DNA of 64,000 nucleotides from Geovibrio ferrireducens. Its GTDB lineage: Bacteria; Chrysiogenota; Deferribacteres; Deferribacterales; Geovibrionaceae. The stretch is from contig NZ_JAJAPB010000001.1 in the NCBI RefSeq assembly GCF_026226615.1, forward strand, positions 124,001-188,000. Reading direction: 5' to 3'. The position numbers and the translations under genes were made by a program. A model generated the notes under the pieces. It saw nothing but the letters and a program-made list of their open reading frames with translations, had not been told where the DNA came from and did not search any database. Shown one piece after another: positions 1 through 64,000 of the stretch. How positions within the stretch are numbered: position 1 is the first letter of the stretch; each line of letters starts with the position of its first letter.

Positions 1-65
1 GCAAGCAGATCCTCGAAGGCTTCGAGGAGGGCTTGAGAGGCTACACTTACTTCGAAAGGGAATAA
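1..65 (+). CDS. speA: C-terminal end of biosynthetic arginine decarboxylase (partial)
   Basis: Reading from base 3, an open frame enters the window and ends at TAA (63-65), giving KQILEGFEEGLRGYTYFERE. A tail of the form GLxGYTYxE is, from memory, typical of the PLP-dependent biosynthetic arginine decarboxylase (SpeA), which makes agmatine for putrescine synthesis. The genes that follow (carboxynorspermidine dehydrogenase and decarboxylase) turn putrescine-type diamines into longer polyamines, so the context fits. Only 20 residues are visible, so the identification rests on a short motif plus neighbours. The last ten codons recur twice downstream (see the tandem repeat). Confidence 0.5.
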   Translation, partial: KQILEGFEEGLRGYTYFERE

Positions 66-160
66 CAGGCACATGGATGTGCCTGCGCCGTGCGAAGCGA
101 AGCCGCTTTTTAAGCGGCGCGAGCGTGTGCCTTAATCAGACAGGATGTACTGATTAAGGC
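66..160. repeat. Modular palindromic element, copy A
   Basis: Three consecutive hairpins are visible: CAGGCACA-TGGA-TGTGCCTG (66-85); GCCGCTT-TTT-AAGCGGC (102-118) inside the conserved core; and GCCTTAATCAG-ACAGGATGTA-CTGATTAAGGC (129-160). The same architecture recurs at 201-294 and, with different stems, at 59192-59505. It lies in the 3' flank of a transcription unit, as REP/BIME-like elements usually do. Confidence 0.8.
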
Positions 161-200
161 AGGAAAGACAGAGGCTACACTTACTTCGAAAGGGAATAAC

Positions 201-294
201 AGGCACAGGGATGTGCCTACGCCGTGCGGAGCGAAGCCGTGTTCATCACGGTGCGAGCGTGTGCCTTAATCAGGCAGAATGCACTGATTAAGGC
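201..294. repeat. Modular palindromic element, copy B
   Basis: The hairpins are AGGCACA-GGGA-TGTGCCT (201-218), CCGTG-TTCAT-CACGG (237-251) and GCCTTAATCAG-GCAGAATGCA-CTGATTAAGGC (263-294). Compared with copy A, the core stem has changed on both sides while pairing is kept, and the 10-nt loop has changed from ACAGGATGTA to GCAGAATGCA, with its end bases changing together (A...TA to G...CA). Confidence 0.8.
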
Positions 295-374
295 TGGAAA
301 TAAGAGGTTATACATACTTCGAAAGAGAATAACAGGCTGCGGAGTGAAGGTTTTCATGCGTCACCTGCATAGTG

Positions 375-406
375 AAGAGATTCTTCGGCTTTGCCTCAGA
401 ATGACG
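375..406 (-). repeat. Dispersed GTCATTCTGAG-type repeat
   Basis: On the minus strand this reads CGTCATTCTGAGGC followed by CGAAGAATCTCTT. It resembles short interspersed repeats of the GTCATTCTGAG...AGAATCTC kind seen in many bacterial genomes. Related copies here are at 49962-49994 and 59151-59186. Confidence 0.55.
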
Positions 407-422
407 TAAAAATTTCAAGAAA

Positions 423-464
423 GGTTCAGGAAAGCTTTTTACAAAAAGTTTTCCCGGAAAGAAC
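423..464. terminator. Hairpin downstream of the speA-end repeats (possible terminator or dispersed element)
   Basis: GGAAAGCTTTTT (429-440) pairs with AAAAAGTTTTCC (443-454) across a 2-nt turn, with one mismatch; outer bases GGTTC and GAAC also pair. There is no clean T-run afterwards. A hairpin of similar make-up (GAGAAAC...TTTTTT/AAAAAA...GTTTCTC) lies at 55856-55892, so this may be a repeat element rather than a true terminator. Confidence 0.4.
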
Positions 465-518
465 AATAACCCAATAAAATTGAAATAAGAATAATAAAAA
501 AATATAAGGAGTTTGCGA

Positions 519-1736
519 ATGTCAAAAGTGCTCATAATCGGTGCGGGCGGCGTAGGAAATGTTGTTGTGAAGAAGTGCGCTCAGCATCCTGAAGTTTTTA
601 AGGAAATTTTTCTTGCCAGCAGAACTAAGGAAAAGTGCGATGCCATAGCCGCAGAGGTTAAGAAGATGTACGGCGTTGATGTGAAAACCTATGCCGTGGA
701 TGCTGATATTGTCAGCGATATAGTTCGTGTCATCAACGACTGCAAGCCTGAGCTTGTGCTTAACGTTGCCCTCCCCTATCAGGATCTGGCTATCATGGAC
801 GCGTGCCTCGAAACGGGGGTAAACTACCTCGACACCGCCAACTATGAGCCTAAAGACGAAGCGAAGTTCGAATACTCATGGCAGTGGTCATATCAGGATA
901 AGTTCAAAGAGAAAGGGCTCATGGCTGTTCTCGGCTGCGGGTTTGACCCCGGTGTGACAAACATCTTCTGCGCCTATGCCCAGAAGCACCTGTACGACAG
1001 CATCCGCACAATCGATATTCTCGACTGCAATGCGGGTGACCACGGGCATCCGTTTGCCACCAACTTCAACCCTGAGATAAACATCCGCGAGGTGACTCAG
1101 GTTGTGCGCCACTGGAAGGACGGAGAATGGATCGAAACTCCTGCGATACTTGACGACAGCTGCGTTCACTTCAGCTTCGATTACCCTGAGGCGGGGCCGA
1201 AGGAGAGCTACCTTCTCTTCCATGAGGAGATGGAATCGCTGGTCAAGAACATAAAAGGGCTTGAGAGAATCCGTTTCTGGATGACATTCTCACAGAACTA
1301 CATCACACACCTTAAGGTGCTTGAGAACGTGGGCATGACCCGCATAGACGAAGTGGACTTCAACGGCTGCAAGATAATCCCCCTCCAGTTCCTTAAGGCG
1401 CTCCTCCCCGATCCGGGCAGCCTCGGCACAAACTACAAGGGGCTTGCCGTTATCGGCTGCGTTTTTGACGGCGAAAAGGACGGCAGGAAAATCAAAAAAT
1501 ACATATACAACGCCTGCGACCACGCAGAAGCCTACAGAGAGGTTCAGGCGCAGGCTGTTTCATACACCACAGGCGTTCCCGCAATGATCGGCGCGATGAT
1601 GATGCTGAAAGGGGTATGGAAGGATACAGGCGTTTTCAACGTGGAGCAGCTTGACCCCGACATGTTCATGGATGAGCTTAACAAATGCGGCCTGCCGTGG
1701 CAGGTTGTTGACTTTGAAGGTCAGCTCCCCGAATGA
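519..1736 (+). CDS. Carboxynorspermidine/carboxyspermidine dehydrogenase
   Basis: The 405-residue product belongs to the saccharopine-dehydrogenase-like family. In the carboxy(nor)spermidine route these enzymes reductively condense aspartate semialdehyde with putrescine or diaminopropane using NADPH, in the cytoplasm. The N-terminus carries the Rossmann dinucleotide motif VLIIGAGGVGNVV (about residues 4-16). The interior motifs LGCGFDPGVTNIF and DILDCNAGDHGHPFATNF look characteristic of the family. I chose ATG 519 because AAGGAG (506-511) sits 7 nt upstream; a TTG two codons earlier lies too close to that site. The stop overlaps the start of the next gene by 4 nt (ATGA), so the two are translationally coupled. 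The decarboxylase partner next door and the arginine decarboxylase tail upstream make the pathway assignment strong. Whether the product is the norspermidine or spermidine precursor cannot be told from sequence. Confidence 0.9.
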   Translation: MSKVLIIGAGGVGNVVVKKCAQHPEVFKEIFLASRTKEKCDAIAAEVKKMYGVDVKTYAVDADIVSDIVRVINDCKPELVLNVALPYQDLAIMDACLETGVNYLDTANYEPKDEAKFEYSWQWSYQDKFKEKGLMAVLGCGFDPGVTNIFCAYAQKHLYDSIRTIDILDCNAGDHGHPFATNFNPEINIREVTQVVRHWKDGEWIETPAILDDSCVHFSFDYPEAGPKESYLLFHEEMESLVKNIKGLERIRFWMTFSQNYITHLKVLENVGMTRIDEVDFNGCKIIPLQFLKALLPDPGSLGTNYKGLAVIGCVFDGEKDGRKIKKYIYNACDHAEAYREVQAQAVSYTTGVPAMIGAMMMLKGVWKDTGVFNVEQLDPDMFMDELNKCGLPWQVVDFEGQLPE

Positions 1737-2905
1737 AAAATATCTACGCTCAGGCGCTGAAAGATTTTCCGAAGGAAATAACGGACAGGGCGGAAACGCC
1801 CTGCTACCTTATCAGCGAGGACGTTATCAGACGCAACTGCGAAACCCTCGACTCGGTGCAGAAACGCACAGGGGCAAAGATTATGCTCGCCCTCAAGGCA
1901 TTTGCCCTGCCGAAGGTGTTTCCCCTCATATCCTCATACCTGCACGGCGTATGCGCCAGCGGCCCCATCGAGGCTCAGCTTGGGTCTGAGGAATTTAAAA
2001 GGGAAACTCACACCTACTCCCCCGCATTCACTGACGCTCAGATGGAGCGGACTGTAAAATACTCAGACCACATAGTCTTCAACTCCGTTAGCCAGTGGCA
2101 TCTGCACAGGGACAGGATAAAGAACAGCGGCAAACATATAGAGATCGGTCTGCGGGTAAACCCCGGCCATGCAGAGGTTGAGGTGGATTTATATAACCCC
2201 TGCCTCCCCGGTTCCCGCTTCGGCGTGAGCCCGCAGGATCTGGAAGGCGTTGACCTCACAGAGATAGACGGCCTGCACTTTCACGCCATGTGCGAACAGA
2301 ATTCGGATGTTCTGGAAAGGGTGCTGGCATCCTTTGAAAAACGTTTCGCCCACCTCATCCCGCAGATGAAATGGATAAATTTCGGCGGCGGGCATCACAT
2401 AACAAGGGATGACTACGACATTGAACTGCTCTGCCGCCTGATCACAGATTTCAGGAAGAGATACAATAATATACAGGTTTATCTGGAACCCGGTGAGGCT
2501 GTGGTGCTGAATGCGGGCGTGTTCATTACCTCGGTTCTGGACACCATATACAACGGGATGGATATAGCCGTGTGCGACTGCTCGGCGGAAACCCACATGC
2601 CGGATGTTCTGGCAATGCCCTACAGACCGAAACTCATAGGCGAGCCTGAAAACGGAAAATACACCTATCGCCTCGGCGGAATCTCCTGCCTTTCCGGGGA
2701 TTTCATAGGGGACTACCGCTTTGATACTCCGCTGAAAAGGGGCGACAGGCTGGTTTTTACCGATATGGCTCTTTATTCCTTCGTGAAGAACACCAACTTC
2801 AACGGGGTGGAGCTCCCCTCACTCATCACATTCAGCCTTGAAAAAGGAACCTTTGAAGTAGTCCGAAAATTCGGCTATGAGGACTATAAGAACAGAATAA
2901 GCTGA
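1733..2905 (+). CDS. nspC: Carboxynorspermidine/carboxyspermidine decarboxylase
   Basis: This 390-residue PLP enzyme has the alanine-racemase/ornithine-decarboxylase fold and removes the carboxyl group from carboxy(nor)spermidine to give (nor)spermidine. The N-terminal barrel begins with TPCYLISEDVIRRN, and the probable PLP lysine is in MLALKAFALP (about residue 46). FGGGHHITRDDYD, EPGEAVVLNAG and CDCSAETHMPDVLAMPYRP follow the NspC pattern, including the cysteine and aspartate that complete the active site across the dimer. The ATG overlaps the upstream stop (ATGA). A hairpin terminator lies 5 nt after the stop. Together with the dehydrogenase it forms a compact two-gene module. Confidence 0.92.
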   Translation: MKNIYAQALKDFPKEITDRAETPCYLISEDVIRRNCETLDSVQKRTGAKIMLALKAFALPKVFPLISSYLHGVCASGPIEAQLGSEEFKRETHTYSPAFTDAQMERTVKYSDHIVFNSVSQWHLHRDRIKNSGKHIEIGLRVNPGHAEVEVDLYNPCLPGSRFGVSPQDLEGVDLTEIDGLHFHAMCEQNSDVLERVLASFEKRFAHLIPQMKWINFGGGHHITRDDYDIELLCRLITDFRKRYNNIQVYLEPGEAVVLNAGVFITSVLDTIYNGMDIAVCDCSAETHMPDVLAMPYRPKLIGEPENGKYTYRLGGISCLSGDFIGDYRFDTPLKRGDRLVFTDMALYSFVKNTNFNGVELPSLITFSLEKGTFEVVRKFGYEDYKNRIS

Positions 2906-2909
2906 TAAA

Positions 2910-2940
2910 AAAGGGCTCCTTCAATCTGAAGAAGCCCTTT
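2910..2940. terminator. Bidirectional terminator between nspC and the TonB receptor
   Basis: AAAGGGCT (2910-2917) pairs with AGCCCTTT (2933-2940), with an inner CTTC/GAAG stem. A-rich sequence lies on the left and T-rich (tgctttt) on the right, so it can end transcripts from both strands of this convergent pair. Confidence 0.8.
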
Positions 2941-2948
2941 GCTTTTCT

Positions 2949-5192
2949 CTAAAAATCCATTGTCATCGAAAGCCAGTATGATCTGCCCGGCTCATTGTAG
3001 GTGTATGCGTTGGCACTTTCCGCGCCGTCAGCAGTGGAGGAGGCGGAAGCGGAGTTCCCTTTGCGGTGAAGCTGCTTATCAAAAATGTTGTTTATGCCCG
3101 CTCTCATGGAGAGGTTTTCAAACACTTTGTACTGTGCGCTGATTCCCACAAGGGCGTAAGGATCGATCTCGTCCTTTTCGATCTCTCTTTCCGTTCTTAT
3201 CTCTATGGAGGGAGTTTCCTGCTTTCCGTAGAATGTGGCGTTAACGCCAAGAGAGAGTTTTTCAGTCGCTCTCCAGTCGATAAAAGTGTTCACAGTGTAT
3301 TCCGGAACTATGCTGAGAGGCTGGCCTGTTCTTTTCAGCTCGGATTCGATCATGTAGGTCACGTTTGTATTGAAGTCAATGTCCTTGCCGACAGGAACAA
3401 AGATGTTTCCTTCAACACCCTGAACAACAGCCTCGCCCGCGTTTTCCCATTTATAAACATCCCTGTTGCCGTTTATTGTGGCCACGGATGTTTTTCCTGC
3501 GAATACTTTATTGTCATAATCGTTATGGAAGTAGCTTGCACTCGCCCTGAATGAGTCCGAGTCATAAGCAAGACCGATTTCCTTGTTTATGCTTGTCTCA
3601 GGGTCAAGATCCTCGTTCCCCTGAAGGTAGCATCCGCCGCCCAGTGAGCTGGCGCCGCCGTAGCAGCCAGTCCCCCTGCTGTAAAGCAGGTAGTTGGGGT
3701 TGCTCTGGTAAAGGTTAGGCGCTTTGTATGCCCTTGCAACACCGCCTTTCACCGCCCAGTTGGAATTGATTTCGTAATATGCGTTAAGGCTGGGGCTTAC
3801 ATTAGTCCCGAATACTTCATGCTCGTCAATACGCACACCGGGTGTGAGGGTCAGTCCGCCGCCGAGGTATATATTGTCCTCAACATAGAAAGCCACGCTG
3901 TAAGCCTCAGCGTCGGTCTTGCCTATGTTGTAGCCTTCAAGGTCTATATTAAGCCATGTCATGGCAGGCGAGTTCCTCAGTGAGCCTTTATCATCCAGAG
4001 ATTCGTCACGGTATTCCGCACCGACGGTAAGTGTCTGGGCAAACCCGAAAAGGTTAAGGGGAATGTCCGCTTTCACGGATGTGAGGAAGCTGTCGTACTG
4101 AGATTCAGCCATGCCGGGATCATAGGTGAGAGTGTCTGTTATCTCACCTTCCAGACCGCCTGCCAGCCCCTCGTTAAGACGGGTATTCACTGTGCGGTCG
4201 TAGCTGACATCCAGACGGGTTTTACCCCAATTCCAGTCGCCTGTGTGCGTTGCGGCTATGTTCTTACGGCGTATTACGTTTGTTTCCTCGCCGTAGAGAG
4301 ATTCGGTGTATGTGTTGCCGAAGTTCTGCATTGAATCCCCGGCATATATGTTGCCCTGACGGCTGTAGCCGCCTGTGAGTTCAACAGACTGCTGCCTGTT
4401 TACATCCCACGAAAGAAGAGCGTTAAGATCCCTGTTGCGGTAGCCTTCGCGTCCGGCAACGTTTTCAGCGCCGCCGTAAACCGCTTCGCCTTCGTTAATG
4501 CTTTTTGCGTCCGCATCGCGGTAGTTCATGCCGCCGTATATGCGGAATGAAACCGAATCACTCACAGGCCCGCTGACTGATATGTTTGTGCGGTAGGAAT
4601 CGCCTTCCTGCGCGTCCTCCTGAATATTGCCCATTACTGTCATGGAACCGGAAAATTCTTTGTCCGCCTTTTTGGTGATGATATTCACAACACCGCCCAT
4701 GGCGCCGGAGCCGTATCTGGCCGCTGCGGGGCCTCTGAGCACTTCCACACGCTCAACCATCTCCGCCGGAATCCAGTTTGAATCGCCTCTGGTGTCTCTT
4801 TCCTCCGTCCAGCCGTAGCGTACAGAGTTGCGTGACTGCACAGGGCGGCCGTCAATGAGTATCAGTGTGTTTTCGGGGCCCATGCCGCGCAGGTCTATCT
4901 GGCGGTTGTTCCCTCTGGAACCGGAGGCTGAGTTCCCTGTAAGGTTAACGCCGGGCTGACGGCGTATAATTTCCGAAAGGTCGTTGATGGGAGGATTTTT
5001 TTCTATATCCTCCTTTGTGATGATTGACGAACCGAGCGACTGCTTAACCTGCTCCGCCGCTGTGCCTACCACTTCCACCGTGTCGAGAGTGATCTCCTCA
5101 TCCGCTGCGTATGCGCCCGCAGCACCGAAAGTTACCGAGAGTGCGAGTCCGAGCATAAAGATATGCCCAAAGCCGTATCTGCTTTTTTTCAT
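2949..5192 (-). CDS. FepA-like TonB-dependent outer-membrane receptor
   Basis: The 747-residue protein has a signal peptide (MKKSRYG then a hydrophobic stretch ending AYA/AD near residue 29) and a TonB box-like LDTVEVVGT. The plug domain contains DLSEIIRRQPGVNL, GPENTLILIDGRPVQSRNS, EERDTRGDSNW and VERVEVLRGPAAARYGSG, very close to what I recall of E. coli FepA, the ferric-enterobactin receptor. A 22-strand-type barrel follows and ends in the aromatic YWLSMTMDF, with terminal Phe as outer-membrane insertion requires. I chose ATG 5192, ten codons inside the longest frame, because GGGGAG lies just upstream and a normal signal peptide then begins. A catecholate siderophore is the likely ligand, but substrate is inference. 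No TonB/ExbBD or periplasmic binding protein is nearby, so it appears to be a solitary receptor. Confidence 0.9.
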   Translation of the reverse strand: MKKSRYGFGHIFMLGLALSVTFGAAGAYAADEEITLDTVEVVGTAAEQVKQSLGSSIITKEDIEKNPPINDLSEIIRRQPGVNLTGNSASGSRGNNRQIDLRGMGPENTLILIDGRPVQSRNSVRYGWTEERDTRGDSNWIPAEMVERVEVLRGPAAARYGSGAMGGVVNIITKKADKEFSGSMTVMGNIQEDAQEGDSYRTNISVSGPVSDSVSFRIYGGMNYRDADAKSINEGEAVYGGAENVAGREGYRNRDLNALLSWDVNRQQSVELTGGYSRQGNIYAGDSMQNFGNTYTESLYGEETNVIRRKNIAATHTGDWNWGKTRLDVSYDRTVNTRLNEGLAGGLEGEITDTLTYDPGMAESQYDSFLTSVKADIPLNLFGFAQTLTVGAEYRDESLDDKGSLRNSPAMTWLNIDLEGYNIGKTDAEAYSVAFYVEDNIYLGGGLTLTPGVRIDEHEVFGTNVSPSLNAYYEINSNWAVKGGVARAYKAPNLYQSNPNYLLYSRGTGCYGGASSLGGGCYLQGNEDLDPETSINKEIGLAYDSDSFRASASYFHNDYDNKVFAGKTSVATINGNRDVYKWENAGEAVVQGVEGNIFVPVGKDIDFNTNVTYMIESELKRTGQPLSIVPEYTVNTFIDWRATEKLSLGVNATFYGKQETPSIEIRTEREIEKDEIDPYALVGISAQYKVFENLSMRAGINNIFDKQLHRKGNSASASSTADGAESANAYTYNEPGRSYWLSMTMDF

Positions 5193-5330
5193 GTTCTCCC
5201 CTTTTGTTTCGGAACTCAAAGATTCTCGTGAATATTATTTGAAAAGATGTCCGTGCTGTAAGCCCCGGAAGCCGGAAGCAATCCTGCACCTGCTGTCTGA
5301 CGCAGCGCAGAACCAGCCCTAAACAGGGGA

Positions 5331-5359
5331 ATACTAATCTGCGGAATATTTGGTGTCAA
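5331..5359 (-). promoter_or_regulatory. Sigma70-like promoter for the TonB receptor
   Basis: Read on the minus strand: TTGACA (5359-5354), a 17-nt spacer, TAGTAT (5336-5331). The predicted start lies near 5324, leaving a leader of about 130 nt before ATG 5192. That leader is GC-rich and can fold (the CTGCGCTGCG/GACAGCAGGTGCAG region). I could not match it to a known riboswitch, and I see no convincing Fur box. Confidence 0.6.
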
Positions 5360-5451
5360 CATAATTTATTGTATTTGTCAAACTTTATTAGCCTTAAATT
5401 GAGCACAAATCACGCGCGGAATATTTTTAACACTTCTTAAATCTGCCCCGC

Positions 5452-5480
5452 TTGTAACCTGAGTGATTAAACCTTATAAT
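5452..5480 (+). promoter_or_regulatory. Sigma70-like promoter abutting the start codon (leaderless candidate)
   Basis: TTGTAA (5452-5457), a 17-nt spacer, TATAAT (5475-5480). The ATG at 5487 is 6 nt past the -10 box, where transcription should begin. No Shine-Dalgarno sequence precedes this ATG, so the mRNA may be leaderless. Confidence 0.6.
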
Positions 5481-5486
5481 AAGCTT

Positions 5487-6104
5487 ATGAAAACTCTGGC
5501 CGGACAGGAAGAAATGCTCACTGCCTGCGCTTCGTGCGGGCTTGTGACCTCTTTCAGCAAAAACACCGATGAAAAGATTGTCTGCCCCCGCTGCGGCAGC
5601 ACCGTCAGAAAGCAGGGGAAAAACGCTGCCGCATATGCCGCGGCTTTCAGCATTTCCGCCTTTCTGCTGTTCATCCCTGCCCTCCTCTACCCAGTGCTTG
5701 ACATATCCGTGAGCAGTTTCAGCAATTCCGCCACAGTTCTTGGCAGCATCAGAGCCCTTTATGAGGAAGGTCTGGGGGCTGTGGGCTTTGTTGTCCTGCT
5801 CACATCGGTCATTATCCCCATGAGCTTTCTCATCACCTGCTTCTACATATCAGTCTCAGCCCTGTTCAGGCGGCGGTTCCCTTTCTTTACCCCTGCCCTG
5901 CGGCTGGCAAATTTTTTTCAGGAATGGCACATGGCGGATGTTTTTCTGGTGGGAATACTGGTTTCCATCGTCAAGCTCATTGATATGTCCGAACTTACAT
6001 TCGACTACGGCATCTACCTTCTCATGGCTGTCTGCGCATTTACCGCCATAGCCGAAGTTTATTACGACACGCTTCTGTTCCGCCTCCGGGCAGGTGAAAA
6101 ATGA
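5487..6104 (+). CDS. PqiA/LetA-type membrane protein, first half of a split LetA
   Basis: This is a 205-residue inner-membrane protein with an N-terminal zinc ribbon, CASCG...CPRCG (about residues 12-36), then about four transmembrane segments beginning AAFSISAFLLFIPALLYP. PqiA/LetA proteins pair with MCE proteins to move lipids between inner and outer membranes. E. coli LetA is one chain with two such modules; here the modules are separate genes (this one and the next). A GTG at 5463 would give 8 more residues but lies inside a good promoter, so ATG 5487 is preferred. The stop overlaps the next start (ATGA), and the next gene but one encodes the MCE partner. Confidence 0.85.
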   Translation: MKTLAGQEEMLTACASCGLVTSFSKNTDEKIVCPRCGSTVRKQGKNAAAYAAAFSISAFLLFIPALLYPVLDISVSSFSNSATVLGSIRALYEEGLGAVGFVVLLTSVIIPMSFLITCFYISVSALFRRRFPFFTPALRLANFFQEWHMADVFLVGILVSIVKLIDMSELTFDYGIYLLMAVCAFTAIAEVYYDTLLFRLRAGEK

Positions 6105-6715
6105 CTGATATTGAAATGAACGCCGCACTGTGTCTCTCATGCAGACAGCTTATTGACGCAGAAGAAGCAGAACCTGACGGGCTGAGATGCCCCGTATGCG
6201 GCAGTACGGTTCATCCGCGCAGAAAAAACAGCATAGAAAAAACATGGGCGCTGGTCATTACAGCTCTTATGCTTTATATCCCCGCAAACATACTTCCGGT
6301 AATGTCCGTTGAAACATTTGCCGATTCATCCGCAAACACCATACTGGGCGGAGTCATAGAACTTTTCGGCAATAAAATGTACTTTATAGCAGCGGTGGTG
6401 TTCGTGGCCAGCTTCGTGGTTCCGCTGTTTAAGATAGGCAGCATATTTTATCTGCTGATAACCATTCAGGCCAGAGACAGCCTCTCAAACTCCGCCAAGA
6501 CACGCCTGTTTCACCTCATAGAGCTCATAGGAAAATGGTCCATGCTTGATATATACGTGATAACCATTATGGCGGGACTGGTGAATATGGGCTTTCTTAT
6601 ACAGATCAAAGGCGGCGCGGGCGCTACATTCTTCGCCGCAACAGTAATAGCCACCATGCTGGCTTCAAAATCTTTCGACACACGTCTCATATGGGACATA
6701 AAGGGGGAACAATGA
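6101..6715 (+). CDS. PqiA/LetA-type membrane protein, second half of a split LetA
   Basis: The 204-residue product repeats the layout of its upstream neighbour: a zinc ribbon with CLSCRQLI and CPVCGST (about residues 10-34), then about four membrane helices starting TWALVITALMLYIPANILP. VETFADSSANTILGG and VPLFKIGSIFYLL fit the PqiA family. Both ends overlap the neighbouring genes by 4 nt (ATGA), so three genes are translated in a coupled chain. It is likely to form a heterodimer with the first PqiA protein, replacing a single-chain LetA. Confidence 0.86.
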   Translation: MTDIEMNAALCLSCRQLIDAEEAEPDGLRCPVCGSTVHPRRKNSIEKTWALVITALMLYIPANILPVMSVETFADSSANTILGGVIELFGNKMYFIAAVVFVASFVVPLFKIGSIFYLLITIQARDSLSNSAKTRLFHLIELIGKWSMLDIYVITIMAGLVNMGFLIQIKGGAGATFFAATVIATMLASKSFDTRLIWDIKGEQ

Positions 6716-9700
6716 GCACTGACACCAACCTTCCCAAAGGGCTGAAAATAAGGCGGGGCATATTCTCCCCCATATGGCTTACCCCGCTGCTGGCGCTGTG
6801 CATAACCCTGTGGCTTCTTTACAACGGCTATGTAAACACCGGCAAAGAGATAATCATCCAGTTTGATTCCGGCTCGGAGCTTGTGCCGGAAAAAACCCCT
6901 GTGAAGTATAAGGGAATAAGCGTCGGCAAGGTTAAGGATGTGCGGATAGCTGAAAGCCCCGATAAGGTGGAGGCTGTTGTAATTCTTTCCAAAGAGGCGG
7001 AAATACTCGCCCGCGAGGGGGTGATGTTCTGGATTGTGAAGCCCCGCCTGGGATTCAACAAAATAACCGGGCTTGAGACCCTCATTTCAGGCTCGTACAT
7101 AGAGGTTCAGCCGCCTACATTTGAGGAGGAGAAACTCCGCAGCCTGCCGGAACAGACCAGCTTCACAGGTCTGAGCGAACCACCGGACACTGCCATGAGC
7201 GAGGATGCGCTCCCTCTGCGTCTGCAGACAAAATCCAATCAGTATCTGATAAAAGGCGTTCCCTTGTTCTTCAAGGGGATGAACGCCGGACAGGTTACAG
7301 GTGTAAGGTTTGAACCGAAAACAGGAATATACGATATAAACATCTCAGTAAGCAGGGAGTACAGACAGTACGTAACAACAGCCACAACCTTCTGGGATGT
7401 GGGCGGGCTTGAGGTAAAGTTTGATGCGGCAGGATTCAGCATGGAGACCCCCCCTCTGGGCAGCCTGATAAGCGGCGGCATAGCCTTTGACAACCCGGAG
7501 GACGAAGCAGGTGAGCCTGCCGAAACAGGGCATCTTTTCAAACTGTACGGCTCCGAAAGAGAGAGCACGCTTTCTGAAAACGTGATCACCCTGAAAATGA
7601 AGGACGCTGCCGGAATAAAGGCGGGGCGAACCCCTGTGATGTTTATGGGGCTTCCCGCCGGACTGGTGACCGGAGTTGCCCCCTCTGCCGACTACAGCGA
7701 GATAACTGCCCATGTTCGCCTGAACAGGAAATTTGAAGGCTTCGCAGGAAAGGGCTCCAGCTTCGTGCTGGTGAAACCTGCCTTCTCAATGACGGGAGTA
7801 ACCGGACTTTCAACCATACTCACCGGAGTTTACATCGAAGTCTTTCCGGGCGGCGGTGAACCCGCCTCCGAATTTGCTCTGTCGGAGCATGCTCCGGCAA
7901 AAGGGGAAAGAGACGGTCACAGAATCACCCTCACTGCTTCTGCCAAAGGTTCTCTGGATGTTATGAGCGCCATATATTTCAAAAACATTCAGATAGGCCA
8001 TATCACGGATGTAAGGCTCAGCAAAAACCGCTCTGTTGAAGTTGATGCAGTGATATACAAAAACTATGCAGGGCTGGCGGATGAAGGGCTTTATTTCAGC
8101 AGGGATGAGGGGCTGAACCTCCGCCTTGACTCCGAAGGGCTTGCCATAAACACAGGTTCGCTCACTGCGCTGCTTAAAGGCGGTATAAAAGCTGAGCATT
8201 TCGGACGCGGAGCATCCTCCGACATCCTTTATGAAAACTCGGCCGATGCGAAAAAGGCATATTATAAAGATACTGGCATAAAAACAATCATGCTCGCTTC
8301 AGCCGATGCAGAAGAAATATCAGCAGGAGATCCGCTCTATTTCAGGGGGGTAAAGGTCGGTGAAACAGGGGGTTTCTCCCTTAACAAATCCGGAAGCGGT
8401 ATTCTCGCTGAACTGCTTATCTACCCTGAGTATGCGGGGCTTGTTACCGCCCACTCCGTTTTTCACAAATCAGGCGGAATAAGTTTCGAGGCGGATGCAG
8501 CCGGCTTAAGGATTCAGGCTCCGGCACTGAAAACAGCTATCGGGGGCGGCATCGCCTTCTTTAATCCCGATAAGAAGCTGCTTTCATGCGATAACGGCAC
8601 ATACACCCTTTACGAAAGCAGGAGCGATGCTGAAAAAGCGATAATGCTCGCGGGCAGCGGCAAAAGCATTATACTCACCGCGGCAAATGCCGTTCCCCCG
8701 GCGGAAGGGGCTGATGTGTACTACCGCAACATGAACGCCGGAACAGTCATGCAGGTTAAGCCCGGTAAAGACGGAAATGCCCGTCTGACGCTTTTTATAA
8801 AGCCTGAGTTTGCCGGATTTGTGAATGACAAAACCCGCTTCTGGCTGGAGGGCGGCATGGAAATGCGCGCTGACACATCGGGCTTCAGCTTTAAATCAAA
8901 GCCTGTAAAAACATACATTGAAGATGCAGTGTTCTTCGACAGTTTCAGAAAAGCAGCAGGAACAGGCATCCTCTACCCCGATGCTCAGTCCGCGAGGGAA
9001 GCAGATATGACAAGAATTTACGTCACCTTCCCCTTCCCCGTTGATATAAAGAAAGGCGCACCTCTCATAAACGGCGGTGCAACAGCGGGTTATGCGGCGG
9101 AATCCGCAGTAAAAGACGGCAGAACCCGCACGGCAGTTCTGGTGAGCGATGAGTTTTCTGACGGATTGGCGGAAGGTGCGCTCTTCTGGACGGAGAACAT
9201 CAGAATCTCCCCGGACGGCATAGAAAACCTCGATTCCGCCATCTTCGGCACAAAGATAGCTATGAAAAACGGCAGCGGCCGTCCTGCGGCGGAGTTCACT
9301 GCCCTTGCGGAAGCTCCCTCCCCCTTTGAAGGCAGGGAAGGGCTGCGGATCAGGCTGGTCTCCCCCGCACGCCACTCTCTGGAGAAGGGCTCACCCGTTT
9401 TTTACAGGCAGATAGAAACAGGCGGAGTGGAAAACATCAGTCTCAGCGCGGACGGACGCAGTGTGGAAGTATCTGTATTCATTGATGAAAAATACCGCCG
9501 TTTAGTGAAGGAAAACTCAGTGTTCTGGAACTCAGGCGGTGTCGGAACAAAAATAAACCTCTTCGGGATAAAAGTGAAAACCGAGTCGGTTAAAACTCTC
9601 TTAATAGGCGGAATCTCCTTTGCTACGCCGGATCATGCAGGGAGTAACGCAGAAAACGGGCATATTTTCAGCCTGCATTCTGACCCGAAGTCATCATGGC

Positions 9701-9729
9701 TGAAATGGGAACCGGACTTAAGCAAGTGA
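6712..9729 (+). CDS. PqiB/LetB-like MCE protein with eight MCE domains
   Basis: This 1005-residue protein has an N-terminal signal-anchor (SPIWLTPLLALCITLWLLYN) followed by eight MCE modules starting near residues 43, 166, 289, 402, 522, 650, 767 and 878. Each opens with a beta-strand and a variant of xPVxYxGxxVGxV, for example TPVKYKGISVGKVKDV, AIYFKNIQIGHITDV and PVFYRQIETGGVENI. MCE proteins hexamerise into stacked rings that make a hydrophobic lipid tunnel across the periplasm. E. coli LetB has seven rings and PqiB three, so eight predicts a slightly longer tunnel. ATG 6712 overlaps the upstream stop and follows GGGGGAAC. No PqiC-like lipoprotein follows, which fits LetAB rather than PqiABC. 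Confidence 0.9.
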   Translation: MSTDTNLPKGLKIRRGIFSPIWLTPLLALCITLWLLYNGYVNTGKEIIIQFDSGSELVPEKTPVKYKGISVGKVKDVRIAESPDKVEAVVILSKEAEILAREGVMFWIVKPRLGFNKITGLETLISGSYIEVQPPTFEEEKLRSLPEQTSFTGLSEPPDTAMSEDALPLRLQTKSNQYLIKGVPLFFKGMNAGQVTGVRFEPKTGIYDINISVSREYRQYVTTATTFWDVGGLEVKFDAAGFSMETPPLGSLISGGIAFDNPEDEAGEPAETGHLFKLYGSERESTLSENVITLKMKDAAGIKAGRTPVMFMGLPAGLVTGVAPSADYSEITAHVRLNRKFEGFAGKGSSFVLVKPAFSMTGVTGLSTILTGVYIEVFPGGGEPASEFALSEHAPAKGERDGHRITLTASAKGSLDVMSAIYFKNIQIGHITDVRLSKNRSVEVDAVIYKNYAGLADEGLYFSRDEGLNLRLDSEGLAINTGSLTALLKGGIKAEHFGRGASSDILYENSADAKKAYYKDTGIKTIMLASADAEEISAGDPLYFRGVKVGETGGFSLNKSGSGILAELLIYPEYAGLVTAHSVFHKSGGISFEADAAGLRIQAPALKTAIGGGIAFFNPDKKLLSCDNGTYTLYESRSDAEKAIMLAGSGKSIILTAANAVPPAEGADVYYRNMNAGTVMQVKPGKDGNARLTLFIKPEFAGFVNDKTRFWLEGGMEMRADTSGFSFKSKPVKTYIEDAVFFDSFRKAAGTGILYPDAQSAREADMTRIYVTFPFPVDIKKGAPLINGGATAGYAAESAVKDGRTRTAVLVSDEFSDGLAEGALFWTENIRISPDGIENLDSAIFGTKIAMKNGSGRPAAEFTALAEAPSPFEGREGLRIRLVSPARHSLEKGSPVFYRQIETGGVENISLSADGRSVEVSVFIDEKYRRLVKENSVFWNSGGVGTKINLFGIKVKTESVKTLLIGGISFATPDHAGSNAENGHIFSLHSDPKSSWLKWEPDLSK

Positions 9730-9777
9730 CGGTCGGACGGAACGCCCTGTTTTTTAAAAGTTAACATAATCGCAACA

Positions 9778-9799
9778 AAGCCCCTGATTACCGGGGCTT
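9778..9799 (+). terminator. Hairpin after the MCE gene
   Basis: AAGCCCC (9778-9784) pairs with GGGGCTT (9793-9799) across an 8-nt loop. No T-run follows, so it is only a possible terminator. Confidence 0.45.
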
Positions 9800-9833
9800 G
9801 ACCTTAAATACATATTATAAATAATTAATTTGA

Positions 9834-9888
9834 TGCATCGTCTGTAAAAAAAATCTTGACTTGTTACAGATGATGCACACTTTATAAC
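9834..9888 (+). promoter_or_regulatory. Promoter overlapped by an operator-like inverted repeat
   Basis: TGCATCGTCTGTAA (9834-9847) and TTACAGATGATGCA (9864-9877) are inverted arms with one mismatch, separated by 16 nt. The right arm overlaps a promoter-like TTGTTA (9861-9866), 16-nt spacer, TATAAC (9883-9888) that would drive the chemoreceptor 130 nt downstream. A dimeric repressor or activator site is a reasonable guess. Confidence 0.5.
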
Positions 9889-10022
9889 CTTATACAACAT
9901 ATTAAAAGTTATTCAAACGGGTGTATGTCACACAAATTATATCCGGCTGCTGCTCGCTTATTGGGGTCTCACTAATCACAGCCAGATAACTTTTATGAAT
10001 TCTTTATATTCCGGTGGTAAAA

Positions 10023-12053
10023 ATGAAAATCAGAAGCATCCGCGTCAAGTATTCCCTCTTCTTCGGCGGTCCCCTGCTCATTATCTTCTTTATACTCGCA
10101 GCCATGACATCAGGCGGTGTGAAAAAAGAAATGCTGGCAGAAACCAGAAACCAGCTTTCGGCAACGGCATCACTTCTTAATGAAACAATTTCACTGTTTT
10201 ACGATCAATCCCTCAAGGTTGTTCAGTCAAATTTCAGCGAATTTAAAACCGTTCTCTACAGCGGCGGCGCATTCTCTATTGACAGCAGTTCGGAGCTCTC
10301 CGTGGATGCCGTTAATCAGGTTACCGGAAATAAGGAAAGCATACACATTCCAATGATGCGCTATAACGGCAAAAAGGTTTACACCAACTTTGAAATGGTG
10401 GACAGCATTGTTGAGCAGGCAAATATAGAGGGGCTTACCTCAACAGTTTTTCAGGCATTCGACAAGGGGCTGCTCCGCATAACCACTAATGTCCACAAGG
10501 CAGACGGCGAGAGAGCAATAGGAACATACATCCCGAAAGATTCAGAAGTTTACCGTACAGTTTCGTCCGGCAAAACATACAAAGGCAGGGCATTCGTAGT
10601 AAGCGGATGGTACTGGACAGTGTATGAGCCCATAACCGAAAACGGACGGCTTATTGGCGTTCTTTATGTGGGGATCTCGGAAAAAGTGCTTCTCAATGAT
10701 CTCAGAAAGGCTTTTAACAGTGTCAGAATAGGTGAAACCGGTTCCCCTTTCATACTTAATTCCGACGGGACCTACCTGCTCCACCAAACCATGGAAGGGC
10801 AGAACGGCATGGAAGAAAAGGACGATAACGGCAAAGAATACATCAGAACAATGATAGAGACAGGCAGCGGCGGAATCATATACCCCAAAAACGGCGAGAA
10901 CATGATGTTCAGCTACAGCACCTTTGATAAAACCGGCTGGGTTATAGCCGCAGGCTCCAAGGAGTATGAGTTCCTTGCGCACCAGAGAACGGTGATGAAA
11001 AACCTCGCATGGATACACGTAACAGCCCTTGTACTGCTCTGTCTGGTGGTCATTGTGGTTACAGGGGTTCTCTCCACTGACATCATCTTTCTGAAAGATA
11101 AAATGACCGATGAAAAAGACCTGACGAAGAAAATCGCCCTGAAAAGGGAGGATGAACTCGGCATGCTCGCCAGATTCATGAATGCATTCATAGAAAATCT
11201 CCGCGGCATAATATATCAGGTAAAATCAAGCACCATAGAGCTCTCCAGTATAAATAACGAACTGGCCTCCACTACCGAGGAGTTCTCAAGCACATTCACG
11301 CAGCAGACAACAGAGCTCAAGGAGATCAACGGCGAAATCATAACCGTGCGCGAGAACACCGATCAGGTTGAGCAGAACCTTGAAAAGGTTGCTGAGCAGA
11401 CAGACAGCACTGTGGCAAAAACCAGAGACGGCGCACGCAAACTTGATGAATCCATGCGGATAATAACCGACATCAAACAGAAAGTTTCCGAACTGGGCGG
11501 AACTGTGCAGAACCTTTCCGAATCATCTCAGGAGATCGGAAACATCATCGGAGTAATAAACGACATAGCCGACCAGACAAACCTCCTTGCCCTCAACGCT
11601 GCAATAGAAGCTGCCAGAGCAGGCGAAGCGGGACGCGGCTTTGCCGTTGTGGCGGACGAGGTGCGCAAGCTGGCTGAAAAAACCCAGAGGGCAACTCAGG
11701 AGATAGGCGGTATCATCAACTCTCTTCAGAGCGAGACCAGAACAGTTACAGACACCATGGGCAAGGCCTCCGTCACAGTTGAAAAAGGCGTGAGCATAAT
11801 AGGCGAAGCGAAGGAAAGCTTTGACGGGATTGTCAAATCAATGGATCAGATAAAATCGGTAAACGATGTTATGGCTCACTCAGTAACAGCACAGACCAAC
11901 GCACTGGTGAACATAAGCCACAGGCTGGACAGCGTTACCACGGGTGTGGAGCAGAGCGTTTACGCAGTGCAGACAGTGAGCGAGACCGTAGCTCACCTGC
12001 AAAAACAGGCAAACGACCTTATGCAGATGACCTCCGGCTTCAAAACTGAATAA
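10023..12053 (+). CDS. Methyl-accepting chemotaxis protein, Cache sensor
   Basis: A 676-residue chemoreceptor. TM1 is near residues 10-28 ([18 protein letters not shown]), a large periplasmic sensor follows, TM2 is near 325-347 ([19 protein letters not shown]), then HAMP and the cytoplasmic signalling coiled coil. The sensor has Cache-like features ([54 protein letters not shown]), resembling a Cache_3-Cache_2 arrangement. The hairpin tip near residues 511-555 contains [20 protein letters not shown] and [18 protein letters not shown]. The C-terminus lacks a CheR-docking pentapeptide. ATG 10023 is preferred over GTG 10014 because GGTGG sits 5 nt before it. No che genes are in the window. Confidence 0.93.
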
Positions 12054-12066
12054 TCCTTTCAGAGAT

Positions 12067-12100
12067 ACAGCGGTCTGCCTCACTGCCGGCCGCTGTTTTA
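12067..12100 (+). terminator. Terminator after the first chemoreceptor
   Basis: ACAGCGG (12067-12073) pairs with CCGCTGT (12090-12096), followed by a T-rich tail. A perfect 10-bp palindrome CAAACGTTTG lies just beyond (12106-12115) and may be an operator for the next gene. Confidence 0.65.
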
Positions 12101-12209
12101 TTTAACAAACGTTTGCCTTTGCCGCACATTGTGATATTATTCTGAAAATTCATCTTTAAGCCTGTTATTTTTATCGTAACCCTCAGGTCAATTTGACTGC
12201 GAGGTTTTT

Positions 12210-14498
12210 ATGTCCGCAAATCTTTCCGTTAAGCTAAGGCTTATTGGCGCTGTGTTCTTTTGTCTTCTTCTATTGAGTTCTGTCATAACTTTTATCACTG
12301 TCAACAAAAGCTTCCGCTCTGCAACCGAAATGAAACTGGCTCAGATGAATTCCGTCAGGGAAGCAAAAAAGAACCATGTTGAGGACTACTTTTCGCAGCT
12401 TTCCTCACTAATAGTTTCTTCCGCCGCGGGAACGCAGGTCAAGCAGGCACTGGATGAGTTCAGCACCGCTTTCTATTCAATCGAGGCTGAAACCGGAATA
12501 ATCTATGATCTGATAAAAGAGGATATGGAGGAGCATTACGAACAGCTTTATCTGGACAGCGTTAATTATGATGTTCCGAAGAGTGCCCGGAGAAGAGCAA
12601 CCGCAGAGTACATCCCGGAAAACCCCAACGGGCGGGCTGCACAGTATCTCTACATTGTAAGCAACCCTGAGCAGATAGGCGAAAAGAACAATCTTATCCG
12701 TCCGTTAGGCTTCCACTCCTCCTACACCGAAATCCACGAAAAGTTTCACCCTGAATTTAACCTGATGCTTAAGGAGTTCTCTCTTTACGATATTTTCCTT
12801 TTCAACACAAACGGCGACCTTGTTTACACTGTTTTCAAGGAAAAAGATTACGCAACCAACCTCTTCAGCGGTCCCTATGCGGATACCGGTCTGGGTGACG
12901 CGTTTCAGCATGGTATGAAACTGAAAGAAGGGGAAACATATATAAACGATTTCAGACCCTATGAACCCAGCTACAACCTTTCCGCCTCCTTCATATCATC
13001 CCCTGTGTATAAAAACGGAGTGCTCCTCGGTGTCCTTGTTTTCCAGATGCCCATCACAAAGATAGACGATGTAATGAGCTTCGGCGGGAAATATAAGGAA
13101 GCCGGGCTAGGAGACACAGGCGACAGCTATATAGTGGGCGAGGATTTCACCATGCGCAGCGACAACAGGTTTGTTGATGAAAATAACGACCCGCTGGTGA
13201 AAAAGCTCGGCACTGTGATTGGTTTTTTCAGCGCGGAAAGTGATTCCGCCAGACGCGCCCTGAAAGGCGAATCCGGTTCGCAGATAAGCAGGAACTACTC
13301 CGGTAAAAAGGTTCTGAGCTCATACTCCAAACTCGATATACCCGGCCTCAACTGGGGCATTCTCGTTGAAATGGACGATAACGAAGCCCTGCGTGATGCA
13401 CGCAGCCTCAGAATGACACTCATACTCACAGGGTGCGTAATCACTGCCACAGTGGTTGTCATCATGCTTTTCTTCATAAACAGCATAGTGCTCAAGCCCC
13501 TGAAACTTGTTACAGAGCGCATGCAGGAGCTTGTTTCAGGCGATGCCGATCTTACAAAACGAATAGACATGGGCACAGGCACGGACGGTAAATCAGGCAA
13601 CGAAATAATAATCCTCACAGGCTATATAAACACGTTCGTGGGCATGGTGCAGGATATTGTGACGGATGTTAAGGATAAGGCAGATGAGCTCAACTCCGGC
13701 TCAACGGAGATAACCGGCCTTGCTGCCGGGCTTTCCGCATCTCTGGGGAGGCAGTCAGGCAGAATAAGCGAAATAGCCTCCGCAATGGAGGAAATGTCCG
13801 TAACCTCCGGCACAGTGCTTGACAATGTTCAGGAAGCGCTCACTAAAGCAGATTCCGCCGCAGGAGTTACCCGTGATGGGATGGGCGCTCTTAATGAAGT
13901 TGTTTCCAGCATAACCTCCATAAGAAAAGGGGTGAATGACCTTGCGGAAATAATCAGCGGACTGGGGGAATCGTCCTCCCGCATCGGCGAAATACTCAGT
14001 GTAATAAGTGACATCGCTGACCAGACAAACCTCCTTGCACTCAATGCGGCAATAGAAGCCGCAAGAGCGGGAGAAGCCGGACGTGGCTTTGCCGTGGTTG
14101 CAGACGAGGTTCGCAAGCTCGCAGAACGCACTCAGTCCGCCACAACAGAGATAGGCGGTATAATCTCCCTCCTCCAGAAGGAATCCGGCAATGCAACTTC
14201 TCAGATGCGCAGCGCGGAAAAAACCGTTCAGGACGGGGAAAAGGTAATCGAAAAAGCAAACGGGCTCTTCGTGCAGATAGTTTCTTCTGTGGAGGACATC
14301 CATAAAGCCAATTCAAACATAGAAACCACTGTTAATGAGCAGAACAGCGCTGTTCAGTCGGTGACCGAAAGCATACACAGAATCTCTTCAGATGTTGAAA
14401 ACAGCAGTGCAGACACAGTATCAGTCTCCGAAAGTCTCCACGGGCTCAGCAGACTGGCTGAGGAAATGAATGACTCAGTAAACAGATTCAGAACGTAG
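12210..14498 (+). CDS. Methyl-accepting chemotaxis protein, long periplasmic sensor
   Basis: A 762-residue chemoreceptor with TM1 near residues 10-30, a periplasmic domain of about 365 residues, TM2 near 400-425 ([19 protein letters not shown]), HAMP, and the signalling coiled coil with [20 protein letters not shown] near residue 600. The sensor ends in dCache-like sequence ([38 protein letters not shown]). GAGGT lies 6 nt upstream of the ATG. It is not a recent copy of its neighbour: the sensors are unrelated, and only the conserved hairpin is alike. The ligand is unknown. Confidence 0.93.
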
Positions 14499-14500
14499 TG

Positions 14501-14534
14501 CAGTTCCGTTCATGGAACTGCGCCGTGCGGCTGG
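14501..14534. repeat. Short relic of the modular palindromic element
   Basis: CAGTTCC-GTTCAT-GGAACTG (14501-14520) is followed at once by CGCCGTGCGG, the start of the core seen at 85-90 and 59292. It lies between two convergent genes and may also act as their terminator. Confidence 0.55.
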
Positions 14535-14539
14535 ATAAT

Positions 14540-15160
14540 TTAAGAAAAGGAATACACTGTAAGAATCAGATCCGCTGCTTTCTCCATGACATCCTCATCG
14601 TGCTCTTTTGAAGGCATGGGAAACACACCCAGCAGCACAGGCCAAAAAAGGCTTTCCTTAATCATGCCCAAATACTGCTGTGAGGCTATATCAGGACGAT
14701 CAGTTTTCAGCATGCCCAACTCAGTGCATTCCCTGAAATATTCAGCCAGATTGGCAAGAATGAGTGTGATTCCGTTTTCGGAATAAAACTTCGTGAGTTC
14801 AGGGAATCTGCCGGATTCTCCCATAACCAGACGAAGAAGGCTGATAAACCTTTCCGAGCGCAGCACCGCAAGCAGCTTTGATGAAAAGGAATTAAGGGTT
14901 TCCCGTATGTCGCTCCCCTTAGCAGGAGGGAGTTCCGGCATATTGAGCCCGCTCCATATGAAGCGAACAACCTCACCGAACAGAAGATCCTTCGCAGGGA
15001 AATAGTTATACAGTGTACGTTTGGAGATTTCGGCTTTTGCCGCAATCTCGTCCATGCTCACACTGCCGTACCCTTTTCCAAGAAACAGCTCCGCTGCCGC
15101 CTCCAGAGCGGCTAAACGCTTTATTTCCGTGCGGCTGTTCTTCGTTTTTTTCTGAATCAT
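14540..15160 (-). CDS. TetR/AcrR-family transcriptional regulator
   Basis: A 206-residue regulator. Its N-terminal DNA-binding domain reads AALEAAAELFLGKGYGSVSM, DEIAAKAEISKRTLYNYFPA (about residues 14-55), a standard TetR helix-turn-helix; the C-terminal ligand domain is not diagnostic. ATG 15160 has GGAG 9 nt upstream; the longer frame would start at TTG. It is divergent from an aldo/keto reductase, and the shared 122-bp gap holds a near-perfect 27-bp palindrome. By analogy with other divergent TetR pairs it probably represses the reductase and itself. Confidence 0.9.
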   Translation of the reverse strand: MIQKKTKNSRTEIKRLAALEAAAELFLGKGYGSVSMDEIAAKAEISKRTLYNYFPAKDLLFGEVVRFIWSGLNMPELPPAKGSDIRETLNSFSSKLLAVLRSERFISLLRLVMGESGRFPELTKFYSENGITLILANLAEYFRECTELGMLKTDRPDIASQQYLGMIKESLFWPVLLGVFPMPSKEHDEDVMEKAADLILTVYSFS

Positions 15161-15238
15161 TCCTCTCTGCTCCTGTCCGGGTGAGTATAACGGCAAGCGC
15201 TTAAAAGATAAAGATCATCTTAACTTATCATAAGCAAT

Positions 15239-15265
15239 AAGTAAACTACACTGTATAGTTTACTT
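15239..15265. promoter_or_regulatory. Probable TetR operator
   Basis: AAGTAAACTA (15239-15248) and TAGTTTACTT (15256-15265) are perfect 10-bp inverted arms around CACTGTA. The site ends 5 nt before the AAGGAGGT ribosome-binding site of the reductase gene. Its size and position match a TetR-family dimer site. Confidence 0.75.
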
Positions 15266-15282
15266 TATCAAGGAGGTCCTGC

Positions 15283-16272
15283 ATGAAAGAACGGATGTTG
15301 GGAAAGACTGGGCTTAAGTCTGCTGAAATAGGTCTGGGCTGCATGGGCATGAGCGAATTTTACGGTCAGGCTGATGAGGCGGAGTCCTTAAAAGTCATCC
15401 GTACCGCAGTTGAAAAAGGCGTAACAATGCTGGATACGGCAGATATGTACGGCAGGGGACATAACGAGACCCTTGTCGGAAAAGCTGTTCAGGGTATACG
15501 AGACCGCATTGTTCTCGCCACTAAGTTCGGTATTGTCCGTTCCGATGATCCCGAAAAAAGAGGCGTTAACGGCAGTCCCGAATATGTCAAACAGGCTTGC
15601 GATGCCAGTCTGAAGCGCCTTGGAGTTGATGTCATAGACCTTTACTATATGCACAGAAAAGATCCTGATACAGAAATAGAGGAGACTGTCAGTGCTATGG
15701 CTGAGCTGATAAAGGCGGGCAAAGTTTGCCATATAGGTCTTTCGGAAGTGAGTGCGCATAATCTGAGGAGAGCCCACGCTGTTTATCCTATCACGGCTGT
15801 GCAGGTGGAATATTCCCTCTGGACAAGGAATATTGAAGAAAACGGACTGCTTGACACATGCAGAGAACTTGGGATAGGAATCGTGGCTTACAGCCCATTA
15901 GGCAGAGGCTTTCTTTCCGGCAATATCGAATCTGCCGAATCCTTAGCGCCTGATGATTTCCGCAGAAATAACCCCCGCTTTATGGGGGAGAATATGCGTA
16001 AAAACGCAATGATGCTTGCCGAATACAAAAAGATGGCTGAGAGTGTCGGGTGCACTCCTGCGCAGCTCGCAATAGCATGGATTCTCACCAAAGGAGAGGA
16101 CATTGTTCCCATTCCCGGCACAAAACGGCTTAAGTATCTGGAAGACAACATTAACGCTGCCAATTTCCGTCTTTCTCCCGAACAGGTTGACCATCTTGAA
16201 AGAATAATAGACTGGAAGCATATAGCAGGAGACAGATACGGTGCAGAGGGAATGAAAACATTGGATAAATAA
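15283..16272 (+). CDS. Aldo/keto reductase
   Basis: A 329-residue NADPH-dependent aldo/keto reductase of the YajO/AKR13-like type. The TIM-barrel starts [20 protein letters not shown]. The catalytic tetrad is visible as Asp and Tyr in DTADMYG, Lys in ATKFG and His in YYMHRKD. The C-terminal cofactor-binding [13 protein letters not shown] is present. A strong AAGGAGGT lies 5 nt before the ATG. The operator upstream and the divergent TetR gene suggest induction by a reactive aldehyde, quinone or similar compound; the substrate is unknown. Confidence 0.92.
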
Positions 16273-16282
16273 CAAACCCGAA

Positions 16283-16316
16283 GGCGGGGAGCCTGTCCCC
16301 GCCGGTACATTTTTTC
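16283..16316. terminator. Bidirectional terminator between two convergent reductase genes
   Basis: GGCGGGGA (16283-16290) pairs with TCCCCGCC (16296-16303), followed by a T6 run near 16310-16315. Confidence 0.8.
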
Positions 16317-17356
16317 TACTCAGCTTCGATAATCACTTTAAGAGCCTTAGTGTCTGCGGCGTGCCCGAACACCTCGTAAGCCTTCATGACATCAGCCAGT
16401 TTGAACCTGTGAGTAATCAGAAGCTTAGGCTCTATCTTCTGAGCCTGAACAGTTTTAAGGAGCATGGGCGTACTCACCGTGTCCACCAGTCTGGTGGTGA
16501 TTGTGATATTGTGCGACCAGAGATCCTCAAGGTGCAGATCAGCCTTTACGCCGTGCACACCTATGTTGGCAATTGTTCCTCCCGCCGCCACTATCCTCTG
16601 GCAAAGAACAAATGTTGCGGGAACCCCCACGGCTTCTATGGATGTGTCCACCCCTTTACCGCCTGTGATTTCCATAACCTTTTCAATCGCTTTGCCGTCT
16701 CCGCTGTTTATGGTGTGAGTTGCGCCGAAGTGCTTAGCAACGGAGAGGCGGTTGTCATCAAGGTCTATCACTATAATTTCCGCTGGTGAGTAGAACTTCG
16801 CAGTCAGCAGAGCCGCAAGCCCTATGGGACCCGCGCCGACTATGGCTACAGAGCTTCCGGGAGCAACACGGCCGTTGAGAACGCCGCACTCAAACCCTGT
16901 GGGCAGAATATCGCTGAGCATGACCAGAGCCTCCTCATCCACACCCTTCGGTATGTGGTAAAGGCTGGTCTCCGCATGGGGTATGCGCACATACTCCGCC
17001 TGAGTGCCGTCTATGGTGTTACCCAGCATCCATCCGCCGGTTGTGCAGTGGGAGAACATTCCCTTACGGCAAAATTCGCATCTTCCGCAAGCGGATATGC
17101 AGGAGATAAGCACACGGTCGCCTTTTTTGAATGAGACCACTCCGCTGCCGACTTTCTCCACAATTCCCACACCTTCATGCCCCAGAATACGTCCGGGGGC
17201 GCATGACGGAACATCGCCTTTGAGAATGTGCAGATCTGTGCCGCATATGGTTGTTTTGGTTATTTTGACTACCGCATCCCCTGCGGACTGAATGTCCGGC
17301 ATGGGGCGGTCTTCCAGAGCTTTTTGTCCGGGACCTTTGTAAATAAGAGCTTTCAT
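16316..17356 (-). CDS. Zinc-dependent alcohol dehydrogenase
   Basis: A 346-residue medium-chain dehydrogenase. Catalytic zinc ligands are in TTICGTDLHI and GHEGVGIVE, the structural zinc cysteines in CGRCEFCRKGMFSHC, and the NAD(P) site in AIVGAGPIGLAALL followed by VIDLDDNRL (the acidic residue favours NAD). TGGWMLGNTIDGTQAEYVRIP fits the alcohol/threonine-dehydrogenase-like subgroup. ATG 17356 follows GGAGG; the longest frame adds 12 unsupported residues. The gene is convergent with the aldo/keto reductase, and the two could act on the same class of carbonyl or alcohol, but no shared promoter is seen. Confidence 0.9.
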   Translation of the reverse strand: MKALIYKGPGQKALEDRPMPDIQSAGDAVVKITKTTICGTDLHILKGDVPSCAPGRILGHEGVGIVEKVGSGVVSFKKGDRVLISCISACGRCEFCRKGMFSHCTTGGWMLGNTIDGTQAEYVRIPHAETSLYHIPKGVDEEALVMLSDILPTGFECGVLNGRVAPGSSVAIVGAGPIGLAALLTAKFYSPAEIIVIDLDDNRLSVAKHFGATHTINSGDGKAIEKVMEITGGKGVDTSIEAVGVPATFVLCQRIVAAGGTIANIGVHGVKADLHLEDLWSHNITITTRLVDTVSTPMLLKTVQAQKIEPKLLITHRFKLADVMKAYEVFGHAADTKALKVIIEAE

Positions 17357-17502
17357 GCTGTTCCTCCGTAATTGTGTTGAAACGCGCCTCAAGCTTTCCT
17401 CAGAATCATGACTGCCGGCAATGCCTCTGCCGACAGCCTATATTAATAATAATTGGTCTCGGTAATAAAGGTGTCAAGGGGGATGGGCATGAAAACGCAT
17501 CT

Positions 17503-17555
17503 ATGTAAATTATACTTTACAATACACAATAAAATATGTAAGTTATATTTTACAT
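17503..17555 (+). promoter_or_regulatory. Two tandem palindromic operator-like sites
   Basis: ATGTAAATTATACTTTACA (17503-17521) and ATGTAAGTTATATTTTACAT (17536-17555) are near-identical, each roughly palindromic, with starts 33 bp apart (three helical turns). The second ends 10 nt before the ATG of the ATPase gene, so a protein bound there would block expression. Confidence 0.65.
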
Positions 17556-17565
17556 AGGTGATGTA

Positions 17566-18792
17566 ATGTTCGATTTTGATATATGGTTTGCGGAACAGGC
17601 TCTTCTGCTTAAAAAAATACCTGAGAAAAATGCCCGTTATCTTTACGGAAAAATTAACTGGAACAACCCCTGCATCGGCATACTCGGTGCGCGGGGAACG
17701 GGCAAGACAACACTTATGATGCAGTTCCTCAAATCCGCTGATAAAGGAAACGGGAATGCGCTTTATGTATCAGTTGACAACCCGCGTTTTCAGGATATGC
17801 CGCTGAATGATTTTGCTGCTGAATTTGCTAAAAGCGGAGGCGAGCTTCTTTGTCTGGACGAAGTGCATAAATATCCTGACTGGTCAAAACACATTAAAGC
17901 AATACATGACACAAGACCGGATCTTAAGGTTGTTTTTTCAGGCTCCAGCCTTCTTCAGATGAATATGCAGGATGCAGACCTAAGCCGCAGAGCAGTGTTT
18001 TACCATCTGGACGGGCTGTCTTTCAGGGAGTACCTGAACCTTGCCCACAACTGCGGCTATGCGCCCTATGATATTGAGGATATAATTACAGATCACGCAG
18101 GCATAGCGGGCGGAATATACGAAAAAACACCGAAGATACTGAAATATTTCACTGAATACCTGTCGCACGGCTGTTATCCGTTTTTTCTTTCGGACAAAGC
18201 CACATTCCATATGCGTCTCGCAAATACCATTAAAGAGGTTCTGGAAACAGATATGGGATTTGTGTGCGATATAAAATATGCCAAGATTCATCAGATTAAA
18301 AAACTGCTGTATATGCTGGCAGTAACACCTCCGTATGAAATGAAAAAAACCGGACTGGCACAAGCAACAGGCATAGACAGGGTCACAATGAACGAGTATC
18401 TGATCTATCTCCGTGAAGCAGGGTTGGTAAACCTTATCAAACCGGAAGGAAGAGGTGACGGAGCCGTGCGGAAAACAGAAAAACTGCTGATAGCCAACCC
18501 GAATATTCTCTATGCAATCAGCTCCAAACCGGACATAGGAACAGTCAGAGAGGTTTTCTTCATCAATCAGACGGGGAACTTCTACCGCATGCAGGATAAT
18601 TTTCTGCCTGTCTCAGTGGAATATGCCAAAAATGGCGACTATTCAGCGGGCGGGCGGGTATTTGAAATCGGCGGGAAAAGTAAAAACTCCCGCCAGATTA
18701 AAGACATTGATAACGCGTTCGTTGTTTCTGACGGCATTGAAATAGGCCACGGAAACAGAATCCCGCTCTGGCTGTTCGGAATGATGTATTAG
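17566..18792 (+). CDS. AAA+ ATPase with DUF4143-type C-terminus
   Basis: A 408-residue ATP-binding protein. It has Walker [12 protein letters not shown] (about residues 46-56), Walker [14 protein letters not shown], a sensor-like VVFSGSSLL, and a C-terminal nuclease-fold-like region ([38 protein letters not shown]) as in the widespread AAA_14/DUF4143 family. That family's function is unknown; members are often single mobile genes. A middle wHTH-like stretch ([20 protein letters not shown]) could bind DNA and might recognise the two palindromes upstream, which is inference. The stop overlaps the convergent yjdM stop by 4 nt. Confidence 0.85.
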
Positions 18793-19130
18793 CCCTTCTT
18801 CACAAACTCCGATTTCAGCTTCATGGCGCCTATGCCGTCTATTTTGCAGTCAATGTTGTGGTCGCCGTCCACAAGGCGGATGTTCTTCACCTTCGTGCCG
18901 ACCTTCACCACCTGGGATGAGCCCTTGATTTTCAGGTCTTTTATAACAGTGATACTGTCACCTTCGTTAAGCTCGTTTCCATAGGCATCGCGCACGGCAG
19001 TTCCTGCTGGTGCGGCTTCCGCCTCTTCGGCTGCGTTCCATTCATGAGCGCATTCGGGGCAGATAAAAAGCGCTCCGTCCTCGTAAGTGTATTCTGATCC
19101 GCATTGCGGACAATTCGGCAGTTTTGACAT
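18789..19130 (-). CDS. yjdM: YjdM/PhnA-type zinc-ribbon protein
   Basis: A 113-residue protein. The N-terminal zinc ribbon has CPQCG and CPECAHEW (about residues 8-31), and a C-terminal SH3-like PhnA domain contains [20 protein letters not shown] and [20 protein letters not shown]. The family was once linked to phosphonate use but is not a phosphonoacetate hydrolase; its role is unclear. The stop codon overlaps that of the convergent ATPase gene. The spacing to the Fic gene upstream on this strand is short (24 nt), so the two may be co-transcribed. Confidence 0.9.
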
Positions 19131-19154
19131 TCTGTTTCCCTTTGAGTTTATTTA

Positions 19155-20348
19155 CTATCTTATTGGTTCTGTACCTTCATTAAGTATATTTATATAGTCC
19201 ATATAAGTATATACCCGGCGGCGTTCCTTTCCGGTTATCTCTTTGACAATGTTCATGGATTCCAGAACAGCCAGATTTCTCAGCACCGTAGGCAGTGACA
19301 TTCCGCAGGCATCCTTAAGTTTCGCTGTACTCACAATAGGATGGCTCTGCATATATTTATGTATTGTAAGCACAGAAGCGTTTGATTTTTCTGAACTTTC
19401 AATCTTTTTTCTATCCGCATCAAAGAGAGATATAATTTTTCTGGCTGTTTCCGTTGCCTGTCCTGCTGTAGCCTCAACACCCTCCAGAAAAAACTTTACC
19501 CACTCCTCCCACTCGCCCTTCTCCCTGACACTCTGCAAATGGCTGTAATACTCATCTCTCCGGTTTTTAAAATAGAGGCTGAGATAAAGCAGCGGTTCCT
19601 TCAGCAGACCGTCAACGCATAAAAGAAAAGTAATCAGTAGCCTCCCCAAACGTCCGTTGCCGTCAAGAAAAGGGTGGATTGTTTCAAACTGAACATGCGC
19701 CACAGCGGCCTTTATCAATGCCGGCATTTTAACTCTTTCGTCATGGAGGAATTTCTCAAAGTTATCCAGACATTCCATCACATATTCAGGCGGTGGAGGA
19801 ACAAACCGCGCATTTCCCGGTCTGCTTCCTCCTATCCAGTTCTGCGTTGTACGAAATTCACCCGGCTGTTTTGTTCCGCCGCGCGCATTAGTCATGAGTA
19901 TAGTGTGTATCTCTTTTATAAGCCGAAGCGAAAGCGGAAAATCCCTGAGCCGCTCCAGTCCGTGATTCATGGCAGCAACATAGCTTGAAACCTCTGCCAC
20001 ATCATCAACAGGCACACCCGGAACCTCATCGTTTTCATAAATAAGCAGATCGGAAAATGATGATTGCGTCCCCTCTATCTGAGAAGAAAGAAGAGCCTCT
20101 TTTCTTACATACATATAAAGAAAAAGCTGCGGATCAGGCAGAACGACACTGAGACCGTCAAGCCTGCCCACTGCAACTGATGCCCTGTCAAGCAGCGGGT
20201 ATATTTCAGCCATATTTATGGGGGGATCCGGCGGCAGAGGTTTGGGCAAATAAGCACTGTAATACTCGCCTCCGACAACGGAGCTTTTAATATACCGCCC
20301 TATTCTTTTACCATTATCCACAATCCACCTAACTAACGAAAAACGCAT
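19155..20348 (-). CDS. Fic family protein (class II, with C-terminal winged helix)
   Basis: A 397-residue protein. The active loop HPFLDGNGRLGRLL (near residue 224) is a full HPFxxGNGRxxR motif, so AMP transfer is expected. SSQIEG near residue 88 fits the inhibitory [S/T]xxxE[G/N] helix, placing it in class II (N-terminal auto-inhibition). A C-terminal winged helix (STAKLKDACGMSLPTVLRNL) suggests DNA binding. No ribosome-binding site precedes ATG 20348; the probable promoter -10 lies 17 nt away, so the leader is very short. Three operator-like repeats surround the promoter, and one covers the start codon. No antitoxin-like small gene is adjacent. The target protein is unknown. Confidence 0.92.
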   Translation of the reverse strand: MRFSLVRWIVDNGKRIGRYIKSSVVGGEYYSAYLPKPLPPDPPINMAEIYPLLDRASVAVGRLDGLSVVLPDPQLFLYMYVRKEALLSSQIEGTQSSFSDLLIYENDEVPGVPVDDVAEVSSYVAAMNHGLERLRDFPLSLRLIKEIHTILMTNARGGTKQPGEFRTTQNWIGGSRPGNARFVPPPPEYVMECLDNFEKFLHDERVKMPALIKAAVAHVQFETIHPFLDGNGRLGRLLITFLLCVDGLLKEPLLYLSLYFKNRRDEYYSHLQSVREKGEWEEWVKFFLEGVEATAGQATETARKIISLFDADRKKIESSEKSNASVLTIHKYMQSHPIVSTAKLKDACGMSLPTVLRNLAVLESMNIVKEITGKERRRVYTYMDYINILNEGTEPIR

Positions 20349-20428
20349 TTTAAGTTATTTAAAATATAATAACTAACACGCGTGTTACTTACAACAGAAA
20401 AACTGAAATTAACTAACGAAAATACGCA
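20331..20428 (-). promoter_or_regulatory. fic promoter with three operator-like repeats
   Basis: On the minus strand TTGTAA (20394-20389), a 17-nt spacer and TATTAT (20371-20366) form a strong promoter. The spacer holds the palindrome TAACACGCGTGTTA (20374-20387). AACTAACGAAAAACGCA (20331-20347) covers the start codon, and AACTAACGAAAATACGCA (20411-20428) lies upstream. All three share AACTAAC, and the winged helix in Fic is an obvious candidate to bind them. Confidence 0.65.
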
Positions 20429-20434
20429 AAAACG

Positions 20435-20848
20435 TTATTTAATTTCCTTTGCGATCTTCGCGGCGAACTCCTGCATAGCCTGCGGGGTGTCGTAGCTTAC
20501 GTGTCTGGCGGAAAAGCGCACCTCATCCCCCGCATATCTGGGGACAATGTGCAGGTGCGCATGAAAGACCTCCTGTCCGGCGGCGGCTCCGTTATTCTGA
20601 TAAATATTCACACCGTCACAGTTAAGCGCTTCTTTCATGCCGTTTGCTATTTTTGTGAGCACGGGATAAATCTTTGCCGCCACATCAAGAGGAGCATCGA
20701 ATACATTCACAAAATATTTCTTGGGAATAAGCAGAGTATGCCCGAAATTAACCGGGCGGATGTCCAGAATCGCCAGAAAATCATCATCCTCATAAACCTT
20801 CGCACTGGGGATTTCGCCGTTTATAATCTTAGTAAAAATTGTTTCCAT
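20435..20848 (-). CDS. HIT-family nucleotide hydrolase
   Basis: A 137-residue protein of the HinT/HIT type. These cytoplasmic enzymes hydrolyse nucleoside phosphoramidates or dinucleotides. The start METIFTKIINGEIPS, the central GHTLLIPKKYF, and the catalytic histidine triad HAHLHIVPRY are all present. ATG 20848 follows GGAGGG by 5 nt, so the five-residue N-terminal extension is unlikely. Being next to an AMP-transferring Fic gene is suggestive, since HIT proteins can cleave adenylyl conjugates, but repeats and a promoter separate the two. Confidence 0.93.
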   Translation of the reverse strand: METIFTKIINGEIPSAKVYEDDDFLAILDIRPVNFGHTLLIPKKYFVNVFDAPLDVAAKIYPVLTKIANGMKEALNCDGVNIYQNNGAAAGQEVFHAHLHIVPRYAGDEVRFSARHVSYDTPQAMQEFAAKIAKEIK

Positions 20849-20987
20849 CAAGCCCTCCGGCACTGCTCTTTACTGCTGAAATCATATTAAAGCAAACCCC
20901 GCATGCCTGCAACCCTGTAAATTCATTGAAAATACGGACGAATAATTTATAATCTAAGTATCTCTCTTTACGGAAAGGAGCCTGAGA

Positions 20988-21599
20988 ATGAACGGAAAAC
21001 CCAGAGAATGCAACACCGACCTCCTTATGGTTTATAAATATTTCTCACATAACATACGCACCTCAACCTCAACCATTGTTGCGATGATGGAGGCGGTGAA
21101 GGACGGGTTTGACGATGATACGGGCGAAATGATGGAGCTTGTGGCGCAGTCGGGCTTTCTGCTTGACCTTTTTGACCGCGGCATGAGCGCCACTTTCAGA
21201 TATATAATCGCGGACGAAATAGAAAAACGTGACGATGAAATTGAAATCGGCAAGCTCACAGAACACCTTCTGGAAAAAACATGCGTTCTCAGCGAAACAC
21301 CGGAAACAGATCTGGAGCTTGACATAGACAGTGATTTCAAGGTCAGAAATAACGCTTACCTGCTGAAAAGCATTTTTCTTATAATACTTTATGAAGCTGT
21401 CAAAACCTCATCAGGCAAACTGGAGATAAAAGGAAAACTCCCCCTTCTCTCCATAAAATGCAGTAACGGATTTACCGGCTTTCCGGAAATTATACAAATT
21501 TTCTCCGAAATGTTTAAAAAAGTCGGTATAGTATTAGAATATGACTCAAATTCCATATCCATGAGGTTTGACTATGAAAATCTTGATTGCAGACGATGA
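20988..21599 (+). CDS. Histidine-kinase-like protein with degenerate ATPase domain (possible phosphotransferase)
   Basis: A 203-residue protein. The start resembles a histidine-kinase dimerisation helix: YFSHNIRTSTSTIVAMMEAV with a candidate phospho-acceptor His21. The rest is the right size for a kinase ATPase domain, but the N-box aligns only as LIILYEAVKTS, and I see no DxGxG or GxGxG glycine boxes, so ATP binding seems lost. This is the layout of ChpT-type histidine phosphotransferases. AAGGAG lies upstream of the ATG. The last 26 nt overlap the response-regulator gene, so the receiver next door is the obvious partner. An upstream kinase would have to be elsewhere. Confidence 0.6.
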   Translation: MNGKPRECNTDLLMVYKYFSHNIRTSTSTIVAMMEAVKDGFDDDTGEMMELVAQSGFLLDLFDRGMSATFRYIIADEIEKRDDEIEIGKLTEHLLEKTCVLSETPETDLELDIDSDFKVRNNAYLLKSIFLIILYEAVKTSSGKLEIKGKLPLLSIKCSNGFTGFPEIIQIFSEMFKKVGIVLEYDSNSISMRFDYENLDCRR

Positions 21600-21936
21600 G
21601 CTGCGGCTGCGAAAGGTGGTTGCTCTTCATCTGAAAAAAGCGGGCTTTGCCGTTCTGGAGGCGGGAAACGGCAGGCAGGCTCTGGAAATGGCAAAGGAGC
21701 AGAAGCCTGACGTGATTGTTCTGGATATTATGATGCCGGAAATGAACGGACTGGAAGCCTGTGAAGCGCTCAAAGCCGACCCGGAGCTTAAGGATGTGCC
21801 TGTTATTCTCCTCACTGCCATGGCGGAAGCAGGAGACATAGAGAAAGGCGGAGCCGCAGGGGCGGAGTATTACCTTACTAAGCCTTTCAGCCCGAAAGAG
21901 CTGATAGACAAGATAAACAGCAACTTCAAAAACTGA
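21574..21936 (+). CDS. CheY-like single-domain response regulator
   Basis: A 120-residue receiver domain with the acidic pair ADDE (residues 6-9), phospho-acceptor Asp51 in VIVLDIMMPEMNG, Thr in ILLTAMA and Lys in YYLTKPFSP, so it looks fully functional. No output domain is attached. ATG 21574 follows GAGG by 7 nt; the TTG two codons earlier is less likely. The gene begins inside the preceding kinase-like gene and is followed 16 nt later by an HDOD gene, which makes it the likely phosphate carrier of this operon. Confidence 0.93.
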   Translation: MKILIADDELRLRKVVALHLKKAGFAVLEAGNGRQALEMAKEQKPDVIVLDIMMPEMNGLEACEALKADPELKDVPVILLTAMAEAGDIEKGGAAGAEYYLTKPFSPKELIDKINSNFKN

Positions 21937-21952
21937 GAAGGAGCCGCAGACC

Positions 21953-23053
21953 TTGAAAAAAATAGCTTACAGAGGCTCAAAGGACAACCTGAAGCAGTTT
22001 CTGCTCCTGCTGAAAGACGAATGCCAGTTCGTGCAGGAGGGGGATGAGGATTTGCTCATTATAGAGATAGACAGCCTTGAAACCCTATTCAAACTGCCGA
22101 AAAAGTTCAGCGTTCCGTCCTTTTTCTTCATAACTACAAAAGACAGACGGGTGGTGGAATCTATCCGTCAGTATTATATTTCAGGTATTTTCACCCCGCC
22201 GCTCAAAAAGGAGGATGTGCTGAAAAAGCTCTCCGTGTCTATGGCCTCCACCAACAAAGGCCGCAGCAGCGGCGAGCTTGACACACTCAAGGCCAAGGTT
22301 CTCGCCAAGGCGGAAAGCATACCCGCCCTGCCCGCACTGGCTAAGGAACTTCTCCGTCTTTCCAGAAGCGACAACTCGCAGATCAAGGACTTCATAGTAA
22401 AAATCAAAAAAGATCAGGGGATCTCCTCTAAAATCATAAAGCTTGTCAATTCGCCCTTTTACGGACTCAGGCAGGAAATAAGCAGCATAGACCGCGCCAC
22501 GGTTCTGCTGGGGATAAACACTGTGAAGAACCTTGCCCTCGCGGTCTCCACTGAGGGTTACTACAACAAGCATTTCAACCTCTACAAGTCCACCGGGCAG
22601 GGCATATGGGAACACTCAGTGGCTGTGGCCATGCTTTCCGAATCACTGGCGGAAATGCTGGGCGAGGATGCGGACGCGCTTTACCTCGCCGGGCTGATGC
22701 ATGACATCGGCAAGTCGATCCTTGTGGACTTCCTTGTGCAGGAAGTGGACACAACGGAAGACGAACTCGCGCAGCTCGGCATAGACCATTCCACTGTGGG
22801 CGGAACAGTCCTCAAAAAGTGGGCAGTGGCGGACAGCATAGCTACAGCCGTTATGAACCACCATGATAAAGCGGAAGACACGTACTCCAAAATAGTTTAT
22901 TACGCCAACAAAATAGAAAGACACAGAGATTTAAGGCAGGAGATAATAGGCGAAATAGCTCAGGACTTCGGCAGGAGCTATGACGATGTGCACTCCGCCG
23001 TAGCCGAAATTTTAGATACAAAAACGGATGAAATGAATGCTGATACTCAATAA
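21953..23053 (+). CDS. Pseudo-receiver plus HDOD domain signalling protein
   Basis: A 366-residue protein. Residues 1-100 look like a receiver without its phosphorylation aspartate (SVPSFFFITTKDRRVVESIR, YYISGIFTPPLKKEDVLKKL). Residues about 120-330 form an HDOD domain (PALPALAKELLRLSRSDNSQ, LVNSPFYGLRQEISSIDRAT, VLLGINTVKNLALAVS). It keeps LAGLMHDIGKSIL and MNHHDKA, so metal binding is possible. The start is TTG with AAGGAG about 9 nt upstream and no better in-frame ATG nearby. It overlaps the phosphatase gene by 17 nt. Confidence 0.85.
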   Translation: MKKIAYRGSKDNLKQFLLLLKDECQFVQEGDEDLLIIEIDSLETLFKLPKKFSVPSFFFITTKDRRVVESIRQYYISGIFTPPLKKEDVLKKLSVSMASTNKGRSSGELDTLKAKVLAKAESIPALPALAKELLRLSRSDNSQIKDFIVKIKKDQGISSKIIKLVNSPFYGLRQEISSIDRATVLLGINTVKNLALAVSTEGYYNKHFNLYKSTGQGIWEHSVAVAMLSESLAEMLGEDADALYLAGLMHDIGKSILVDFLVQEVDTTEDELAQLGIDHSTVGGTVLKKWAVADSIATAVMNHHDKAEDTYSKIVYYANKIERHRDLRQEIIGEIAQDFGRSYDDVHSAVAEILDTKTDEMNADTQ

Positions 23054-24608
23054 ACAGCTTTTTGACACTTTCTTTTCCCAGAGTACAAACGAGTTTTTCA
23101 CAAGGCTGTACAATTTTCTCGAATCTGAAGAATCCGGCGCATTCACCATATGGAAGTGCGAAGGAAACCTCTGTGAGGCTGTCTCAGGCAGACATTCACG
23201 CTCGTCTGCCACGTTTGATATTTTTGACCTCGGCTATGAAGGCGCGGCGGTTTCGGAAAACAGCAAAAGCGTGGATTTTTTCGATGAAACAATCAATCTG
23301 GACTCCTCCTTTTTCCTTGAAAGCAGAGGTAACGTGATGGCATGTATCACCTTTCATGAGGAAGCAGGGAAGGATGCCCTCACCATGCTTGAACCCTACT
23401 CCCAGTATCTGGGCAGCAGGCTGGACGAACTCAGAGCCCGCGACAGCAGCCTGAGTACCTATGTCAACTACCAGAAGAAGATAGACTTTGTGAAAAAAGG
23501 GAGCATGATCTTCAAGGCGATAGAGCTTGAAGAGGTGCTGGCGGTTTCGCTCAACTTCTTCATGGAGGTCTTCTCCGCTGAGGCAGCATGTGCAATCCAC
23601 AAGGATAACTTTAATGCAATCGGGCTGGAGGAAATATCAGTCCGTGAGCTTATCAGAATAAATGGCATACCCCTGTACGACTATGTGATGGAAAACCGCC
23701 GGACGGAATTCATCGAATACGGCATAGACGCAGGTGAATTCAATATAAAAAACCTGTTTGTGGTGTTTGAGCCAGCGCAGGATATTGTTATCCTGCTGTT
23801 CAACATCCAGTTCGATATAGTGCCGGACAAGGAATTTTCTGACATAGTATCATCAATAGTTTCCATCGCCGTGGAAAACGCCCTGAACCACGAAACCATG
23901 ACCCGCCTCAAGATGGAGGAGATGGAGATGCGCACCACGGGCGATATACTGAATAAATTTGTTCAGCGTGACGTGCGTGTTTACGGCGATGTGGAGATTC
24001 AGGGGATAAGCTACCCAGCCAGAACCGCCGGGGGCGACTTCTTCTACATCTGCGATGTCAGCGGCAGAACCTTCTTCTGTGTTGCGGATGTCTGCGGCAA
24101 GGGGTACTCGGCAGCGGTGTTCACTGTTGTCTTAAGCGTTTATGTTTCCCTCTGCTCCGCTTTTGAAGGGCATGAGAAGGTGCTTGAGAAGCTTGTGGAG
24201 TCCCTCAACAGGTTTCTCATAGGCAAAAGCTTCGGAGACCGCTTCATCACTGCCTTTTTTGCCCTGTATGATCCGGAGCGGAAAACACTGGACTATATCT
24301 CCTGCGGGCATGAACCTGCCGTCCTTTTCAAAGGGGAAAAGCAGGAACTTTCCTCAGGCTTTCTCCCGCTCGGCATAATAGAGGATGAGTACAGGCAGAC
24401 AGCCGTCAGCATTCCTTCCGGTTCCTCGCTTTTCATTTACACCGACGGGGTAATTGAGTACACCCCCCACGAAAAGCTTGTACCGGAGGTGGAAAAGCTG
24501 ATAAAAGATGATTGCAAAGACATAGTTAATAACCTATATAACGAACTTGTAACGGATAAGGACTCCCAGAAGGACGACTTCACCTGCATGTTCGTCCGTT
24601 TCAGATAA
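23037..24608 (+). CDS. SpoIIE/RsbU-type PP2C serine phosphatase with N-terminal sensory region
   Basis: A 523-residue protein. The C-terminal PP2C-SpoIIE domain (from about residue 315) shows GDVEIQGISYPARTAGGDFF, CVADVCGKGYSAAVF, FITAFFALYDPE, LDYISCGHEPAVL and IYTDGVIEY, including the metal-binding aspartates. The N-terminal 300 residues are not clearly a named domain, but part (about 155-290) may be GAF-like. Such phosphatases usually dephosphorylate an STAS anti-sigma antagonist; no STAS or anti-sigma gene lies nearby. It is the last gene of a four-gene overlapping operon with the receiver and HDOD proteins, which should control it. Confidence 0.85.
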   Translation: MLILNKQLFDTFFSQSTNEFFTRLYNFLESEESGAFTIWKCEGNLCEAVSGRHSRSSATFDIFDLGYEGAAVSENSKSVDFFDETINLDSSFFLESRGNVMACITFHEEAGKDALTMLEPYSQYLGSRLDELRARDSSLSTYVNYQKKIDFVKKGSMIFKAIELEEVLAVSLNFFMEVFSAEAACAIHKDNFNAIGLEEISVRELIRINGIPLYDYVMENRRTEFIEYGIDAGEFNIKNLFVVFEPAQDIVILLFNIQFDIVPDKEFSDIVSSIVSIAVENALNHETMTRLKMEEMEMRTTGDILNKFVQRDVRVYGDVEIQGISYPARTAGGDFFYICDVSGRTFFCVADVCGKGYSAAVFTVVLSVYVSLCSAFEGHEKVLEKLVESLNRFLIGKSFGDRFITAFFALYDPERKTLDYISCGHEPAVLFKGEKQELSSGFLPLGIIEDEYRQTAVSIPSGSSLFIYTDGVIEYTPHEKLVPEVEKLIKDDCKDIVNNLYNELVTDKDSQKDDFTCMFVRFR

Positions 24609-24612
24609 ACCG

Positions 24613-25311
24613 ATGAATAAGGACTTGATCTTGGAAAAAAAATCAAAAGACATTCAGCAGATGTTCGATGACATAGCCCCTAAATACGACTTTCTCAACC
24701 GTGCCCTGAGCTTCCGCACGGATGTCGCATGGCGCAAAAAAGCAATCAGGCTTATGAACGTTCAGGACGGGCAGACCGTGCTCGATCTCGCCTGCGGCAC
24801 TGCGGACATGATGATAGAGCTCACAAAAACAGGCAAGAACGTAACCCTCATCGGCGGTGATTTCAGCCATAACATGATGAAGATAGGCAAGCAGAAGATG
24901 CCCGGAGGCATATTCAGCGTCAGTGATGCGCACTGTCTGCCGTTTAAGGATAAATCCTTCGACCGTATAATGATAGCCTTCGGCTTCCGCAACGTAACGG
25001 ACAAGGCGCAGGGGTTAAGGGAAATGCACCGTGTGCTTAAGGACGGCGGATGCGCGTGCATACTTGAGTTCAGCCAGCCGCAGAACCCCTTCTTCGCATG
25101 GGTTTACAGGCTGTATTTCACCAAAATCCTCCCTTTCATAGGCGGCATTATCTCCGGCAACAGGAAGGCATATGAATATCTGCCTGAGTCTGTCTACAAA
25201 TTTCCGAAGAGAGATGCCTACCGCATAATGATCCTTGAAGCGGGCTTCAAAGAAGCGGAGTTCAACCCCTTCACCTTCGGGATCTGTGACGCCACAATCT
25301 GCCGCAAATAG
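24613..25311 (+). CDS. ubiE: Demethylmenaquinone/ubiquinone C-methyltransferase
   Basis: A 232-residue SAM-dependent methyltransferase for the last quinone C-methylation. The start IQQMFDDIAPKYDFLNRALSF is the UbiE/MenG hallmark; SAM motif VLDLACGTADMMIELT, then FRNVTDKAQGLREMHRVLK and GGCACILEFSQP follow. The end FNPFTFGICDATICRK matches the family (…GIxxIHxGxK-like tail). It starts 4 nt after the phosphatase stop with no clear ribosome-binding site, so it may be translated by coupling. An anaerobe would use it for menaquinone. Confidence 0.94.
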   Translation: MNKDLILEKKSKDIQQMFDDIAPKYDFLNRALSFRTDVAWRKKAIRLMNVQDGQTVLDLACGTADMMIELTKTGKNVTLIGGDFSHNMMKIGKQKMPGGIFSVSDAHCLPFKDKSFDRIMIAFGFRNVTDKAQGLREMHRVLKDGGCACILEFSQPQNPFFAWVYRLYFTKILPFIGGIISGNRKAYEYLPESVYKFPKRDAYRIMILEAGFKEAEFNPFTFGICDATICRK

Positions 25312-25324
25312 CAAGGCTCACAGT

Positions 25325-26590
25325 ATGGAGCGGGATTCTTTCAGGGCTTATCTCACTCATCTCTCAGAAACGGGCAGGCTGGAGACAGCGTCCGAACCTG
25401 TTTCATGCGACCTTGAAGCGGCTGAAATCGCCAGACGCGCCGTCGGCAGGTGTGCCCTTCTGTTTAAAAACCCATCCGGCGCTGCCTTTTCCCTTGTTAT
25501 GAACGCCTTTTGCTCAAAGTCCGCAGTCATGGAATCCATCGGCATAAACTCCGTTCATGAAGCACCGGACTGTCTCCTTGAGGAAACCCTTCCCGGACAG
25601 TTCAGACCGCAGGCAGTCAGCAGCCCCGGTTTCAGATATAAAGAATTTTCAGACCTCACCTCACTGCCCGCCATACGCACATGGAAAAATGACGGCGGCT
25701 TCGCCCTCACCCTCCCCTGTGTGATCACAAAGGATAAAACCCAGAACTGCGGCATGTACCGCGTACAGATACTTGATGAAAGGCGCGCTGTTATCCACTG
25801 TTATCCCGGCAGCGGAGCGGCGGAGCATATGCGGCTCGCCGGGGAGCGGGGGGAAGAGAGCATTGAAGCCGCGATATGCCTCGGTGCGCCGCCGTCAGTA
25901 ATGCTCGCCTCGGTAATGCCGGTTAAGGCGGACGAGTTTGAAATATCAGCCGCACTGACAGGCAGACCTCTGAAAACTGCTGATATTAAAGAACTGAGCG
26001 TTCCTGCGGATTCCGAAATAGTGCTTCACGGCAAAATCTCCCTCACGGAGACGGCAACGGAAGGCCCCTTCGGGAACTACACTGGCGGCTATTCCGCACA
26101 GGAGGCTTTCCCCGTTTTTACTCTTGAAAAGGCGTACCACGCAGAAAATGCATTTTGTCCCAATACCGCAGCCGGGGCTCCCTCTGCCGAGAACGGCCTT
26201 CTGGCGGATGCGGCTTTCAGGCTCCTCACAAACTCCGTAAAACGCACTATGCCGGAGCTTGTGTCATTCGGGTTTCCGCCCTTCGGCGTGTTCGGACGGA
26301 TGATCTTCATCGCCCTCAAAGACGGTGCGGATATAAACAGGGCAGCGGATAATTTCCTTTTCCGCAAATACGCAAACATCTGCATTTTCGATGAAAAAAC
26401 GGACACGGAGGACACTGCCGAATGCCTCCGGCTTTTTGCAGGAAGCAGGCTAGTTAATTGTGAACAAAACAGAATTTTTGACTGTAGACTAAAAGATACA
26501 CTCCGCATTTCAACAGATGAAGCCATAATAAAAAAGGTTGAAGAAAACGCATACGGATTCGGGGAATGGATAAAAAGAAAACCGCTTTAA
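25325..26590 (+). CDS. UbiD-family decarboxylase
   Basis: A 421-residue protein of the UbiD family, which uses prenylated FMN to (de)carboxylate aromatic or unsaturated acids. Visible family motifs are FRAYLTHLSETGRLETAS near the start, CGMYRVQILDERRAVIH and TEGPFGNYTGGY. With ubiE upstream, a quinone-precursor decarboxylase is the likely role. No UbiX flavin prenyltransferase is in the window. I chose ATG 25325, 14 nt after ubiE, because the long frame overlapping ubiE lacks homologous sequence. The 3' end overlaps nth by 25 nt. Confidence 0.85.
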   Translation: MERDSFRAYLTHLSETGRLETASEPVSCDLEAAEIARRAVGRCALLFKNPSGAAFSLVMNAFCSKSAVMESIGINSVHEAPDCLLEETLPGQFRPQAVSSPGFRYKEFSDLTSLPAIRTWKNDGGFALTLPCVITKDKTQNCGMYRVQILDERRAVIHCYPGSGAAEHMRLAGERGEESIEAAICLGAPPSVMLASVMPVKADEFEISAALTGRPLKTADIKELSVPADSEIVLHGKISLTETATEGPFGNYTGGYSAQEAFPVFTLEKAYHAENAFCPNTAAGAPSAENGLLADAAFRLLTNSVKRTMPELVSFGFPPFGVFGRMIFIALKDGADINRAADNFLFRKYANICIFDEKTDTEDTAECLRLFAGSRLVNCEQNRIFDCRLKDTLRISTDEAIIKKVEENAYGFGEWIKRKPL

Positions 26591-27219
26591 AGTTCATAGA
26601 ATTTCTGGACAGCCGCTACGCAGATGCGGAATGCTCCCTAAGACACGAAAACCCTTTTCAGCTCCTCACTGCGACAATACTCAGCGCACAGTGCACCGAT
26701 GCGCGCGTGAATATAGTCACGCAGGGACTGTTCAGGAAATACCCTACACCTCAGCATCTTGCAGATGCGGACATGGAGGAACTGTGCGCGGATATAAAAC
26801 CCACAGGCTTCTTCCGCAATAAAGCGAAAAGCCTCATAGGGATGGGCAGAAAGCTGATCAGCGAACACGGCGGCGAAGTGCCCGGAACCATGGAGGAACT
26901 GATCAAAATCCCCGGAGTAGGCAGAAAAACGGCTAATGTCATCCTCGGCAACTGCTTCGGCAGACCCGCCGTGGTTGTGGACACCCATGTGAAGCGCATA
27001 GCCTTCCGCCTCGGCCTCACAAAAAACACTGACCCTGAAAAAATAGAGCAGGATCTCATAAAAATCATTCCGCCGGAGCGCAGTGCGGAATGGTCGCATC
27101 AGGTGATACTCTTCGGGCGGGATATATGCACAGCCCGCGCGCCCAAATGCGTGGAATGTCCCATAAACGGAATCTGCCCGGATTACGCGGCAAGAATAAA
27201 AAAGCATCTTAAACCTTGA
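26566..27219 (+). CDS. nth: Endonuclease III (DNA glycosylase/AP lyase)
   Basis: A 217-residue base-excision-repair glycosylase. The helix-hairpin-helix IPGVGRKTANVIL holds the catalytic Lys, and VVDTHVKRIAFRLG the catalytic Asp. The iron-sulfur cluster ligands are C-x6-C-x2-C-x5-C at the C-terminus (CTARAPKCVECPINGIC). LLTATILSAQCTD is typical. The length matches E. coli Nth (211). It starts inside the UbiD-family gene. Confidence 0.97.
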   Translation: MDKKKTALKFIEFLDSRYADAECSLRHENPFQLLTATILSAQCTDARVNIVTQGLFRKYPTPQHLADADMEELCADIKPTGFFRNKAKSLIGMGRKLISEHGGEVPGTMEELIKIPGVGRKTANVILGNCFGRPAVVVDTHVKRIAFRLGLTKNTDPEKIEQDLIKIIPPERSAEWSHQVILFGRDICTARAPKCVECPINGICPDYAARIKKHLKP

Positions 27220-27272
27220 ACGCGGGGTTCAGGGAACTATCTTATAAGAAAAGCCTCACGGAGATTTTATTT

Positions 27273-27797
27273 ATGACGCTGAACAGGGGATTTGTGCAGA
27301 TATACACCGGCAAGGGCAAGGGCAAAACAACCGCCGCACTCGGTCTGGCTCTCAGGGGCGCAGGCGCAGGGCTCAGGGTGTACATAGGCCAGTTCCTTAA
27401 AAGCGGAAAATACTCCGAGAACATCTCAGTTCATTCCCTTGAAAAAAACATAGTCATGGAAGCTTACGGCAATGACCGCTTTATCTGCGGCGAACCCTGC
27501 ACGGAGGAGATCCGCCTCGCCGAGCAGGGGCTGATAAAAGCAAAGAACGCCCTCCTTTCCGGCATGTACGACATAGTGATTCTGGACGAAATCAACGTTG
27601 CCATCTCACTCGGCCTCATAAAGGAGGAGGAAGTGGCAGATATGATTAAGATGCGCCCTAAAACCGCCGAACTGGTTCTCACCGGCAGAAGCGCCCCCGC
27701 CTCCATAATGGAGCTTGCGGATCTCATAACCGAGATGAGGGAGATAAAGCACTACTTCTCCTGCGGTGTAGAGGCAAGGGAAGGTATAGAAAAGTAA
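27273..27797 (+). CDS. btuR: Cob(I)alamin adenosyltransferase (CobA/CobO/BtuR type)
   Basis: A 174-residue enzyme that adenosylates corrinoids to coenzyme B12. P-loop YTGKGKGKTTAALGLALRG, Walker B-like DIVILDEINVAISLGLI, and the terminal VLTGRSAPASIMELADLI and HYFSCGVEAREGIEK are all diagnostic. ATG 27273 has GGAG 10 nt upstream and matches the usual family start (RGFVQIYTGKGKG); the longer frame from TTG 27216 overlaps nth and adds nothing recognisable. A methylmalonyl-CoA epimerase at 55.9 kb suggests a B12-dependent mutase as one user. Confidence 0.95.
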   Translation: MTLNRGFVQIYTGKGKGKTTAALGLALRGAGAGLRVYIGQFLKSGKYSENISVHSLEKNIVMEAYGNDRFICGEPCTEEIRLAEQGLIKAKNALLSGMYDIVILDEINVAISLGLIKEEEVADMIKMRPKTAELVLTGRSAPASIMELADLITEMREIKHYFSCGVEAREGIEK

Positions 27798-27812
27798 CCC
27801 CCGCCCCCGATC

Positions 27813-27864
27813 TGACAAATCATTAACAAACATTTGTCACCCTTTTCACACCCCTAAATATAAT
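27813..27864 (+). promoter_or_regulatory. Inverted repeat and promoter before the EAL-CBS-GGDEF gene
   Basis: TGACAAAT (27813-27820) and ATTTGTCA (27832-27839) are perfect inverted arms. The right arm contains TTGTCA (27834-27839), 19 nt from TATAAT (27859-27864). It may be an operator, or a hairpin ending the btuR transcript. Confidence 0.45.
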
Positions 27865-27915
27865 AATGATTTATACGGATATTATTTCCGTGAATCTTCA
27901 TGTGCAGGTGTGCGG

Positions 27916-29697
27916 ATGCTTCCTCAACATTGGAAAGAGTATTTGTCAAAAGTAGAGCATGCATTTCAGCCCATAGTAAACCCATTTTCCGGCGTGACAT
28001 TCGCCGTGGAGGCGCTGCTGCGCGGCTGGGAGAAATGCGGTTTTGACTCCATAGCAGAATTTTTTGACACAGCCTTCAGGGAGAACCTTCTGTTTCAGGT
28101 GGACCTGGAACTCAGGCGAAAGGCCATGATGAAGTTCCGCACCATAGAGGGCTCCCGCAAGATGAAGCTCTTCTATAACTACGACATCCGCATTGTAAAC
28201 ATGCCCGACTTTGAGAAGGGGCGCACCAAGGCGCTGCTGAACGCAAACGACATTGAGCCTGATGCCTTCTGCTTTGAAATATCCGAACGCCACAAGCACA
28301 GCTTCATAAAGAACACCAAAAATATTTTCGAAAACGTGAAGCAGTACGGATGCCGCATAGCTATAGACGACTTCGGCGCAGGCTTCGCCAATTTCGAACT
28401 TTTCTACTATTCAGAGCCTAATTTCCTCAAGATAGACAAATTCCTTATTCAGGGGATAGACGAGGACATCAAGAAAAAGAAATACTGCAGCAACCTCACC
28501 AGTCTTGCCCATTTCTTCGGCATAACCATAGTGGCAGAAGGTGTGGAGACCAAGAAGGAGTTCCTCACCTGCAAGGAGCTGGGGTTCGACCTTATTCAGG
28601 GTTACTTCATACAGAAGCCCTCAACGGATGTCAAAGAGATCATGCCCGTCTACAACTCGGTTCAGTACATAGACCAGACGGACAAACGCGACCTCAGCGA
28701 GGATGCCTACCTCATATCAAACGAAATAGTGAAGCTAAACGCAGTGAACGTCAGCGAATCCGCCGAACGTGTTCTGGAGAACATACGCAACCATATGAAC
28801 GTGCCCATAGTGCCGATAGTGGACGATACCGATATGCCGCTGGGGATAATAAGCGAGCGCAACCTCAAGGAATACCTTTACCACCCCTTCGGTAAGGAGC
28901 TTCTCCATAACAGATCCCTCACGGTAAACATACGCAAGTTCATCACCTCATGCCCGATAGTTGAAATAAACGTGCCCATCGAAAAGATACTTGAGCTTTT
29001 CGTGGCGAACAAGGAAACGGACGGGGTAATAATCACCAAAGGGCTGAAATACTTCGGCTTTCTCACTGCCCAGTCTCTCCTTAACACCCTGAACGAAAAG
29101 AACCTCGCCTTCGCCCGCGATATGAACCCTCTGACCAAGCTTTCAGGCAATAGCCTGATAAACGGCTACCTGAACGATGCTTTCAGGGATGAGCACAGCC
29201 AGTACTTCCTTGTGTATTTCGACTTTGACAACTTCAAGCCGTTCAACGACCGATTCGGCTTCCGTCAGGGGGACAGGGCTATTGTTCTCTTCTCGGATAT
29301 TCTCAAGAAGGATTTCAGCGGCAAAAACGAGTTCATAGGCCATGTCGGCGGGGATGATTTCTTCGGCGGCATAAGCTGCAACGGAATGGCCTGCTCCCTC
29401 GCTGTTGACAAAATCAGAAAAACCATCAAGAAGTTCACTGATTCTGTAATATCCTTCTACTCCCCCTCTGAGGTGAAGCAGGGTTACTACACAGGCAAGG
29501 ACAGGCAGGGAAATGACTCGGTATTTCCCCTTCTGAGCATAAGCGCCGCCATTATAGAGCTTCCTGCCGGCAGAAGGGAGCATACGCCGGATGAGATAGC
29601 GAACATTCTGGCGGAACTGAAAAAGAAAGCCAAGGCATCGGAAGAAAAAATAGCCGTTGCCTCCATAAGCGAAGCACTGGCGGAAACTGCCCGCTGA
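27916..29697 (+). CDS. EAL-CBS-GGDEF cyclic-di-GMP protein
   Basis: A 593-residue cytoplasmic protein. The EAL domain (about residues 15-245) keeps EALLRG, DDFGAGF (about 151), LKIDKF and VAEGVETKKE, so phosphodiesterase activity is expected. A CBS pair (about 258-378) may bind adenine nucleotides (VPIVPIVDDTDMPLGIISER). The C-terminal GGDEF domain (about 398-548) has GGDDF instead of GGDEF, with Asp for Glu; many proteins of this architecture share this. No transmembrane segment is present. ATG 27916 follows AGGTG by 5 nt, better than GTG 27910. It is transcribed alone. Confidence 0.92.
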   Translation: MLPQHWKEYLSKVEHAFQPIVNPFSGVTFAVEALLRGWEKCGFDSIAEFFDTAFRENLLFQVDLELRRKAMMKFRTIEGSRKMKLFYNYDIRIVNMPDFEKGRTKALLNANDIEPDAFCFEISERHKHSFIKNTKNIFENVKQYGCRIAIDDFGAGFANFELFYYSEPNFLKIDKFLIQGIDEDIKKKKYCSNLTSLAHFFGITIVAEGVETKKEFLTCKELGFDLIQGYFIQKPSTDVKEIMPVYNSVQYIDQTDKRDLSEDAYLISNEIVKLNAVNVSESAERVLENIRNHMNVPIVPIVDDTDMPLGIISERNLKEYLYHPFGKELLHNRSLTVNIRKFITSCPIVEINVPIEKILELFVANKETDGVIITKGLKYFGFLTAQSLLNTLNEKNLAFARDMNPLTKLSGNSLINGYLNDAFRDEHSQYFLVYFDFDNFKPFNDRFGFRQGDRAIVLFSDILKKDFSGKNEFIGHVGGDDFFGGISCNGMACSLAVDKIRKTIKKFTDSVISFYSPSEVKQGYYTGKDRQGNDSVFPLLSISAAIIELPAGRREHTPDEIANILAELKKKAKASEEKIAVASISEALAETAR

Positions 29698-29808
29698 GAA
29701 GATATACGGCTCCCGTTGCAAAACTGAGCCCTTTTTGGTAACCTGATTAATCCGGAAACACTGCCCTAAGCACTTTGTTTTCCGTACTTCTCAAATCAGG
29801 AGGGCAAA

Positions 29809-31233
29809 ATGGGTTTCAAGAAACTGCTCATTGACGGCAAATGGACTGACACCGGGTCATACCTTGAGGTAAAGAACCCTTACGACGGCTCCGCGGCGGG
29901 CACAGTATGCACCGCAGACAGGGCGCTGACGGAAAAAGCAATTCAGGCAGCATCCAAAGCGCGCAGGGTCATGACCTCGCTCACCGCAAAACAGAAAGGG
30001 GACATACTGGATAAAACCGGCTCCCTCATCGCAGAATATTCAGAAGACTTCGCAAAAATCATAACCGCAGAAGCGGGCAAAGGCATAATGTTTTCCAGAG
30101 GCGAAGCGGGCAGAACCGCCGAAAATTTCAGGTTCGCAGCAGACGAAGCCAGACGCCTCGGCGGGGAGCTTATTCCCTACGATGCCTCAGCCTCCGGCGC
30201 AAACCGCTTCGGCTATTATAAGCGCTTCCCCATCGGCGTGGTGGGAGCCATCACCCCTTTCAACTTCCCCTTAAACCTAGTTGCGCACAAAGTCGGCCCC
30301 GCAATAGCCGCAGGCTGCCCGATAGTGCTTAAACCTGCCTCATCAACCCCGCTCACCGCTGTGCGTCTTGTTGAGGTTCTCCTTGAGGCAGGGCTCCCCG
30401 AATGCGGAATAAACCTTGTGGTGGGCTCAGGCTCAGTTGTCGGCAACGCCATGGTGGAATCAGAACTGATTAATATGCTCACCTTCACAGGCTCACCCTC
30501 AGTGGGGCTCGGCATAAAAGCGAAGGCGGGCATAAAGAAAGTCACCCTTGAGCTGGGCTCAAACTCAGCCGCTGTCATCCATGAGGACGCAGACATCGCA
30601 TACGCAGTCCCCAAATGCGTGGTGGGCGGCTTTGCCAACTCCGGTCAGGTGTGTATAAGCATACAGAGGATATACATCCACGAAAGCAGGTATGACGAAT
30701 TCCGTGATATGTTCGTGAAAAGCGTACAGGCAAGCGGATTCGGCGATCCGGCGGATGAGAAAATCCTTGTCGGCCCCATGATTGAGGAATCAGAAGCTGC
30801 CAGAGTCGAGGGCTGGATAAAGGACGCTGCTGTTAAGGGAGCAAAAATACTCACAGGCGGCGGACGCAGAGGCACAATGCTTGAACCCACTGTGCTTGAA
30901 AATGTGGACGAGACAATGACCGTGGTCAGCGAGGAGGCGTTTGCGCCCCTTGTGTGCCTAATGAAATACAAAACGCTGGAGGAGGCTGTGGAGCGTGTGA
31001 ACAACTCCCAGTTCGGCCTGCAGGCGGGAATATTCACCAAGGACATAAAGAATGCCTTCTACGCCATAGAGCATATGGAGGTTGGCGGTGTCATGGTGAA
31101 CGACATGCCCACTTTCAGAGTGGATCAGATGCCCTACGGCGGCGTGAAGCTCAGCGGAACAGGCAGGGAAGGCCCTAAGTTTGCCGTGGAAGAAATGACT
31201 GAACTTAAGACCGTGATGTTTAATCTTAATTAA
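29809..31233 (+). CDS. Aldehyde dehydrogenase (NAD(P)-dependent)
   Basis: A 474-residue aldehyde dehydrogenase. Key sites are TPFNFPLNLVAHK (Asn of the oxyanion hole), LTFTGSPSVG, Glu in VTLELGSNSAAVI, and catalytic Cys near 280 in GGFANSGQVCIS. Substrate class is unclear; the sequence looks closest to the succinate-semialdehyde/lactaldehyde-like branch. AGGAGG precedes the ATG. The next gene starts within a few bases of its stop, implying an operon with a secreted protein of unknown role. Confidence 0.92.
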   Translation: MGFKKLLIDGKWTDTGSYLEVKNPYDGSAAGTVCTADRALTEKAIQAASKARRVMTSLTAKQKGDILDKTGSLIAEYSEDFAKIITAEAGKGIMFSRGEAGRTAENFRFAADEARRLGGELIPYDASASGANRFGYYKRFPIGVVGAITPFNFPLNLVAHKVGPAIAAGCPIVLKPASSTPLTAVRLVEVLLEAGLPECGINLVVGSGSVVGNAMVESELINMLTFTGSPSVGLGIKAKAGIKKVTLELGSNSAAVIHEDADIAYAVPKCVVGGFANSGQVCISIQRIYIHESRYDEFRDMFVKSVQASGFGDPADEKILVGPMIEESEAARVEGWIKDAAVKGAKILTGGGRRGTMLEPTVLENVDETMTVVSEEAFAPLVCLMKYKTLEEAVERVNNSQFGLQAGIFTKDIKNAFYAIEHMEVGGVMVNDMPTFRVDQMPYGGVKLSGTGREGPKFAVEEMTELKTVMFNLN

Positions 31234-31239
31234 ATGCTT

Positions 31240-33318
31240 ATGAAAAAATTACTGATACTCCTCGCCGCATTCCTTGCACTGACGGGAGCGGCGGATGCGA
31301 AACTGAAACTTGACGAAACTGTTAAATCGTTCTTCCCCAAACCTGCCAAACTCACCGGCGGGGAGGAGCGGTGGCTGGGGACGGGAATCACGGAGGCCAA
31401 GACGGCAAACGGCTTTATCTACTCCACATCCTACTCCTATTACTCGCCTGATGTTCAGCAGATAATGAACATAAAGCGCAAAAAGACATTCGATGTCAAG
31501 GCCACTGTCCATGCCTACAACAACTATGTCACCGCCTTTGACAAATATGAGGAACTGGCGAAAAAAGCCCCGAAAGGCAAGGTTCAGGAGATAGGCTTCG
31601 GGGACAAGGGTGTATTTTACTATGTCCCGAAATCCGCCTACATAAACGATGCGGACTTCACTATCGTATTCCTCAACAAAATCTTCGTTGCGGAGATTCA
31701 GGCGGATGACGGGTTCGCCCTTATGGATGCGGCAGCAAACATAAACGCCAATATACAGCGCTTCATACTCTCGAACATAGAGTTTTTCCTCGTGAGAAAC
31801 ATAAGCATCTCCGTAACTGCCAAGGGGTTTGAGCGCACCTCAGACATTCTCGGCTTCACTGAGGAGGAGCCAAAGGAAGTCACAGTAACAGGTAAGGTTT
31901 TCAGTGAGGATTCCAAGCCGCTGGCAAATGCCGAGGTAGCTGTCCTTGAAACAGGAAAATCAGTAAAAACAGCCGCTGACGGCAGCTACAAATACTCCGT
32001 CAAAATGGGCGGCAAAAAGAACGTAAACATTGCAAAAAACTTTTACCTTAAAGAGATAAAACAGGAGAAAGCGGCCGCTCCCTCCATTGAGGACGGGGTT
32101 TTCTCCGTGAATATATTCAAGACGGACGGAACTCAGGAAGCCGGTTCGGTATGGAAGCTAGCCTTCTACGGCAGCACTGTGCACGGCAAGGCACTTATGG
32201 GCGAAGAGGGCAGACAGCGCCTTTACCCGCTCAAGGGCTCCTTTGAAAACGGCAGACTGTCCCTTACGCTGGACTGCCGCGCGGGCGGTTCATCCTTCAA
32301 ATGCGTGAGAAATTTTGAAGGCACTCTGTCGCCTGACTCTGTAAACGGCACATGGACAGGCACGGGGGGCGGAGGTGCGTGGAAGCTGGCACTTAACTCA
32401 TACTCCGAGATAACCGACTACATATACCTCACCGAGGACAACTCCGAGTTCTCCCGCTTTGTAAAACAGGGGAGCAAGACCCGCACGGAAAAAGGCGCAC
32501 TGACCGTCACCGCCAATGACGAAAAAGTCTCCGGCATTCTCTTCTCCCTCAAAAAGGACAGGCCGGAGTTCAACGAAGTATTCATAAAAAGCGCAAACCT
32601 TGTGCTCACCCATGTCCCCCAGCAGCAGTCGGGAACCATGCGCCTTTTCAGGTACATAACCGAGACTGCGGATGAAAAAGTCAGCCCGGTTACAGCCACA
32701 ATGGTTTACTCAGGGGACGCGGTAATGAAAATGGAACCTTACGAGATAGAGGCCGATATAACCGATTATCTGTTTTCCAGCGCCAGAAGCGGCGTACTCA
32801 TTGCCCCTATGCTTCAGGGGAGCGCATCCGGCAGCCACACCTTCGCAGGGCATAATGTTAAACCCGCGGCATACGCACCGAAGCTGAAAACCATACGCTA
32901 TGTTCCGTCGGACGAAGCCGATAAAATAGCCCCGGTAACAGTAAGAATCAAAAGCCTCAGCGGAAAGGACATGGTGGGGGATAAAAACGTGGTGAGAGGG
33001 GACGGCGAACCGGACACAGTTTTTGAAGCGGTGTTCCGTCTGCCCGGCAAAACCATAACCTCCATGGAAATTTACGGTGAGGGTACAGTAACCAGAAAGC
33101 GGAACACCGACCCGCTTGACATTTACCCTGTCATAGGATTTATTAAAAACGGCATACCGATGAACGATGCCAGAGGCGGGGTGAAGCTCCTTCTGGAAGG
33201 TACGTCCGAGAAGTTTGATCTCCACATAGCCCCCATAAAAGAGGTTGATGCGGACAAGCTGAGATACCGCATAGTGATAAGCGGCGAAGTTTTTGAAGGC
33301 ACAGCCGAAAAACAGTAA
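31240..33318 (+). CDS. Secreted multidomain protein of unknown function
   Basis: I do not recognise this protein. It is 692 residues from ATG 31240 (or 694 from ATG 31234, directly after the upstream stop). It has a clean signal peptide (KKLLILLAAFLALTGAADA) and no later membrane segment. A carboxypeptidase-regulatory-like beta-sandwich is visible near residues 215-265 (VTVTGKVFSEDSKPLANAEV then KTAADGSYKYSV). A later region (about 445-560: NLVLTHVPQQQSGTMRLFRY, YEIEADITDYL) resembles DNRLRE-type surface domains. It may be periplasmic or surface-bound. It lies between aldehyde dehydrogenase and kdsA with short gaps, but neither suggests a role. Confidence 0.75.
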   Translation: MKKLLILLAAFLALTGAADAKLKLDETVKSFFPKPAKLTGGEERWLGTGITEAKTANGFIYSTSYSYYSPDVQQIMNIKRKKTFDVKATVHAYNNYVTAFDKYEELAKKAPKGKVQEIGFGDKGVFYYVPKSAYINDADFTIVFLNKIFVAEIQADDGFALMDAAANINANIQRFILSNIEFFLVRNISISVTAKGFERTSDILGFTEEEPKEVTVTGKVFSEDSKPLANAEVAVLETGKSVKTAADGSYKYSVKMGGKKNVNIAKNFYLKEIKQEKAAAPSIEDGVFSVNIFKTDGTQEAGSVWKLAFYGSTVHGKALMGEEGRQRLYPLKGSFENGRLSLTLDCRAGGSSFKCVRNFEGTLSPDSVNGTWTGTGGGGAWKLALNSYSEITDYIYLTEDNSEFSRFVKQGSKTRTEKGALTVTANDEKVSGILFSLKKDRPEFNEVFIKSANLVLTHVPQQQSGTMRLFRYITETADEKVSPVTATMVYSGDAVMKMEPYEIEADITDYLFSSARSGVLIAPMLQGSASGSHTFAGHNVKPAAYAPKLKTIRYVPSDEADKIAPVTVRIKSLSGKDMVGDKNVVRGDGEPDTVFEAVFRLPGKTITSMEIYGEGTVTRKRNTDPLDIYPVIGFIKNGIPMNDARGGVKLLLEGTSEKFDLHIAPIKEVDADKLRYRIVISGEVFEGTAEKQ

Positions 33319-33339
33319 ATACAGGCAAAGAAGATACAG

Positions 33340-34143
33340 ATGAAAGAATTATACGCAAAACTCAGAACAGAACCGTTCATAATAACCGGCCCCTGCGTTA
33401 TCGAAAGCAGGGAAATGATAATGAAGCTCTGCGAAAAGCTCAAAGAGATCACCGAAAGGCAGGGTTACACGTTCATATTCAAGGCCTCCTTTGATAAAGC
33501 CAACCGCACCTCCATAACCTCTTTCAGAGGCCCCGGACTTGAGGAAGGGCTGGCCATCCTCGCCGAGGCGAAGGCACGCTTCAATGTCCCCGTTACCACG
33601 GACATACACGAAGCCTCACAGGCGGAAGCGGTGGGCAAGGTGGTTGACATAGTGCAGATTCCCGCCTTTCTCTGCCGCCAGACAGACCTGCTGACTGCGG
33701 CTGCTAAAACCGGGAAAATCGTAAATATCAAAAAAGCGCAGTTCCTCTCCGGCTATGACATGGAGCATCCCGTGCAGAAGGTTGAGGAATCGGGCAACAA
33801 TAAAATCATGCTCACAGAAAGGGGGAGCATGTTCGGCTACAACAACCTTGTTGTGGACTACAGAAACCTCATCGATATGAGCACATTCGGCTACCCTGTG
33901 ATTATGGATGCCACCCACTCTGTGCAGAGACCCGGCGGTCTGGCAGGCAAAAGCGGCGGAGACGGCAGACTGGCGCCGAGCATGGCTTATGCGGCGGCGG
34001 CTGTGGGTGTGAAGGGCTTCTTCTTCGAGGTGCATGAAAACCCCGCCGAAGCCAAATCGGACGGTCCGAACATGATTCCGCTGAACGAATTTGAAAACGT
34101 GCTGAAAAAGCTGAAAAGAGTGATGGAAGCGGTTAAAGGATAA
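33340..34143 (+). CDS. kdsA: 3-deoxy-8-phosphooctulonate synthase (metal-dependent class)
   Basis: A 267-residue enzyme joining PEP and arabinose 5-phosphate to make KDO-8-phosphate for lipopolysaccharide. ITGPCVIESREM, FKASFDKANRTSITSFRGPG, FLCRQTDLL, KKAQFLSGYDM, TERGSMFGYNNLVVDYRN and DATHSVQRPGG are all standard. The Cys in GPCVIE is where non-metal enzymes (E. coli) carry Asn, so this should be the metal-dependent class, as in Aquifex. It starts 21 nt after the secreted-protein gene. Confidence 0.97.
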   Translation: MKELYAKLRTEPFIITGPCVIESREMIMKLCEKLKEITERQGYTFIFKASFDKANRTSITSFRGPGLEEGLAILAEAKARFNVPVTTDIHEASQAEAVGKVVDIVQIPAFLCRQTDLLTAAAKTGKIVNIKKAQFLSGYDMEHPVQKVEESGNNKIMLTERGSMFGYNNLVVDYRNLIDMSTFGYPVIMDATHSVQRPGGLAGKSGGDGRLAPSMAYAAAAVGVKGFFFEVHENPAEAKSDGPNMIPLNEFENVLKKLKRVMEAVKG

Positions 34144-34156
34144 CAGACCTGAAAAG

Positions 34157-34192
34157 CGAAGCAGTCTTTAACGCATATCGAAGACTGCTTCG
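34157..34192. terminator. Terminator between kdsA and the pilin gene
   Basis: A 12-bp perfect stem, CGAAGCAGTCTT (34157-34168) with AAGACTGCTTCG (34181-34192), lies between convergent genes. T-runs are weak on both sides. Confidence 0.65.
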
Positions 34193-34199
34193 GCGCACT

Positions 34200-34817
34200 T
34201 TATCTGTCGTAATAATAAAGCACAGTGCCCACTGTACCGTCGGTGAGGTTGCTGCCGCACATCCCTTCCGCTGTCCATGCGGAACTGCCCAGAACACCGG
34301 CTTTGACCTTTCCTTTGGTTCCGTCCATTGTTTTATCTATCGCCGTATCAAGGCTCACTGCCGCATAGCAGGGAACTTCCCTGAGCACTATCACGTTTTT
34401 GCCGTCAGCATCCTGAGCGAAATAAGCAAAGCCGAACCCGCCCTTCATAGATGCAAGAGCCGAATTGCTTTCATCTGAAAGCATTCCAACCGCCTTAAGC
34501 TCGCTGTAAGCTGTGTCCGGATCGTCCTGCGCTGTGCCTTCCGCACATAAGCCCGAAGGGGTTCCGTCAAAGTCGCTGAGACTCAGAGCCAGCCCCTTTT
34601 CGTCCACAAGCCCGTCACGGTCACAGTCCCCGGCAAATCTGCCGAAGCGGTCGTAAAATGTGTACTGCATATTTTCAAGGTTTTTCACATCAACGATGAA
34701 GCTCTTGGTCTTTGCGCCCTGAACAAGCTCTCTCCCCTTTACCACCATGCCGAGGATTATTCCGATAATAACCAGAACAACCGCCATCTCCACCAGAGTA
34801 AAACCTTTTCTGTTCAT
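34200..34817 (-). CDS. Type IV pilin-like/pseudopilin protein
   Basis: A 205-residue protein with a classic prepilin leader: MNRKG/FTLVE, cleavage after Gly5, mature Phe1 and Glu5, then a hydrophobic helix (MAVVLVIIGIILGMVV). The globular part contains DCDRDGLVD (residues 64-72), which fits the DxDxDGxxD calcium loop of EF-hand and dockerin modules. It is divergent from the MSHA-like trans-envelope operon (119-bp gap), so it is probably a pilin or pseudopilin of that system. No prepilin peptidase is in the window. Confidence 0.88.
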   Translation of the reverse strand: MNRKGFTLVEMAVVLVIIGIILGMVVKGRELVQGAKTKSFIVDVKNLENMQYTFYDRFGRFAGDCDRDGLVDEKGLALSLSDFDGTPSGLCAEGTAQDDPDTAYSELKAVGMLSDESNSALASMKGGFGFAYFAQDADGKNVIVLREVPCYAAVSLDTAIDKTMDGTKGKVKAGVLGSSAWTAEGMCGSNLTDGTVGTVLYYYDR

Positions 34818-34901
34818 ATGAATACCCGCTTTTTTTTCTCAAACCCATCATATCAGCATTAAAGCGGCTAAACAATAAAATGATCTTTCATCTTTTCCTG
34901 T

Positions 34902-34930
34902 TTGTCTTCCTTCATATGTTGTTGTATTTT
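34902..34930 (+). promoter_or_regulatory. Promoter-like pair abutting the mshI-like start codon (leaderless candidate)
   Basis: TTGTCT (34902-34907), a 17-nt spacer and TATTTT (34925-34930); the ATG is at 34936, 5 nt past the -10. There is no Shine-Dalgarno sequence. Confidence 0.45.
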
Positions 34931-34935
34931 TATTT

Positions 34936-36279
34936 ATGAAATTTTTAGCCGCAGAGTTTGAAGGAAACAGAACGGACACAGCGTCCCGCGCCGCCCTTTT
35001 TGAAAAGAGAAAAGGGCTCTTCGTCCTTTCGGGGGTATTCTCCGCAAAGGCGGATGACCTGCTTTCCGTAAAGGGGAGCGAATCACTGGTTATCTGCTGC
35101 GGCTGCCCTGATTTCTCCGCCGAGACAGTTTATGCTCCCGCCGCGCTGAAAGGCTCATCTCTCAGGCTTTTTCTTAAATCAAAGTCCATGAAGTCCGGCG
35201 AAAGAAGCACCGCTGTCTTCGGAAAATGCTCAAACACCGCAGACTCAGGCGAAAAGGAATGCCCGGTATATATAATGCCTGACAGAACATACGAGCAGGA
35301 GAGCGGGCTGGACTATGAACAGCGCACCGCCGCGGATATATTCACGCTCTCCCCCGCTGCCCTCTGCGGGATAAGCGCTGCCCAGTACCCGGACAGAACC
35401 GTTGTTCACGCATATGCGGATGAAAATAAAGTAATAATCACCGCCTCAGCCGGAGAGAACATATTATACGCCAGAACTGCCCCATGTCAGGACGGAACAG
35501 CACTTGCAGACGAGCTTGATCTGACTATGGCCTACATCACAAGAAACAGGGGCATAAGCCCTGACCTGCTGCTGCTCTCCGGCCTGTTCGCAACAGACGG
35601 GCACACGGCGGACGAAGTGCGCAAAGCACAGACAGTGCAGGCCGTCTGCGCCGCTCCCGATGGACTGCTCAGCGAATGCACGTTTGATGCGTTTCATAAA
35701 ATAATACTCCCCTTCGGTGCTGTGCTGAACGGAGCAAAGTTTGACTTCACACCCGAAAAATACAGAAAGAAGAAGGCATTCGCAAAAACAATGCTGGTTC
35801 TCAACTCGCTCCTTCTGGTGCTTCTTGTTGCGTTCACAGCACTGAATCTCCATATGTTCTCCTCCTACAAAACAAAGATGGAGAAACTCACAAAAGCCGC
35901 TTCCGCCCTGCGGACTGACAGGGAAAAAACAGCGGAGCTTCTCGCCTCCTCGCCTTCTTCCGGGTATCTGCTTACCTACCTTGAACTTCTCTCTGACAGA
36001 AACAAAAACCCCATAAGGCACTTGCAGGCTGTGGAGCCGCTTATAATGCACATAGGGTTTGACAGGGTGATAATCAGCAGGACAGACCCCCTTGTGGTTG
36101 CCTCCTCAAAGGAGTTCGGCACTCTCAACTCCCTCACAGAGTTTGAGGAGGAGATAAAGGCGGAGATAAACCGCCTGCAGTCCCTGAAATACAGCGTTAA
36201 AAACGAAAGCAGATTCAGCTATGACGACCTCACAGCCCATGTGAAACTCAGCATAAAAGCTCAGGGGGAGGCGGAATGA
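34936..36279 (+). CDS. MshI/PilM-PilN-like assembly platform protein
   Basis: A 447-residue protein laid out like GspL or a PilM-PilN fusion: a cytoplasmic N-terminal region (about 1-275), one membrane helix (TMLVLNSLLLVLLVAFTALN, about 285-308), then a periplasmic coiled coil and ferredoxin-like end. FTPEKYRKKKAFAK just before the helix matches the PilN/MshI pattern. Sequence identity to named proteins is weak and the call leans on architecture and position: it heads an operon that continues with PilO-like, GspC/MshK-like, MshL secretin and TPR genes. The 3' end overlaps the next gene by 4 nt (ATGA). Confidence 0.7.
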   Translation: MKFLAAEFEGNRTDTASRAALFEKRKGLFVLSGVFSAKADDLLSVKGSESLVICCGCPDFSAETVYAPAALKGSSLRLFLKSKSMKSGERSTAVFGKCSNTADSGEKECPVYIMPDRTYEQESGLDYEQRTAADIFTLSPAALCGISAAQYPDRTVVHAYADENKVIITASAGENILYARTAPCQDGTALADELDLTMAYITRNRGISPDLLLLSGLFATDGHTADEVRKAQTVQAVCAAPDGLLSECTFDAFHKIILPFGAVLNGAKFDFTPEKYRKKKAFAKTMLVLNSLLLVLLVAFTALNLHMFSSYKTKMEKLTKAASALRTDREKTAELLASSPSSGYLLTYLELLSDRNKNPIRHLQAVEPLIMHIGFDRVIISRTDPLVVASSKEFGTLNSLTEFEEEIKAEINRLQSLKYSVKNESRFSYDDLTAHVKLSIKAQGEAE

Positions 36280-36785
36280 AGATATTGGGCAGCTACAGGC
36301 TGTTTCTTCTGCTCCTTGCCGCATGCGCCGCCACGGCGGGCATAGGCTTAACTGCGCTGAGGCTCAATAACGCCGCGGATACGGCTCTGGCGGATATTAA
36401 TGTGCGCGCTGCGGTGCTCAACGCAGAAAAAGCAGGGGAAAAAATTGATGCCCTGCACGAAGCTGCGGAAAATGCAGATATATTCATTTTCTCCGAAAGC
36501 GATGCCCGCAAGTGGTTTCTGGATGCGCTGGACAGCTTTCTCAAGAAATACGATGCAAAAGTTGTCACCCCCATGCAGAAAACCGACAGCGCATTCCGCA
36601 GCCGGGTTTCATTCCGCTTTACGCCGAAAACACCGACCGAACTGGCCATACTGCTGGAATATATGGAAAACTCGGTTGCCCCCGTCTTCATAATAGAGAG
36701 CACAGCCTTCATCAGCACTGAAAAGGAAAGATACATAAACGTCACGGCGGAGATAATCCAGCCATTTTACGGAGGCGGCAAATGA
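36276..36785 (+). CDS. PilO/MshJ-like inner-membrane protein
   Basis: A 169-residue bitopic protein: short cytoplasmic tail, one membrane helix (LFLLLLAACAATAGIGLTAL), coiled coil, and a ferredoxin-like periplasmic domain (ELAILLEYMENSVAPVFIIE) as in PilO/GspM/MshJ. These pair with the PilN-like protein in the inner-membrane platform. It overlaps both neighbours by 4 nt. The identity is by architecture and gene order rather than strong motifs. Confidence 0.65.
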   Translation: MKILGSYRLFLLLLAACAATAGIGLTALRLNNAADTALADINVRAAVLNAEKAGEKIDALHEAAENADIFIFSESDARKWFLDALDSFLKKYDAKVVTPMQKTDSAFRSRVSFRFTPKTPTELAILLEYMENSVAPVFIIESTAFISTEKERYINVTAEIIQPFYGGGK

Positions 36786-37312
36786 GAGCGGGCATTAAGG
36801 AGATCCTGATGATTGCTCTTCCTTTTGTGATAGCCTTCGGCGCTGTGTACGGCGTTTCCCTCGGCGGCGAGTACCTCATTATGCCTGCGGAAAAACGAAT
36901 AGAACGCCTGCCCTCCTCTGCCGACAGCGCTTTGCGGGCATACAGCGACCAGGCCTTCCGCCTCAGCAGTGCCGCCCTGCCTGAAAAAACGGAACGCTTC
37001 ACACTGCGCCCTCTGGATGACGGCGGGCTGATAGCCCAGTTTGATAATTCTGACATATACGAAAAGCTCGCAGCCGAAGAAAATGCCGGACCCGCAGAGG
37101 CCGCAGCGGTGAGAGAAGAGCCCGAAGGCCCGCCTAAATACAGAATAAGCTCCATCCTCAAAGGGGAAGACAGGACATTCGCCGTAATTAACGGTAAAAT
37201 ATATCACAGAGGAGATAAAATCTCCGAAGACGAACACATAGCGCGTATTGATACACGCAGGATTCTTCTTAAAGGCAAATGGGGTGAAAGATGGATTGCC
37301 GTAAGCTTCTGA
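36782..37312 (+). CDS. MshK/PilP/GspC-like periplasmic linker protein
   Basis: A 176-residue protein with an N-terminal membrane anchor (ILMIALPFVIAFGAVYGVSL), a variable linker, and a C-terminal HR-like beta domain (YRISSILKGEDRTFAVINGK, IYHRGDKISEDEHIARID) like GspC/PilP/MshK. That domain docks onto the secretin. It overlaps the PilO-like gene by 4 nt and the secretin gene by 22 nt. Confidence 0.75.
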   Translation: MRAGIKEILMIALPFVIAFGAVYGVSLGGEYLIMPAEKRIERLPSSADSALRAYSDQAFRLSSAALPEKTERFTLRPLDDGGLIAQFDNSDIYEKLAAEENAGPAEAAAVREEPEGPPKYRISSILKGEDRTFAVINGKIYHRGDKISEDEHIARIDTRRILLKGKWGERWIAVSF

Positions 37313-38808
37313 CAGTTATGTTCACTATGATTTTTATCTTCGCCTGCTCCGCTAAAAAGCCGGAGCCCCCTGCGGCGCAGACGGAGGAACCTGCAAAATC
37401 TGAGCAGAAGGAAGTAAGACTGCCGCCTCCGCCGCCGCCTGTTTTCGGCGGAGAGCTCAAAAAGCCCGATCCCCTTGAAGGACGCTACATAACCGTAAGC
37501 GCCGTTGAAGCGCCGCTGTCCTCAATCCTTTACATGGCAGCGGCCGAATCCGGCATGAACCTTGTGATAAGCCCCGAAATAGACATCAACAGACCCGTCA
37601 CCCTTAACCTCAACCGCCTGCCCGCAAGGGAGGCACTGAACATCATCACTGAAACAGCCGGAATATATTTTGAGACTGACGGCAACATACTCCGCATAAG
37701 ACCGCTGACTGCAAAAACATATAAGATCCCGTACGTCCACACCGTCACTGCCTACTCATCCAGACTGGGCGGGGATATAATCGGCGGCGCGGCTGAAAGC
37801 GCCGGTACTATGGCAGGTTCATACAACCTCGAATTCACCAACCCCGGCGAACGGAACGACCTGTACAGACAGATAACCGAAGGGGTGCGCAGCATCATTT
37901 TCCCCGGCAGGAACACAGACTCCGGCAGTGACACTAAAACTGCGGAGTTCTCCCCGTCCGGAGAGGGGTTCAGCCTCAATATGTTCACCGGCATACTCAC
38001 TGTTCAGGCGGGCAGGGGCAAGATACAGCTTATAGACAGATACATGGATGCTGTGCTGAAAGAGACATCAAAGCAGGTGCTCATAGAAGCCAAAATGGTG
38101 GAAGTGACACTTAACGACATAAATTCCTACGGCATAAACTGGGACAATTTTTTCTTCAACGACCAGCTCCGCTACAGGCAGAACTTCGCTACCTCCAGCG
38201 CAGCGGCGCTTGAGAACATAGGTCTTACTCCTGTTGCGGCAATCTCATACGCATCCGGCGGTGCAAACGGTCTGCTTAATCTTATCTCCCAGCAGGGCAA
38301 GATAGAAACCCTCGGAAACCCGCGGATACGTGTTGTAAACGGTCAGAGCGCGATAATCTCCTCAGGCAGCCTTATCCCCTACTGGGAAAAGAACGTTGAG
38401 GACGGTGAAGACCTCCGCCGCGTTGTCAGCTACAACAGGATAACCATTCTGGACGGTATAATGCTCGGCGTTACCCCTTACATACACGATGACGGAACAA
38501 TAACCCTGAATATTATCCCCGTCTCAACCATGGCTGAAAAGGACAAGGTTCAGCTTGGCGAGGAGGGGGAGATTGTTGCCAGCTTTCCCGTTCTGAACCT
38601 GAAGGAGGCGGGCACTGTACTCAATGTCCGCAACGGTGAAACGGTTGTTCTGGGCGGAATGATAGACAATTATGAGGAGAACACCGAACAGCGTGTTCCC
38701 TTCCTAGGCGACCTACCCATTGTGGGAACCCTGTTTAAATCGGTTAACAAGCGGAAGGTTAAGAAGGAGCTTGTGATTTTTATAAAAACATCGGTGATAA
38801 ACATTTGA
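37291..38808 (+). CDS. mshL: MshL-type secretin (lipoprotein)
   Basis: A 505-residue outer-membrane secretin. The signal peptide ends in a lipobox (IFIFAC, lipidated Cys19), then a proline-rich linker, N-domains (ITVSAVEAPLSSILYMAAAE, REALNIITETAGIYFETDGN), and the secretin core (KQVLIEAKMVEVTLNDINSY, GNPRIRVVNGQSAII, VLNVRNGETVVLGGMIDN, RVPFLGDLPIVGTLFKS). The length and VLIEAKMVEVTL…GINW region fit MshL of MSHA pili better than GspD (about 650) or PilQ. ATG 37291 is chosen; ATG 37318 would leave too short a signal peptide. The 3' end overlaps the TPR gene. Confidence 0.9.
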   Translation: MDCRKLLTVMFTMIFIFACSAKKPEPPAAQTEEPAKSEQKEVRLPPPPPPVFGGELKKPDPLEGRYITVSAVEAPLSSILYMAAAESGMNLVISPEIDINRPVTLNLNRLPAREALNIITETAGIYFETDGNILRIRPLTAKTYKIPYVHTVTAYSSRLGGDIIGGAAESAGTMAGSYNLEFTNPGERNDLYRQITEGVRSIIFPGRNTDSGSDTKTAEFSPSGEGFSLNMFTGILTVQAGRGKIQLIDRYMDAVLKETSKQVLIEAKMVEVTLNDINSYGINWDNFFFNDQLRYRQNFATSSAAALENIGLTPVAAISYASGGANGLLNLISQQGKIETLGNPRIRVVNGQSAIISSGSLIPYWEKNVEDGEDLRRVVSYNRITILDGIMLGVTPYIHDDGTITLNIIPVSTMAEKDKVQLGEEGEIVASFPVLNLKEAGTVLNVRNGETVVLGGMIDNYEENTEQRVPFLGDLPIVGTLFKSVNKRKVKKELVIFIKTSVINI

Positions 38809-39674
38809 AAAAGCTGATAGCCTCCTCACTCACGGCTCTGTGCATAGGTTTTTTTGCCGGCAGTAAGTTTCAGCCTGCGCCGCCGGATACAGAAGCGCCC
38901 GCAGAAAGCGCAGAGAGGGAATTATCCTTCGCTGATTCCGGCCTGAAAGAAAAAACTGCGCCAAAAAGCGCAGCGGTTCTGCCGGATGATTTATACATCA
39001 GACTCAGGAACGAGGCGGAAAAACCCGCCCTGAAAAAAACCGGTCAGACCGCAGTGCAGACTGCTCCCCTGACCGCGCCGGAGCCTCCGTTCATTGAGGA
39101 CAGCGCATCAAAGGCGCACAGGGAGGCCGCATCCGGCATTAAGGCACTGAACAGCGGCGACTGCGCCAAGGCCTCCGTCTATCTGGAAAAGGCGTACTCC
39201 CTTAAAAAAGACAGAAACATCCTCTCCCATTACATGACTGCCCTCCTCCTCTGCGGTGAGGCGGAAAAAGCGGCATCGCTCGCCCCGGCGGCGGATGCGG
39301 ATACTCTGGCGGATGTGATCGAGGCGGCGGTTAAGGCTTCAGCCCACAGGGCTGCCGTTGTTCTCTTTGAAACGCTGGAGATAAAGGGAAGCGGAAAACT
39401 TATGAACGCAGCCGGACTGGCGTATGAAGCATCCGGAAATACGGGAAAAGCGGTTCTGATGTACAAGGAAGCCTACAGGCTTAACCCGGCAGACCCTTTC
39501 ATTTCTTTCTCAAGGGCAAGGGCCGCTGATATGGAAGAGGATTATGCCGAGGCAGTATTTCTGTACGAAATAACAGCCGCCGCGGCTGCCGGAGCAGAGC
39601 TTAAGAAATATTCGGTAACAAGAAGCGCCCAGATCAGGGAACACCTTGCCGCCGGAGCTCCGAAAACTCCTTGA
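38805..39674 (+). CDS. MshN-like TPR protein with N-terminal anchor
   Basis: A 289-residue protein: N-terminal membrane anchor (LIASSLTALCIGFFAGSKF), charged linker, then three or so TPR units (ALNSGDCAKASVYLEKAYSL, NAAGLAYEASGNTGKAVLMY, KEAYRLNPADPFISFSRARA). The position after MshL and the TPRs match MshN. The start is TTG overlapping the secretin stop (TTGA). The 3' end runs 41 nt into the convergent glycosyltransferase gene. Confidence 0.72.
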   Translation: MKKLIASSLTALCIGFFAGSKFQPAPPDTEAPAESAERELSFADSGLKEKTAPKSAAVLPDDLYIRLRNEAEKPALKKTGQTAVQTAPLTAPEPPFIEDSASKAHREAASGIKALNSGDCAKASVYLEKAYSLKKDRNILSHYMTALLLCGEAEKAASLAPAADADTLADVIEAAVKASAHRAAVVLFETLEIKGSGKLMNAAGLAYEASGNTGKAVLMYKEAYRLNPADPFISFSRARAADMEEDYAEAVFLYEITAAAAAGAELKKYSVTRSAQIREHLAAGAPKTP

Positions 39675-40590
39675 CCTCTTTTATTATGTAAGGTTTCTTA
39701 TCCTGACTTTCAAAATATGTTCTCAGCACCTGCTCTGCGATAAAGCCGGAGGAGACAAGCTGTATACCCCCCAGTGTCAGCACAACACCGAGAAGAAGAA
39801 GCGGCCTGCCCCAGATATTCTGCCCGAACAGCTTGAGGACTATCATATACAGGTTGATAAGCATGCCGAAAAACAAACCGAAAAAACCCAGAGTGCCGAA
39901 AAGGTGCATGGGGCGCTGTGAATATTTCTTAAGGAAAAGGACAAGCATCAGATCGCTTATAACCTTTGTGGTTCTGGCTATTCCGTATTTTGACTGACCA
40001 TATCTCCGGGGATGGTGGCGCACATCCATTTCATCAATCTTCGCCCCCTGAAGCACGGCAAGAACAGGGATAAACCTGTGCATCTCCCCGTAGAGGCCGA
40101 GGTTTTTTGCTATGTCCTGCTTAAACAGCTTCAGTGTACAGCCGTAGTCATGTATGTAAACCCCGGTAAGGCGGGCTATGAGCTTGTTGGCTATGCTGCT
40201 GGGGAGCTTTCGCAGTATGAAGCCGTCCTGTCTTTTCAGCCTTCTTCCCGCCACAACGTCCAGCCCTTCGCGTTCAAGCTTTTCTATCATTGCGGGTATA
40301 TCTTCGGGATCATTCTGCAAATCGCCGTCTATTGTGGCTATGTAGTCACCGTCTGCATAGTCTATTCCGGCCGCCATAGCAGGTGTCTGCCCGAAGTTGC
40401 GCTTAAAGCGGATCAGAAGCGTGCGTTCATCCGCATACTGTTCCACCATCTCCACTGTTTTATCCCGTGAGCCGTCATCCACAAGGATGATCTCGTAATC
40501 TATGCCTGAAAGAGCGCTTCTGGTCTTTTCCAGAAACGGCTTTATGCTCGCCTCTTCGTTGTAAAGAGGAACCACGACTGAAAGTTTCAT
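39634..40590 (-). CDS. Polyprenyl-phosphate glycosyltransferase (GT2, ArnC/DPM1-like)
   Basis: A 318-residue membrane glycosyltransferase. The GT2 domain has LSVVVPLYNEEASI, IILVDDGSRDKTVEMV, ATIDGDLQNDPEDIPAMI and the QDGFILRKLPSSIANKLIAR region, then two C-terminal membrane helices (FGTLGFFGLFFGMLINLYMI and LLLLGVVLTLGGIQLVSSGF). Such enzymes load a sugar onto undecaprenyl phosphate for transfer outside the membrane. ATG 40590 follows GGAGG. It overlaps the upstream GT39 gene (ATGA), forming an ArnC/ArnT-like donor-transferase pair. The sugar is unknown; no Arn biosynthesis genes are in the window. Confidence 0.92.
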   Translation of the reverse strand: MKLSVVVPLYNEEASIKPFLEKTRSALSGIDYEIILVDDGSRDKTVEMVEQYADERTLLIRFKRNFGQTPAMAAGIDYADGDYIATIDGDLQNDPEDIPAMIEKLEREGLDVVAGRRLKRQDGFILRKLPSSIANKLIARLTGVYIHDYGCTLKLFKQDIAKNLGLYGEMHRFIPVLAVLQGAKIDEMDVRHHPRRYGQSKYGIARTTKVISDLMLVLFLKKYSQRPMHLFGTLGFFGLFFGMLINLYMIVLKLFGQNIWGRPLLLLGVVLTLGGIQLVSSGFIAEQVLRTYFESQDKKPYIIKEVKEFSELRRQGVP

Positions 40591-42122
40591 TCTGCCTCCG
40601 CAACCTGTATCAGACGATAACCCGCCCACTCTTTTATTGTAACATAGGGCCGCCCGATTTTTCCTGTTTTATCAGAGTCGATAAATACAAAGCCGCCTTC
40701 ATCCGGGAGATTTTTATCAGCGTTCTTTCCGTAATACACATTAAAAGACGGCACACTGGCTGTCCAGAGGTTGACCTTAATATTTCTCTCTGCCGTGTAC
40801 AGAGCGGCCTCCTTGACCGGAGCCTGCTTAATATCCGCAACAAGGGGGATGTACATTACATTAAGCGAAATAACCGTAAAAAATGCCAGAACAGCCACAA
40901 AGGTTCTGTAGCTGAGGGTTCTGATGAAGCTCATCACCAGCGACACGGCAAGCATGGCCGCAACCGGAACAGTGTATGACATATCAAGCCTGCGTGCCGC
41001 CTCCAGCAGCATTTCCGCGGAGGCTGTGCTGTTCACCTTCGCGGCAAAGGAAGGGATGATAAGAGGCAGACAAAGCAGAACGGCAAAATATATAAAAACA
41101 GGAACGGCAAAAAGCACCTTCTTCCTGTGGTTGTTAAAAACATAGGCGCAGAGGATGAAAAGCGGGGTCATCCCGCTGAGGATAAGGTGGGGGAGCTTGG
41201 TTCCGCTGAGGGCAAAAAATATGAATACGAAAAAGAACCAGATCATCATGTATCTGGAGAAAAAATCGTTCCAAAGCGGGCGCAGCCTTTTCAGAACACT
41301 GAACAGAAGCGATGTTCCGGGCAGAAGACCGGCAAGCAGAAGCGGAATGTAATATGCGAAGCCGCCCCCCTGCCCTTCTGCCGCCCCGCTGAACCTTCCG
41401 GGGTTATTTTTCGCAAGGAAGCCGTTTATGAACGCATCGCCGTATTCCATGTACTCAACAACATACCAGGGCAGAGCCACAAGGAGCATTATCCCAATCC
41501 CCACAGGGGAAAAGACAGCCCTTACCCACTCCTTCATCCTCCCTGCGGAAAGAAAAAACAGCGCACTCACTGCAAAAGGAACCAAAGCGGCAACAGGCCC
41601 CTTGGTCACAGCACCGAGACCGGCAGCGGCAAATGCCAGATAAACGTACTTTTTCCGCCCCGTTTCAAAATGCCTGTAGACGGCAAACATAGAGCCCGCA
41701 AGAAACATATTCAGCAGAATATCCGCCACGGCAAGCTTTGCGAATACGGAAACGATAACGGATGAACAGGCTATAAATGCGGAATTGAACGCCATCTCCT
41801 CGTTTCTGGTATCCTTGACAAAAAACAGAATGAGCAGAACCCACCCGCAGGCAGCCAGAACGGAAGGGAGGCGAAAGGCAAGCTCTCCTGCTCCGAAAAG
41901 ATTGACGGAAGCAGTCTGGAGCCAGTATATAAGGGGCGGATTATCAAAATCAGGTCTGCCGTCCATGTACGGCGTAAGGAAATCGCCCCCCTGCGCCATA
42001 GTCATGGAGCCTTGGGCGAACGTGCCTTCTGATGTGTCAAAAAGAGGATTTGAAGCCGCACCGAAGAAAAAGCTGAAAAAAATAAGCAGACAGAGCAGCA
42101 GGTATTTTAATGCACTCTTCAA
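40587..42122 (-). CDS. ArnT-like GT39/PMT-type glycosyltransferase
   Basis: A 511-residue integral membrane protein with about 11-12 helices. The periplasmic motif NPLFDTSEGTFAQGSMTMAQ then DFLTPYMDGRPDFDNPPLIY is the ArnT/PMT_2 signature (acidic residues of the first loop, then a substrate-binding strand). These enzymes move a sugar from a polyprenyl carrier to lipid A or protein. The start is TTG 42122 with GGTGG 6 nt upstream; a stop lies two codons before it. Its stop overlaps the GT2 start, so the two are co-translated. Confidence 0.9.
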   Translation of the reverse strand: MKSALKYLLLCLLIFFSFFFGAASNPLFDTSEGTFAQGSMTMAQGGDFLTPYMDGRPDFDNPPLIYWLQTASVNLFGAGELAFRLPSVLAACGWVLLILFFVKDTRNEEMAFNSAFIACSSVIVSVFAKLAVADILLNMFLAGSMFAVYRHFETGRKKYVYLAFAAAGLGAVTKGPVAALVPFAVSALFFLSAGRMKEWVRAVFSPVGIGIMLLVALPWYVVEYMEYGDAFINGFLAKNNPGRFSGAAEGQGGGFAYYIPLLLAGLLPGTSLLFSVLKRLRPLWNDFFSRYMMIWFFFVFIFFALSGTKLPHLILSGMTPLFILCAYVFNNHRKKVLFAVPVFIYFAVLLCLPLIIPSFAAKVNSTASAEMLLEAARRLDMSYTVPVAAMLAVSLVMSFIRTLSYRTFVAVLAFFTVISLNVMYIPLVADIKQAPVKEAALYTAERNIKVNLWTASVPSFNVYYGKNADKNLPDEGGFVFIDSDKTGKIGRPYVTIKEWAGYRLIQVAEAE

Positions 42123-42193
42123 TATTCACCACCATTTTGTCCCTAAGAAGAAGACTATCACAATAGCGGTATTATGGAAACATTTCAGTAAAA

Positions 42194-42898
42194 TCAGATG
42201 TGCGGAACTTTTATATTCATGCTCTCAAGCTGCTTCTCCACATATTCCATGTGTTCCAGCATATACTCGTATGCCTTTTCGGGGTTCCGGCTTTTTATGG
42301 AGTCAACTATCTTCCGGTGGAGACTGTCCACCTCTTTTGTGCCGCCTGTGGCTCTTATATGCCTGCGGACCTCGAAGGTGACTTTGGTTATCCACTCATA
42401 AATAGTGTTCATCACATGGACAATGAGAACATTGTGAGATGCATAGGAGATGAGGGCGTGAAAGCTGGCATCGCTTTCATAATCCTTTTCGGAATCCTCC
42501 ATTTCCAGCAGAAATTCCTCAAGCTGTTCTATCTCCTCATCAGTGGCGCGTTCCGCTGCGGCTCTTGCCGCCCATGTTTCAAGGATTTTGCGGAGTTCCA
42601 TGAGATCACCCATGGCATCCTCCTTGTTGAGCATTTCGGTAAAAGCCTGTGAAAGCACGGGGGAGGCGGCGGACTGAACATAAGTGCCGTCACCCTGAAT
42701 CTGCTTGAGAAAACCGTGAGCCTCAAGCTTCTGGAGAGCCTCCCTGAGTGTGGGTCGGCTGACCCCCATCTGTACAGCAAGCTCACGCTCGGAAGGCAGC
42801 TTTTCTCCGGGCTTAAGTTCGCCGCTGAGCACCAGATCTTTAAGCTGTCTGTAAATTTCGTCGCTCACTCTTTTTGGTTTTATCTTATGAAATCTCAT
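42194..42898 (-). CDS. FadR-subfamily GntR transcriptional regulator
   Basis: A 234-residue regulator. The winged helix-turn-helix LKPGEKLPSERELAVQMGVS, RPTLREALQKLEAHGF (about residues 28-65) is a GntR signature, followed by an FCD all-helical sensor domain (LMELRKILETWAARAAAERA, DASFHALISYASHN) whose Asp and His residues usually bind a metal. Ligands are typically organic acids; FadR-type regulators of lactate or pyruvate genes look similar. No metabolic target gene is adjacent: downstream on its strand, after a 71-nt gap, come the glycosyltransferases. Confidence 0.93.
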   Translation of the reverse strand: MRFHKIKPKRVSDEIYRQLKDLVLSGELKPGEKLPSERELAVQMGVSRPTLREALQKLEAHGFLKQIQGDGTYVQSAASPVLSQAFTEMLNKEDAMGDLMELRKILETWAARAAAERATDEEIEQLEEFLLEMEDSEKDYESDASFHALISYASHNVLIVHVMNTIYEWITKVTFEVRRHIRATGGTKEVDSLHRKIVDSIKSRNPEKAYEYMLEHMEYVEKQLESMNIKVPHI

Positions 42899-43365
42899 TC
42901 ACCCGACTCCGCACCAGATAATAATAAAACGGCGATATGACGCACCGCCGAAAATCAGACAGGAAAAGAACATATGCAAAAATTCAAGCCGAAAAAAGCA
43001 TTAATCCTCACTTAAAACAGAGCAGGCTTTAAGCAACATCCATCAAAGGTTTTACCTTTTTAAAGCCTTGCCATCCATTAACATATACTACAAACACCGC
43101 CTCATGGCAATGACTGAATACGCTGTTTTGAAAATTGCAGAACCGGAATACATGTGAATAAAAATCTTCTTTCATAGCCGCTGTTTTACTGCTGCTAAAA
43201 CTGCATATACACTTTATGAACAATTTTGGTATGGAATACTGGAAAATTTGAGTATATAATTCTTCTAATTATTTATCTGACTTAATAGCTGACTACGTGG
43301 TAAATTTTATTAAGAAATATAAAACTGCTGCAATTCTCCGGAATTCCGATCTATAAAAGGTTGTG
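42899..43365. other. Intergenic stretch of 467 bp, AT-rich, no gene recognised
   Basis: This gap lies between divergent genes. A 64-codon minus-strand frame (43029-43223) has no recognisable motif and no clear ribosome-binding site. TTGCCAT (43068-43074) and ATGGCAA (43104-43110) are inverted, and a TATAAT at 43255-43260 lies about 105 nt before the kinase gene. It could hold promoters, a small RNA or a decayed gene. Confidence 0.5.
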
Positions 43366-45216
43366 ATGAACTGTTCTGCAAAAACCGTGGCGGGCATCTG
43401 CGCTGCGCTTCTTACTCTTTATGCCGCAAACCTGTTCTGTGTTCATGCGGTACTCAGCGGCTACGCCTCAAAAAGGCTTGAGAGTGAAGCTGCGTCTGCC
43501 GCGGCAGCAGCAGCGGAGAGGGTTTCCTATGTTCTCGGAAACATCCGCGCCGAATCCCTTTTTCTCATAACAAACCTCTCCGGCTACAGCGAACAGTCAC
43601 GCTCATCCGTCCTTTCCTCATTAATTCAGGCAAAACCGGAAATAACAGAGGTCATCGCAACCGATTCCAGAGGCTACACATGGTTTACGGCAGGGCGTAC
43701 GGGGACTCCGCCTATCGGGGCTGACTATTCAGCGGAAGAATCTGTCTCATCCCCCTTAAACTCAGGAAGCACCTACATAGGCACGATAAAGACCGATGCA
43801 TCCGCCGGCGAACCCTACATAGAGATTTCAGCACCCCTGCTGAGCCCTGAAAACGGCACAGTAAGCGGTGCAGTAAGGATCAAAGCCTCACTGGGAATGC
43901 TGAAGGAAACTGCGGCTGCGGCGACCCCTGCCGGGATGAAAGCTGCCGTACTCATAGGGAAAGACGGCGGCATGATAGCCGGAGACATAAGCCCTTCGGA
44001 AAAAACAATGCTCACAGCGGCCGCAAAGCAGACTGACCAAGCCGGGGCTGCCGTACCTTCGGAACAGTACATATTAGCGTACAAGTCATTCAGCCTTAAC
44101 GGCAATGACCTCACCGCGGCAGTCTATATGCCCGCCAAAACCGCAGCCGCAACAATTTCCGCTTATTTCAGAAGCTACGCAGCGGCATCTTTTGCCGTTT
44201 TTCTGCTTGCTGTCCCCTTTGTAATCTTCATAGTGCGCAGGTACAGATCCCCATATGAAAAATGCGGCGAGCGGATGCTGAAAGCGGAAAAAGCTCTGGA
44301 ACCGGCACAGGCGGAAGCGCTCAGAGATAAAACCGGAGCGGAATATACCTCATGCTTTCTGGACGCATGCGAGAATACCATTAATTCGCTGAGAAAAGCC
44401 GCTGAGGAATCAGGCAGAAATGTTGCAGAGGTTGTGGAGAGACGCACCGAACACCTGAAAAATGAAATTAACGAACTCCAGCGCAAGCTGAAAGAGGAAT
44501 ATACAAAAAATACCAAGAAAGACCAGATGATGATCCGCCAGAGCCGCCTTGCCGCAATGGGGGAGATGATCTCAAACATTGCCCACCAGTGGCGGCAGCC
44601 TCTTAACGCTCTGGCGCTGACCATACAGGATATAGAAGACTCATACCGCCATAATGAGATTAATGACGATTACATCAGGGAGACTGTGGAAAAATCCATG
44701 GAGCTGATACTGCATATGTCTGTCACTATTGATGACTTCCGCAACTTCTACAAAACCAATAAGGACATAGTGGAGTTCAGCCTGAAACGCTCCATAGATG
44801 AGGCCATGAAAATAATCAGCGCCAGCCTGAAAAACTCCAGCATAGATATTGAGACGGATTTCAGGCAGGATGTCATTGTGCGCGGCTACCCGAATGAGTT
44901 TTCACAGGTTATCCTCAACATACTCAGCAACTCAAAAGACGCCCTCATAGACAACAGACAGACGGACAGGCGGATCAGTATCGGCATAGAATCTCCGGGA
45001 GAAGGCAGAGGGCGCATTGTGATTATAGATAACGGCGGCGGAATCCCCGCTAATGTAATTGACAGCGTGTTCGATCCATACTTCACCACAAAGGAACAGG
45101 GCAGAGGAACAGGCATAGGCCTCTATATGTCCAAAACCATCATCGAAAGCAACATGGGCGGCAAAATTGACATTGCAAATATCGGGGACGGCACACGGGT
45201 GACAATAGAACTGTGA
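43366..45216 (+). CDS. Membrane sensor histidine kinase
   Basis: A 616-residue kinase. TM1 (VAGICAALLTLYAANLFCVH) and TM2 (SFAVFLLAVPFVIFIVRRY, about residue 275) flank a Cache-like periplasmic domain. A long coiled coil (RRTEHLKNEINELQRKLKEE) leads to the phospho-acceptor His near 403 in GEMISNIAHQWRQPLNALAL, a variant common in sulfur- and metal-reducing bacteria. The ATPase boxes are intact: NILSNSKDAL, IDNGGGIP, GRGTGIGLYMSK. AAAAGG lies 5 nt before ATG 43366. No response-regulator gene is adjacent, so it is an orphan. Confidence 0.93.
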   Translation: MNCSAKTVAGICAALLTLYAANLFCVHAVLSGYASKRLESEAASAAAAAAERVSYVLGNIRAESLFLITNLSGYSEQSRSSVLSSLIQAKPEITEVIATDSRGYTWFTAGRTGTPPIGADYSAEESVSSPLNSGSTYIGTIKTDASAGEPYIEISAPLLSPENGTVSGAVRIKASLGMLKETAAAATPAGMKAAVLIGKDGGMIAGDISPSEKTMLTAAAKQTDQAGAAVPSEQYILAYKSFSLNGNDLTAAVYMPAKTAAATISAYFRSYAAASFAVFLLAVPFVIFIVRRYRSPYEKCGERMLKAEKALEPAQAEALRDKTGAEYTSCFLDACENTINSLRKAAEESGRNVAEVVERRTEHLKNEINELQRKLKEEYTKNTKKDQMMIRQSRLAAMGEMISNIAHQWRQPLNALALTIQDIEDSYRHNEINDDYIRETVEKSMELILHMSVTIDDFRNFYKTNKDIVEFSLKRSIDEAMKIISASLKNSSIDIETDFRQDVIVRGYPNEFSQVILNILSNSKDALIDNRQTDRRISIGIESPGEGRGRIVIIDNGGGIPANVIDSVFDPYFTTKEQGRGTGIGLYMSKTIIESNMGGKIDIANIGDGTRVTIEL

Positions 45217-45293
45217 CAATCCCCGGACAACACCAATCAGCACGGCGATGTTCCGTTCACGGAGCAATAGCAATTATTCCCCAAAACTTTGCA

Positions 45294-45322
45294 TTGACTA
45301 TATATGCCCGCTAATCTAAAAA
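45294..45322 (+). promoter_or_regulatory. Promoter-like pair abutting the dnaX start codon (leaderless candidate)
   Basis: TTGACT (45294-45299), a 17-nt spacer, TAAAAA (45317-45322); ATG at 45329 is 6 nt past the -10. No Shine-Dalgarno sequence is visible. Confidence 0.5.
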
Positions 45323-45328
45323 TTAAGT

Positions 45329-46984
45329 ATGTCATATCTTGCATTAGCCAGAAAACTCAGACCCCAGAATTTTGATGAAATAGTGGCGCAGGAATTTGTA
45401 GTCACTACTCTGAAAAATGCCATTGAACTGGACAGGCTTGTACATGCCTACCTCTTCACCGGCCCCAGAGGTGTCGGCAAAACCAGCACGGCGAGGATCT
45501 TCGCAAAGGCGCTCAACTGCCTTGACCCTCAGGGTGTAAACCCCTGCAATAAATGCGAAAACTGCCGTGAAATAACCGACGGCACATCCATGGACGTAAT
45601 AGAGATAGACGGCGCCTCCAACAGAGGCATAGACGAAATACGCGACCTGCGCGAGGCTGTGCGCTTTTTTCCGGTCAAATGCAGAAGAAAAGTCTACATA
45701 ATAGATGAAGTGCACATGCTCACCGAGCAGGCGTTCAACGCCCTGCTCAAGACCCTTGAAGAGCCGCCCTCACATGTGGCATTCATCCTCGCCACCACAG
45801 ACTCGCAGAGGATTCCCGCAACCATCATATCCCGCTGTCAGAAGTATGACTTCCGCAAAATACCCTTTGATCAGATGCACGAATCCCTCACGGAAGTGCT
45901 GAACAAAGAGCAGATAGAATACGAAAACGATGCCCTGAGCCTGATCATCCGCAATTCTGACGGCTGCATGCGTGACTCGCTCTCCATGCTTGACCAGATA
46001 ATAGCCTTCACAGGGGGCAAGGTTGATGAGGCGAACACCGCCTTTCTCCTCGGCTTTTCAGACACCAACCTCATAGAAGACCTGCTCAAAACAATTCTGG
46101 AAGAGAATACGGCAGAGATTCCCGCCATAGTTGAAGAGATATGCGCCAAGGGGATAAGCCTTCGTTTCGCCGCCGAATCCCTCATTGAACACACGCGCAA
46201 CCTCCTTTTTTACATAGCCACAGGCGGCAAAAACACAAGGGAGCTCACCAGCCACGAAGAGGAGCTTTACCGCAGCCTCTCCGCCAAAGTCACCGAACAC
46301 AGGCTCTTCGCACTGTTTCAGGTTTTCCAGAAGCTCCTGAATGACCTTAAATTTTTCAGCTTCGAGCAGTATGTGTTCGAATTTGCCGCTTACAAGGCCG
46401 CATCCCTTTCATCCGTAATCCCGGTTTCGGGAACGGCCGCAGCCCAGCCTCAGGCATCAGCCCCGCAGAGGCAGAGAACCGAACCGCCCAAAACACAGGC
46501 AGTACCGAAAGATCCGCATCTTCCGCCCCAGAACGAAGCCCCCGCATCCGGGGATGACCCATGGAAAAGCATGGTGCGTCACGCAGCCAAGGAAAACGGC
46601 AAGGTTGCCGGCTATCTTGAGAATGTGTTTCTCTCCGGCGTTGCGGGGGATGAACTCCGCATAGGCACAACGGAGGAGAAAAAGTTCTACTTCCAGATGC
46701 TTAACCGGCCGGAGCACCTGAAATACCTGTCCGAGATTGCGGGCAGGTTCTTCCCCGGCGTGACTAAGGTAAAACTGGCTCTGGAAAACGAGCCGAAAAA
46801 AAAAACTCTGACTGAGACAAAGAAAGAGGCGGAAACCTACCACGACCGCAAGACAAGAAAGGAAGCTGAAGAGAACGAGCTTGTAAAAAAACTCGAAAAA
46901 GAATTTAACGCAAAAGTTGTTGATATAGAGGTGGTTAAGTTTGTTTCGGAGGAAGATTCAGAGCCCGAAAACGACTCAGACTAG
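45329..46984 (+). CDS. dnaX: DNA polymerase III subunit gamma/tau
   Basis: A 551-residue clamp-loader ATPase. MSYLALARKLRPQNFDEIVA begins the protein; Walker A is TGPRGVGKTSTARI, the zinc cysteines are in CLDPQGVNPCNKCENC, and IIDEVHMLTEQAFNALLKTL and sensor 1 LATTDSQRIPATIISRCQ follow. The C-terminal third is proline-rich then charged, as tau domains are. An internal frameshift site for a short gamma form is possible, for example the A-run near 46795-46805, but that would fall very late in the gene. No ribosome-binding site is seen; the -10-like box 6 nt upstream suggests a leaderless mRNA. Confidence 0.96.
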   Translation: MSYLALARKLRPQNFDEIVAQEFVVTTLKNAIELDRLVHAYLFTGPRGVGKTSTARIFAKALNCLDPQGVNPCNKCENCREITDGTSMDVIEIDGASNRGIDEIRDLREAVRFFPVKCRRKVYIIDEVHMLTEQAFNALLKTLEEPPSHVAFILATTDSQRIPATIISRCQKYDFRKIPFDQMHESLTEVLNKEQIEYENDALSLIIRNSDGCMRDSLSMLDQIIAFTGGKVDEANTAFLLGFSDTNLIEDLLKTILEENTAEIPAIVEEICAKGISLRFAAESLIEHTRNLLFYIATGGKNTRELTSHEEELYRSLSAKVTEHRLFALFQVFQKLLNDLKFFSFEQYVFEFAAYKAASLSSVIPVSGTAAAQPQASAPQRQRTEPPKTQAVPKDPHLPPQNEAPASGDDPWKSMVRHAAKENGKVAGYLENVFLSGVAGDELRIGTTEEKKFYFQMLNRPEHLKYLSEIAGRFFPGVTKVKLALENEPKKKTLTETKKEAETYHDRKTRKEAEENELVKKLEKEFNAKVVDIEVVKFVSEEDSEPENDSD

Positions 46985-47057
46985 AACTTTTTTTATTTTA
47001 TTGTTTCAATTTGAACCGAAATGATCTAAAACGTCATCCTTTCGATAGACAGGTAAA

Positions 47058-48821
47058 ATGGATACTGCGAAACTGAGAGGCACTCTCTCTAAATTCAGCC
47101 TGAGAAAATACCTTGACGGGCACGAAGATCTCTACATGCTTCTGACCGCAGTGGTTATAGGTCTGCTCGCTGGCGGCGGCAATATCATTTTCCGCCATAT
47201 GATCAGCTTCTTTCAGGGAATTTTCTATGGAGACACCTCAGAATTTGCCCTTGAAACATTCAGAAACGCACCCGTGTGGAAAATAATCCTCATACCCGCT
47301 GCGGGCGGACTGATGGTCGGTATAATCTCAATTTCATTCAAATTTGCCAAAGGGCACGGCGTGCCGGATGTTATGCGAGCCATGGCGCTCAACCGCAACA
47401 TCTCCCCCCTTGTGGCGCTGATAAAGACCGTTTCCTCAGCCATTACCCTCGGCTCCGGCGGCTCTGCCGGGCGTGAGGGTCCCATCGTGCAGATAGGCGC
47501 GGCCATAGGTTCCGGCGTGGGTAAGCTGTTCAATTTCTCATCAAACAGGATGCGCACTGTGGCGGCATGCGGCGCTGCGGGCGGTCTGGCTGCTACGTTT
47601 AATGCGCCCATCGGCGGCGCTATGTTTGCGGCGGAAGTGCTTCTCGGCGAGTTCGGGCTCAAAACATTCAGCCCGATCATAATCTCATCCGTAATAGCCA
47701 CTGCAATATCAAGGGCGTATCTCGGCCACGAAGTCACATTTGAAGCGCCCATATACGAACTCGTCAGCATATTCGAGCTTCCCCTCTACGGTGTCCTCGG
47801 TCTTGTGTGCGCAGTGGTCGGCGTTGTTTTCATACGCTCCTTCTACTTCATAGAGGGCAAGTTCGAGAACCTCGCTGTCCCTCCATGGACAAAACCTGCA
47901 ATAGGCGGCCTCATGATGGGCTGTGTGGCTCTTGCCTCTCCGGAGGTTATGGGTGTGGGGTATGACACCATAATGAACGTTCTCCACGGAAGCCAGCTCG
48001 GTGCGTTTCTCATAGTTATTGTCGTGCTTAAGATCATAGCCACCTCCTTCACCCTCGGCTCCGGCGGAAGCGGCGGACTGTTTGTTCCTTCCCTTTTCAT
48101 AGGCGCTGTCACAGGCGGATTCTTCGGCTGGGCGGCTCACATGGTTTTCCCCGCAAGTACAGCGGGCAGCGGCGCATATGCCCTTGTGGCAATGAGTGCC
48201 ATGCTTTCAGCCACCCTTCGCGCACCTATGACCGCCATACTCATCATCTTTGAAATAACCCAGTCATACACGGTAATCCTCCCCCTGATGATGACGGCTA
48301 TTATAGCCAACCTCGCAGCGGAAAAGCTTGAGAAGGAATCGATCTTCACATGGGTGCTCACCAAACAGGGAGTGCGCATAAAGAAGGGTGTGGAGGAAAA
48401 AATTCTGGAATCGATCCGCGTGCGGGACGTTCTCTTCACCGGGGTCACATCATTCAGGGAGAACACCCCTTTCAGGGATATACTCAGCGGAATACAGTCC
48501 GCACCGCATATGCACTTTCCCGTTCTGGACGGCAATAACTGCCTCATCGGCATGATCTCCCTTGTGGATATTAAGGAAGTGCTCTTTGAACAGGGGCTTG
48601 AGGATATTGTAGTGGCAGGGGATATATGCACGAGGAAGAACATAATCTACCTTGAGCCGGAAAACACACTGACGGAAGCCATGGAAAAGCTGGGCAAAAA
48701 GGATCTGGAAGCGCTCCCCGTTGTGGAAAATACGTCTGACGGACTCAGGTTCATCGGCCTGCTGCGCAGGGGTGATCTTATTATAGCCTACAACAAACGG
48801 GTTGCGGGCATCACTGACTAA
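47058..48821 (+). CDS. ClC-family chloride channel/transporter with CBS domains
   Basis: A 587-residue membrane protein. The ClC core has GSGGSAGREGPIVQIGAAIG (selectivity filter with the gating Glu), TFNAPIGGAMFAAEVL, SFTLGSGGSGGLFVPSLFIG and a C-terminal CBS pair (IRVRDVLFTGVTSFRENTPF, RKNIIYLEPENTLTEAMEKL). Bacterial members are Cl-/H+ exchangers or channels; the transport mode cannot be set from sequence alone. AGG lies 6 nt before the ATG. It stands alone between dnaX and the convergent rsgA. Confidence 0.93.
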   Translation: MDTAKLRGTLSKFSLRKYLDGHEDLYMLLTAVVIGLLAGGGNIIFRHMISFFQGIFYGDTSEFALETFRNAPVWKIILIPAAGGLMVGIISISFKFAKGHGVPDVMRAMALNRNISPLVALIKTVSSAITLGSGGSAGREGPIVQIGAAIGSGVGKLFNFSSNRMRTVAACGAAGGLAATFNAPIGGAMFAAEVLLGEFGLKTFSPIIISSVIATAISRAYLGHEVTFEAPIYELVSIFELPLYGVLGLVCAVVGVVFIRSFYFIEGKFENLAVPPWTKPAIGGLMMGCVALASPEVMGVGYDTIMNVLHGSQLGAFLIVIVVLKIIATSFTLGSGGSGGLFVPSLFIGAVTGGFFGWAAHMVFPASTAGSGAYALVAMSAMLSATLRAPMTAILIIFEITQSYTVILPLMMTAIIANLAAEKLEKESIFTWVLTKQGVRIKKGVEEKILESIRVRDVLFTGVTSFRENTPFRDILSGIQSAPHMHFPVLDGNNCLIGMISLVDIKEVLFEQGLEDIVVAGDICTRKNIIYLEPENTLTEAMEKLGKKDLEALPVVENTSDGLRFIGLLRRGDLIIAYNKRVAGITD

Positions 48822-48826
48822 AAATA

Positions 48827-48853
48827 AGGGTGCGCCCTGTTAAGACGCACCCT
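48827..48853. terminator. Hairpin between the ClC gene and rsgA
   Basis: AGGGTGCG (48827-48834) pairs with CGCACCCT (48846-48853) across 11 nt, between convergent genes. A-rich sequence on the left serves as the T-run for the minus strand. Confidence 0.7.
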
Positions 48854-48860
48854 GCTGAAA

Positions 48861-49937
48861 TCATTTTCTCTTGTTTTTCACATACTTCTTGAGCTGTTTC
48901 ATCTCACCCCTGCCGCCGAACATCCGTTTTATCTTCTCCTGCTCGGTCTGGCGGGAGCTCAGCCCGTCGTAAGCCATCTCCCTGCGGAGCTTGAAATATC
49001 CGGCGAGGCGGCCTTCACCCAGCCCGCCTTCCTCTACAGCCGCCCTGACGGCGCATCCGGGTTCTGTCATGTGGGTACAGTCGCGGAAGCGGCAGTTTGC
49101 GGCAAGCCGCTCTATGTCCTCAAAAGCCTTTTCCAGATCCGCGGCGTAAAGGTGCAGTTCTCTCATTCCGGGAGTATCTATCACCGTTCCGCCCTCCGGC
49201 AGAAGCATCATCTCCCGGCTGGTTGTGGTATGCCTGCCCTTATCATCACCGGAACGGATTTCGTTCACCGCAAGGACATCACGCCCCATAAGCCTGTTAA
49301 TCAGCGTGGATTTCCCCACACCGGAGGAGCCGATGAAGGCTACTGTCTCCCCTTCCGCTATATATTTTCTCACTGCCTGCCAGCCGTTCTCCTCAAAGGA
49401 TGAGCAGATGACAATCTCCGCTCCGCCGCTGACGGCTTGTGTTTCATCCAGCTTTTCAACCAGATCCGCACACAGATCCGCCTTGGTGAGGATTATAACG
49501 GGCTTTGCCCTGCTCTCCCATGCGGCGGCGAGATACCGCTCAAGCCTGCGCAGATTAAAATCCGCGTTCAGCGCCATGCAGATGAAGACAGTGTCAACAT
49601 TGGCGGCGACCACCTGCAAGCCTCCGGCGGTTCCGGCTGCCTGCCTCACGAACAGGCTTCTGCGGGCGAGAATACCGTGTATAGCGGCATCTCCTCTGCT
49701 TCCTTCCGTTCTGTCAACCATGACCCAGTCGCCCACAGCGGGAAAATCCGCCCCGGTTTCCGCCTCATGGCGCAGTCTGCCTGTCACGGCTGTCTGAATC
49801 TCGCCCTTTTCGGTGATTACCTTATATAAATTGTGATGCTGACCGGAAACTCTGGCGATGAACATTCCTTCATATTCAGCCGCTTCACCGGTCAGTTCTT
49901 CATTAAGTCCGTATTTTTTTAAATCTATGCTGCTCAT
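48861..49937 (-). CDS. rsgA: Ribosome small-subunit-dependent GTPase
   Basis: A 358-residue circularly permuted GTPase that helps mature the 30S subunit. An OB-fold (about 30-95), then the permuted G motifs: G4 ILTKADL, G1 FIGSSGVGKSTLINRLMG, G3 IDTPGMREL, and the C-terminal zinc finger CRFRDCTHMTEPGCAV. ATG 49937 follows GGAGG by 5 nt; the longer frame adds ten residues. A 12-codon open frame with a strong ribosome-binding site precedes it (50006-50044), possibly a leader peptide. Confidence 0.95.
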   Translation of the reverse strand: MSSIDLKKYGLNEELTGEAAEYEGMFIARVSGQHHNLYKVITEKGEIQTAVTGRLRHEAETGADFPAVGDWVMVDRTEGSRGDAAIHGILARRSLFVRQAAGTAGGLQVVAANVDTVFICMALNADFNLRRLERYLAAAWESRAKPVIILTKADLCADLVEKLDETQAVSGGAEIVICSSFEENGWQAVRKYIAEGETVAFIGSSGVGKSTLINRLMGRDVLAVNEIRSGDDKGRHTTTSREMMLLPEGGTVIDTPGMRELHLYAADLEKAFEDIERLAANCRFRDCTHMTEPGCAVRAAVEEGGLGEGRLAGYFKLRREMAYDGLSSRQTEQEKIKRMFGGRGEMKQLKKYVKNKRK

Positions 49938-49961
49938 TTCATCCTCCGAAATATTAAAACC

Positions 49962-49994
49962 CGTCATCCGGAGGGTGTCAGGAGATGCCTCTCT
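49962..49994. repeat. Dispersed GTCATYCTGAG-type repeat, diverged copy
   Basis: CGTCATCCGGAGG followed by AGGAGATGCCTCTC resembles the elements at 375-406 and 59151-59186. It sits between the short leader frame and rsgA. Confidence 0.4.
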
Positions 49995-50005
49995 CCGCGC
50001 CCTCC

Positions 50006-50044
50006 TCAGGCTGCGGCAATTCCTGTGTATTCTTTCTGCATCAT
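50006..50044 (-). CDS. Possible 12-residue leader peptide upstream of rsgA
   Basis: On the minus strand AAGGAGG lies 7 nt before ATGATG, and the frame reads MMQKEYTGIAAA then TGA. The ribosome-binding site is stronger than that of most genes here. The next 60 nt can fold (GGAGGG/CCCTCC) before the rsgA ribosome-binding site. It could be a leader peptide, or the 5' remnant of a gene cut short by the repeat at 49962-49994. Confidence 0.35.
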   Translation of the reverse strand: MMQKEYTGIAAA

Positions 50045-50164
50045 AAAAAAGCCTCCTTAAGCTGTATTCATATCTGTTTATAGCATATCCGCAAAAAAAG
50101 GGTTCTTTTAATCGCCCGTTTTCCCTATAATTAACCCAATTAATTAAAAGGTGTCCGAATTATA

Positions 50165-52306
50165 ATGATCAATTACAAAAACGAACTGAACAAAGGCCAG
50201 TACGAAGCCGTGGTGCGCACTGATACCCCGCTTCTTGTCCTCGCCGGAGCGGGAACGGGAAAAACAAGGGTTATCACCTACCGCATAGCTTACCTTATAA
50301 ATGAAATTGGCGTTGAGCCTGAGCGCATCCTCGCCGTGACCTTCACCAACAAGGCGGCGGAAGAAATGAAGCACCGTCTGCGCGGGCTTGTCGGCACTGC
50401 CGCTGCCTCGGTCTGGATGGGCACTTTCCACAGCATATCACTGCGCATTCTCCGCAGGGACGGCTCCGCAGTCGGGCTTAAACCCGGCTTCGGCGTAATA
50501 GATCAGGACGACCGCATGGCTCTTTTCCGTGAGGTCATCAAGACACTGAAAATTGACCATAAGAAATACCCGCCCAAACAGTATATGAACAAGATAAGCT
50601 GGTTTAAGAACACCCCTCAGTATGTTGAAGGGCAGATTCCCGATGCGGGAGCCTTCCACAGGGTGGACGAGGTGTTCAGGGAATATCAGAGACGCCTTGA
50701 GGAACAGTTTCTCATTGACTTCGATGATATGCTCAGCCTCACCATCCGCATGTTTGAGGTTTCCGAAGAGGTAAGGCAGTATTACTCCTCCATGTTTGAG
50801 CATATCCTTGTGGACGAGTATCAGGATACCAATGCGATTCAGTTCATGTTCCTGCGCCTTCTTGCCGGAAAAACGGGCAAAATCTGCGTTGTGGGCGATG
50901 ACGACCAATCGATATACGGCTGGCGTGGGGCGGACATCCGCAATATCCTCGAATTTGACAGGCATTTCTCCGATGTGGAAATAGTGAAGCTTACGGAAAA
51001 CTACCGCAGCACGGCAGATATTATCGCACGGGCAAATACCCTGATTAAAAACAATGCTATGCGCAGGGGCAAGGAACTCACCGCTCACCTTGAAACAGAA
51101 GGGGCGCTTGAGCACCACTCACTCCTGAATGAAACCACAGAAGCTGATTTTGTGACGAAAATGATCGTGAAATACGCCGGAGAAGGCATAAATTACGGTG
51201 ATATGGCAGTTCTCTACCGCACCAACGCACAGTCACGAAACTTTGAGGTAAACCTCAACAAGGCGGGCATACCATACAAAGTGGTCGGCGGCACAGCCTT
51301 CTACCAGAGGCGTGAGATCAAGGATCTGCTGAGCTATCTGCGCTTCTTTGACAACAGCTTCGACAGCGTGTCTTTCTCCCGAAGCCTCACCACCCCCTCA
51401 AGGGGCATAGGCACAACATCCATAGACAAAATAAAGGACTTTGCCTCCAAAAACGCAGTCAGCCTCACCGAGGCGGTGAAGCAGATGTTCTCCTCTTTCG
51501 GCAGAAGCCAGCAGGAGGCCTTCCGCCAGTATATCGGCATACTTGACCACCTTGCATCCCTCACAAAGGTCAGCGACATGGTTAACGCAGTCATAGAACG
51601 CACAGGCTATAAGGACTATGTTCTCGCAAACGAGAGCGAAGAGGAAGCGAAAAAGCGCATAGAAAACATATTCGAGCTTTACAACGCCGCAGTGGCATTC
51701 GAGGAAACTTCACCCGAAGGCACACTCACCGACTTCCTCGCCAGCACATCCCTCAGCACCTCCACGGACGAAGCCGCCGGGGACAGGGTAAGTCTCATGA
51801 CAATCCACTCCGCAAAGGGGCTTGAGTTTGACACTGTTTTCCTCACAGGGCTTGAAAACGGCCTCTTCCCCCTTTACGGCAGCATTGATGAGCCCGAACT
51901 CCTTGAGGAGGAGCGCAGGCTCTGCTATGTGGGCATAACAAGGGCAAAGCGCAACCTGTATGTCACCTGCGCTGAATCACGGATTATGTACGGAAACAGA
52001 ACCGTGAGCGCCCGCTCGTACTTTCTGGAGGAGATGGGGTTCGCCAAAGCGAAAGCGGCCTTTGCACCCTCAAGCCGTCAGTTCGACCGCTTTCAGCCTC
52101 AGGTGAGAAAACCGGCGCAGACAGCAGGCAGCAGCGCCTCAAGCCAGACAAAGGCAGGGAAAAAGGTGCGCCATGAAAAATTCGGCGAAGGGATAGTTAT
52201 AAGCACCAGCGGGGAAGGAGCAGCGGAAAAGGCCGAGGTGTTTTTCAAAAACGCCGGAGGGCTGAAAAAAATAGTCACCGCCTTCCTCACCTTCACTGAT
52301 GAATGA
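50165..52306 (+). CDS. UvrD/PcrA-type DNA helicase
   Basis: A 713-residue superfamily 1 helicase. Motif Q and I (LNKGQYEAVVRTDTPLLVLA, GAGTGKTRVITYRIAYLI), Ia (LAVTFTNKAAEEMKHRL), II (HILVDEYQDTNAIQF), III (GDDDQSIYGWRGADI), IV (KLTENYRS), V (MTIHSAKGLEFDTVFLTGL) and VI (YVGITRAKRNLYVT) are complete. The C-terminal VRHEKFGEGIVIS is the small PcrA/UvrD domain that binds RNA polymerase. It works in nucleotide-excision and mismatch repair and in clearing stalled polymerase. A TATAAT lies at 50126-50131. AAAGGTG before the start is 10 nt away. Confidence 0.95.
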   Translation: MINYKNELNKGQYEAVVRTDTPLLVLAGAGTGKTRVITYRIAYLINEIGVEPERILAVTFTNKAAEEMKHRLRGLVGTAAASVWMGTFHSISLRILRRDGSAVGLKPGFGVIDQDDRMALFREVIKTLKIDHKKYPPKQYMNKISWFKNTPQYVEGQIPDAGAFHRVDEVFREYQRRLEEQFLIDFDDMLSLTIRMFEVSEEVRQYYSSMFEHILVDEYQDTNAIQFMFLRLLAGKTGKICVVGDDDQSIYGWRGADIRNILEFDRHFSDVEIVKLTENYRSTADIIARANTLIKNNAMRRGKELTAHLETEGALEHHSLLNETTEADFVTKMIVKYAGEGINYGDMAVLYRTNAQSRNFEVNLNKAGIPYKVVGGTAFYQRREIKDLLSYLRFFDNSFDSVSFSRSLTTPSRGIGTTSIDKIKDFASKNAVSLTEAVKQMFSSFGRSQQEAFRQYIGILDHLASLTKVSDMVNAVIERTGYKDYVLANESEEEAKKRIENIFELYNAAVAFEETSPEGTLTDFLASTSLSTSTDEAAGDRVSLMTIHSAKGLEFDTVFLTGLENGLFPLYGSIDEPELLEEERRLCYVGITRAKRNLYVTCAESRIMYGNRTVSARSYFLEEMGFAKAKAAFAPSSRQFDRFQPQVRKPAQTAGSSASSQTKAGKKVRHEKFGEGIVISTSGEGAAEKAEVFFKNAGGLKKIVTAFLTFTDE

Positions 52307-52369
52307 AAAACTTGAAAATACTGTGCATGTAGGGATATAATGTTATTTTTGCCCCGCATGAAACTTCGG

Positions 52370-52413
52370 TTTCAGGGGGTTCGGGGGATTTTACGTAAGG
52401 AGTTCCCCTGAAA
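52370..52413 (+). promoter_or_regulatory. Long hairpin in the gatC leader
   Basis: TTTCAGGGG (52370-52378) pairs with CCCCTGAAA (52405-52413) over a 26-nt loop containing GGGGGATTTTACG and AAGGAG. It ends 44 nt before the gatC ATG. It may be a regulatory RNA structure or a weak terminator for uvrD. Confidence 0.35.
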
Positions 52414-52457
52414 ACATGGCAGAAACAGAAAATCAAATATTACAAGGGGTTATACAG

Positions 52458-52745
52458 ATGTCCATAACCGATAAAGACGTAAGGCACATAGCCAAGCTTG
52501 CCCGTCTGAAAGTTGATGACGCGGAAGTTGAGAAGCTCGCAGATGAACTGGGTTCCATTCTCGGCTACATAAAAAAGCTTGAGGAGCTTGACGTGGCGGG
52601 TGTTGAGCCCACATCTCACGTCCTTGATCTTTACAGCGTAACGAGAGCGGACGAAGCCAGACCCTCCCTCGGCACGGAAAGAGCCCTCGCAAACGCTCCC
52701 GAAGCCGAACACGGCCATTTCAAGGTTCCGAGAGTGATAGAATGA
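52458..52745 (+). CDS. gatC: Asp/Glu-tRNA amidotransferase subunit C
   Basis: A 95-residue subunit of GatCAB, which converts misacylated Glu-tRNA(Gln) and Asp-tRNA(Asn) to the correct products. MSITDKDVRHIAKLARLKVD, LGSILGYIKKLEELDVAGVE, PTSHVLDLYSVTRADEARPS are standard. ATG 52458 follows AAGGGG by 9 nt and matches the family start; the 14-codon extension upstream has poor spacing. Its last 12 nt (GTGATAGAATGA) recur at 52823-52834, spanning the gatA start. Confidence 0.95.
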   Translation: MSITDKDVRHIAKLARLKVDDAEVEKLADELGSILGYIKKLEELDVAGVEPTSHVLDLYSVTRADEARPSLGTERALANAPEAEHGHFKVPRVIE

Positions 52746-52834
52746 CCGGGGCTGCTGACGCAGGTAAAAAACCCGGTTTCTTTGAAAGGAGTCTGAGAAA
52801 ACAAGACCTTACTTTTAACATGGTGATAGAATGA
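52734..52834 (+). repeat. 12-bp direct repeat flanking a 77-bp insert at the gatC/gatA junction
   Basis: GTGATAGAATGA occurs at 52734-52745 (the last codons and stop of gatC) and again at 52823-52834 (over the gatA start). The 77 bp between them include CCGGGG...CCCGG, able to form a hairpin. The layout looks like an insertion with a 12-bp target duplication in what may have been an ATGA stop/start overlap. Confidence 0.7.
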
Positions 52835-54294
52835 GTATTTTAAGCATGACTCTCAAAGAAATGAGCACGGCTCTGAAAGATAAAAAACTTTCCTCGAAAG
52901 AGCTGGTTTCATTTTATTCAGACAGGATACAGAAGTATGACGGAGATCTTCAGGCTTTTCTGCATATCAACGAAAATGCCCTGAAACAGGCGGAAGAGAT
53001 TGATGCGAGAAGAGCGAAGGGCGAAAATCTCCCGGCTCTGGCGGGTATTCCCATAGCACTTAAAGATCTCATAGTGACTGATGACATGCCCACCACCTGC
53101 TCATCCCGCATACTGAAAAATTTCCGTGCGCCTTATAACGCCACAGTAACGGAACTGCTCAGAAAAGAGGGGATGGTTGTCCTCGGCAAGCTCAGCATGG
53201 ACGAGTTTGCTATGGGTTCCTCCAACGAAACCTCTTACTATAAACAGACACGCAACCCGTGGGATCTCTCCCGTGTTCCCGGCGGCTCAAGCGGCGGTTC
53301 TGCGGCCTCTGTTGCTGCGGGGCTCACCCCTGTTTCCCTCGGAAGCGATACGGGCGGCTCCATACGCCAGCCCGCCTCCCTCTGCGGAATAGTAGGCCTC
53401 AAACCCACATACGGCACAGTTTCCCGTTTCGGGCTCATCGCCTTCGCCTCCAGCCTTGACCAGATAGGCACATTCTCCCGCTCAGCGGAAGACGGCGCAA
53501 TGGTGCTTTCCGCAATCGCAGGGCATGACCCTAAGGACTCCACATCCGCTCCTGTTGCGAAGAAAGACTACACCCTTGATCTCACAGGCTATGTGAAAGG
53601 GCTTAAGATAGGCATACCCACGGAGTTTTTCGCAGAAGGGCTCGACCCCGTGGTGAAAGCCAGAGTGGAAGCGGGAATAGCCAAGCTCAGGGAACTGGGC
53701 TGCGAACCTGTGGAAATAAGCATGCCCCATACAGATTACGCCGTATCTGTTTACTACATAATCGCCACAGCGGAAGCCTCAAGCAACCTTGCCCGCTTTG
53801 ACGGCGTGAAATACGGCTACAGAGCCGAGAGCGAAAACCTGTACGACATGTACACAGCGACCCGCTCAGAAGGCTTCGGGGCGGAGGTCAAACGCAGGAT
53901 AATGCTCGGAACATACGTGCTCAGCGCAGGCTATTATGATGCATACTACATAAAAGCACAAAAGGTGCGTACGCTGATTAAGCAGGACTTTGAAAAGGCA
54001 TTCGAGAAAGTGGACGCCATCATCTGCCCCACCTCCCCCTCGACCGCTTTTAAATTCGGCGAGAAGTCATCCAACCCCCTTGAGATGTACCTGAGCGATA
54101 TATACACCATCTCCCTGAACCTCTACGGCGGCTGCGGACTCTCTGTCCCATGCGGATTTGACGGCAAGGGGCTCCCCGTGGGGATGCAGATCCTCGGCAA
54201 GTATTTCGAGGAAGGAAAAATAATGAACATAGCCCACGCCTTTCAGCAGGCCTCAGGCGTATCAACTGACGTACCCGAAGGATTTAAGGAATAG
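52831..54294 (+). CDS. gatA: Asp/Glu-tRNA amidotransferase subunit A
   Basis: A 487-residue amidase-signature enzyme. The Ser-cisSer-Lys triad is visible: Lys in IPIALKDLIVT, Ser in PGGSSGGSAASVAAG, Ser in GSDTGGSIRQPASLCG. It releases ammonia from glutamine and passes it to GatB. The length matches the family. GGTGATAGA lies just before the ATG and may serve as the ribosome-binding site; it comes from the 12-bp duplication. Confidence 0.96.
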   Translation: MSILSMTLKEMSTALKDKKLSSKELVSFYSDRIQKYDGDLQAFLHINENALKQAEEIDARRAKGENLPALAGIPIALKDLIVTDDMPTTCSSRILKNFRAPYNATVTELLRKEGMVVLGKLSMDEFAMGSSNETSYYKQTRNPWDLSRVPGGSSGGSAASVAAGLTPVSLGSDTGGSIRQPASLCGIVGLKPTYGTVSRFGLIAFASSLDQIGTFSRSAEDGAMVLSAIAGHDPKDSTSAPVAKKDYTLDLTGYVKGLKIGIPTEFFAEGLDPVVKARVEAGIAKLRELGCEPVEISMPHTDYAVSVYYIIATAEASSNLARFDGVKYGYRAESENLYDMYTATRSEGFGAEVKRRIMLGTYVLSAGYYDAYYIKAQKVRTLIKQDFEKAFEKVDAIICPTSPSTAFKFGEKSSNPLEMYLSDIYTISLNLYGGCGLSVPCGFDGKGLPVGMQILGKYFEEGKIMNIAHAFQQASGVSTDVPEGFKE

Positions 54295-54297
54295 ATC

Positions 54298-55737
54298 ATG
54301 AAATACGAAGCTGTCATAGGGCTTGAGGTACACGCTCAGCTCTCAACAAAATCAAAAATATTCTGCTCCTGCTCCACCGCCTTCGGAGCGGAAGCAAACT
54401 CGCAGGTATGCCCCATATGCCTCGGTATGCCCGGCACACTCCCCGTGCTGAACGAAAAGGTTGTGGAATATACTGTCAAGGCGGGGCTCGCCGTGGGATG
54501 CCGCATTGCGGAGAAAAGCATTTTCGCCCGCAAGAACTACTTCTACCCCGACCTGCCGAAAAACTATCAGATCTCACAGTATGAGCTGCCCACATGCATC
54601 GGCGGCGAAGTGCACATAGAGCTTGAGGACGGAAGCAAAAAGGTAATCAGCCTCACCCGAATCCACATAGAAGAGGATGCGGGCAAATCCATCCACGGTG
54701 AAAACCTCGGTTCCGCAGGAAACAGCTTCATAGACCTCAACCGCACGGGAACACCCCTTATGGAGATAGTCTCCGAGCCGGACATGAGAACCGGCGAAGA
54801 AGCCAGAGCCTACCTCACAAAGCTCAAATCCATACTGAAATATCTGGATATTGCAGACTGCAACATGGAGGAGGGTTCACTCCGCTGTGACGCAAACGTC
54901 TCCATACGTCCTGTCGGTCAGCAGGAACTCGGAACCAAGGCAGAGATCAAGAACATGAACTCCTTCCGCAACGTGCAGAAGGCGATAGAATACGAAATAC
55001 GCCGTCAGGAAAAGGTTCTGAACGAGGGCGGACGCATTGTACAGGAAACAAGGCTCTGGGATGCGGCAAAAGGGATCACCGTCTCCATGCGCAGCAAGGA
55101 GGAGGCGAACGACTACCGCTACTTCCCCGACCCTGACCTTGTGCCCATTGTCCTCAATGCGGACTATGTGGAAGCCGTGCGCGCCACGCTCCCCGAACTG
55201 CCCGATGCGAAGATGGCACGCTTCATGAGCGAATACGCACTGCCTGAGCACGATGCCATAGCCCTCACAGCGGAAAAGGCATACGCGGACTACTTTGAGG
55301 AAGCACTCAAAGGCTTCAATAACCCGAAAATGATCGCAAACTGGATCCTCTCAGAAGTGCTCAGCACACTGAACGAAAAACAATGCGGCATATCAGATGC
55401 GGGCATATCCCCATCCCAGCTTGCGGAACTGGTAAGCCTGATAGACAGCGGCAAAATCAGCGGCAAAATAGCCAAAGACGTTTACAAAGCCGTTATAGAC
55501 TCAGGCAAAAACCCCGCCAAAATTGTTGAGGAACAGGGGCTGGTGCAGAACTCCGACTCCGGCGAGCTTGAGGCGATCGTGCAACAGGTCATAGACTCAA
55601 GCCCCGCAGAAGCCGAAAGATATAAAAACGGCGAAAAACGCCTACAGGGGTTCTTCGTCGGACAGGTTATGAAACTCTCAAAAGGGAAAGCAAACCCGCA
55701 GATGGTAAACGATATTATCGCTAAACTTCTGGGATAA
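54298..55737 (+). CDS. gatB: Asp/Glu-tRNA amidotransferase subunit B
   Basis: A 479-residue kinase and tRNA-binding subunit. YEAVIGLEVHAQLSTKSKIF, CPICLGMPGTLPVLN, FARKNYFYPDLPKNYQISQY, GSLRCDANVSIRP and the C-terminal YqeY-like tail (GKANPQMVNDIIAKLLG) are typical. The cysteines near residues 20-42 and others may bind zinc. It starts 3 nt after the gatA stop. Presence of GatCAB implies that GlnRS and/or AsnRS is missing from the genome, which is inference. Confidence 0.97.
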   Translation: MKYEAVIGLEVHAQLSTKSKIFCSCSTAFGAEANSQVCPICLGMPGTLPVLNEKVVEYTVKAGLAVGCRIAEKSIFARKNYFYPDLPKNYQISQYELPTCIGGEVHIELEDGSKKVISLTRIHIEEDAGKSIHGENLGSAGNSFIDLNRTGTPLMEIVSEPDMRTGEEARAYLTKLKSILKYLDIADCNMEEGSLRCDANVSIRPVGQQELGTKAEIKNMNSFRNVQKAIEYEIRRQEKVLNEGGRIVQETRLWDAAKGITVSMRSKEEANDYRYFPDPDLVPIVLNADYVEAVRATLPELPDAKMARFMSEYALPEHDAIALTAEKAYADYFEEALKGFNNPKMIANWILSEVLSTLNEKQCGISDAGISPSQLAELVSLIDSGKISGKIAKDVYKAVIDSGKNPAKIVEEQGLVQNSDSGELEAIVQQVIDSSPAEAERYKNGEKRLQGFFVGQVMKLSKGKANPQMVNDIIAKLLG

Positions 55738-55762
55738 CCCAGTTATTCCCTAAACTGAAAGC

Positions 55763-55790
55763 ACCCTTTCTTTAAAGAAAAAGAAAGGGT
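55763..55790 (+). terminator. Hairpin after gatB
   Basis: ACCCTTTCTT (55763-55772) pairs with AAGAAAGGGT (55781-55790) across an 8-nt loop. It lies 26 nt after the gatB stop; no T-run follows, but the stem is long. Confidence 0.6.
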
Positions 55791-55792
55791 AC

Positions 55793-55892
55793 TCTCAGAC
55801 TCTCTCCCCAAGAAACTTGTTCCTGCGTAAGCAGTTCCGTTTTTTGGGAAGAGTTTGAGAAACACTTTTTTCCGTAAAAAAGGGGTTTCTCA
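55793..55892. repeat. Structured intergenic element (nested hairpins)
   Basis: CTCAGACTCT near 55793 can pair with AGAGTTTGAG near 55850. Inside it CTGC-GTAA-GCAG (55823-55834) forms a GNRA-type tetraloop hairpin. It is followed by TGAGAAAC...CTTTTTT-CCGT-AAAAAAG...GTTTCTCA (55856-55892). The last hairpin resembles the one at 429-454. It may be a dispersed repeat or a small structured RNA. Confidence 0.45.
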
Positions 55893-55944
55893 TAATAAAA
55901 ACCTTACAGGAACTCTCTATAAATAAAACCACACAGGTGATTTT

Positions 55945-56349
55945 ATGCTGGAAAAGATTGATCACATCGGAATAGCGGTCAGGAATCTGGACGAGGCGCT
56001 GAAATTTTACGGTGTCATGGGTGCGGGTGCTGATCATTTTGAGGAAGTCCCCACTCAGAAGGTGCGTGTGGCGTTCATCAATGTCGGCGGCGTGAACATT
56101 GAGCTTCTGGAGCCCACGAGTGAGGAGAGCCCCATCGCCAAGTATCTTGAAAAGAAGGGCGAGGGCATCCACCACATAGCCTACAGGGTTCCCTGTGTAA
56201 AAACCGCTCTGGACAAGCTCAGGTCTGAGGGGATAAAGCTCATTGACGAGGAGCCCAAACCCGGCGCTCACGGAATGCAGATAGCCTTTGTTCACCCTAA
56301 AAGCGTGAACGGTGTCCTGACGGAGCTTTCGCAGGAAGGTGCTCATTAA
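55945..56349 (+). CDS. mce: Methylmalonyl-CoA epimerase
   Basis: A 134-residue VOC-fold metalloenzyme that interconverts (R)- and (S)-methylmalonyl-CoA. IDHIGIAVRNLDEALKFY (metal His7), KVRVAFINVGGVNIELLEPT, GEGIHHIAYRV (second metal His), GAHGMQIAFVHPKSVNGVLT (Glu/His region) are standard. AGGTGA precedes the ATG. The mutase is not in the window; btuR at 27.3 kb could supply its cofactor. The LysO-like genes follow 3 nt after its stop, so it leads an operon with an unrelated transporter. Confidence 0.95.
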   Translation: MLEKIDHIGIAVRNLDEALKFYGVMGAGADHFEEVPTQKVRVAFINVGGVNIELLEPTSEESPIAKYLEKKGEGIHHIAYRVPCVKTALDKLRSEGIKLIDEEPKPGAHGMQIAFVHPKSVNGVLTELSQEGAH

Positions 56350-56352
56350 GCT

Positions 56353-56625
56353 ATGCTGTACTACATTCTGGCGGTCATAGCCGGGCTGATTCCGTCTCTT
56401 TTTCTGCCTGAGGGTTACCACGGGCGTGTGCGGAGGCATCTTTTCACATTCAGCCTTGTGGGATTACTGTTTTTTATGGGCGTAAACCTCGGCAAAGACC
56501 CGCATATACTTGAAAAATTAGCTGATTTCGGACTTACGTCCTTTATCATATCCGTATTTGTCATAGTTTTCAGCGTGGCGTTTGTCCTGCTGTTTGTTCG
56601 TTTATTCGGTAAAAAAGAATGCTGA
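56353..56625 (+). CDS. LysO-like exporter, N-terminal part as a separate gene
   Basis: A 90-residue membrane protein of three helices (LYYILAVIAGLIPSLFLP, RHLFTFSLVGLLFFMGVNLG, SFIISVFVIVFSVAFVLLFV). It corresponds to the first part of LysO/YbjE, the DUF340 lysine exporter of about 299 residues in E. coli. GVNLGKDPHILEKL is typical. It overlaps the next gene by 7 nt; together they make about 287 residues. Since both have their own starts and the reading frames are clean, this is probably a natural two-subunit form rather than a fresh frameshift. Confidence 0.75.
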   Translation: MLYYILAVIAGLIPSLFLPEGYHGRVRRHLFTFSLVGLLFFMGVNLGKDPHILEKLADFGLTSFIISVFVIVFSVAFVLLFVRLFGKKEC

Positions 56626-57212
56626 TAGTGCTTGTTGCTTCTGTTTTTGCAGGGGCTTTTCTTTCTTTCAACGGTCTTCTCCCTGAGGTGCTTGTCAATA
56701 ACAACGGCATGCTGGTGGAGGCGATGCTTTATCTCATGCTGTTTCTCATAGGCTTTGATCTGGGCACTTCCAGAGCCGGGCTTAAGGCCACCCTCAAGCC
56801 GGACAGATACCTTATCATTGTCCCTGCGGGGACAATAGCCGGAACCATATTCGGCGGTTTCCTCTGTTCGTTCGTGATTAAGCTCTCCGCTATGGACGCT
56901 ATGGCGGTAGCTTCGGGCTTCGGGTGGTATTCGTTTTCGGCGGTTATACTGGCCAAGGTGAAAAGTGCGGAACTAGGCGCTATCGCCTTCCTTTCAAATG
57001 TTATCAGAGAGAGCCTGACCCTTGTCTGTGTGCCTTTCATAGCGAAATACTTCGGTCAGTATGCGGCAATTGCTCCGGGCGGGGCTACCACCATGGATGT
57101 TACTCTGCCGGTGATAGAGAAGTTCGCGGGAAGACGCGCGGCACTCATCGGCTTTGTACAGGGGGTTGTGCTGACCACCCTGACACCATTTATCATCCAG
57201 CTTTTTATCTGA
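56619..57212 (+). CDS. LysO-like exporter, C-terminal part as a separate gene
   Basis: A 197-residue membrane protein with six or so helices. FLIGFDLGTSRAGLKATLKP, ASGFGWYSFSAVILAKVKSA, ELGAIAFLSNVIRESLTLV and PGGATTMDVTLPVIEKFAGR match the C-terminal part of the LysO/DUF340 family. The family exports lysine and its toxic analogue thialysine. It overlaps the N-terminal gene, so the two products should assemble in the inner membrane. Substrate is inferred from the family. Confidence 0.82.
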   Translation: MLIVLVASVFAGAFLSFNGLLPEVLVNNNGMLVEAMLYLMLFLIGFDLGTSRAGLKATLKPDRYLIIVPAGTIAGTIFGGFLCSFVIKLSAMDAMAVASGFGWYSFSAVILAKVKSAELGAIAFLSNVIRESLTLVCVPFIAKYFGQYAAIAPGGATTMDVTLPVIEKFAGRRAALIGFVQGVVLTTLTPFIIQLFI

Positions 57213-57256
57213 CCGCAGCCTTTTACGCATAAATGTAATTATTCACATACGTTCTA

Positions 57257-57299
57257 TCAACACCTCTGTTAGAATTATTTATAAATTTAATAGAGGTGT
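57257..57299 (+). promoter_or_regulatory. Promoter with flanking inverted repeat before the lipoprotein gene
   Basis: ACACCTCT (57260-57267) and AGAGGTGT (57292-57299) are inverted arms. They span TCAACA (57257-57262), a 17-nt spacer, TATAAA (57280-57285). The right arm contains the GAGG ribosome-binding site of the gene at 57303, so the repeat could act as an operator or, if transcribed from upstream, hide that site in a hairpin. Confidence 0.45.
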
Positions 57300-57302
57300 G
57301 TG

Positions 57303-58283
57303 ATGCGGTATTTCAGAATTTTATTAATAGTGCTCTCAGTATCAGTGCTTTCTGCATGCAACAGCGGAAGCAGTTCATCGGAAACCGGCGGCACGGGCAG
57401 CACCGGTTACTCCCCTGCGGACATGGCGGGAGTCTGGAACGTAAGCGGCTTCGGAAGCGACCCGGACATCTTCATTGACAGAGGTGAACTCACTTACAGT
57501 TCAAACGGAAATGTCAGCAGCACTCTCAGCAGCAGACAGGCGGGAACCAGCTACACGGTGGAGGTTATCAATGACGGTTCCAGAGTCGATATGATTATCT
57601 CACCGGAAATGACAATACCGGGAACCGGCGGCGCATCGGATGATAACCTGTATTACGGCTTCCTTGACCACGGCAAAACGATCATTCCCTATTTCAATGA
57701 GTACGAATACAGAAAATACTTTCTGGGTCTTGAACTGAAAAGAGGTTCAGCATATAACATCAGTGATTTACAGGGTGAATGGGAGTTTGTAGCCATTTCA
57801 TATTCCGGTATTCAATGGTTTGCGAAGGGAGCAGTAACGGCGGGTGCGGACGGAACATTCACAGGCTCGCTCACGAACAATTCCGAAGTGACATCAGCTT
57901 TCAGCGGAACCTTCGGTATTGACAGCACCGGTCTTGTCACAATGGAGGAGACCTACGGGCTGATCGGCTGGATGGATGCAGGGAAAACTGTCTTTACGCT
58001 GAGCTATTATGATGAGGATTCCCCTCAGCTTCAGCGTTACTATGTGTTCGCGAAAAAGCCATCTTCTGTTTCCCCTGCGGATTTTCAGACCACATGGTCA
58101 TCCCTGTCGATGAACTTCATCACAATGTACAGAGGCTGGTCATCGGTTTCATACGGCATTGAACCGGACGATGACTGCATTGTAGATTCTGACAAAACAT
58201 TTCAGGCCTGTGTGAGAGATGACGGCGGACAGATTCTTGAACTGCGTGTGCGCAATGTGAAAAACCGGAGCATGTTTCAGTGA
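57303..58283 (+). CDS. Lipoprotein of unknown function
   Basis: A 326-residue lipoprotein: signal peptide with lipobox VLSAC (Cys near residue 19), a Ser/Gly/Thr-rich linker, then two or three beta-rich units starting PADMAGVWNVSGFGS, ISDLQGEWEFVAISY and SPADFQTTWSSLS, reminiscent of lipocalin-like repeats (the W at the start of each unit). I do not recognise the family. The start ATG 57303 has GAGG 6 nt upstream. It is convergent with the collagen-like lipoprotein gene and shares a terminator with it. Confidence 0.8.
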   Translation: MRYFRILLIVLSVSVLSACNSGSSSSETGGTGSTGYSPADMAGVWNVSGFGSDPDIFIDRGELTYSSNGNVSSTLSSRQAGTSYTVEVINDGSRVDMIISPEMTIPGTGGASDDNLYYGFLDHGKTIIPYFNEYEYRKYFLGLELKRGSAYNISDLQGEWEFVAISYSGIQWFAKGAVTAGADGTFTGSLTNNSEVTSAFSGTFGIDSTGLVTMEETYGLIGWMDAGKTVFTLSYYDEDSPQLQRYYVFAKKPSSVSPADFQTTWSSLSMNFITMYRGWSSVSYGIEPDDDCIVDSDKTFQACVRDDGGQILELRVRNVKNRSMFQ

Positions 58284-58291
58284 TTAAAAAA

Positions 58292-58319
58292 GGCTGATAC
58301 GGCAGAAACCGTATCAGCC
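58292..58319. terminator. Bidirectional terminator between two lipoprotein genes
   Basis: GGCTGATACGG (58292-58302) pairs perfectly with CCGTATCAGCC (58309-58319). A6 lies before it and a T-rich tail after it. Confidence 0.9.
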
Positions 58320-58325
58320 GTCTGT

Positions 58326-59015
58326 TTAGTTTCTTGAAACCAGAAGAGAGACTGCCCCGTCAGAGCTGTTTATCATAAGGTTAGCCTTAGGCGTTACATC
58401 AGCAAGCTGAACAGCATTGCTTGAATCGTTCACAAGAGACATAGTTACCGGAGCAGCAACCACATCTATTATGCCGAATCCGCTTATCTGCCCTGTGCTC
58501 AGAAGGCCGGCAGACGCGATGTTATCCCCTTGTGAGGAGATGAGCGCGAAGCTTACATCAGCCGTTGCAGTGTTGATAGGCCCGATAAGCCCGTCCGTTG
58601 AAACATTCCAGTTAACAATGTATCTGCCCGTTACATTAAAAGTCACTATGCCTGTAATACTGTTGTAACTGACGTTCCCTGCGGAATAAAGAACACTGTT
58701 GAAAACAACATTACTGCTGATTGCCACACTCACATCAGCCGAGTAAACCGGAGCTGCAAGAACATACGTCGCTCCGTCAGAACCTGCTGTTCCCTGTACA
58801 CCCTGAGGGCCTGCCGGGCCTGTTGGGCCAGGTTCACCCTGTTCTCCCTGCGGTCCCGCCGGACCTACTGGACCCTGAATACCTGCTGCTCCCGGTGCTC
58901 CTGCTTCACCCTGTTCTCCGACAACACCCTGTACACCGTCACTTCCGTCATCCCCGCTGCATCCGTAAACAAACAGACTCACAGCAATCAACAAGCATAA
59001 AAGCAGTTTTCTCAT
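58326..59015 (-). CDS. Collagen-like repeat lipoprotein
   Basis: A 229-residue surface protein. The signal peptide ends in lipobox VYGC (Cys19). Residues about 24-83 are 20 unbroken Gly-X-Y triplets (for example [20 protein letters not shown]), able to form a collagen triple helix. The last 145 residues are beta-rich ([36 protein letters not shown]), like the C1q/BclA-type trimerisation heads of bacterial collagen-like proteins. ATG 59015 follows GAGGTG; the longer frame is not needed. The protein is probably a trimer anchored to the outer membrane by three lipids. Its role (adhesion, shielding) is unknown. Confidence 0.88.
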
Positions 59016-59150
59016 CTGACACCTCGCAATAGATTGAATATGACTGACCTTTATTATCTTAACACATTTCAAACTGTTTTTTATATTTAACAGAAAGATA
59101 ATATTTTTTCCCTAATATTCGGTCATTGGTGAGTGGTTTTAAGAATACCT

Positions 59151-59186
59151 AGAGATTGCTTCACCCTTTCAGGGATTCGCAATGAC
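59151..59186 (+). repeat. Dispersed AGAGATTGCTTC...GCAATGAC repeat
   Basis: AGAGATTGCTTCACCC followed by GGGATTCGCAATGAC is an imperfect palindrome of the GTCATTGCGA...GCAATCTC type common in bacterial genomes. It is related to the element at 375-406. Confidence 0.6.
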
Positions 59187-59191
59187 ATAAA

Positions 59192-59505
59192 CGCTCCCAA
59201 GAAAGGGAGCGCGCCGTACGGTAGGAATTCAGGCACATGGACGTGCCCGTGGAGTGCGTACCGGGGAGCATGCAACTCCATGGTCGGAGTTGCGCCGTGC
59301 GTAGCGAAGCCGCATTCATTGCGGCGCGAGCGAGTGAAGAAACGGACAGGATGTACTGTTTCTGAATTATCATCAGCAAAGACGAAACGTAAGCGTAACC
59401 GGAGCAAAACATTCCCTAGGAAGGGAGTTGCGCCGTGCGTAGCGAAGCCGCATTTATGCGGCGCGAGCGTGTATGTCAAATTTCCATGGATGGAAAATTT
59501 GACAT
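59192..59505. repeat. Cluster of modular palindromic elements, copies C and D
   Basis: In order: CGCTCCC/GGGAGCG (59192-59211); GGCAC-ATGGAC-GTGCC (59232-59247); GCAACTCC-ATGGTC-GGAGTTGC (59272-59293); core with GCCGCA/TGCGGC (59309-59325); AGAAACGG-ACAGGATGTA-CTGTTTCT (59338-59363); a second core with GCCGCAT/ATGCGGC (59447-59462); and TTTCCA-TGGA-TGGAAA inside ATGTCAAA/TTTGACAT (59473-59505). The cores GCGCCGTGCGTAGCGAAGCC and GCGGCGCGAGCG are nearly identical to those at 85-125. Confidence 0.8.
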
Positions 59506-59519
59506 TATAAAATAAGAAA

Positions 59520-59543
59520 GGCGGCGCATTCAAATGCGCCGCC
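59520..59543 (-). terminator. rpsU terminator
   Basis: GGCGGCGCATT (59520-59530) pairs with AATGCGCCGCC (59533-59543). On the minus strand it is followed by CTTTCTTATTTT, a T-rich tail, so it should end the lon-rpsU transcript. Confidence 0.85.
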
Positions 59544-59575
59544 TTAAGTATAAAGACCGTTATACAACGGAAACT

Positions 59576-59803
59576 TTAATAGTACTTGTACTTTTCTTGA
59601 AGCTTTCTCTGAAGCTTCTGCTGCTTCCTTCTGGCTTTGAGAAGTTTCTTCCTGCGGACTTCCGTAGGTTTCTCATAGTAGGTGTGTTTTTTGATCTCTC
59701 TGATAAGACCTTCACGCTCTACTTTCTTCTTCAGAAGTTTGAGTGCGTAATCAACGTTATCGCCCTCAACCCTAACTGCTGCGTTAGTAGCCAAAGTAAT
59801 CAC
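59576..59803 (-). CDS. rpsU: 30S ribosomal protein S21
   Basis: A 75-residue basic protein. VDYALKLLKKKVEREGLIRE, then IKKHTYYEKPTEVRRKK, is S21, which helps initiation by aiding Shine-Dalgarno pairing. The frame opens at GTG 59803, only 7 nt after the lon stop; AAGGA then lies 1 nt before the GTG, which is too close. TTG at 59794 would have normal spacing and give a 72-residue protein, so the true start is uncertain. Placement directly behind lon suggests translation coupled to it. Confidence 0.93.
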   Translation of the reverse strand: MITLATNAAVRVEGDNVDYALKLLKKKVEREGLIREIKKHTYYEKPTEVRRKKLLKARRKQQKLQRKLQEKYKYY

Positions 59804-59810
59804 ATCCTTT

Positions 59811-62120
59811 TTATTTGATAATTACGGTTTCAAGCACCTGATCAATACTCTCGAAAAGATGGAACCGAGTTTCGTTTTTAACATCAGCCGGAATATCTGT
59901 CAAGTCCTTTTCATTTGCGGACGGAAGTATGATCTCCTTCACTCCGGCTCTGTGTGCGGCGAGCACCTTTTCCTTTATTCCGCCCACGGGAAGAACTCTG
60001 CCTCTGAGAGTTATTTCCCCGGTCATGGCTATACGGCAGTTCACCTTGAGTCCCGAAAGGGCGGACATAAGCGCCGTTGTCATGGTTATCCCTGCGGAGG
60101 GGCCGTCCTTCGGCACTGCACCTTCGGGGACGTGGAGGTGTATATCATTATCCTTAAACATATAAGCCGGAATACCGAACTTATCCGCCCTGCTTTTCAC
60201 GACAGAGAGGGCAGTTCTTGCGGATTCACTCATAACCTCGCCAAGCTTCCCTGTGAGTTCCAGCTTTCCGCTTCCGGGGAAGACAGATACCTCTATCTGG
60301 AGAATATCGCCGCCGTATGGTGTCCATGCGAGCCCGGTGGCTATGCCTTTGTCCTCGTCCTCTCTGAGCTCCTCATGGCGGTATTTCTTCTTGCCGAGCA
60401 TTTTCTCAACAGTCTCGGCGTTTATTTTTACGGTCTTCTTCTTTTTATTCTGGACGATGAGCCTCGCCGCCTTGCGGATGACAGAGGCTATCTCGCGCTC
60501 AAGGGTACGAACCCCCGCCTCGCGCGTGTAGCTTTTTATTATCTCACTGACTGCGGAATCGGCTATTTTCACCTGCTCCGCTGTGAGGCTGTGCTCCTCA
60601 AGCTGTTTTGGGATGAGGAAGTTTTTTGCGATGCTGAACTTTTCCTTTTCCGTGTACCCGGCAAGGCCGATTATCTCCATCCTGTCCAGCAGGGGAGCAG
60701 GTATGCTCTCCACGCTGTTTGCGGTGGTTATGAAAAGCACCTTGGAGAGGTCAAACTCCACCTCCATGTAGTGATCCATAAATGTGGAGTTCTGCTCAGG
60801 GTCAAGGGTTTCAAGCAGCGCACTTGAAGGATCACCTCTGTAGTCGGAGCCGAGTTTATCTATTTCATCCAGCAGGAACACAGGGTTCATGCTGCCTGAT
60901 TTTTTTATGGACTGAATTATTTTGCCGGGAAGAGCACCTACATAGGTTCTTCTGTGGCCGCGGATTTCCGCCTCGTCTCTCATTCCGCCCAGACTCATGC
61001 GGACAAACTTTCTCCCCATGGATTCGGCGATGGAGCGCGCGAGGGACGTTTTGCCCACACCGGGAGGGCCCGCAAAACAGATTATGGGACCTTTCAGCTT
61101 TTTGGAGAGGGAGCGCACGGCAAGGTATTCCAGAATGCGTTCTTTGGGTTTTTCAAGGCCGAAGTGATCCCGGTTGAGTATCTCCTCCGCCCTTGTTATA
61201 TCAAGGTTGTCCTCTGTGGTTTTACCCCACGGGATGCTCACCAGCCAGTCCAGATAGTTTCTGGAAACGGTGGTCTCGGAGCTCATTGCGGGCATGCTGC
61301 GGAACTTTTTCAGCTCCTTCATCGCCTTTTCCCGCACCTCGTCCGGCATAAGGGATTCCTTTATCTTCGATTCTATCTCGTCCGCCTCGGCCTTGGGATC
61401 TTCGTCCCTGCCGAGTTCCTTGTTTATAGCCTTAATCTGTTCTCCGAGGTAATATTCCCTCTGAGCCTTGGCCATCTGGGTTTTGACCTTCTTTTTGATC
61501 CTTTCGTCAATACGGATCAGCTCTATCTCTGTGAAAAGGGTTTCCATAACCTTTTCCACACGCTCAGGCAGACTGTTTATCTCAAGGATTTCCTGATGGG
61601 TTTCATTTTTGACATGCACACTTCCCGCTATCATCCACGTAAGTGTTTCCAGATCGCGCATGTTTTTGATATTTTCCCGCACACCCGGATCAACCTTGCC
61701 CGAAAGTTCTGCATATTCGTTAAAAGCTTTCATCAGCCCGGCGGTCATAGCCTCTGTGTTTTCGTACTCTTCCCTTTCTATTACAGGGCGCACTTCCGCA
61801 TAAAGACATTCGGGTTCATCGAAAAACTTCTCGACTCTCCCTCTGGTAAGCCCTTCCACAAGTATTTTTATGGAGCCGTCAGGAAGCTTGAGCACCTGGA
61901 GAACCTTTGCTATTGTGCCTGTTTCGTTAAGATCGGCCATGCCCGGTTCGTTGACCGTGAGGTCCTTCTGGAGGGTGAAAAATATTCGTCTGTCTGTGGA
62001 ATCTGCTATTTCAACTGCCTCGACTGATTTTTTTCTGCCGAGGAAAACGGGGGTAATCATACCTGGGTATATAACCATATCCCTGAGAGGGATAAGGGCG
62101 TATTGCTCGCTTATGCTCAC
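59811..62120 (-). CDS. lon: ATP-dependent protease Lon
   Basis: A 769-residue LonA protease. N-terminal substrate domain (YALIPLRDMVIYPGMITPVF), AAA+ domain with CFAGPPGVGKTSLARSIAES and PVFLLDEIDKLGSDYRGDPS, sensor FITTANSVESIP, and the C-terminal protease with the catalytic Ser near 680 in PKDGPSAGITM and Lys in GGIKEKVLAAHRAG. The start is GTG with AGGTG 6 nt upstream. It degrades misfolded and regulatory proteins. rpsU follows in the same operon; clpX lies upstream on the same strand with a 44-nt gap. Confidence 0.97.
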   Translation of the reverse strand: MSISEQYALIPLRDMVIYPGMITPVFLGRKKSVEAVEIADSTDRRIFFTLQKDLTVNEPGMADLNETGTIAKVLQVLKLPDGSIKILVEGLTRGRVEKFFDEPECLYAEVRPVIEREEYENTEAMTAGLMKAFNEYAELSGKVDPGVRENIKNMRDLETLTWMIAGSVHVKNETHQEILEINSLPERVEKVMETLFTEIELIRIDERIKKKVKTQMAKAQREYYLGEQIKAINKELGRDEDPKAEADEIESKIKESLMPDEVREKAMKELKKFRSMPAMSSETTVSRNYLDWLVSIPWGKTTEDNLDITRAEEILNRDHFGLEKPKERILEYLAVRSLSKKLKGPIICFAGPPGVGKTSLARSIAESMGRKFVRMSLGGMRDEAEIRGHRRTYVGALPGKIIQSIKKSGSMNPVFLLDEIDKLGSDYRGDPSSALLETLDPEQNSTFMDHYMEVEFDLSKVLFITTANSVESIPAPLLDRMEIIGLAGYTEKEKFSIAKNFLIPKQLEEHSLTAEQVKIADSAVSEIIKSYTREAGVRTLEREIASVIRKAARLIVQNKKKKTVKINAETVEKMLGKKKYRHEELREDEDKGIATGLAWTPYGGDILQIEVSVFPGSGKLELTGKLGEVMSESARTALSVVKSRADKFGIPAYMFKDNDIHLHVPEGAVPKDGPSAGITMTTALMSALSGLKVNCRIAMTGEITLRGRVLPVGGIKEKVLAAHRAGVKEIILPSANEKDLTDIPADVKNETRFHLFESIDQVLETVIIK

Positions 62121-62164
62121 TTATGACACCTGTATGGAGGAATTAAAAAGGAAAAAGAGACGGG

Positions 62165-63400
62165 CTAGGCCGTCTCTTTCTGATTTTCATAGATTATTAT
62201 CGGCTTTGCTTTTCCGGTGATGACATCTTCATTCACCACACACTCTTTAACATTCTTGAGGGAGGGAACCTCATACATGATGTCCATCATGGATTCCTCA
62301 AGGATGGAGCGCAGACCCCTTGCTCCGGTTTTTCTGGTGAGTGCCTGCTTTGCCACAGCCTTAAGGGCGGAGTTGGTGAACTCAAGCTTCACGTCATCAA
62401 ATGCGAACATCTCCTTATACTGGCGGAGAAGGGAGTTTTTGGGCTCCACAAGGATACGGATAAGCGCGTCCTCGTTGAGATCCTCAAGAGCGGCGGTAAC
62501 GGGGAGCCTGCCTATGAACTCAGGTATAAGTCCGTACTTGCCGAGGTCTTCGGGGCGAACGTTCTTAAGGAGTTCATAGCGCTTCATTTCCCTTGTTTCA
62601 TCTATTTTGGAGCTGAAACCGAGGGTTTTCTCGCCCATTCTCCTTTTCACTATGTCCTCGATGCCTTCAAAGGCGCCGCCGCATATGAAAAGGATGTTGG
62701 AAGTGTCCACCTGAATATATTCCTGATTCGGGTGCTTGCGTCCGCCCTGAGGGGGAACGTTTGCCACCGTACCTTCGATTATTTTAAGCAGTGCCTGCTG
62801 AACACCCTCGCCGCTTACATCTCTGGTGATGGAAGGGCTGTCGGTCTTCTTGGAGATTTTGTCTATCTCATCGATGAAGATAATCCCCTTCTGGGCGCGC
62901 TCAACATCATAGTCAGCGTTCTGGAGAAGCTTAAGAACAACGTTTTCCACATCCTCACCCACATAGCCCGCTTCCGTAAGGGTTGTGGCATCGGCGATTG
63001 CGAAGGGAACATTCAGTATCTTCGCGAGGGTTCTGGCGAGAAGGGTCTTGCCTGTTCCGGTGGGGCCGAGGAGGAGAATGTTGCTTTTCTCAAGTTCGAC
63101 TTCGGTCTTGCTGCCGTGGAGAATACGCTTGTAGTGGTTGTGCACCGCAACGCTGAGAACCTTTTTCGCCTGCTGCTGGCCGATTACGTAATCATCCAGC
63201 TTTTTGCTGAGTTCTCTGGGAGTGAGCAGGTTCAGGTCTTTGGTTCCCTGTTCCTCAAAATTGTCTTCGCTCAGTATTTCGTTGCAGAGTTCTATGCACT
63301 CATTGCAGATATAAACATCTGGCCCTGCAATAAGCTTTTTGACCTCTTCCTGACTTTTGCCGCAGAAAGAGCAGTTGAGTGATTCTTTACTTTTTTTCAT
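62165..63400 (-). CDS. clpX: ATP-dependent unfoldase ClpX
   Basis: A 411-residue AAA+ unfoldase that feeds substrates to ClpP. The N-terminal zinc-binding domain is [11 protein letters not shown] and [10 protein letters not shown]; Walker [18 protein letters not shown], Walker [12 protein letters not shown], the ClpP-docking IGF-like loop appears as TLGFSSKI, and the end [20 protein letters not shown] is typical. It lies downstream of clpP and upstream of lon, the usual clpP-clpX-lon order. Confidence 0.98.
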
Positions 63401-63452
63401 AAAAATACGCTCCCGTTAAAGGCGCTTCCGCAGGCAACTACACGCGGAAACA

Positions 63453-63476
63453 GGCACAGAGCTTCTGCACTGTGCC
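63453..63476. repeat. Hairpin between clpP and clpX, possible relic of the palindromic family
   Basis: GGCACAG (63453-63459) pairs with CTGTGCC (63470-63476) around a 10-nt loop. On the minus strand the loop is TGCAGAAGCT flanked by CAG/CTG, similar to CAG-GCAGAATGCA-CTG at 271-286. It could attenuate clpP-clpX transcription. Confidence 0.45.
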
Positions 63477-63539
63477 GCATTCTGATCAAGATACCTGCCT
63501 GCCTGCAAATTTCAACCTTATATTTGTATAAGACTAAAA

Positions 63540-64000
63540 TCAGCCTCTTTTCACAATAACATCGTCAATAAGGCCGTATTCTTTAGCCTCGGTGCTGCTC
63601 ATGAAAAAGTCGCGGTCGGAGTCCTTCTCAAGTTCCTGTACGCTTCTGCCGGAACGCTCGGCGAGAATCTCGTTGAGGAGCTTCTTCATGCGTCCCACTT
63701 CGCGGGCATGGATTTCAATATCCGTAGCCTGCCCCTGAAAACCGCCCAGAGGCTGGTGAATCATTATCCTTGCATTCGGTACGGCAAACCTTTTGCCCTT
63801 TGCGCCGCATGCAAGAAGAACAGCACCCATGCTGGCCGCCTGACCGAGACATATTGTAGATACCGCAGGCTTGATATAGTTCATGGTATCCATAATCGCG
63901 AACCCGCTGGTGATTACACCGCCGGGGCTGTTGATATAGAGGAATATGTCCTTCTCAGGATCTTCTGCTTCAAGGAAAAGAAGCTGCGCTATGATAAGGT
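63540..64000 (-). CDS. clpP: ATP-dependent Clp protease proteolytic subunit (partial, start outside window)
   Basis: The C-terminal 153 residues of ClpP are visible; the frame stays open to the window edge and begins [19 protein letters not shown]. The catalytic Ser is in [11 protein letters not shown], His in [10 protein letters not shown], and Asp lies in the following handle helix region ([20 protein letters not shown]). The oxyanion SPGGVITSG is present. It forms a 14-mer chamber that works with ClpX, encoded just downstream. About 40 N-terminal residues are missing. Confidence 0.97.

Follow-up and report, generated by a model that had tools for sequence, protein, structure and literature searches.

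A conserved four-gene operon joining a kinase-derived protein, a receiver, a pseudo-receiver–HDOD protein and a SpoIIE-type phosphatase as the candidate input half of a partner switch

Among described signalling systems, HptB–HsbR–HsbA of Pseudomonas aeruginosa joins a phosphotransferase-type input, a receiver, a PP2C phosphatase and the antagonist HsbA to a flagellar output (PMC6482189). In RsfSR of Mycobacterium smegmatis, two-component control is exerted on a PP2C phosphatase that acts on an anti-sigma antagonist (PMC10950880). Degenerate kinases also occur as partners of receivers, as in PhyT–SdrG–PhyR of Sphingomonas melonis, where one is paired with a single-domain receiver (PMC5898713), and ChpT of Caulobacter is described as a DHp domain with an ATPase-like domain in which ATP was not found (PMC3433190). 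In the HisKA kinases tested, the acid following the phospho-accepting His (+1) takes part in the kinase reaction alone, and the Thr or Asn in the phosphatase reaction alone (PMC3510030). Aspartate-less receivers (ALRs) are highly associated with HDOD domains in a role described as unknown (PMC4395418), and HDOD domains are reported to lack HD-GYP phosphodiesterase activity, their mechanism being described as not established (PMC6543031). Four genes (P1–P4) within the window, the whole 64,000-nucleotide stretch of DNA analysed, combine elements of these systems (Table 1).

The original prediction described a four-gene operon with junctions that overlap or nearly touch, and the plus-strand coordinates with their start and stop codons bear this out: P1 and P2 overlap by 26 bp, P2 and P3 are separated by 16 bp, and P3 and P4 overlap by 17 bp. 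That the genes form one signalling unit is likewise upheld. The order P1–P2–P3–P4–ubiE is complete in 20 of 20 loci fetched wide from seven families (a count that includes locus L057, whose P1 was located separately), and conservation of this kind excludes chance. The methyltransferase gene is a linked neighbour, 3′ of P4 in all 20 loci, and no signalling role is implied for it. P1 precedes P2 in 34 of 34 loci and P2 precedes P3 in 33 of 34, the remaining locus ending at a contig end. Genes are missing from some relatives, and no relative was seen to have them present but unlinked: genus g15 retains P3–P4 and is missing P1 and P2, and genus g8 retains P2–P3 and is missing P1 and P4. Within-genus dN/dS is 0.02–0.08 for all four genes, so none of them is decaying; at about 0.08 for P1, it rules out a decaying pseudogene. 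A P1 profile scan of genome contigs, run with one narrow pattern, found 8 loci, all Deferribacterales, Deferribacteraceae, Denitrovibrio or Seleniivibrio by title, and in G041, which belongs to another order, the single P1 match was weak and lay in a long frame. P4 orthologues are present across the order. By domain content, the set that is kept across this one bacterial order combines a kinase predicted to be dead with an intact phospho-switch, a putative scaffold and a protein phosphatase. The earlier assignments of an intact receiver, a pseudo-receiver–HDOD protein and a SpoIIE phosphatase agree with the Pfam matches and with the receiver fold of P3. The wider description of the operon as largely degenerate modules is apt only for the ATPase-like part of P1 and the N-terminal part of P3; profile matches identify P2, HDOD and the phosphatase domain of P4.

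Table 1. Positions of the operon genes, their domains and the 3′ neighbour within the window.
Feature	Position	Strand	Description
P1	20988-21599	+	203 aa; stand-alone protein with DHp and degenerate CA domains, kinase-derived
P1 H-box, residues 21-25 (H-N-I-R-T)	21048-21062	+	His present; Asn in place of the acidic +1 residue; Thr present at +4
P2	21574-21936	+	ATG start; 120 aa; single-domain CheY-like receiver
P3	21953-23053	+	TTG start; 366 aa; Asp-less receiver-like domain fused to HDOD
P3 pseudo-receiver, residues 1-105	21953-22267	+	receiver fold; no PF00072 match at E ≤ 1
P3 HDOD, residues 123-305	22319-22867	+	PF08668, 2.6e-43
P4	23037-24608	+	523 aa; SpoIIE/PP2C-type phosphatase
P4 catalytic domain, residues 343-522	within 23037-24608	+	SpoIIE PF07228, 7.7e-33
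ubiE/menG methyltransferase	24613-25311	+	PF01209, 2.4e-63; 4 bp 3′ of P4

P1 was expected to keep the His helix of a kinase without its ATP-binding boxes, and its 34 aligned members agree. The phospho-accepting His is present in the H-box of 32 of the 34 proteins, followed by a +1 residue that is never acidic (0/34; Asn in 24, His in 10), by Arg at +3 in all 34 and by Thr (32/34) or Asn (2/34) at +4. At the position of the N-box Asn, aligned to HK853-type kinases, all 34 carry Glu. No Pfam family, HATPase_c included, matches P1 at E ≤ 1, HATPase_c has no match at E ≤ 0.1 in 20 P1 members, and weak PhoR matches (best 3.5e-4) span residues 20–147. An intact kinase is thus ruled out by Pfam, residue pattern and N-box, the profile search having found no intact ATPase domain; two kinases of the same genome retain HE..RT and N...NAxK. 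The P1 model (pLDDT 86.4) consists of a helical hairpin and an alpha/beta domain and resembles whole kinase cores. A ChpT-like fold, also foreseen by the original prediction, appears among its matches: 4fpp_A (‘Bacterial phosphotransferase’), which we take to be ChpT, aligns with Z 11.0 and rmsd 3.5 over 167 residues at rank 45. The fold matches overall lie at Z 11–13, a range that the tool flags as possibly a common helical arrangement, with a Foldseek E of 8e-8. As modelled, P1 is a DHp hairpin with a predicted non-ATP-binding Bergerat-like domain, as in ChpT-type phosphotransferases.

The partner encoded next to it, P2, is by its sequence an intact CheY-like receiver (Response_reg PF00072, 2.9e-31), with the pocket Asp, Thr and Lys kept in a 21-row alignment apart from a Thr to Ser change in one row. 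We read P1 as a phosphatase or phosphotransferase for P2, and its residue pattern suits a phosphatase at least as well as a phosphotransferase. The earlier view of a phosphotransferase feeding the receiver is possible but not the one we prefer. In its fullest form P1 would be a true phosphorelay intermediate, ChpT- or PhyT-like: phosphate would reach its His from P2~P or from a receiver belonging to an unlinked hybrid kinase, and would move on to P2 or another regulator. The match to 4fpp_A and the retention of His are consistent with such a relay, as is the precedent of PhyT–SdrG, in which phosphate passes between a degenerate kinase and a single-domain receiver (PMC5898713). However, P2 of genus g8 retains its pocket although P1 is missing, so P1 is not the sole phosphate source there; the canonical His is replaced by Phe or Arg in two genomes of family f4 (G014 and G028), in which +4 is Asn; and no hybrid kinase was found by Pfam among the eight window proteins scanned. 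We consider a relay possible but unlikely and favour P1 as a predicted P2~P phosphatase.

The operon had further been said to have no STAS target. Within the operon this is correct, as none of the eight window proteins scanned with Pfam is a STAS or anti-sigma protein, but the source genome has 8 STAS matches, of which one family follows the distribution of P4. HATPase_c_2, the domain of Ser kinases and anti-sigma factors in partner switches, is matched 15 times in this genome, often within long frames. Across 39 genomes of the phylum that are at least 90% complete, P4 and this STAS family are both present in 32 and both absent in 7, with no discordant genome. Three of the 11 less complete genomes are discordant; P4 occurs without the co-occurring STAS in G027 (88%) and G031 (73%), and the STAS family occurs without P4 in G021 (88%). 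In G049 (86%) P4 is absent and the STAS is represented by a short fragment. The independent changes behind the co-occurrence are few, roughly two losses together with the outgroups. Genus g8 has lost both genes and kept P2–P3, and g15 has kept both and lost P1–P2. The co-occurring STAS carries an NSSG motif, and other STAS families are found in P4-less genomes too. One of the latter, a chemosensory STAS (L112), was ruled out as a P4 target: it adjoins its own PAS-SpoIIE gene and has relatives in P4-less genomes. The target of P4 is probably encoded elsewhere in the genome, as a member of the co-occurring family. A different substrate, either another STAS or some other phosphoprotein, with the co-occurrence reflecting shared descent in one order, would accord with the small number of losses, with the three discordant genomes and with P4 and the STAS being unlinked in the loci read. 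Set against this, a g8 genome (G015) lacks P4 and the co-occurring STAS though P2–P3 and other STAS genes stay, and in each of the two g15 genomes scanned only two stand-alone STAS genes were found, the second of which adjoins another SpoIIE gene. The alternative substrate is a real but rather doubtful prospect, and the co-occurring STAS is retained below as the putative target.

A YcgR/PilZ flagellar-brake gene adjoins this STAS gene in 24 of 30 loci and is not adjacent in the other 6; a YcgR/PilZ-like gene adjoins the STAS in G025 and L183 as well (Pfam was run on three such neighbouring proteins). CheR lies 3′ of the STAS in all five loci of families f2, f7 and f8 that were scanned. By adjacency, YcgR is a candidate output of the switch. 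Two near-complete genomes that have no FliG (G013 and G020) are missing P1, P3, P4 and the co-occurring STAS. Genomes of g8, f9 and f10 have FliG and yet no complete operon; flagella therefore do not require it, and an operon kept solely because of flagella is ruled out. The output of the operon is probably swimming, or flagellar motility. Among the 30 STAS loci, the 24 genomes with an adjacent YcgR gene are precisely those that retain the His of P1, and in the six others P1 is absent (four g15 genomes) or has lost the His (G014 and G028). This correspondence is a post hoc observation and comes down to two lineages.

The two f4 members without the canonical His are also what might be expected of a non-catalytic P1, one that sequesters P2 or senses a ligand through its remnant CA domain without phosphate chemistry. 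Glu136, Asp60 and Asp63 are each present in 34 of 34 proteins, and we take them not to be catalytic residues in kinases, which would suit such a role. The strong retention of the active-site pattern, including Thr or Asn at +4 in every member, argues the other way, and we judge this account improbable beside a phosphatase acting on P2~P.

Residues 1–105 of P3 match receiver folds with Z 10.5–11.7 over 97–105 residues (4lda_D: Z 11.7, rmsd 2.3 over 97). Of 21 rows read by eye, 17 have Glu at the position of the phospho-accepting Asp and the other 4 have Ser, Ala or Val; the position of the receiver Lys is Pro in most rows, with Lys kept in L053. The HDOD part is poorly modelled (overall pLDDT 69), and its match to 3m1t (Z 12.9, rmsd 4.8 over 164) falls in a low-confidence region. 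P3 is the hub of the module, since g15 has only P3–P4 and g8 only P2–P3. An HD phosphohydrolase activity of P3, perhaps towards a cyclic dinucleotide, which would make the operon mainly a second-messenger enzyme with regulatory partners, is very improbable: H221, H250–D251, H279 and H303–H304 are invariant (n = 9 sequences) and an HD domain is matched (4.8e-17), but Asn319 occupies what is presumably the position of the last HD metal ligand, and the reported absence of HD-GYP-type activity from HDOD domains counts against it as well.

Sequence and fold give the domain content, the residue pattern, the linkage, the gene losses, the co-occurrence of P4 with the STAS family and the adjacency to YcgR, whereas we infer the direction of each phosphate flow, the contacts among P2, P3 and P4, the STAS substrate and the motility output. 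P2 would be phosphorylated by a histidine kinase encoded elsewhere, and P1, a kinase core predicted to have lost ATP binding and autokinase chemistry, would control how much P2~P is present, most likely through dephosphorylation and perhaps also by drawing phosphate off through its His. Active P2 would engage P3, in which the HDOD domain may serve as a scaffold and the receiver-like domain has no phospho-Asp, and P3, whose gene overlaps that of P4, would turn the phosphatase up or down. P4 would then strip the Ser-phosphate of a single stand-alone STAS protein whose gene lies elsewhere, in most loci beside that of a YcgR-type brake, and this step would lead to an output that is probably flagellar motility. 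Taken whole, the operon would form the input half of a partner switch that is under two-component control and acts on motility, an explanation we put forward tentatively, as one that falls just short of an even chance. It is more doubtful that a kinase-derived phosphatase and an HDOD scaffold drive a PP2C–STAS switch with the flagellar motor, not a sigma factor, as its output, the STAS by its phosphorylation binding or freeing the adjoining YcgR-type brake. If true, phosphorelay, serine phosphorylation and c-di-GMP would meet in one circuit at the motor, and the predicted STAS–YcgR link would take partner switching beyond transcription, to the flagellar motor. Natural deletions dissect the HDOD module into the minimal pairs P2–P3 and P3–P4, allowing a direct test of one possible HDOD role, that of coupling a protein phosphatase to a receiver. 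The P1 family offers a clear example of a kinase core that has become a dedicated receiver partner, and its 34 proteins reveal the residues kept.

Comparison with the described systems places the operon among partial precedents. PhyT differs in being a membrane-bound protein that feeds PhyR, the binding partner of the anti-sigma factor NepR, and the available part of that account mentions neither HDOD nor PP2C (PMC5898713). RsfSR differs in its active kinase, in a receiver fused to the phosphatase and in its sigma factor output (PMC10950880). The ALR–HDOD proteins have the same architecture as P3, and the portion of the survey available makes no mention of their coupling to a separate receiver and PP2C phosphatase, as proposed here (PMC4395418). 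The best matches of an open-access literature search included no description of this operon or of a STAS–YcgR switch; the original view that the arrangement is not a described system is tempered by HptB–HsbR–HsbA and RsfSR, in which two-component input is joined to a PP2C–STAS switch. Unlike ChpT, P1 has no match to the ChpT-type Pfam family (at E ≤ 1 in P1, nor in 20 members) and is the operon partner of its receiver; its H-box +1 residue is Asn or His, where that of ChpT is presumably Asp. HsbA we take to be a STAS protein; the STAS here adjoins YcgR and, unlike HptB–HsbR–HsbA, has no known link to FlgM. HptB is an Hpt protein, whereas the transferase-like P1 is kinase-derived (PMC6482189). 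HsbR combines receiver, PP2C and kinase/anti-sigma domains in one polypeptide (PMC6482189), whereas the receiver, the HDOD scaffold and the phosphatase are separate here, P2 and P4 being encoded by genes of their own.

The four genes P1 to P4 lie where the original prediction had placed them in the window, with P1 and P2 overlapping by 26 bp, P3 and P4 overlapping by 17 bp, P2 and P3 separated by a 16 bp gap, and ubiE starting 4 bp past P4. Conservation of the gene order had been proposed as a check, and P1-P2-P3-P4-ubiE is complete in all 20 loci with wide flanks, from seven families (P1 of one, L057, was placed by profile search and position). A true P1 is present in 34 of 50 genomes of the phylum; a 35th, G041, gives some P1 match, but a weak one lying in a long frame. 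P2 follows P1 on the same strand at 34/34 loci, and P3 follows P2 at 33, the remaining locus ending at a contig end. Within the genus, dN/dS is 0.02-0.08 for P1, P2, P3 and P4, indicating purifying selection on all four. The P1-P4 signalling module is real and extends across the order. The methyltransferase gene ubiE/menG stands directly behind P4 in 20/20 relative loci and in one genome of genus g15 (L107), and seems fixed to the operon. The window's UbiD-family protein is only about 27-31% identical to the UbiD in the same place in other genera and 74-77% within the genus, its neighbours ubiE and nth showing 48-76% identity; it was possibly replaced in situ.

Coordinates of the operon, its neighbours and related loci (L, fetched loci; C2, in the window's genome)
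Feature	Coordinates	Strand	Content
P1	20988-21599	+	DHp and degenerate CA
P2	21574-21936	+	full receiver (Pfam)
P3	21953-23053	+	pseudo-receiver and HDOD (Pfam)
P4	23037-24608	+	SpoIIE phosphatase (Pfam)
ubiE/menG	24613-25311		menaquinone-type methyltransferase
UbiD-family gene	25235-26590		
c-di-GMP gene	27910-29697		EAL-CBS-GGDEF, 595 aa
STAS family gene	C2:111705-112052		stand-alone STAS, YLNSSGL
STAS pair, G005	L201:1061-1827		second STAS directly behind YcgR-linked STAS
STAS cluster	L112:3201-7354		PAS-SpoIIE, STAS, STAS-HEAT, CheR-like (by reading)
REC-SpoIIE-HATPase_c_2 gene	L119:3943-5900		HsbR-like layout, then 100 aa protein with no Pfam match
HATPase_c_2 gene	L118:4997-5842		281 aa, HATPase_c_2 at C-terminus

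P1 gives no Pfam match at E<=1 and weakly matches PhoR kinases in NCBIfam (best 3.5e-4, residues 20-147). A profile built from 20 P1 proteins also picks up long open frames across the phylum (1e-6 to 1e-3), two of which, both in the window's genome, bear kinase motifs; against PDB sequences it finds five kinase sequences (E 0.05-0.43) and a single RNA polymerase subunit (E 0.56). The structure predicted for P1 (pLDDT 86.4, pTM 0.85, built on nine sequences) has helices at 5-38 and 47-75 plus an alpha/beta domain, and Foldseek ranks kinase cores and DivL highest (E 8e-8). With VIA-align, the model superposes over almost the full length of P1 on whole kinase cores, including HK853 (6rh8_A and 5uht_A, rmsd 3.6-3.7 across about 190 residues, Z about 12) and DivL (4q20_B, rmsd 4.9 across 194, Z 12.8). 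Z values in this range can reflect nothing more than a common arrangement in helical proteins; the sequence evidence agrees in direction. The ChpT-like fold raised by the original prediction is also recovered, at rank 45, as 4fpp_A (Z 11.0, rmsd 3.5 over 167), which is titled 'Bacterial phosphotransferase' and which we take to be ChpT. Since the HK853 core compared has about 237 residues, P1 lacks a sizeable piece, probably the ATP lid with the G2 region.

Active-site residues were counted across 34 P1 proteins, among them that of the window. Of these, 32 have the canonical His, with Phe in G014 and Arg in G028, both of family f4. The +1 residue is never acidic (Asn in 24, His in 10), Arg at +3 is invariant, +4 is Thr in 32 and Asn in two, and where HK853 has its second N-box Asn, the aligned residue is Glu in 34/34. 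Two kinases of the window's genome retain HE..RT and N...NAxK. At two f4 loci (L027, L028), the phospho-His is replaced by Arg or Phe, but the following residue is a His and +4 is Asn. A study of HisKA kinases reports that the +1 acid serves kinase activity only and the Thr/Asn phosphatase activity only (PMC3510030), so that P1 carries the residues for dephosphorylation and lacks those for autophosphorylation. From these residues, P1 is predicted to be a kinase core without kinase activity.

The phosphorylation pocket of P2 is retained throughout a 21-row alignment. P3 residues 1-105 fold like a receiver (4lda_D, for example, at rmsd 2.3 across 97 and Z 11.7), in which the phospho-Asp position, read by eye, is Glu in 17 of 21 rows and Ser, Ala or Val in four, and the receiver Lys is Pro in most rows, being present in L053. 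The HDOD part is poorly modelled (overall pLDDT 69) and still matches 3m1t (Z 12.9, rmsd 4.8 over 164). Natural gene losses split the module. Three g15 genomes (G033, G034, G044) have P3-P4 without P1 and P2, with a HIT gene before and ubiE after where the contig continues, and a fourth, G038, has P3 and a P4 cut off at the contig end, again without P1 and P2. The best receivers of these four are just 36-38% identical to P2, so P2 was lost rather than relocated. Genus g8 (G015) has P2-P3 without P1 and P4, its P2 pocket intact; in G022 (64% complete) P2 sits where a contig ends and P3 is partial, and G013 and G020 (99% complete) have no orthologue of P1, P3 or P4. In the loci read, therefore, P1 occurs only alongside P2, and operon-type P2 and P4 only alongside P3. 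P3 is the hub of the module; P1 serves P2 as an accessory, because P2 survives without it.

The original prediction saw no STAS target, which holds for the operon; the genome as a whole gives eight STAS matches, and one family among them tracks P4 and is a candidate target. The comparison covered 36 fetched stand-alone STAS proteins, all bearing the phospho-site motif, from 12 genomes and the window's. Reciprocal-best linking fused several families into a group of 19, within which the family of the window genome's C2 gene is set apart by identity: its linked pairs share at least 42% (93% inside g15), and identity with outside proteins reaches about 36% at most. Members of this family come from eight P4-holding genomes and the window's. 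G013, G020 and G015 have none, and the P4-holding G027 has none either. Phylum-wide, orthologues were taken at E<=2e-24 and identity >=47% for STAS (next matches being second copies, G028 at 2.6e-24 and G005 at 1.1e-18) and at E<=1e-79, plus the truncated G038, for P4. With these thresholds, chosen after the gap in scores was seen, 32 of 39 genomes at least 90% complete have both, seven neither, and none is discordant. The other 11 comprise five with both, two with P4 only (G027, G031), one with STAS only (G021) and three with neither, among them G049, where a STAS fragment borders a contig end. As the genomes are related, the pattern comes down to about two joint losses that are independent, one in g6 and one in g8, and to outgroups without either gene. 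G027 belongs to g6 and may be a counter-example; g8 is the most telling case, with P4 and the STAS family gone and P2-P3 retained. P4 orthologues in most genomes span nearly the entire protein. Separately, the L112 cluster lies near a CheA-like gene and has counterparts in G015 (L143) and G049 (L145), the 100 aa protein at L119 could be a STAS-like partner of the protein before it, and the L118 protein, whose N-terminus has no assigned domain, may be a Ser kinase that acts on a STAS protein.

In the window's genome, the STAS neighbour is a PilZNR-PilZ protein of YcgR type (3e-23 and 2.7e-13). A YcgR-like gene adjoins the family in 24 of 30 fetched loci (38 genomes have the STAS), plus G025 (L183), CheR lies on the other side in five loci chosen from f2, f7 and f8, and an RlmN-like gene is within the flanks of 20/30. 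Of the six loci without adjoining YcgR, four are those of the g15 genomes, where P1 is absent, and two those of G014 and G028, where P1 lacks the His, a match spotted post hoc. FliG is absent in four genomes, two of them near-complete (G013, G020) and both without the operon. HDOD proteins linked to motility include SadB and GsmR (PMC6543031). A few genes downstream of the operon, whose putative STAS partner adjoins a PilZ protein, lies the c-di-GMP gene.

From the components, linkage, loss pattern, co-occurrence and adjacency observed here, we propose a circuit in which every contact is putative, as is whether it activates or inhibits. An unlinked kinase would phosphorylate P2, P1 would limit P2~P, and P2~P would act on P3, P3 on P4, P4 on STAS, and STAS on YcgR or the motor. 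None of the papers found describes this module. The nearest described circuits, which it resembles in working, are HptB-HsbR-HsbA, in which phosphorylated HsbR dephosphorylates HsbA and thereby frees FliA (PMC6482189), and RsfSR and PhyT-SdrG (PMC10950880 and PMC5898713). P1-P4 is a member of none of the three, because the operon has no fused REC-PP2C, active kinase or PhyR output; we read it as a novel form of partner switching under two-component control, in which the accessory derives from a kinase and the hub is an HDOD protein.
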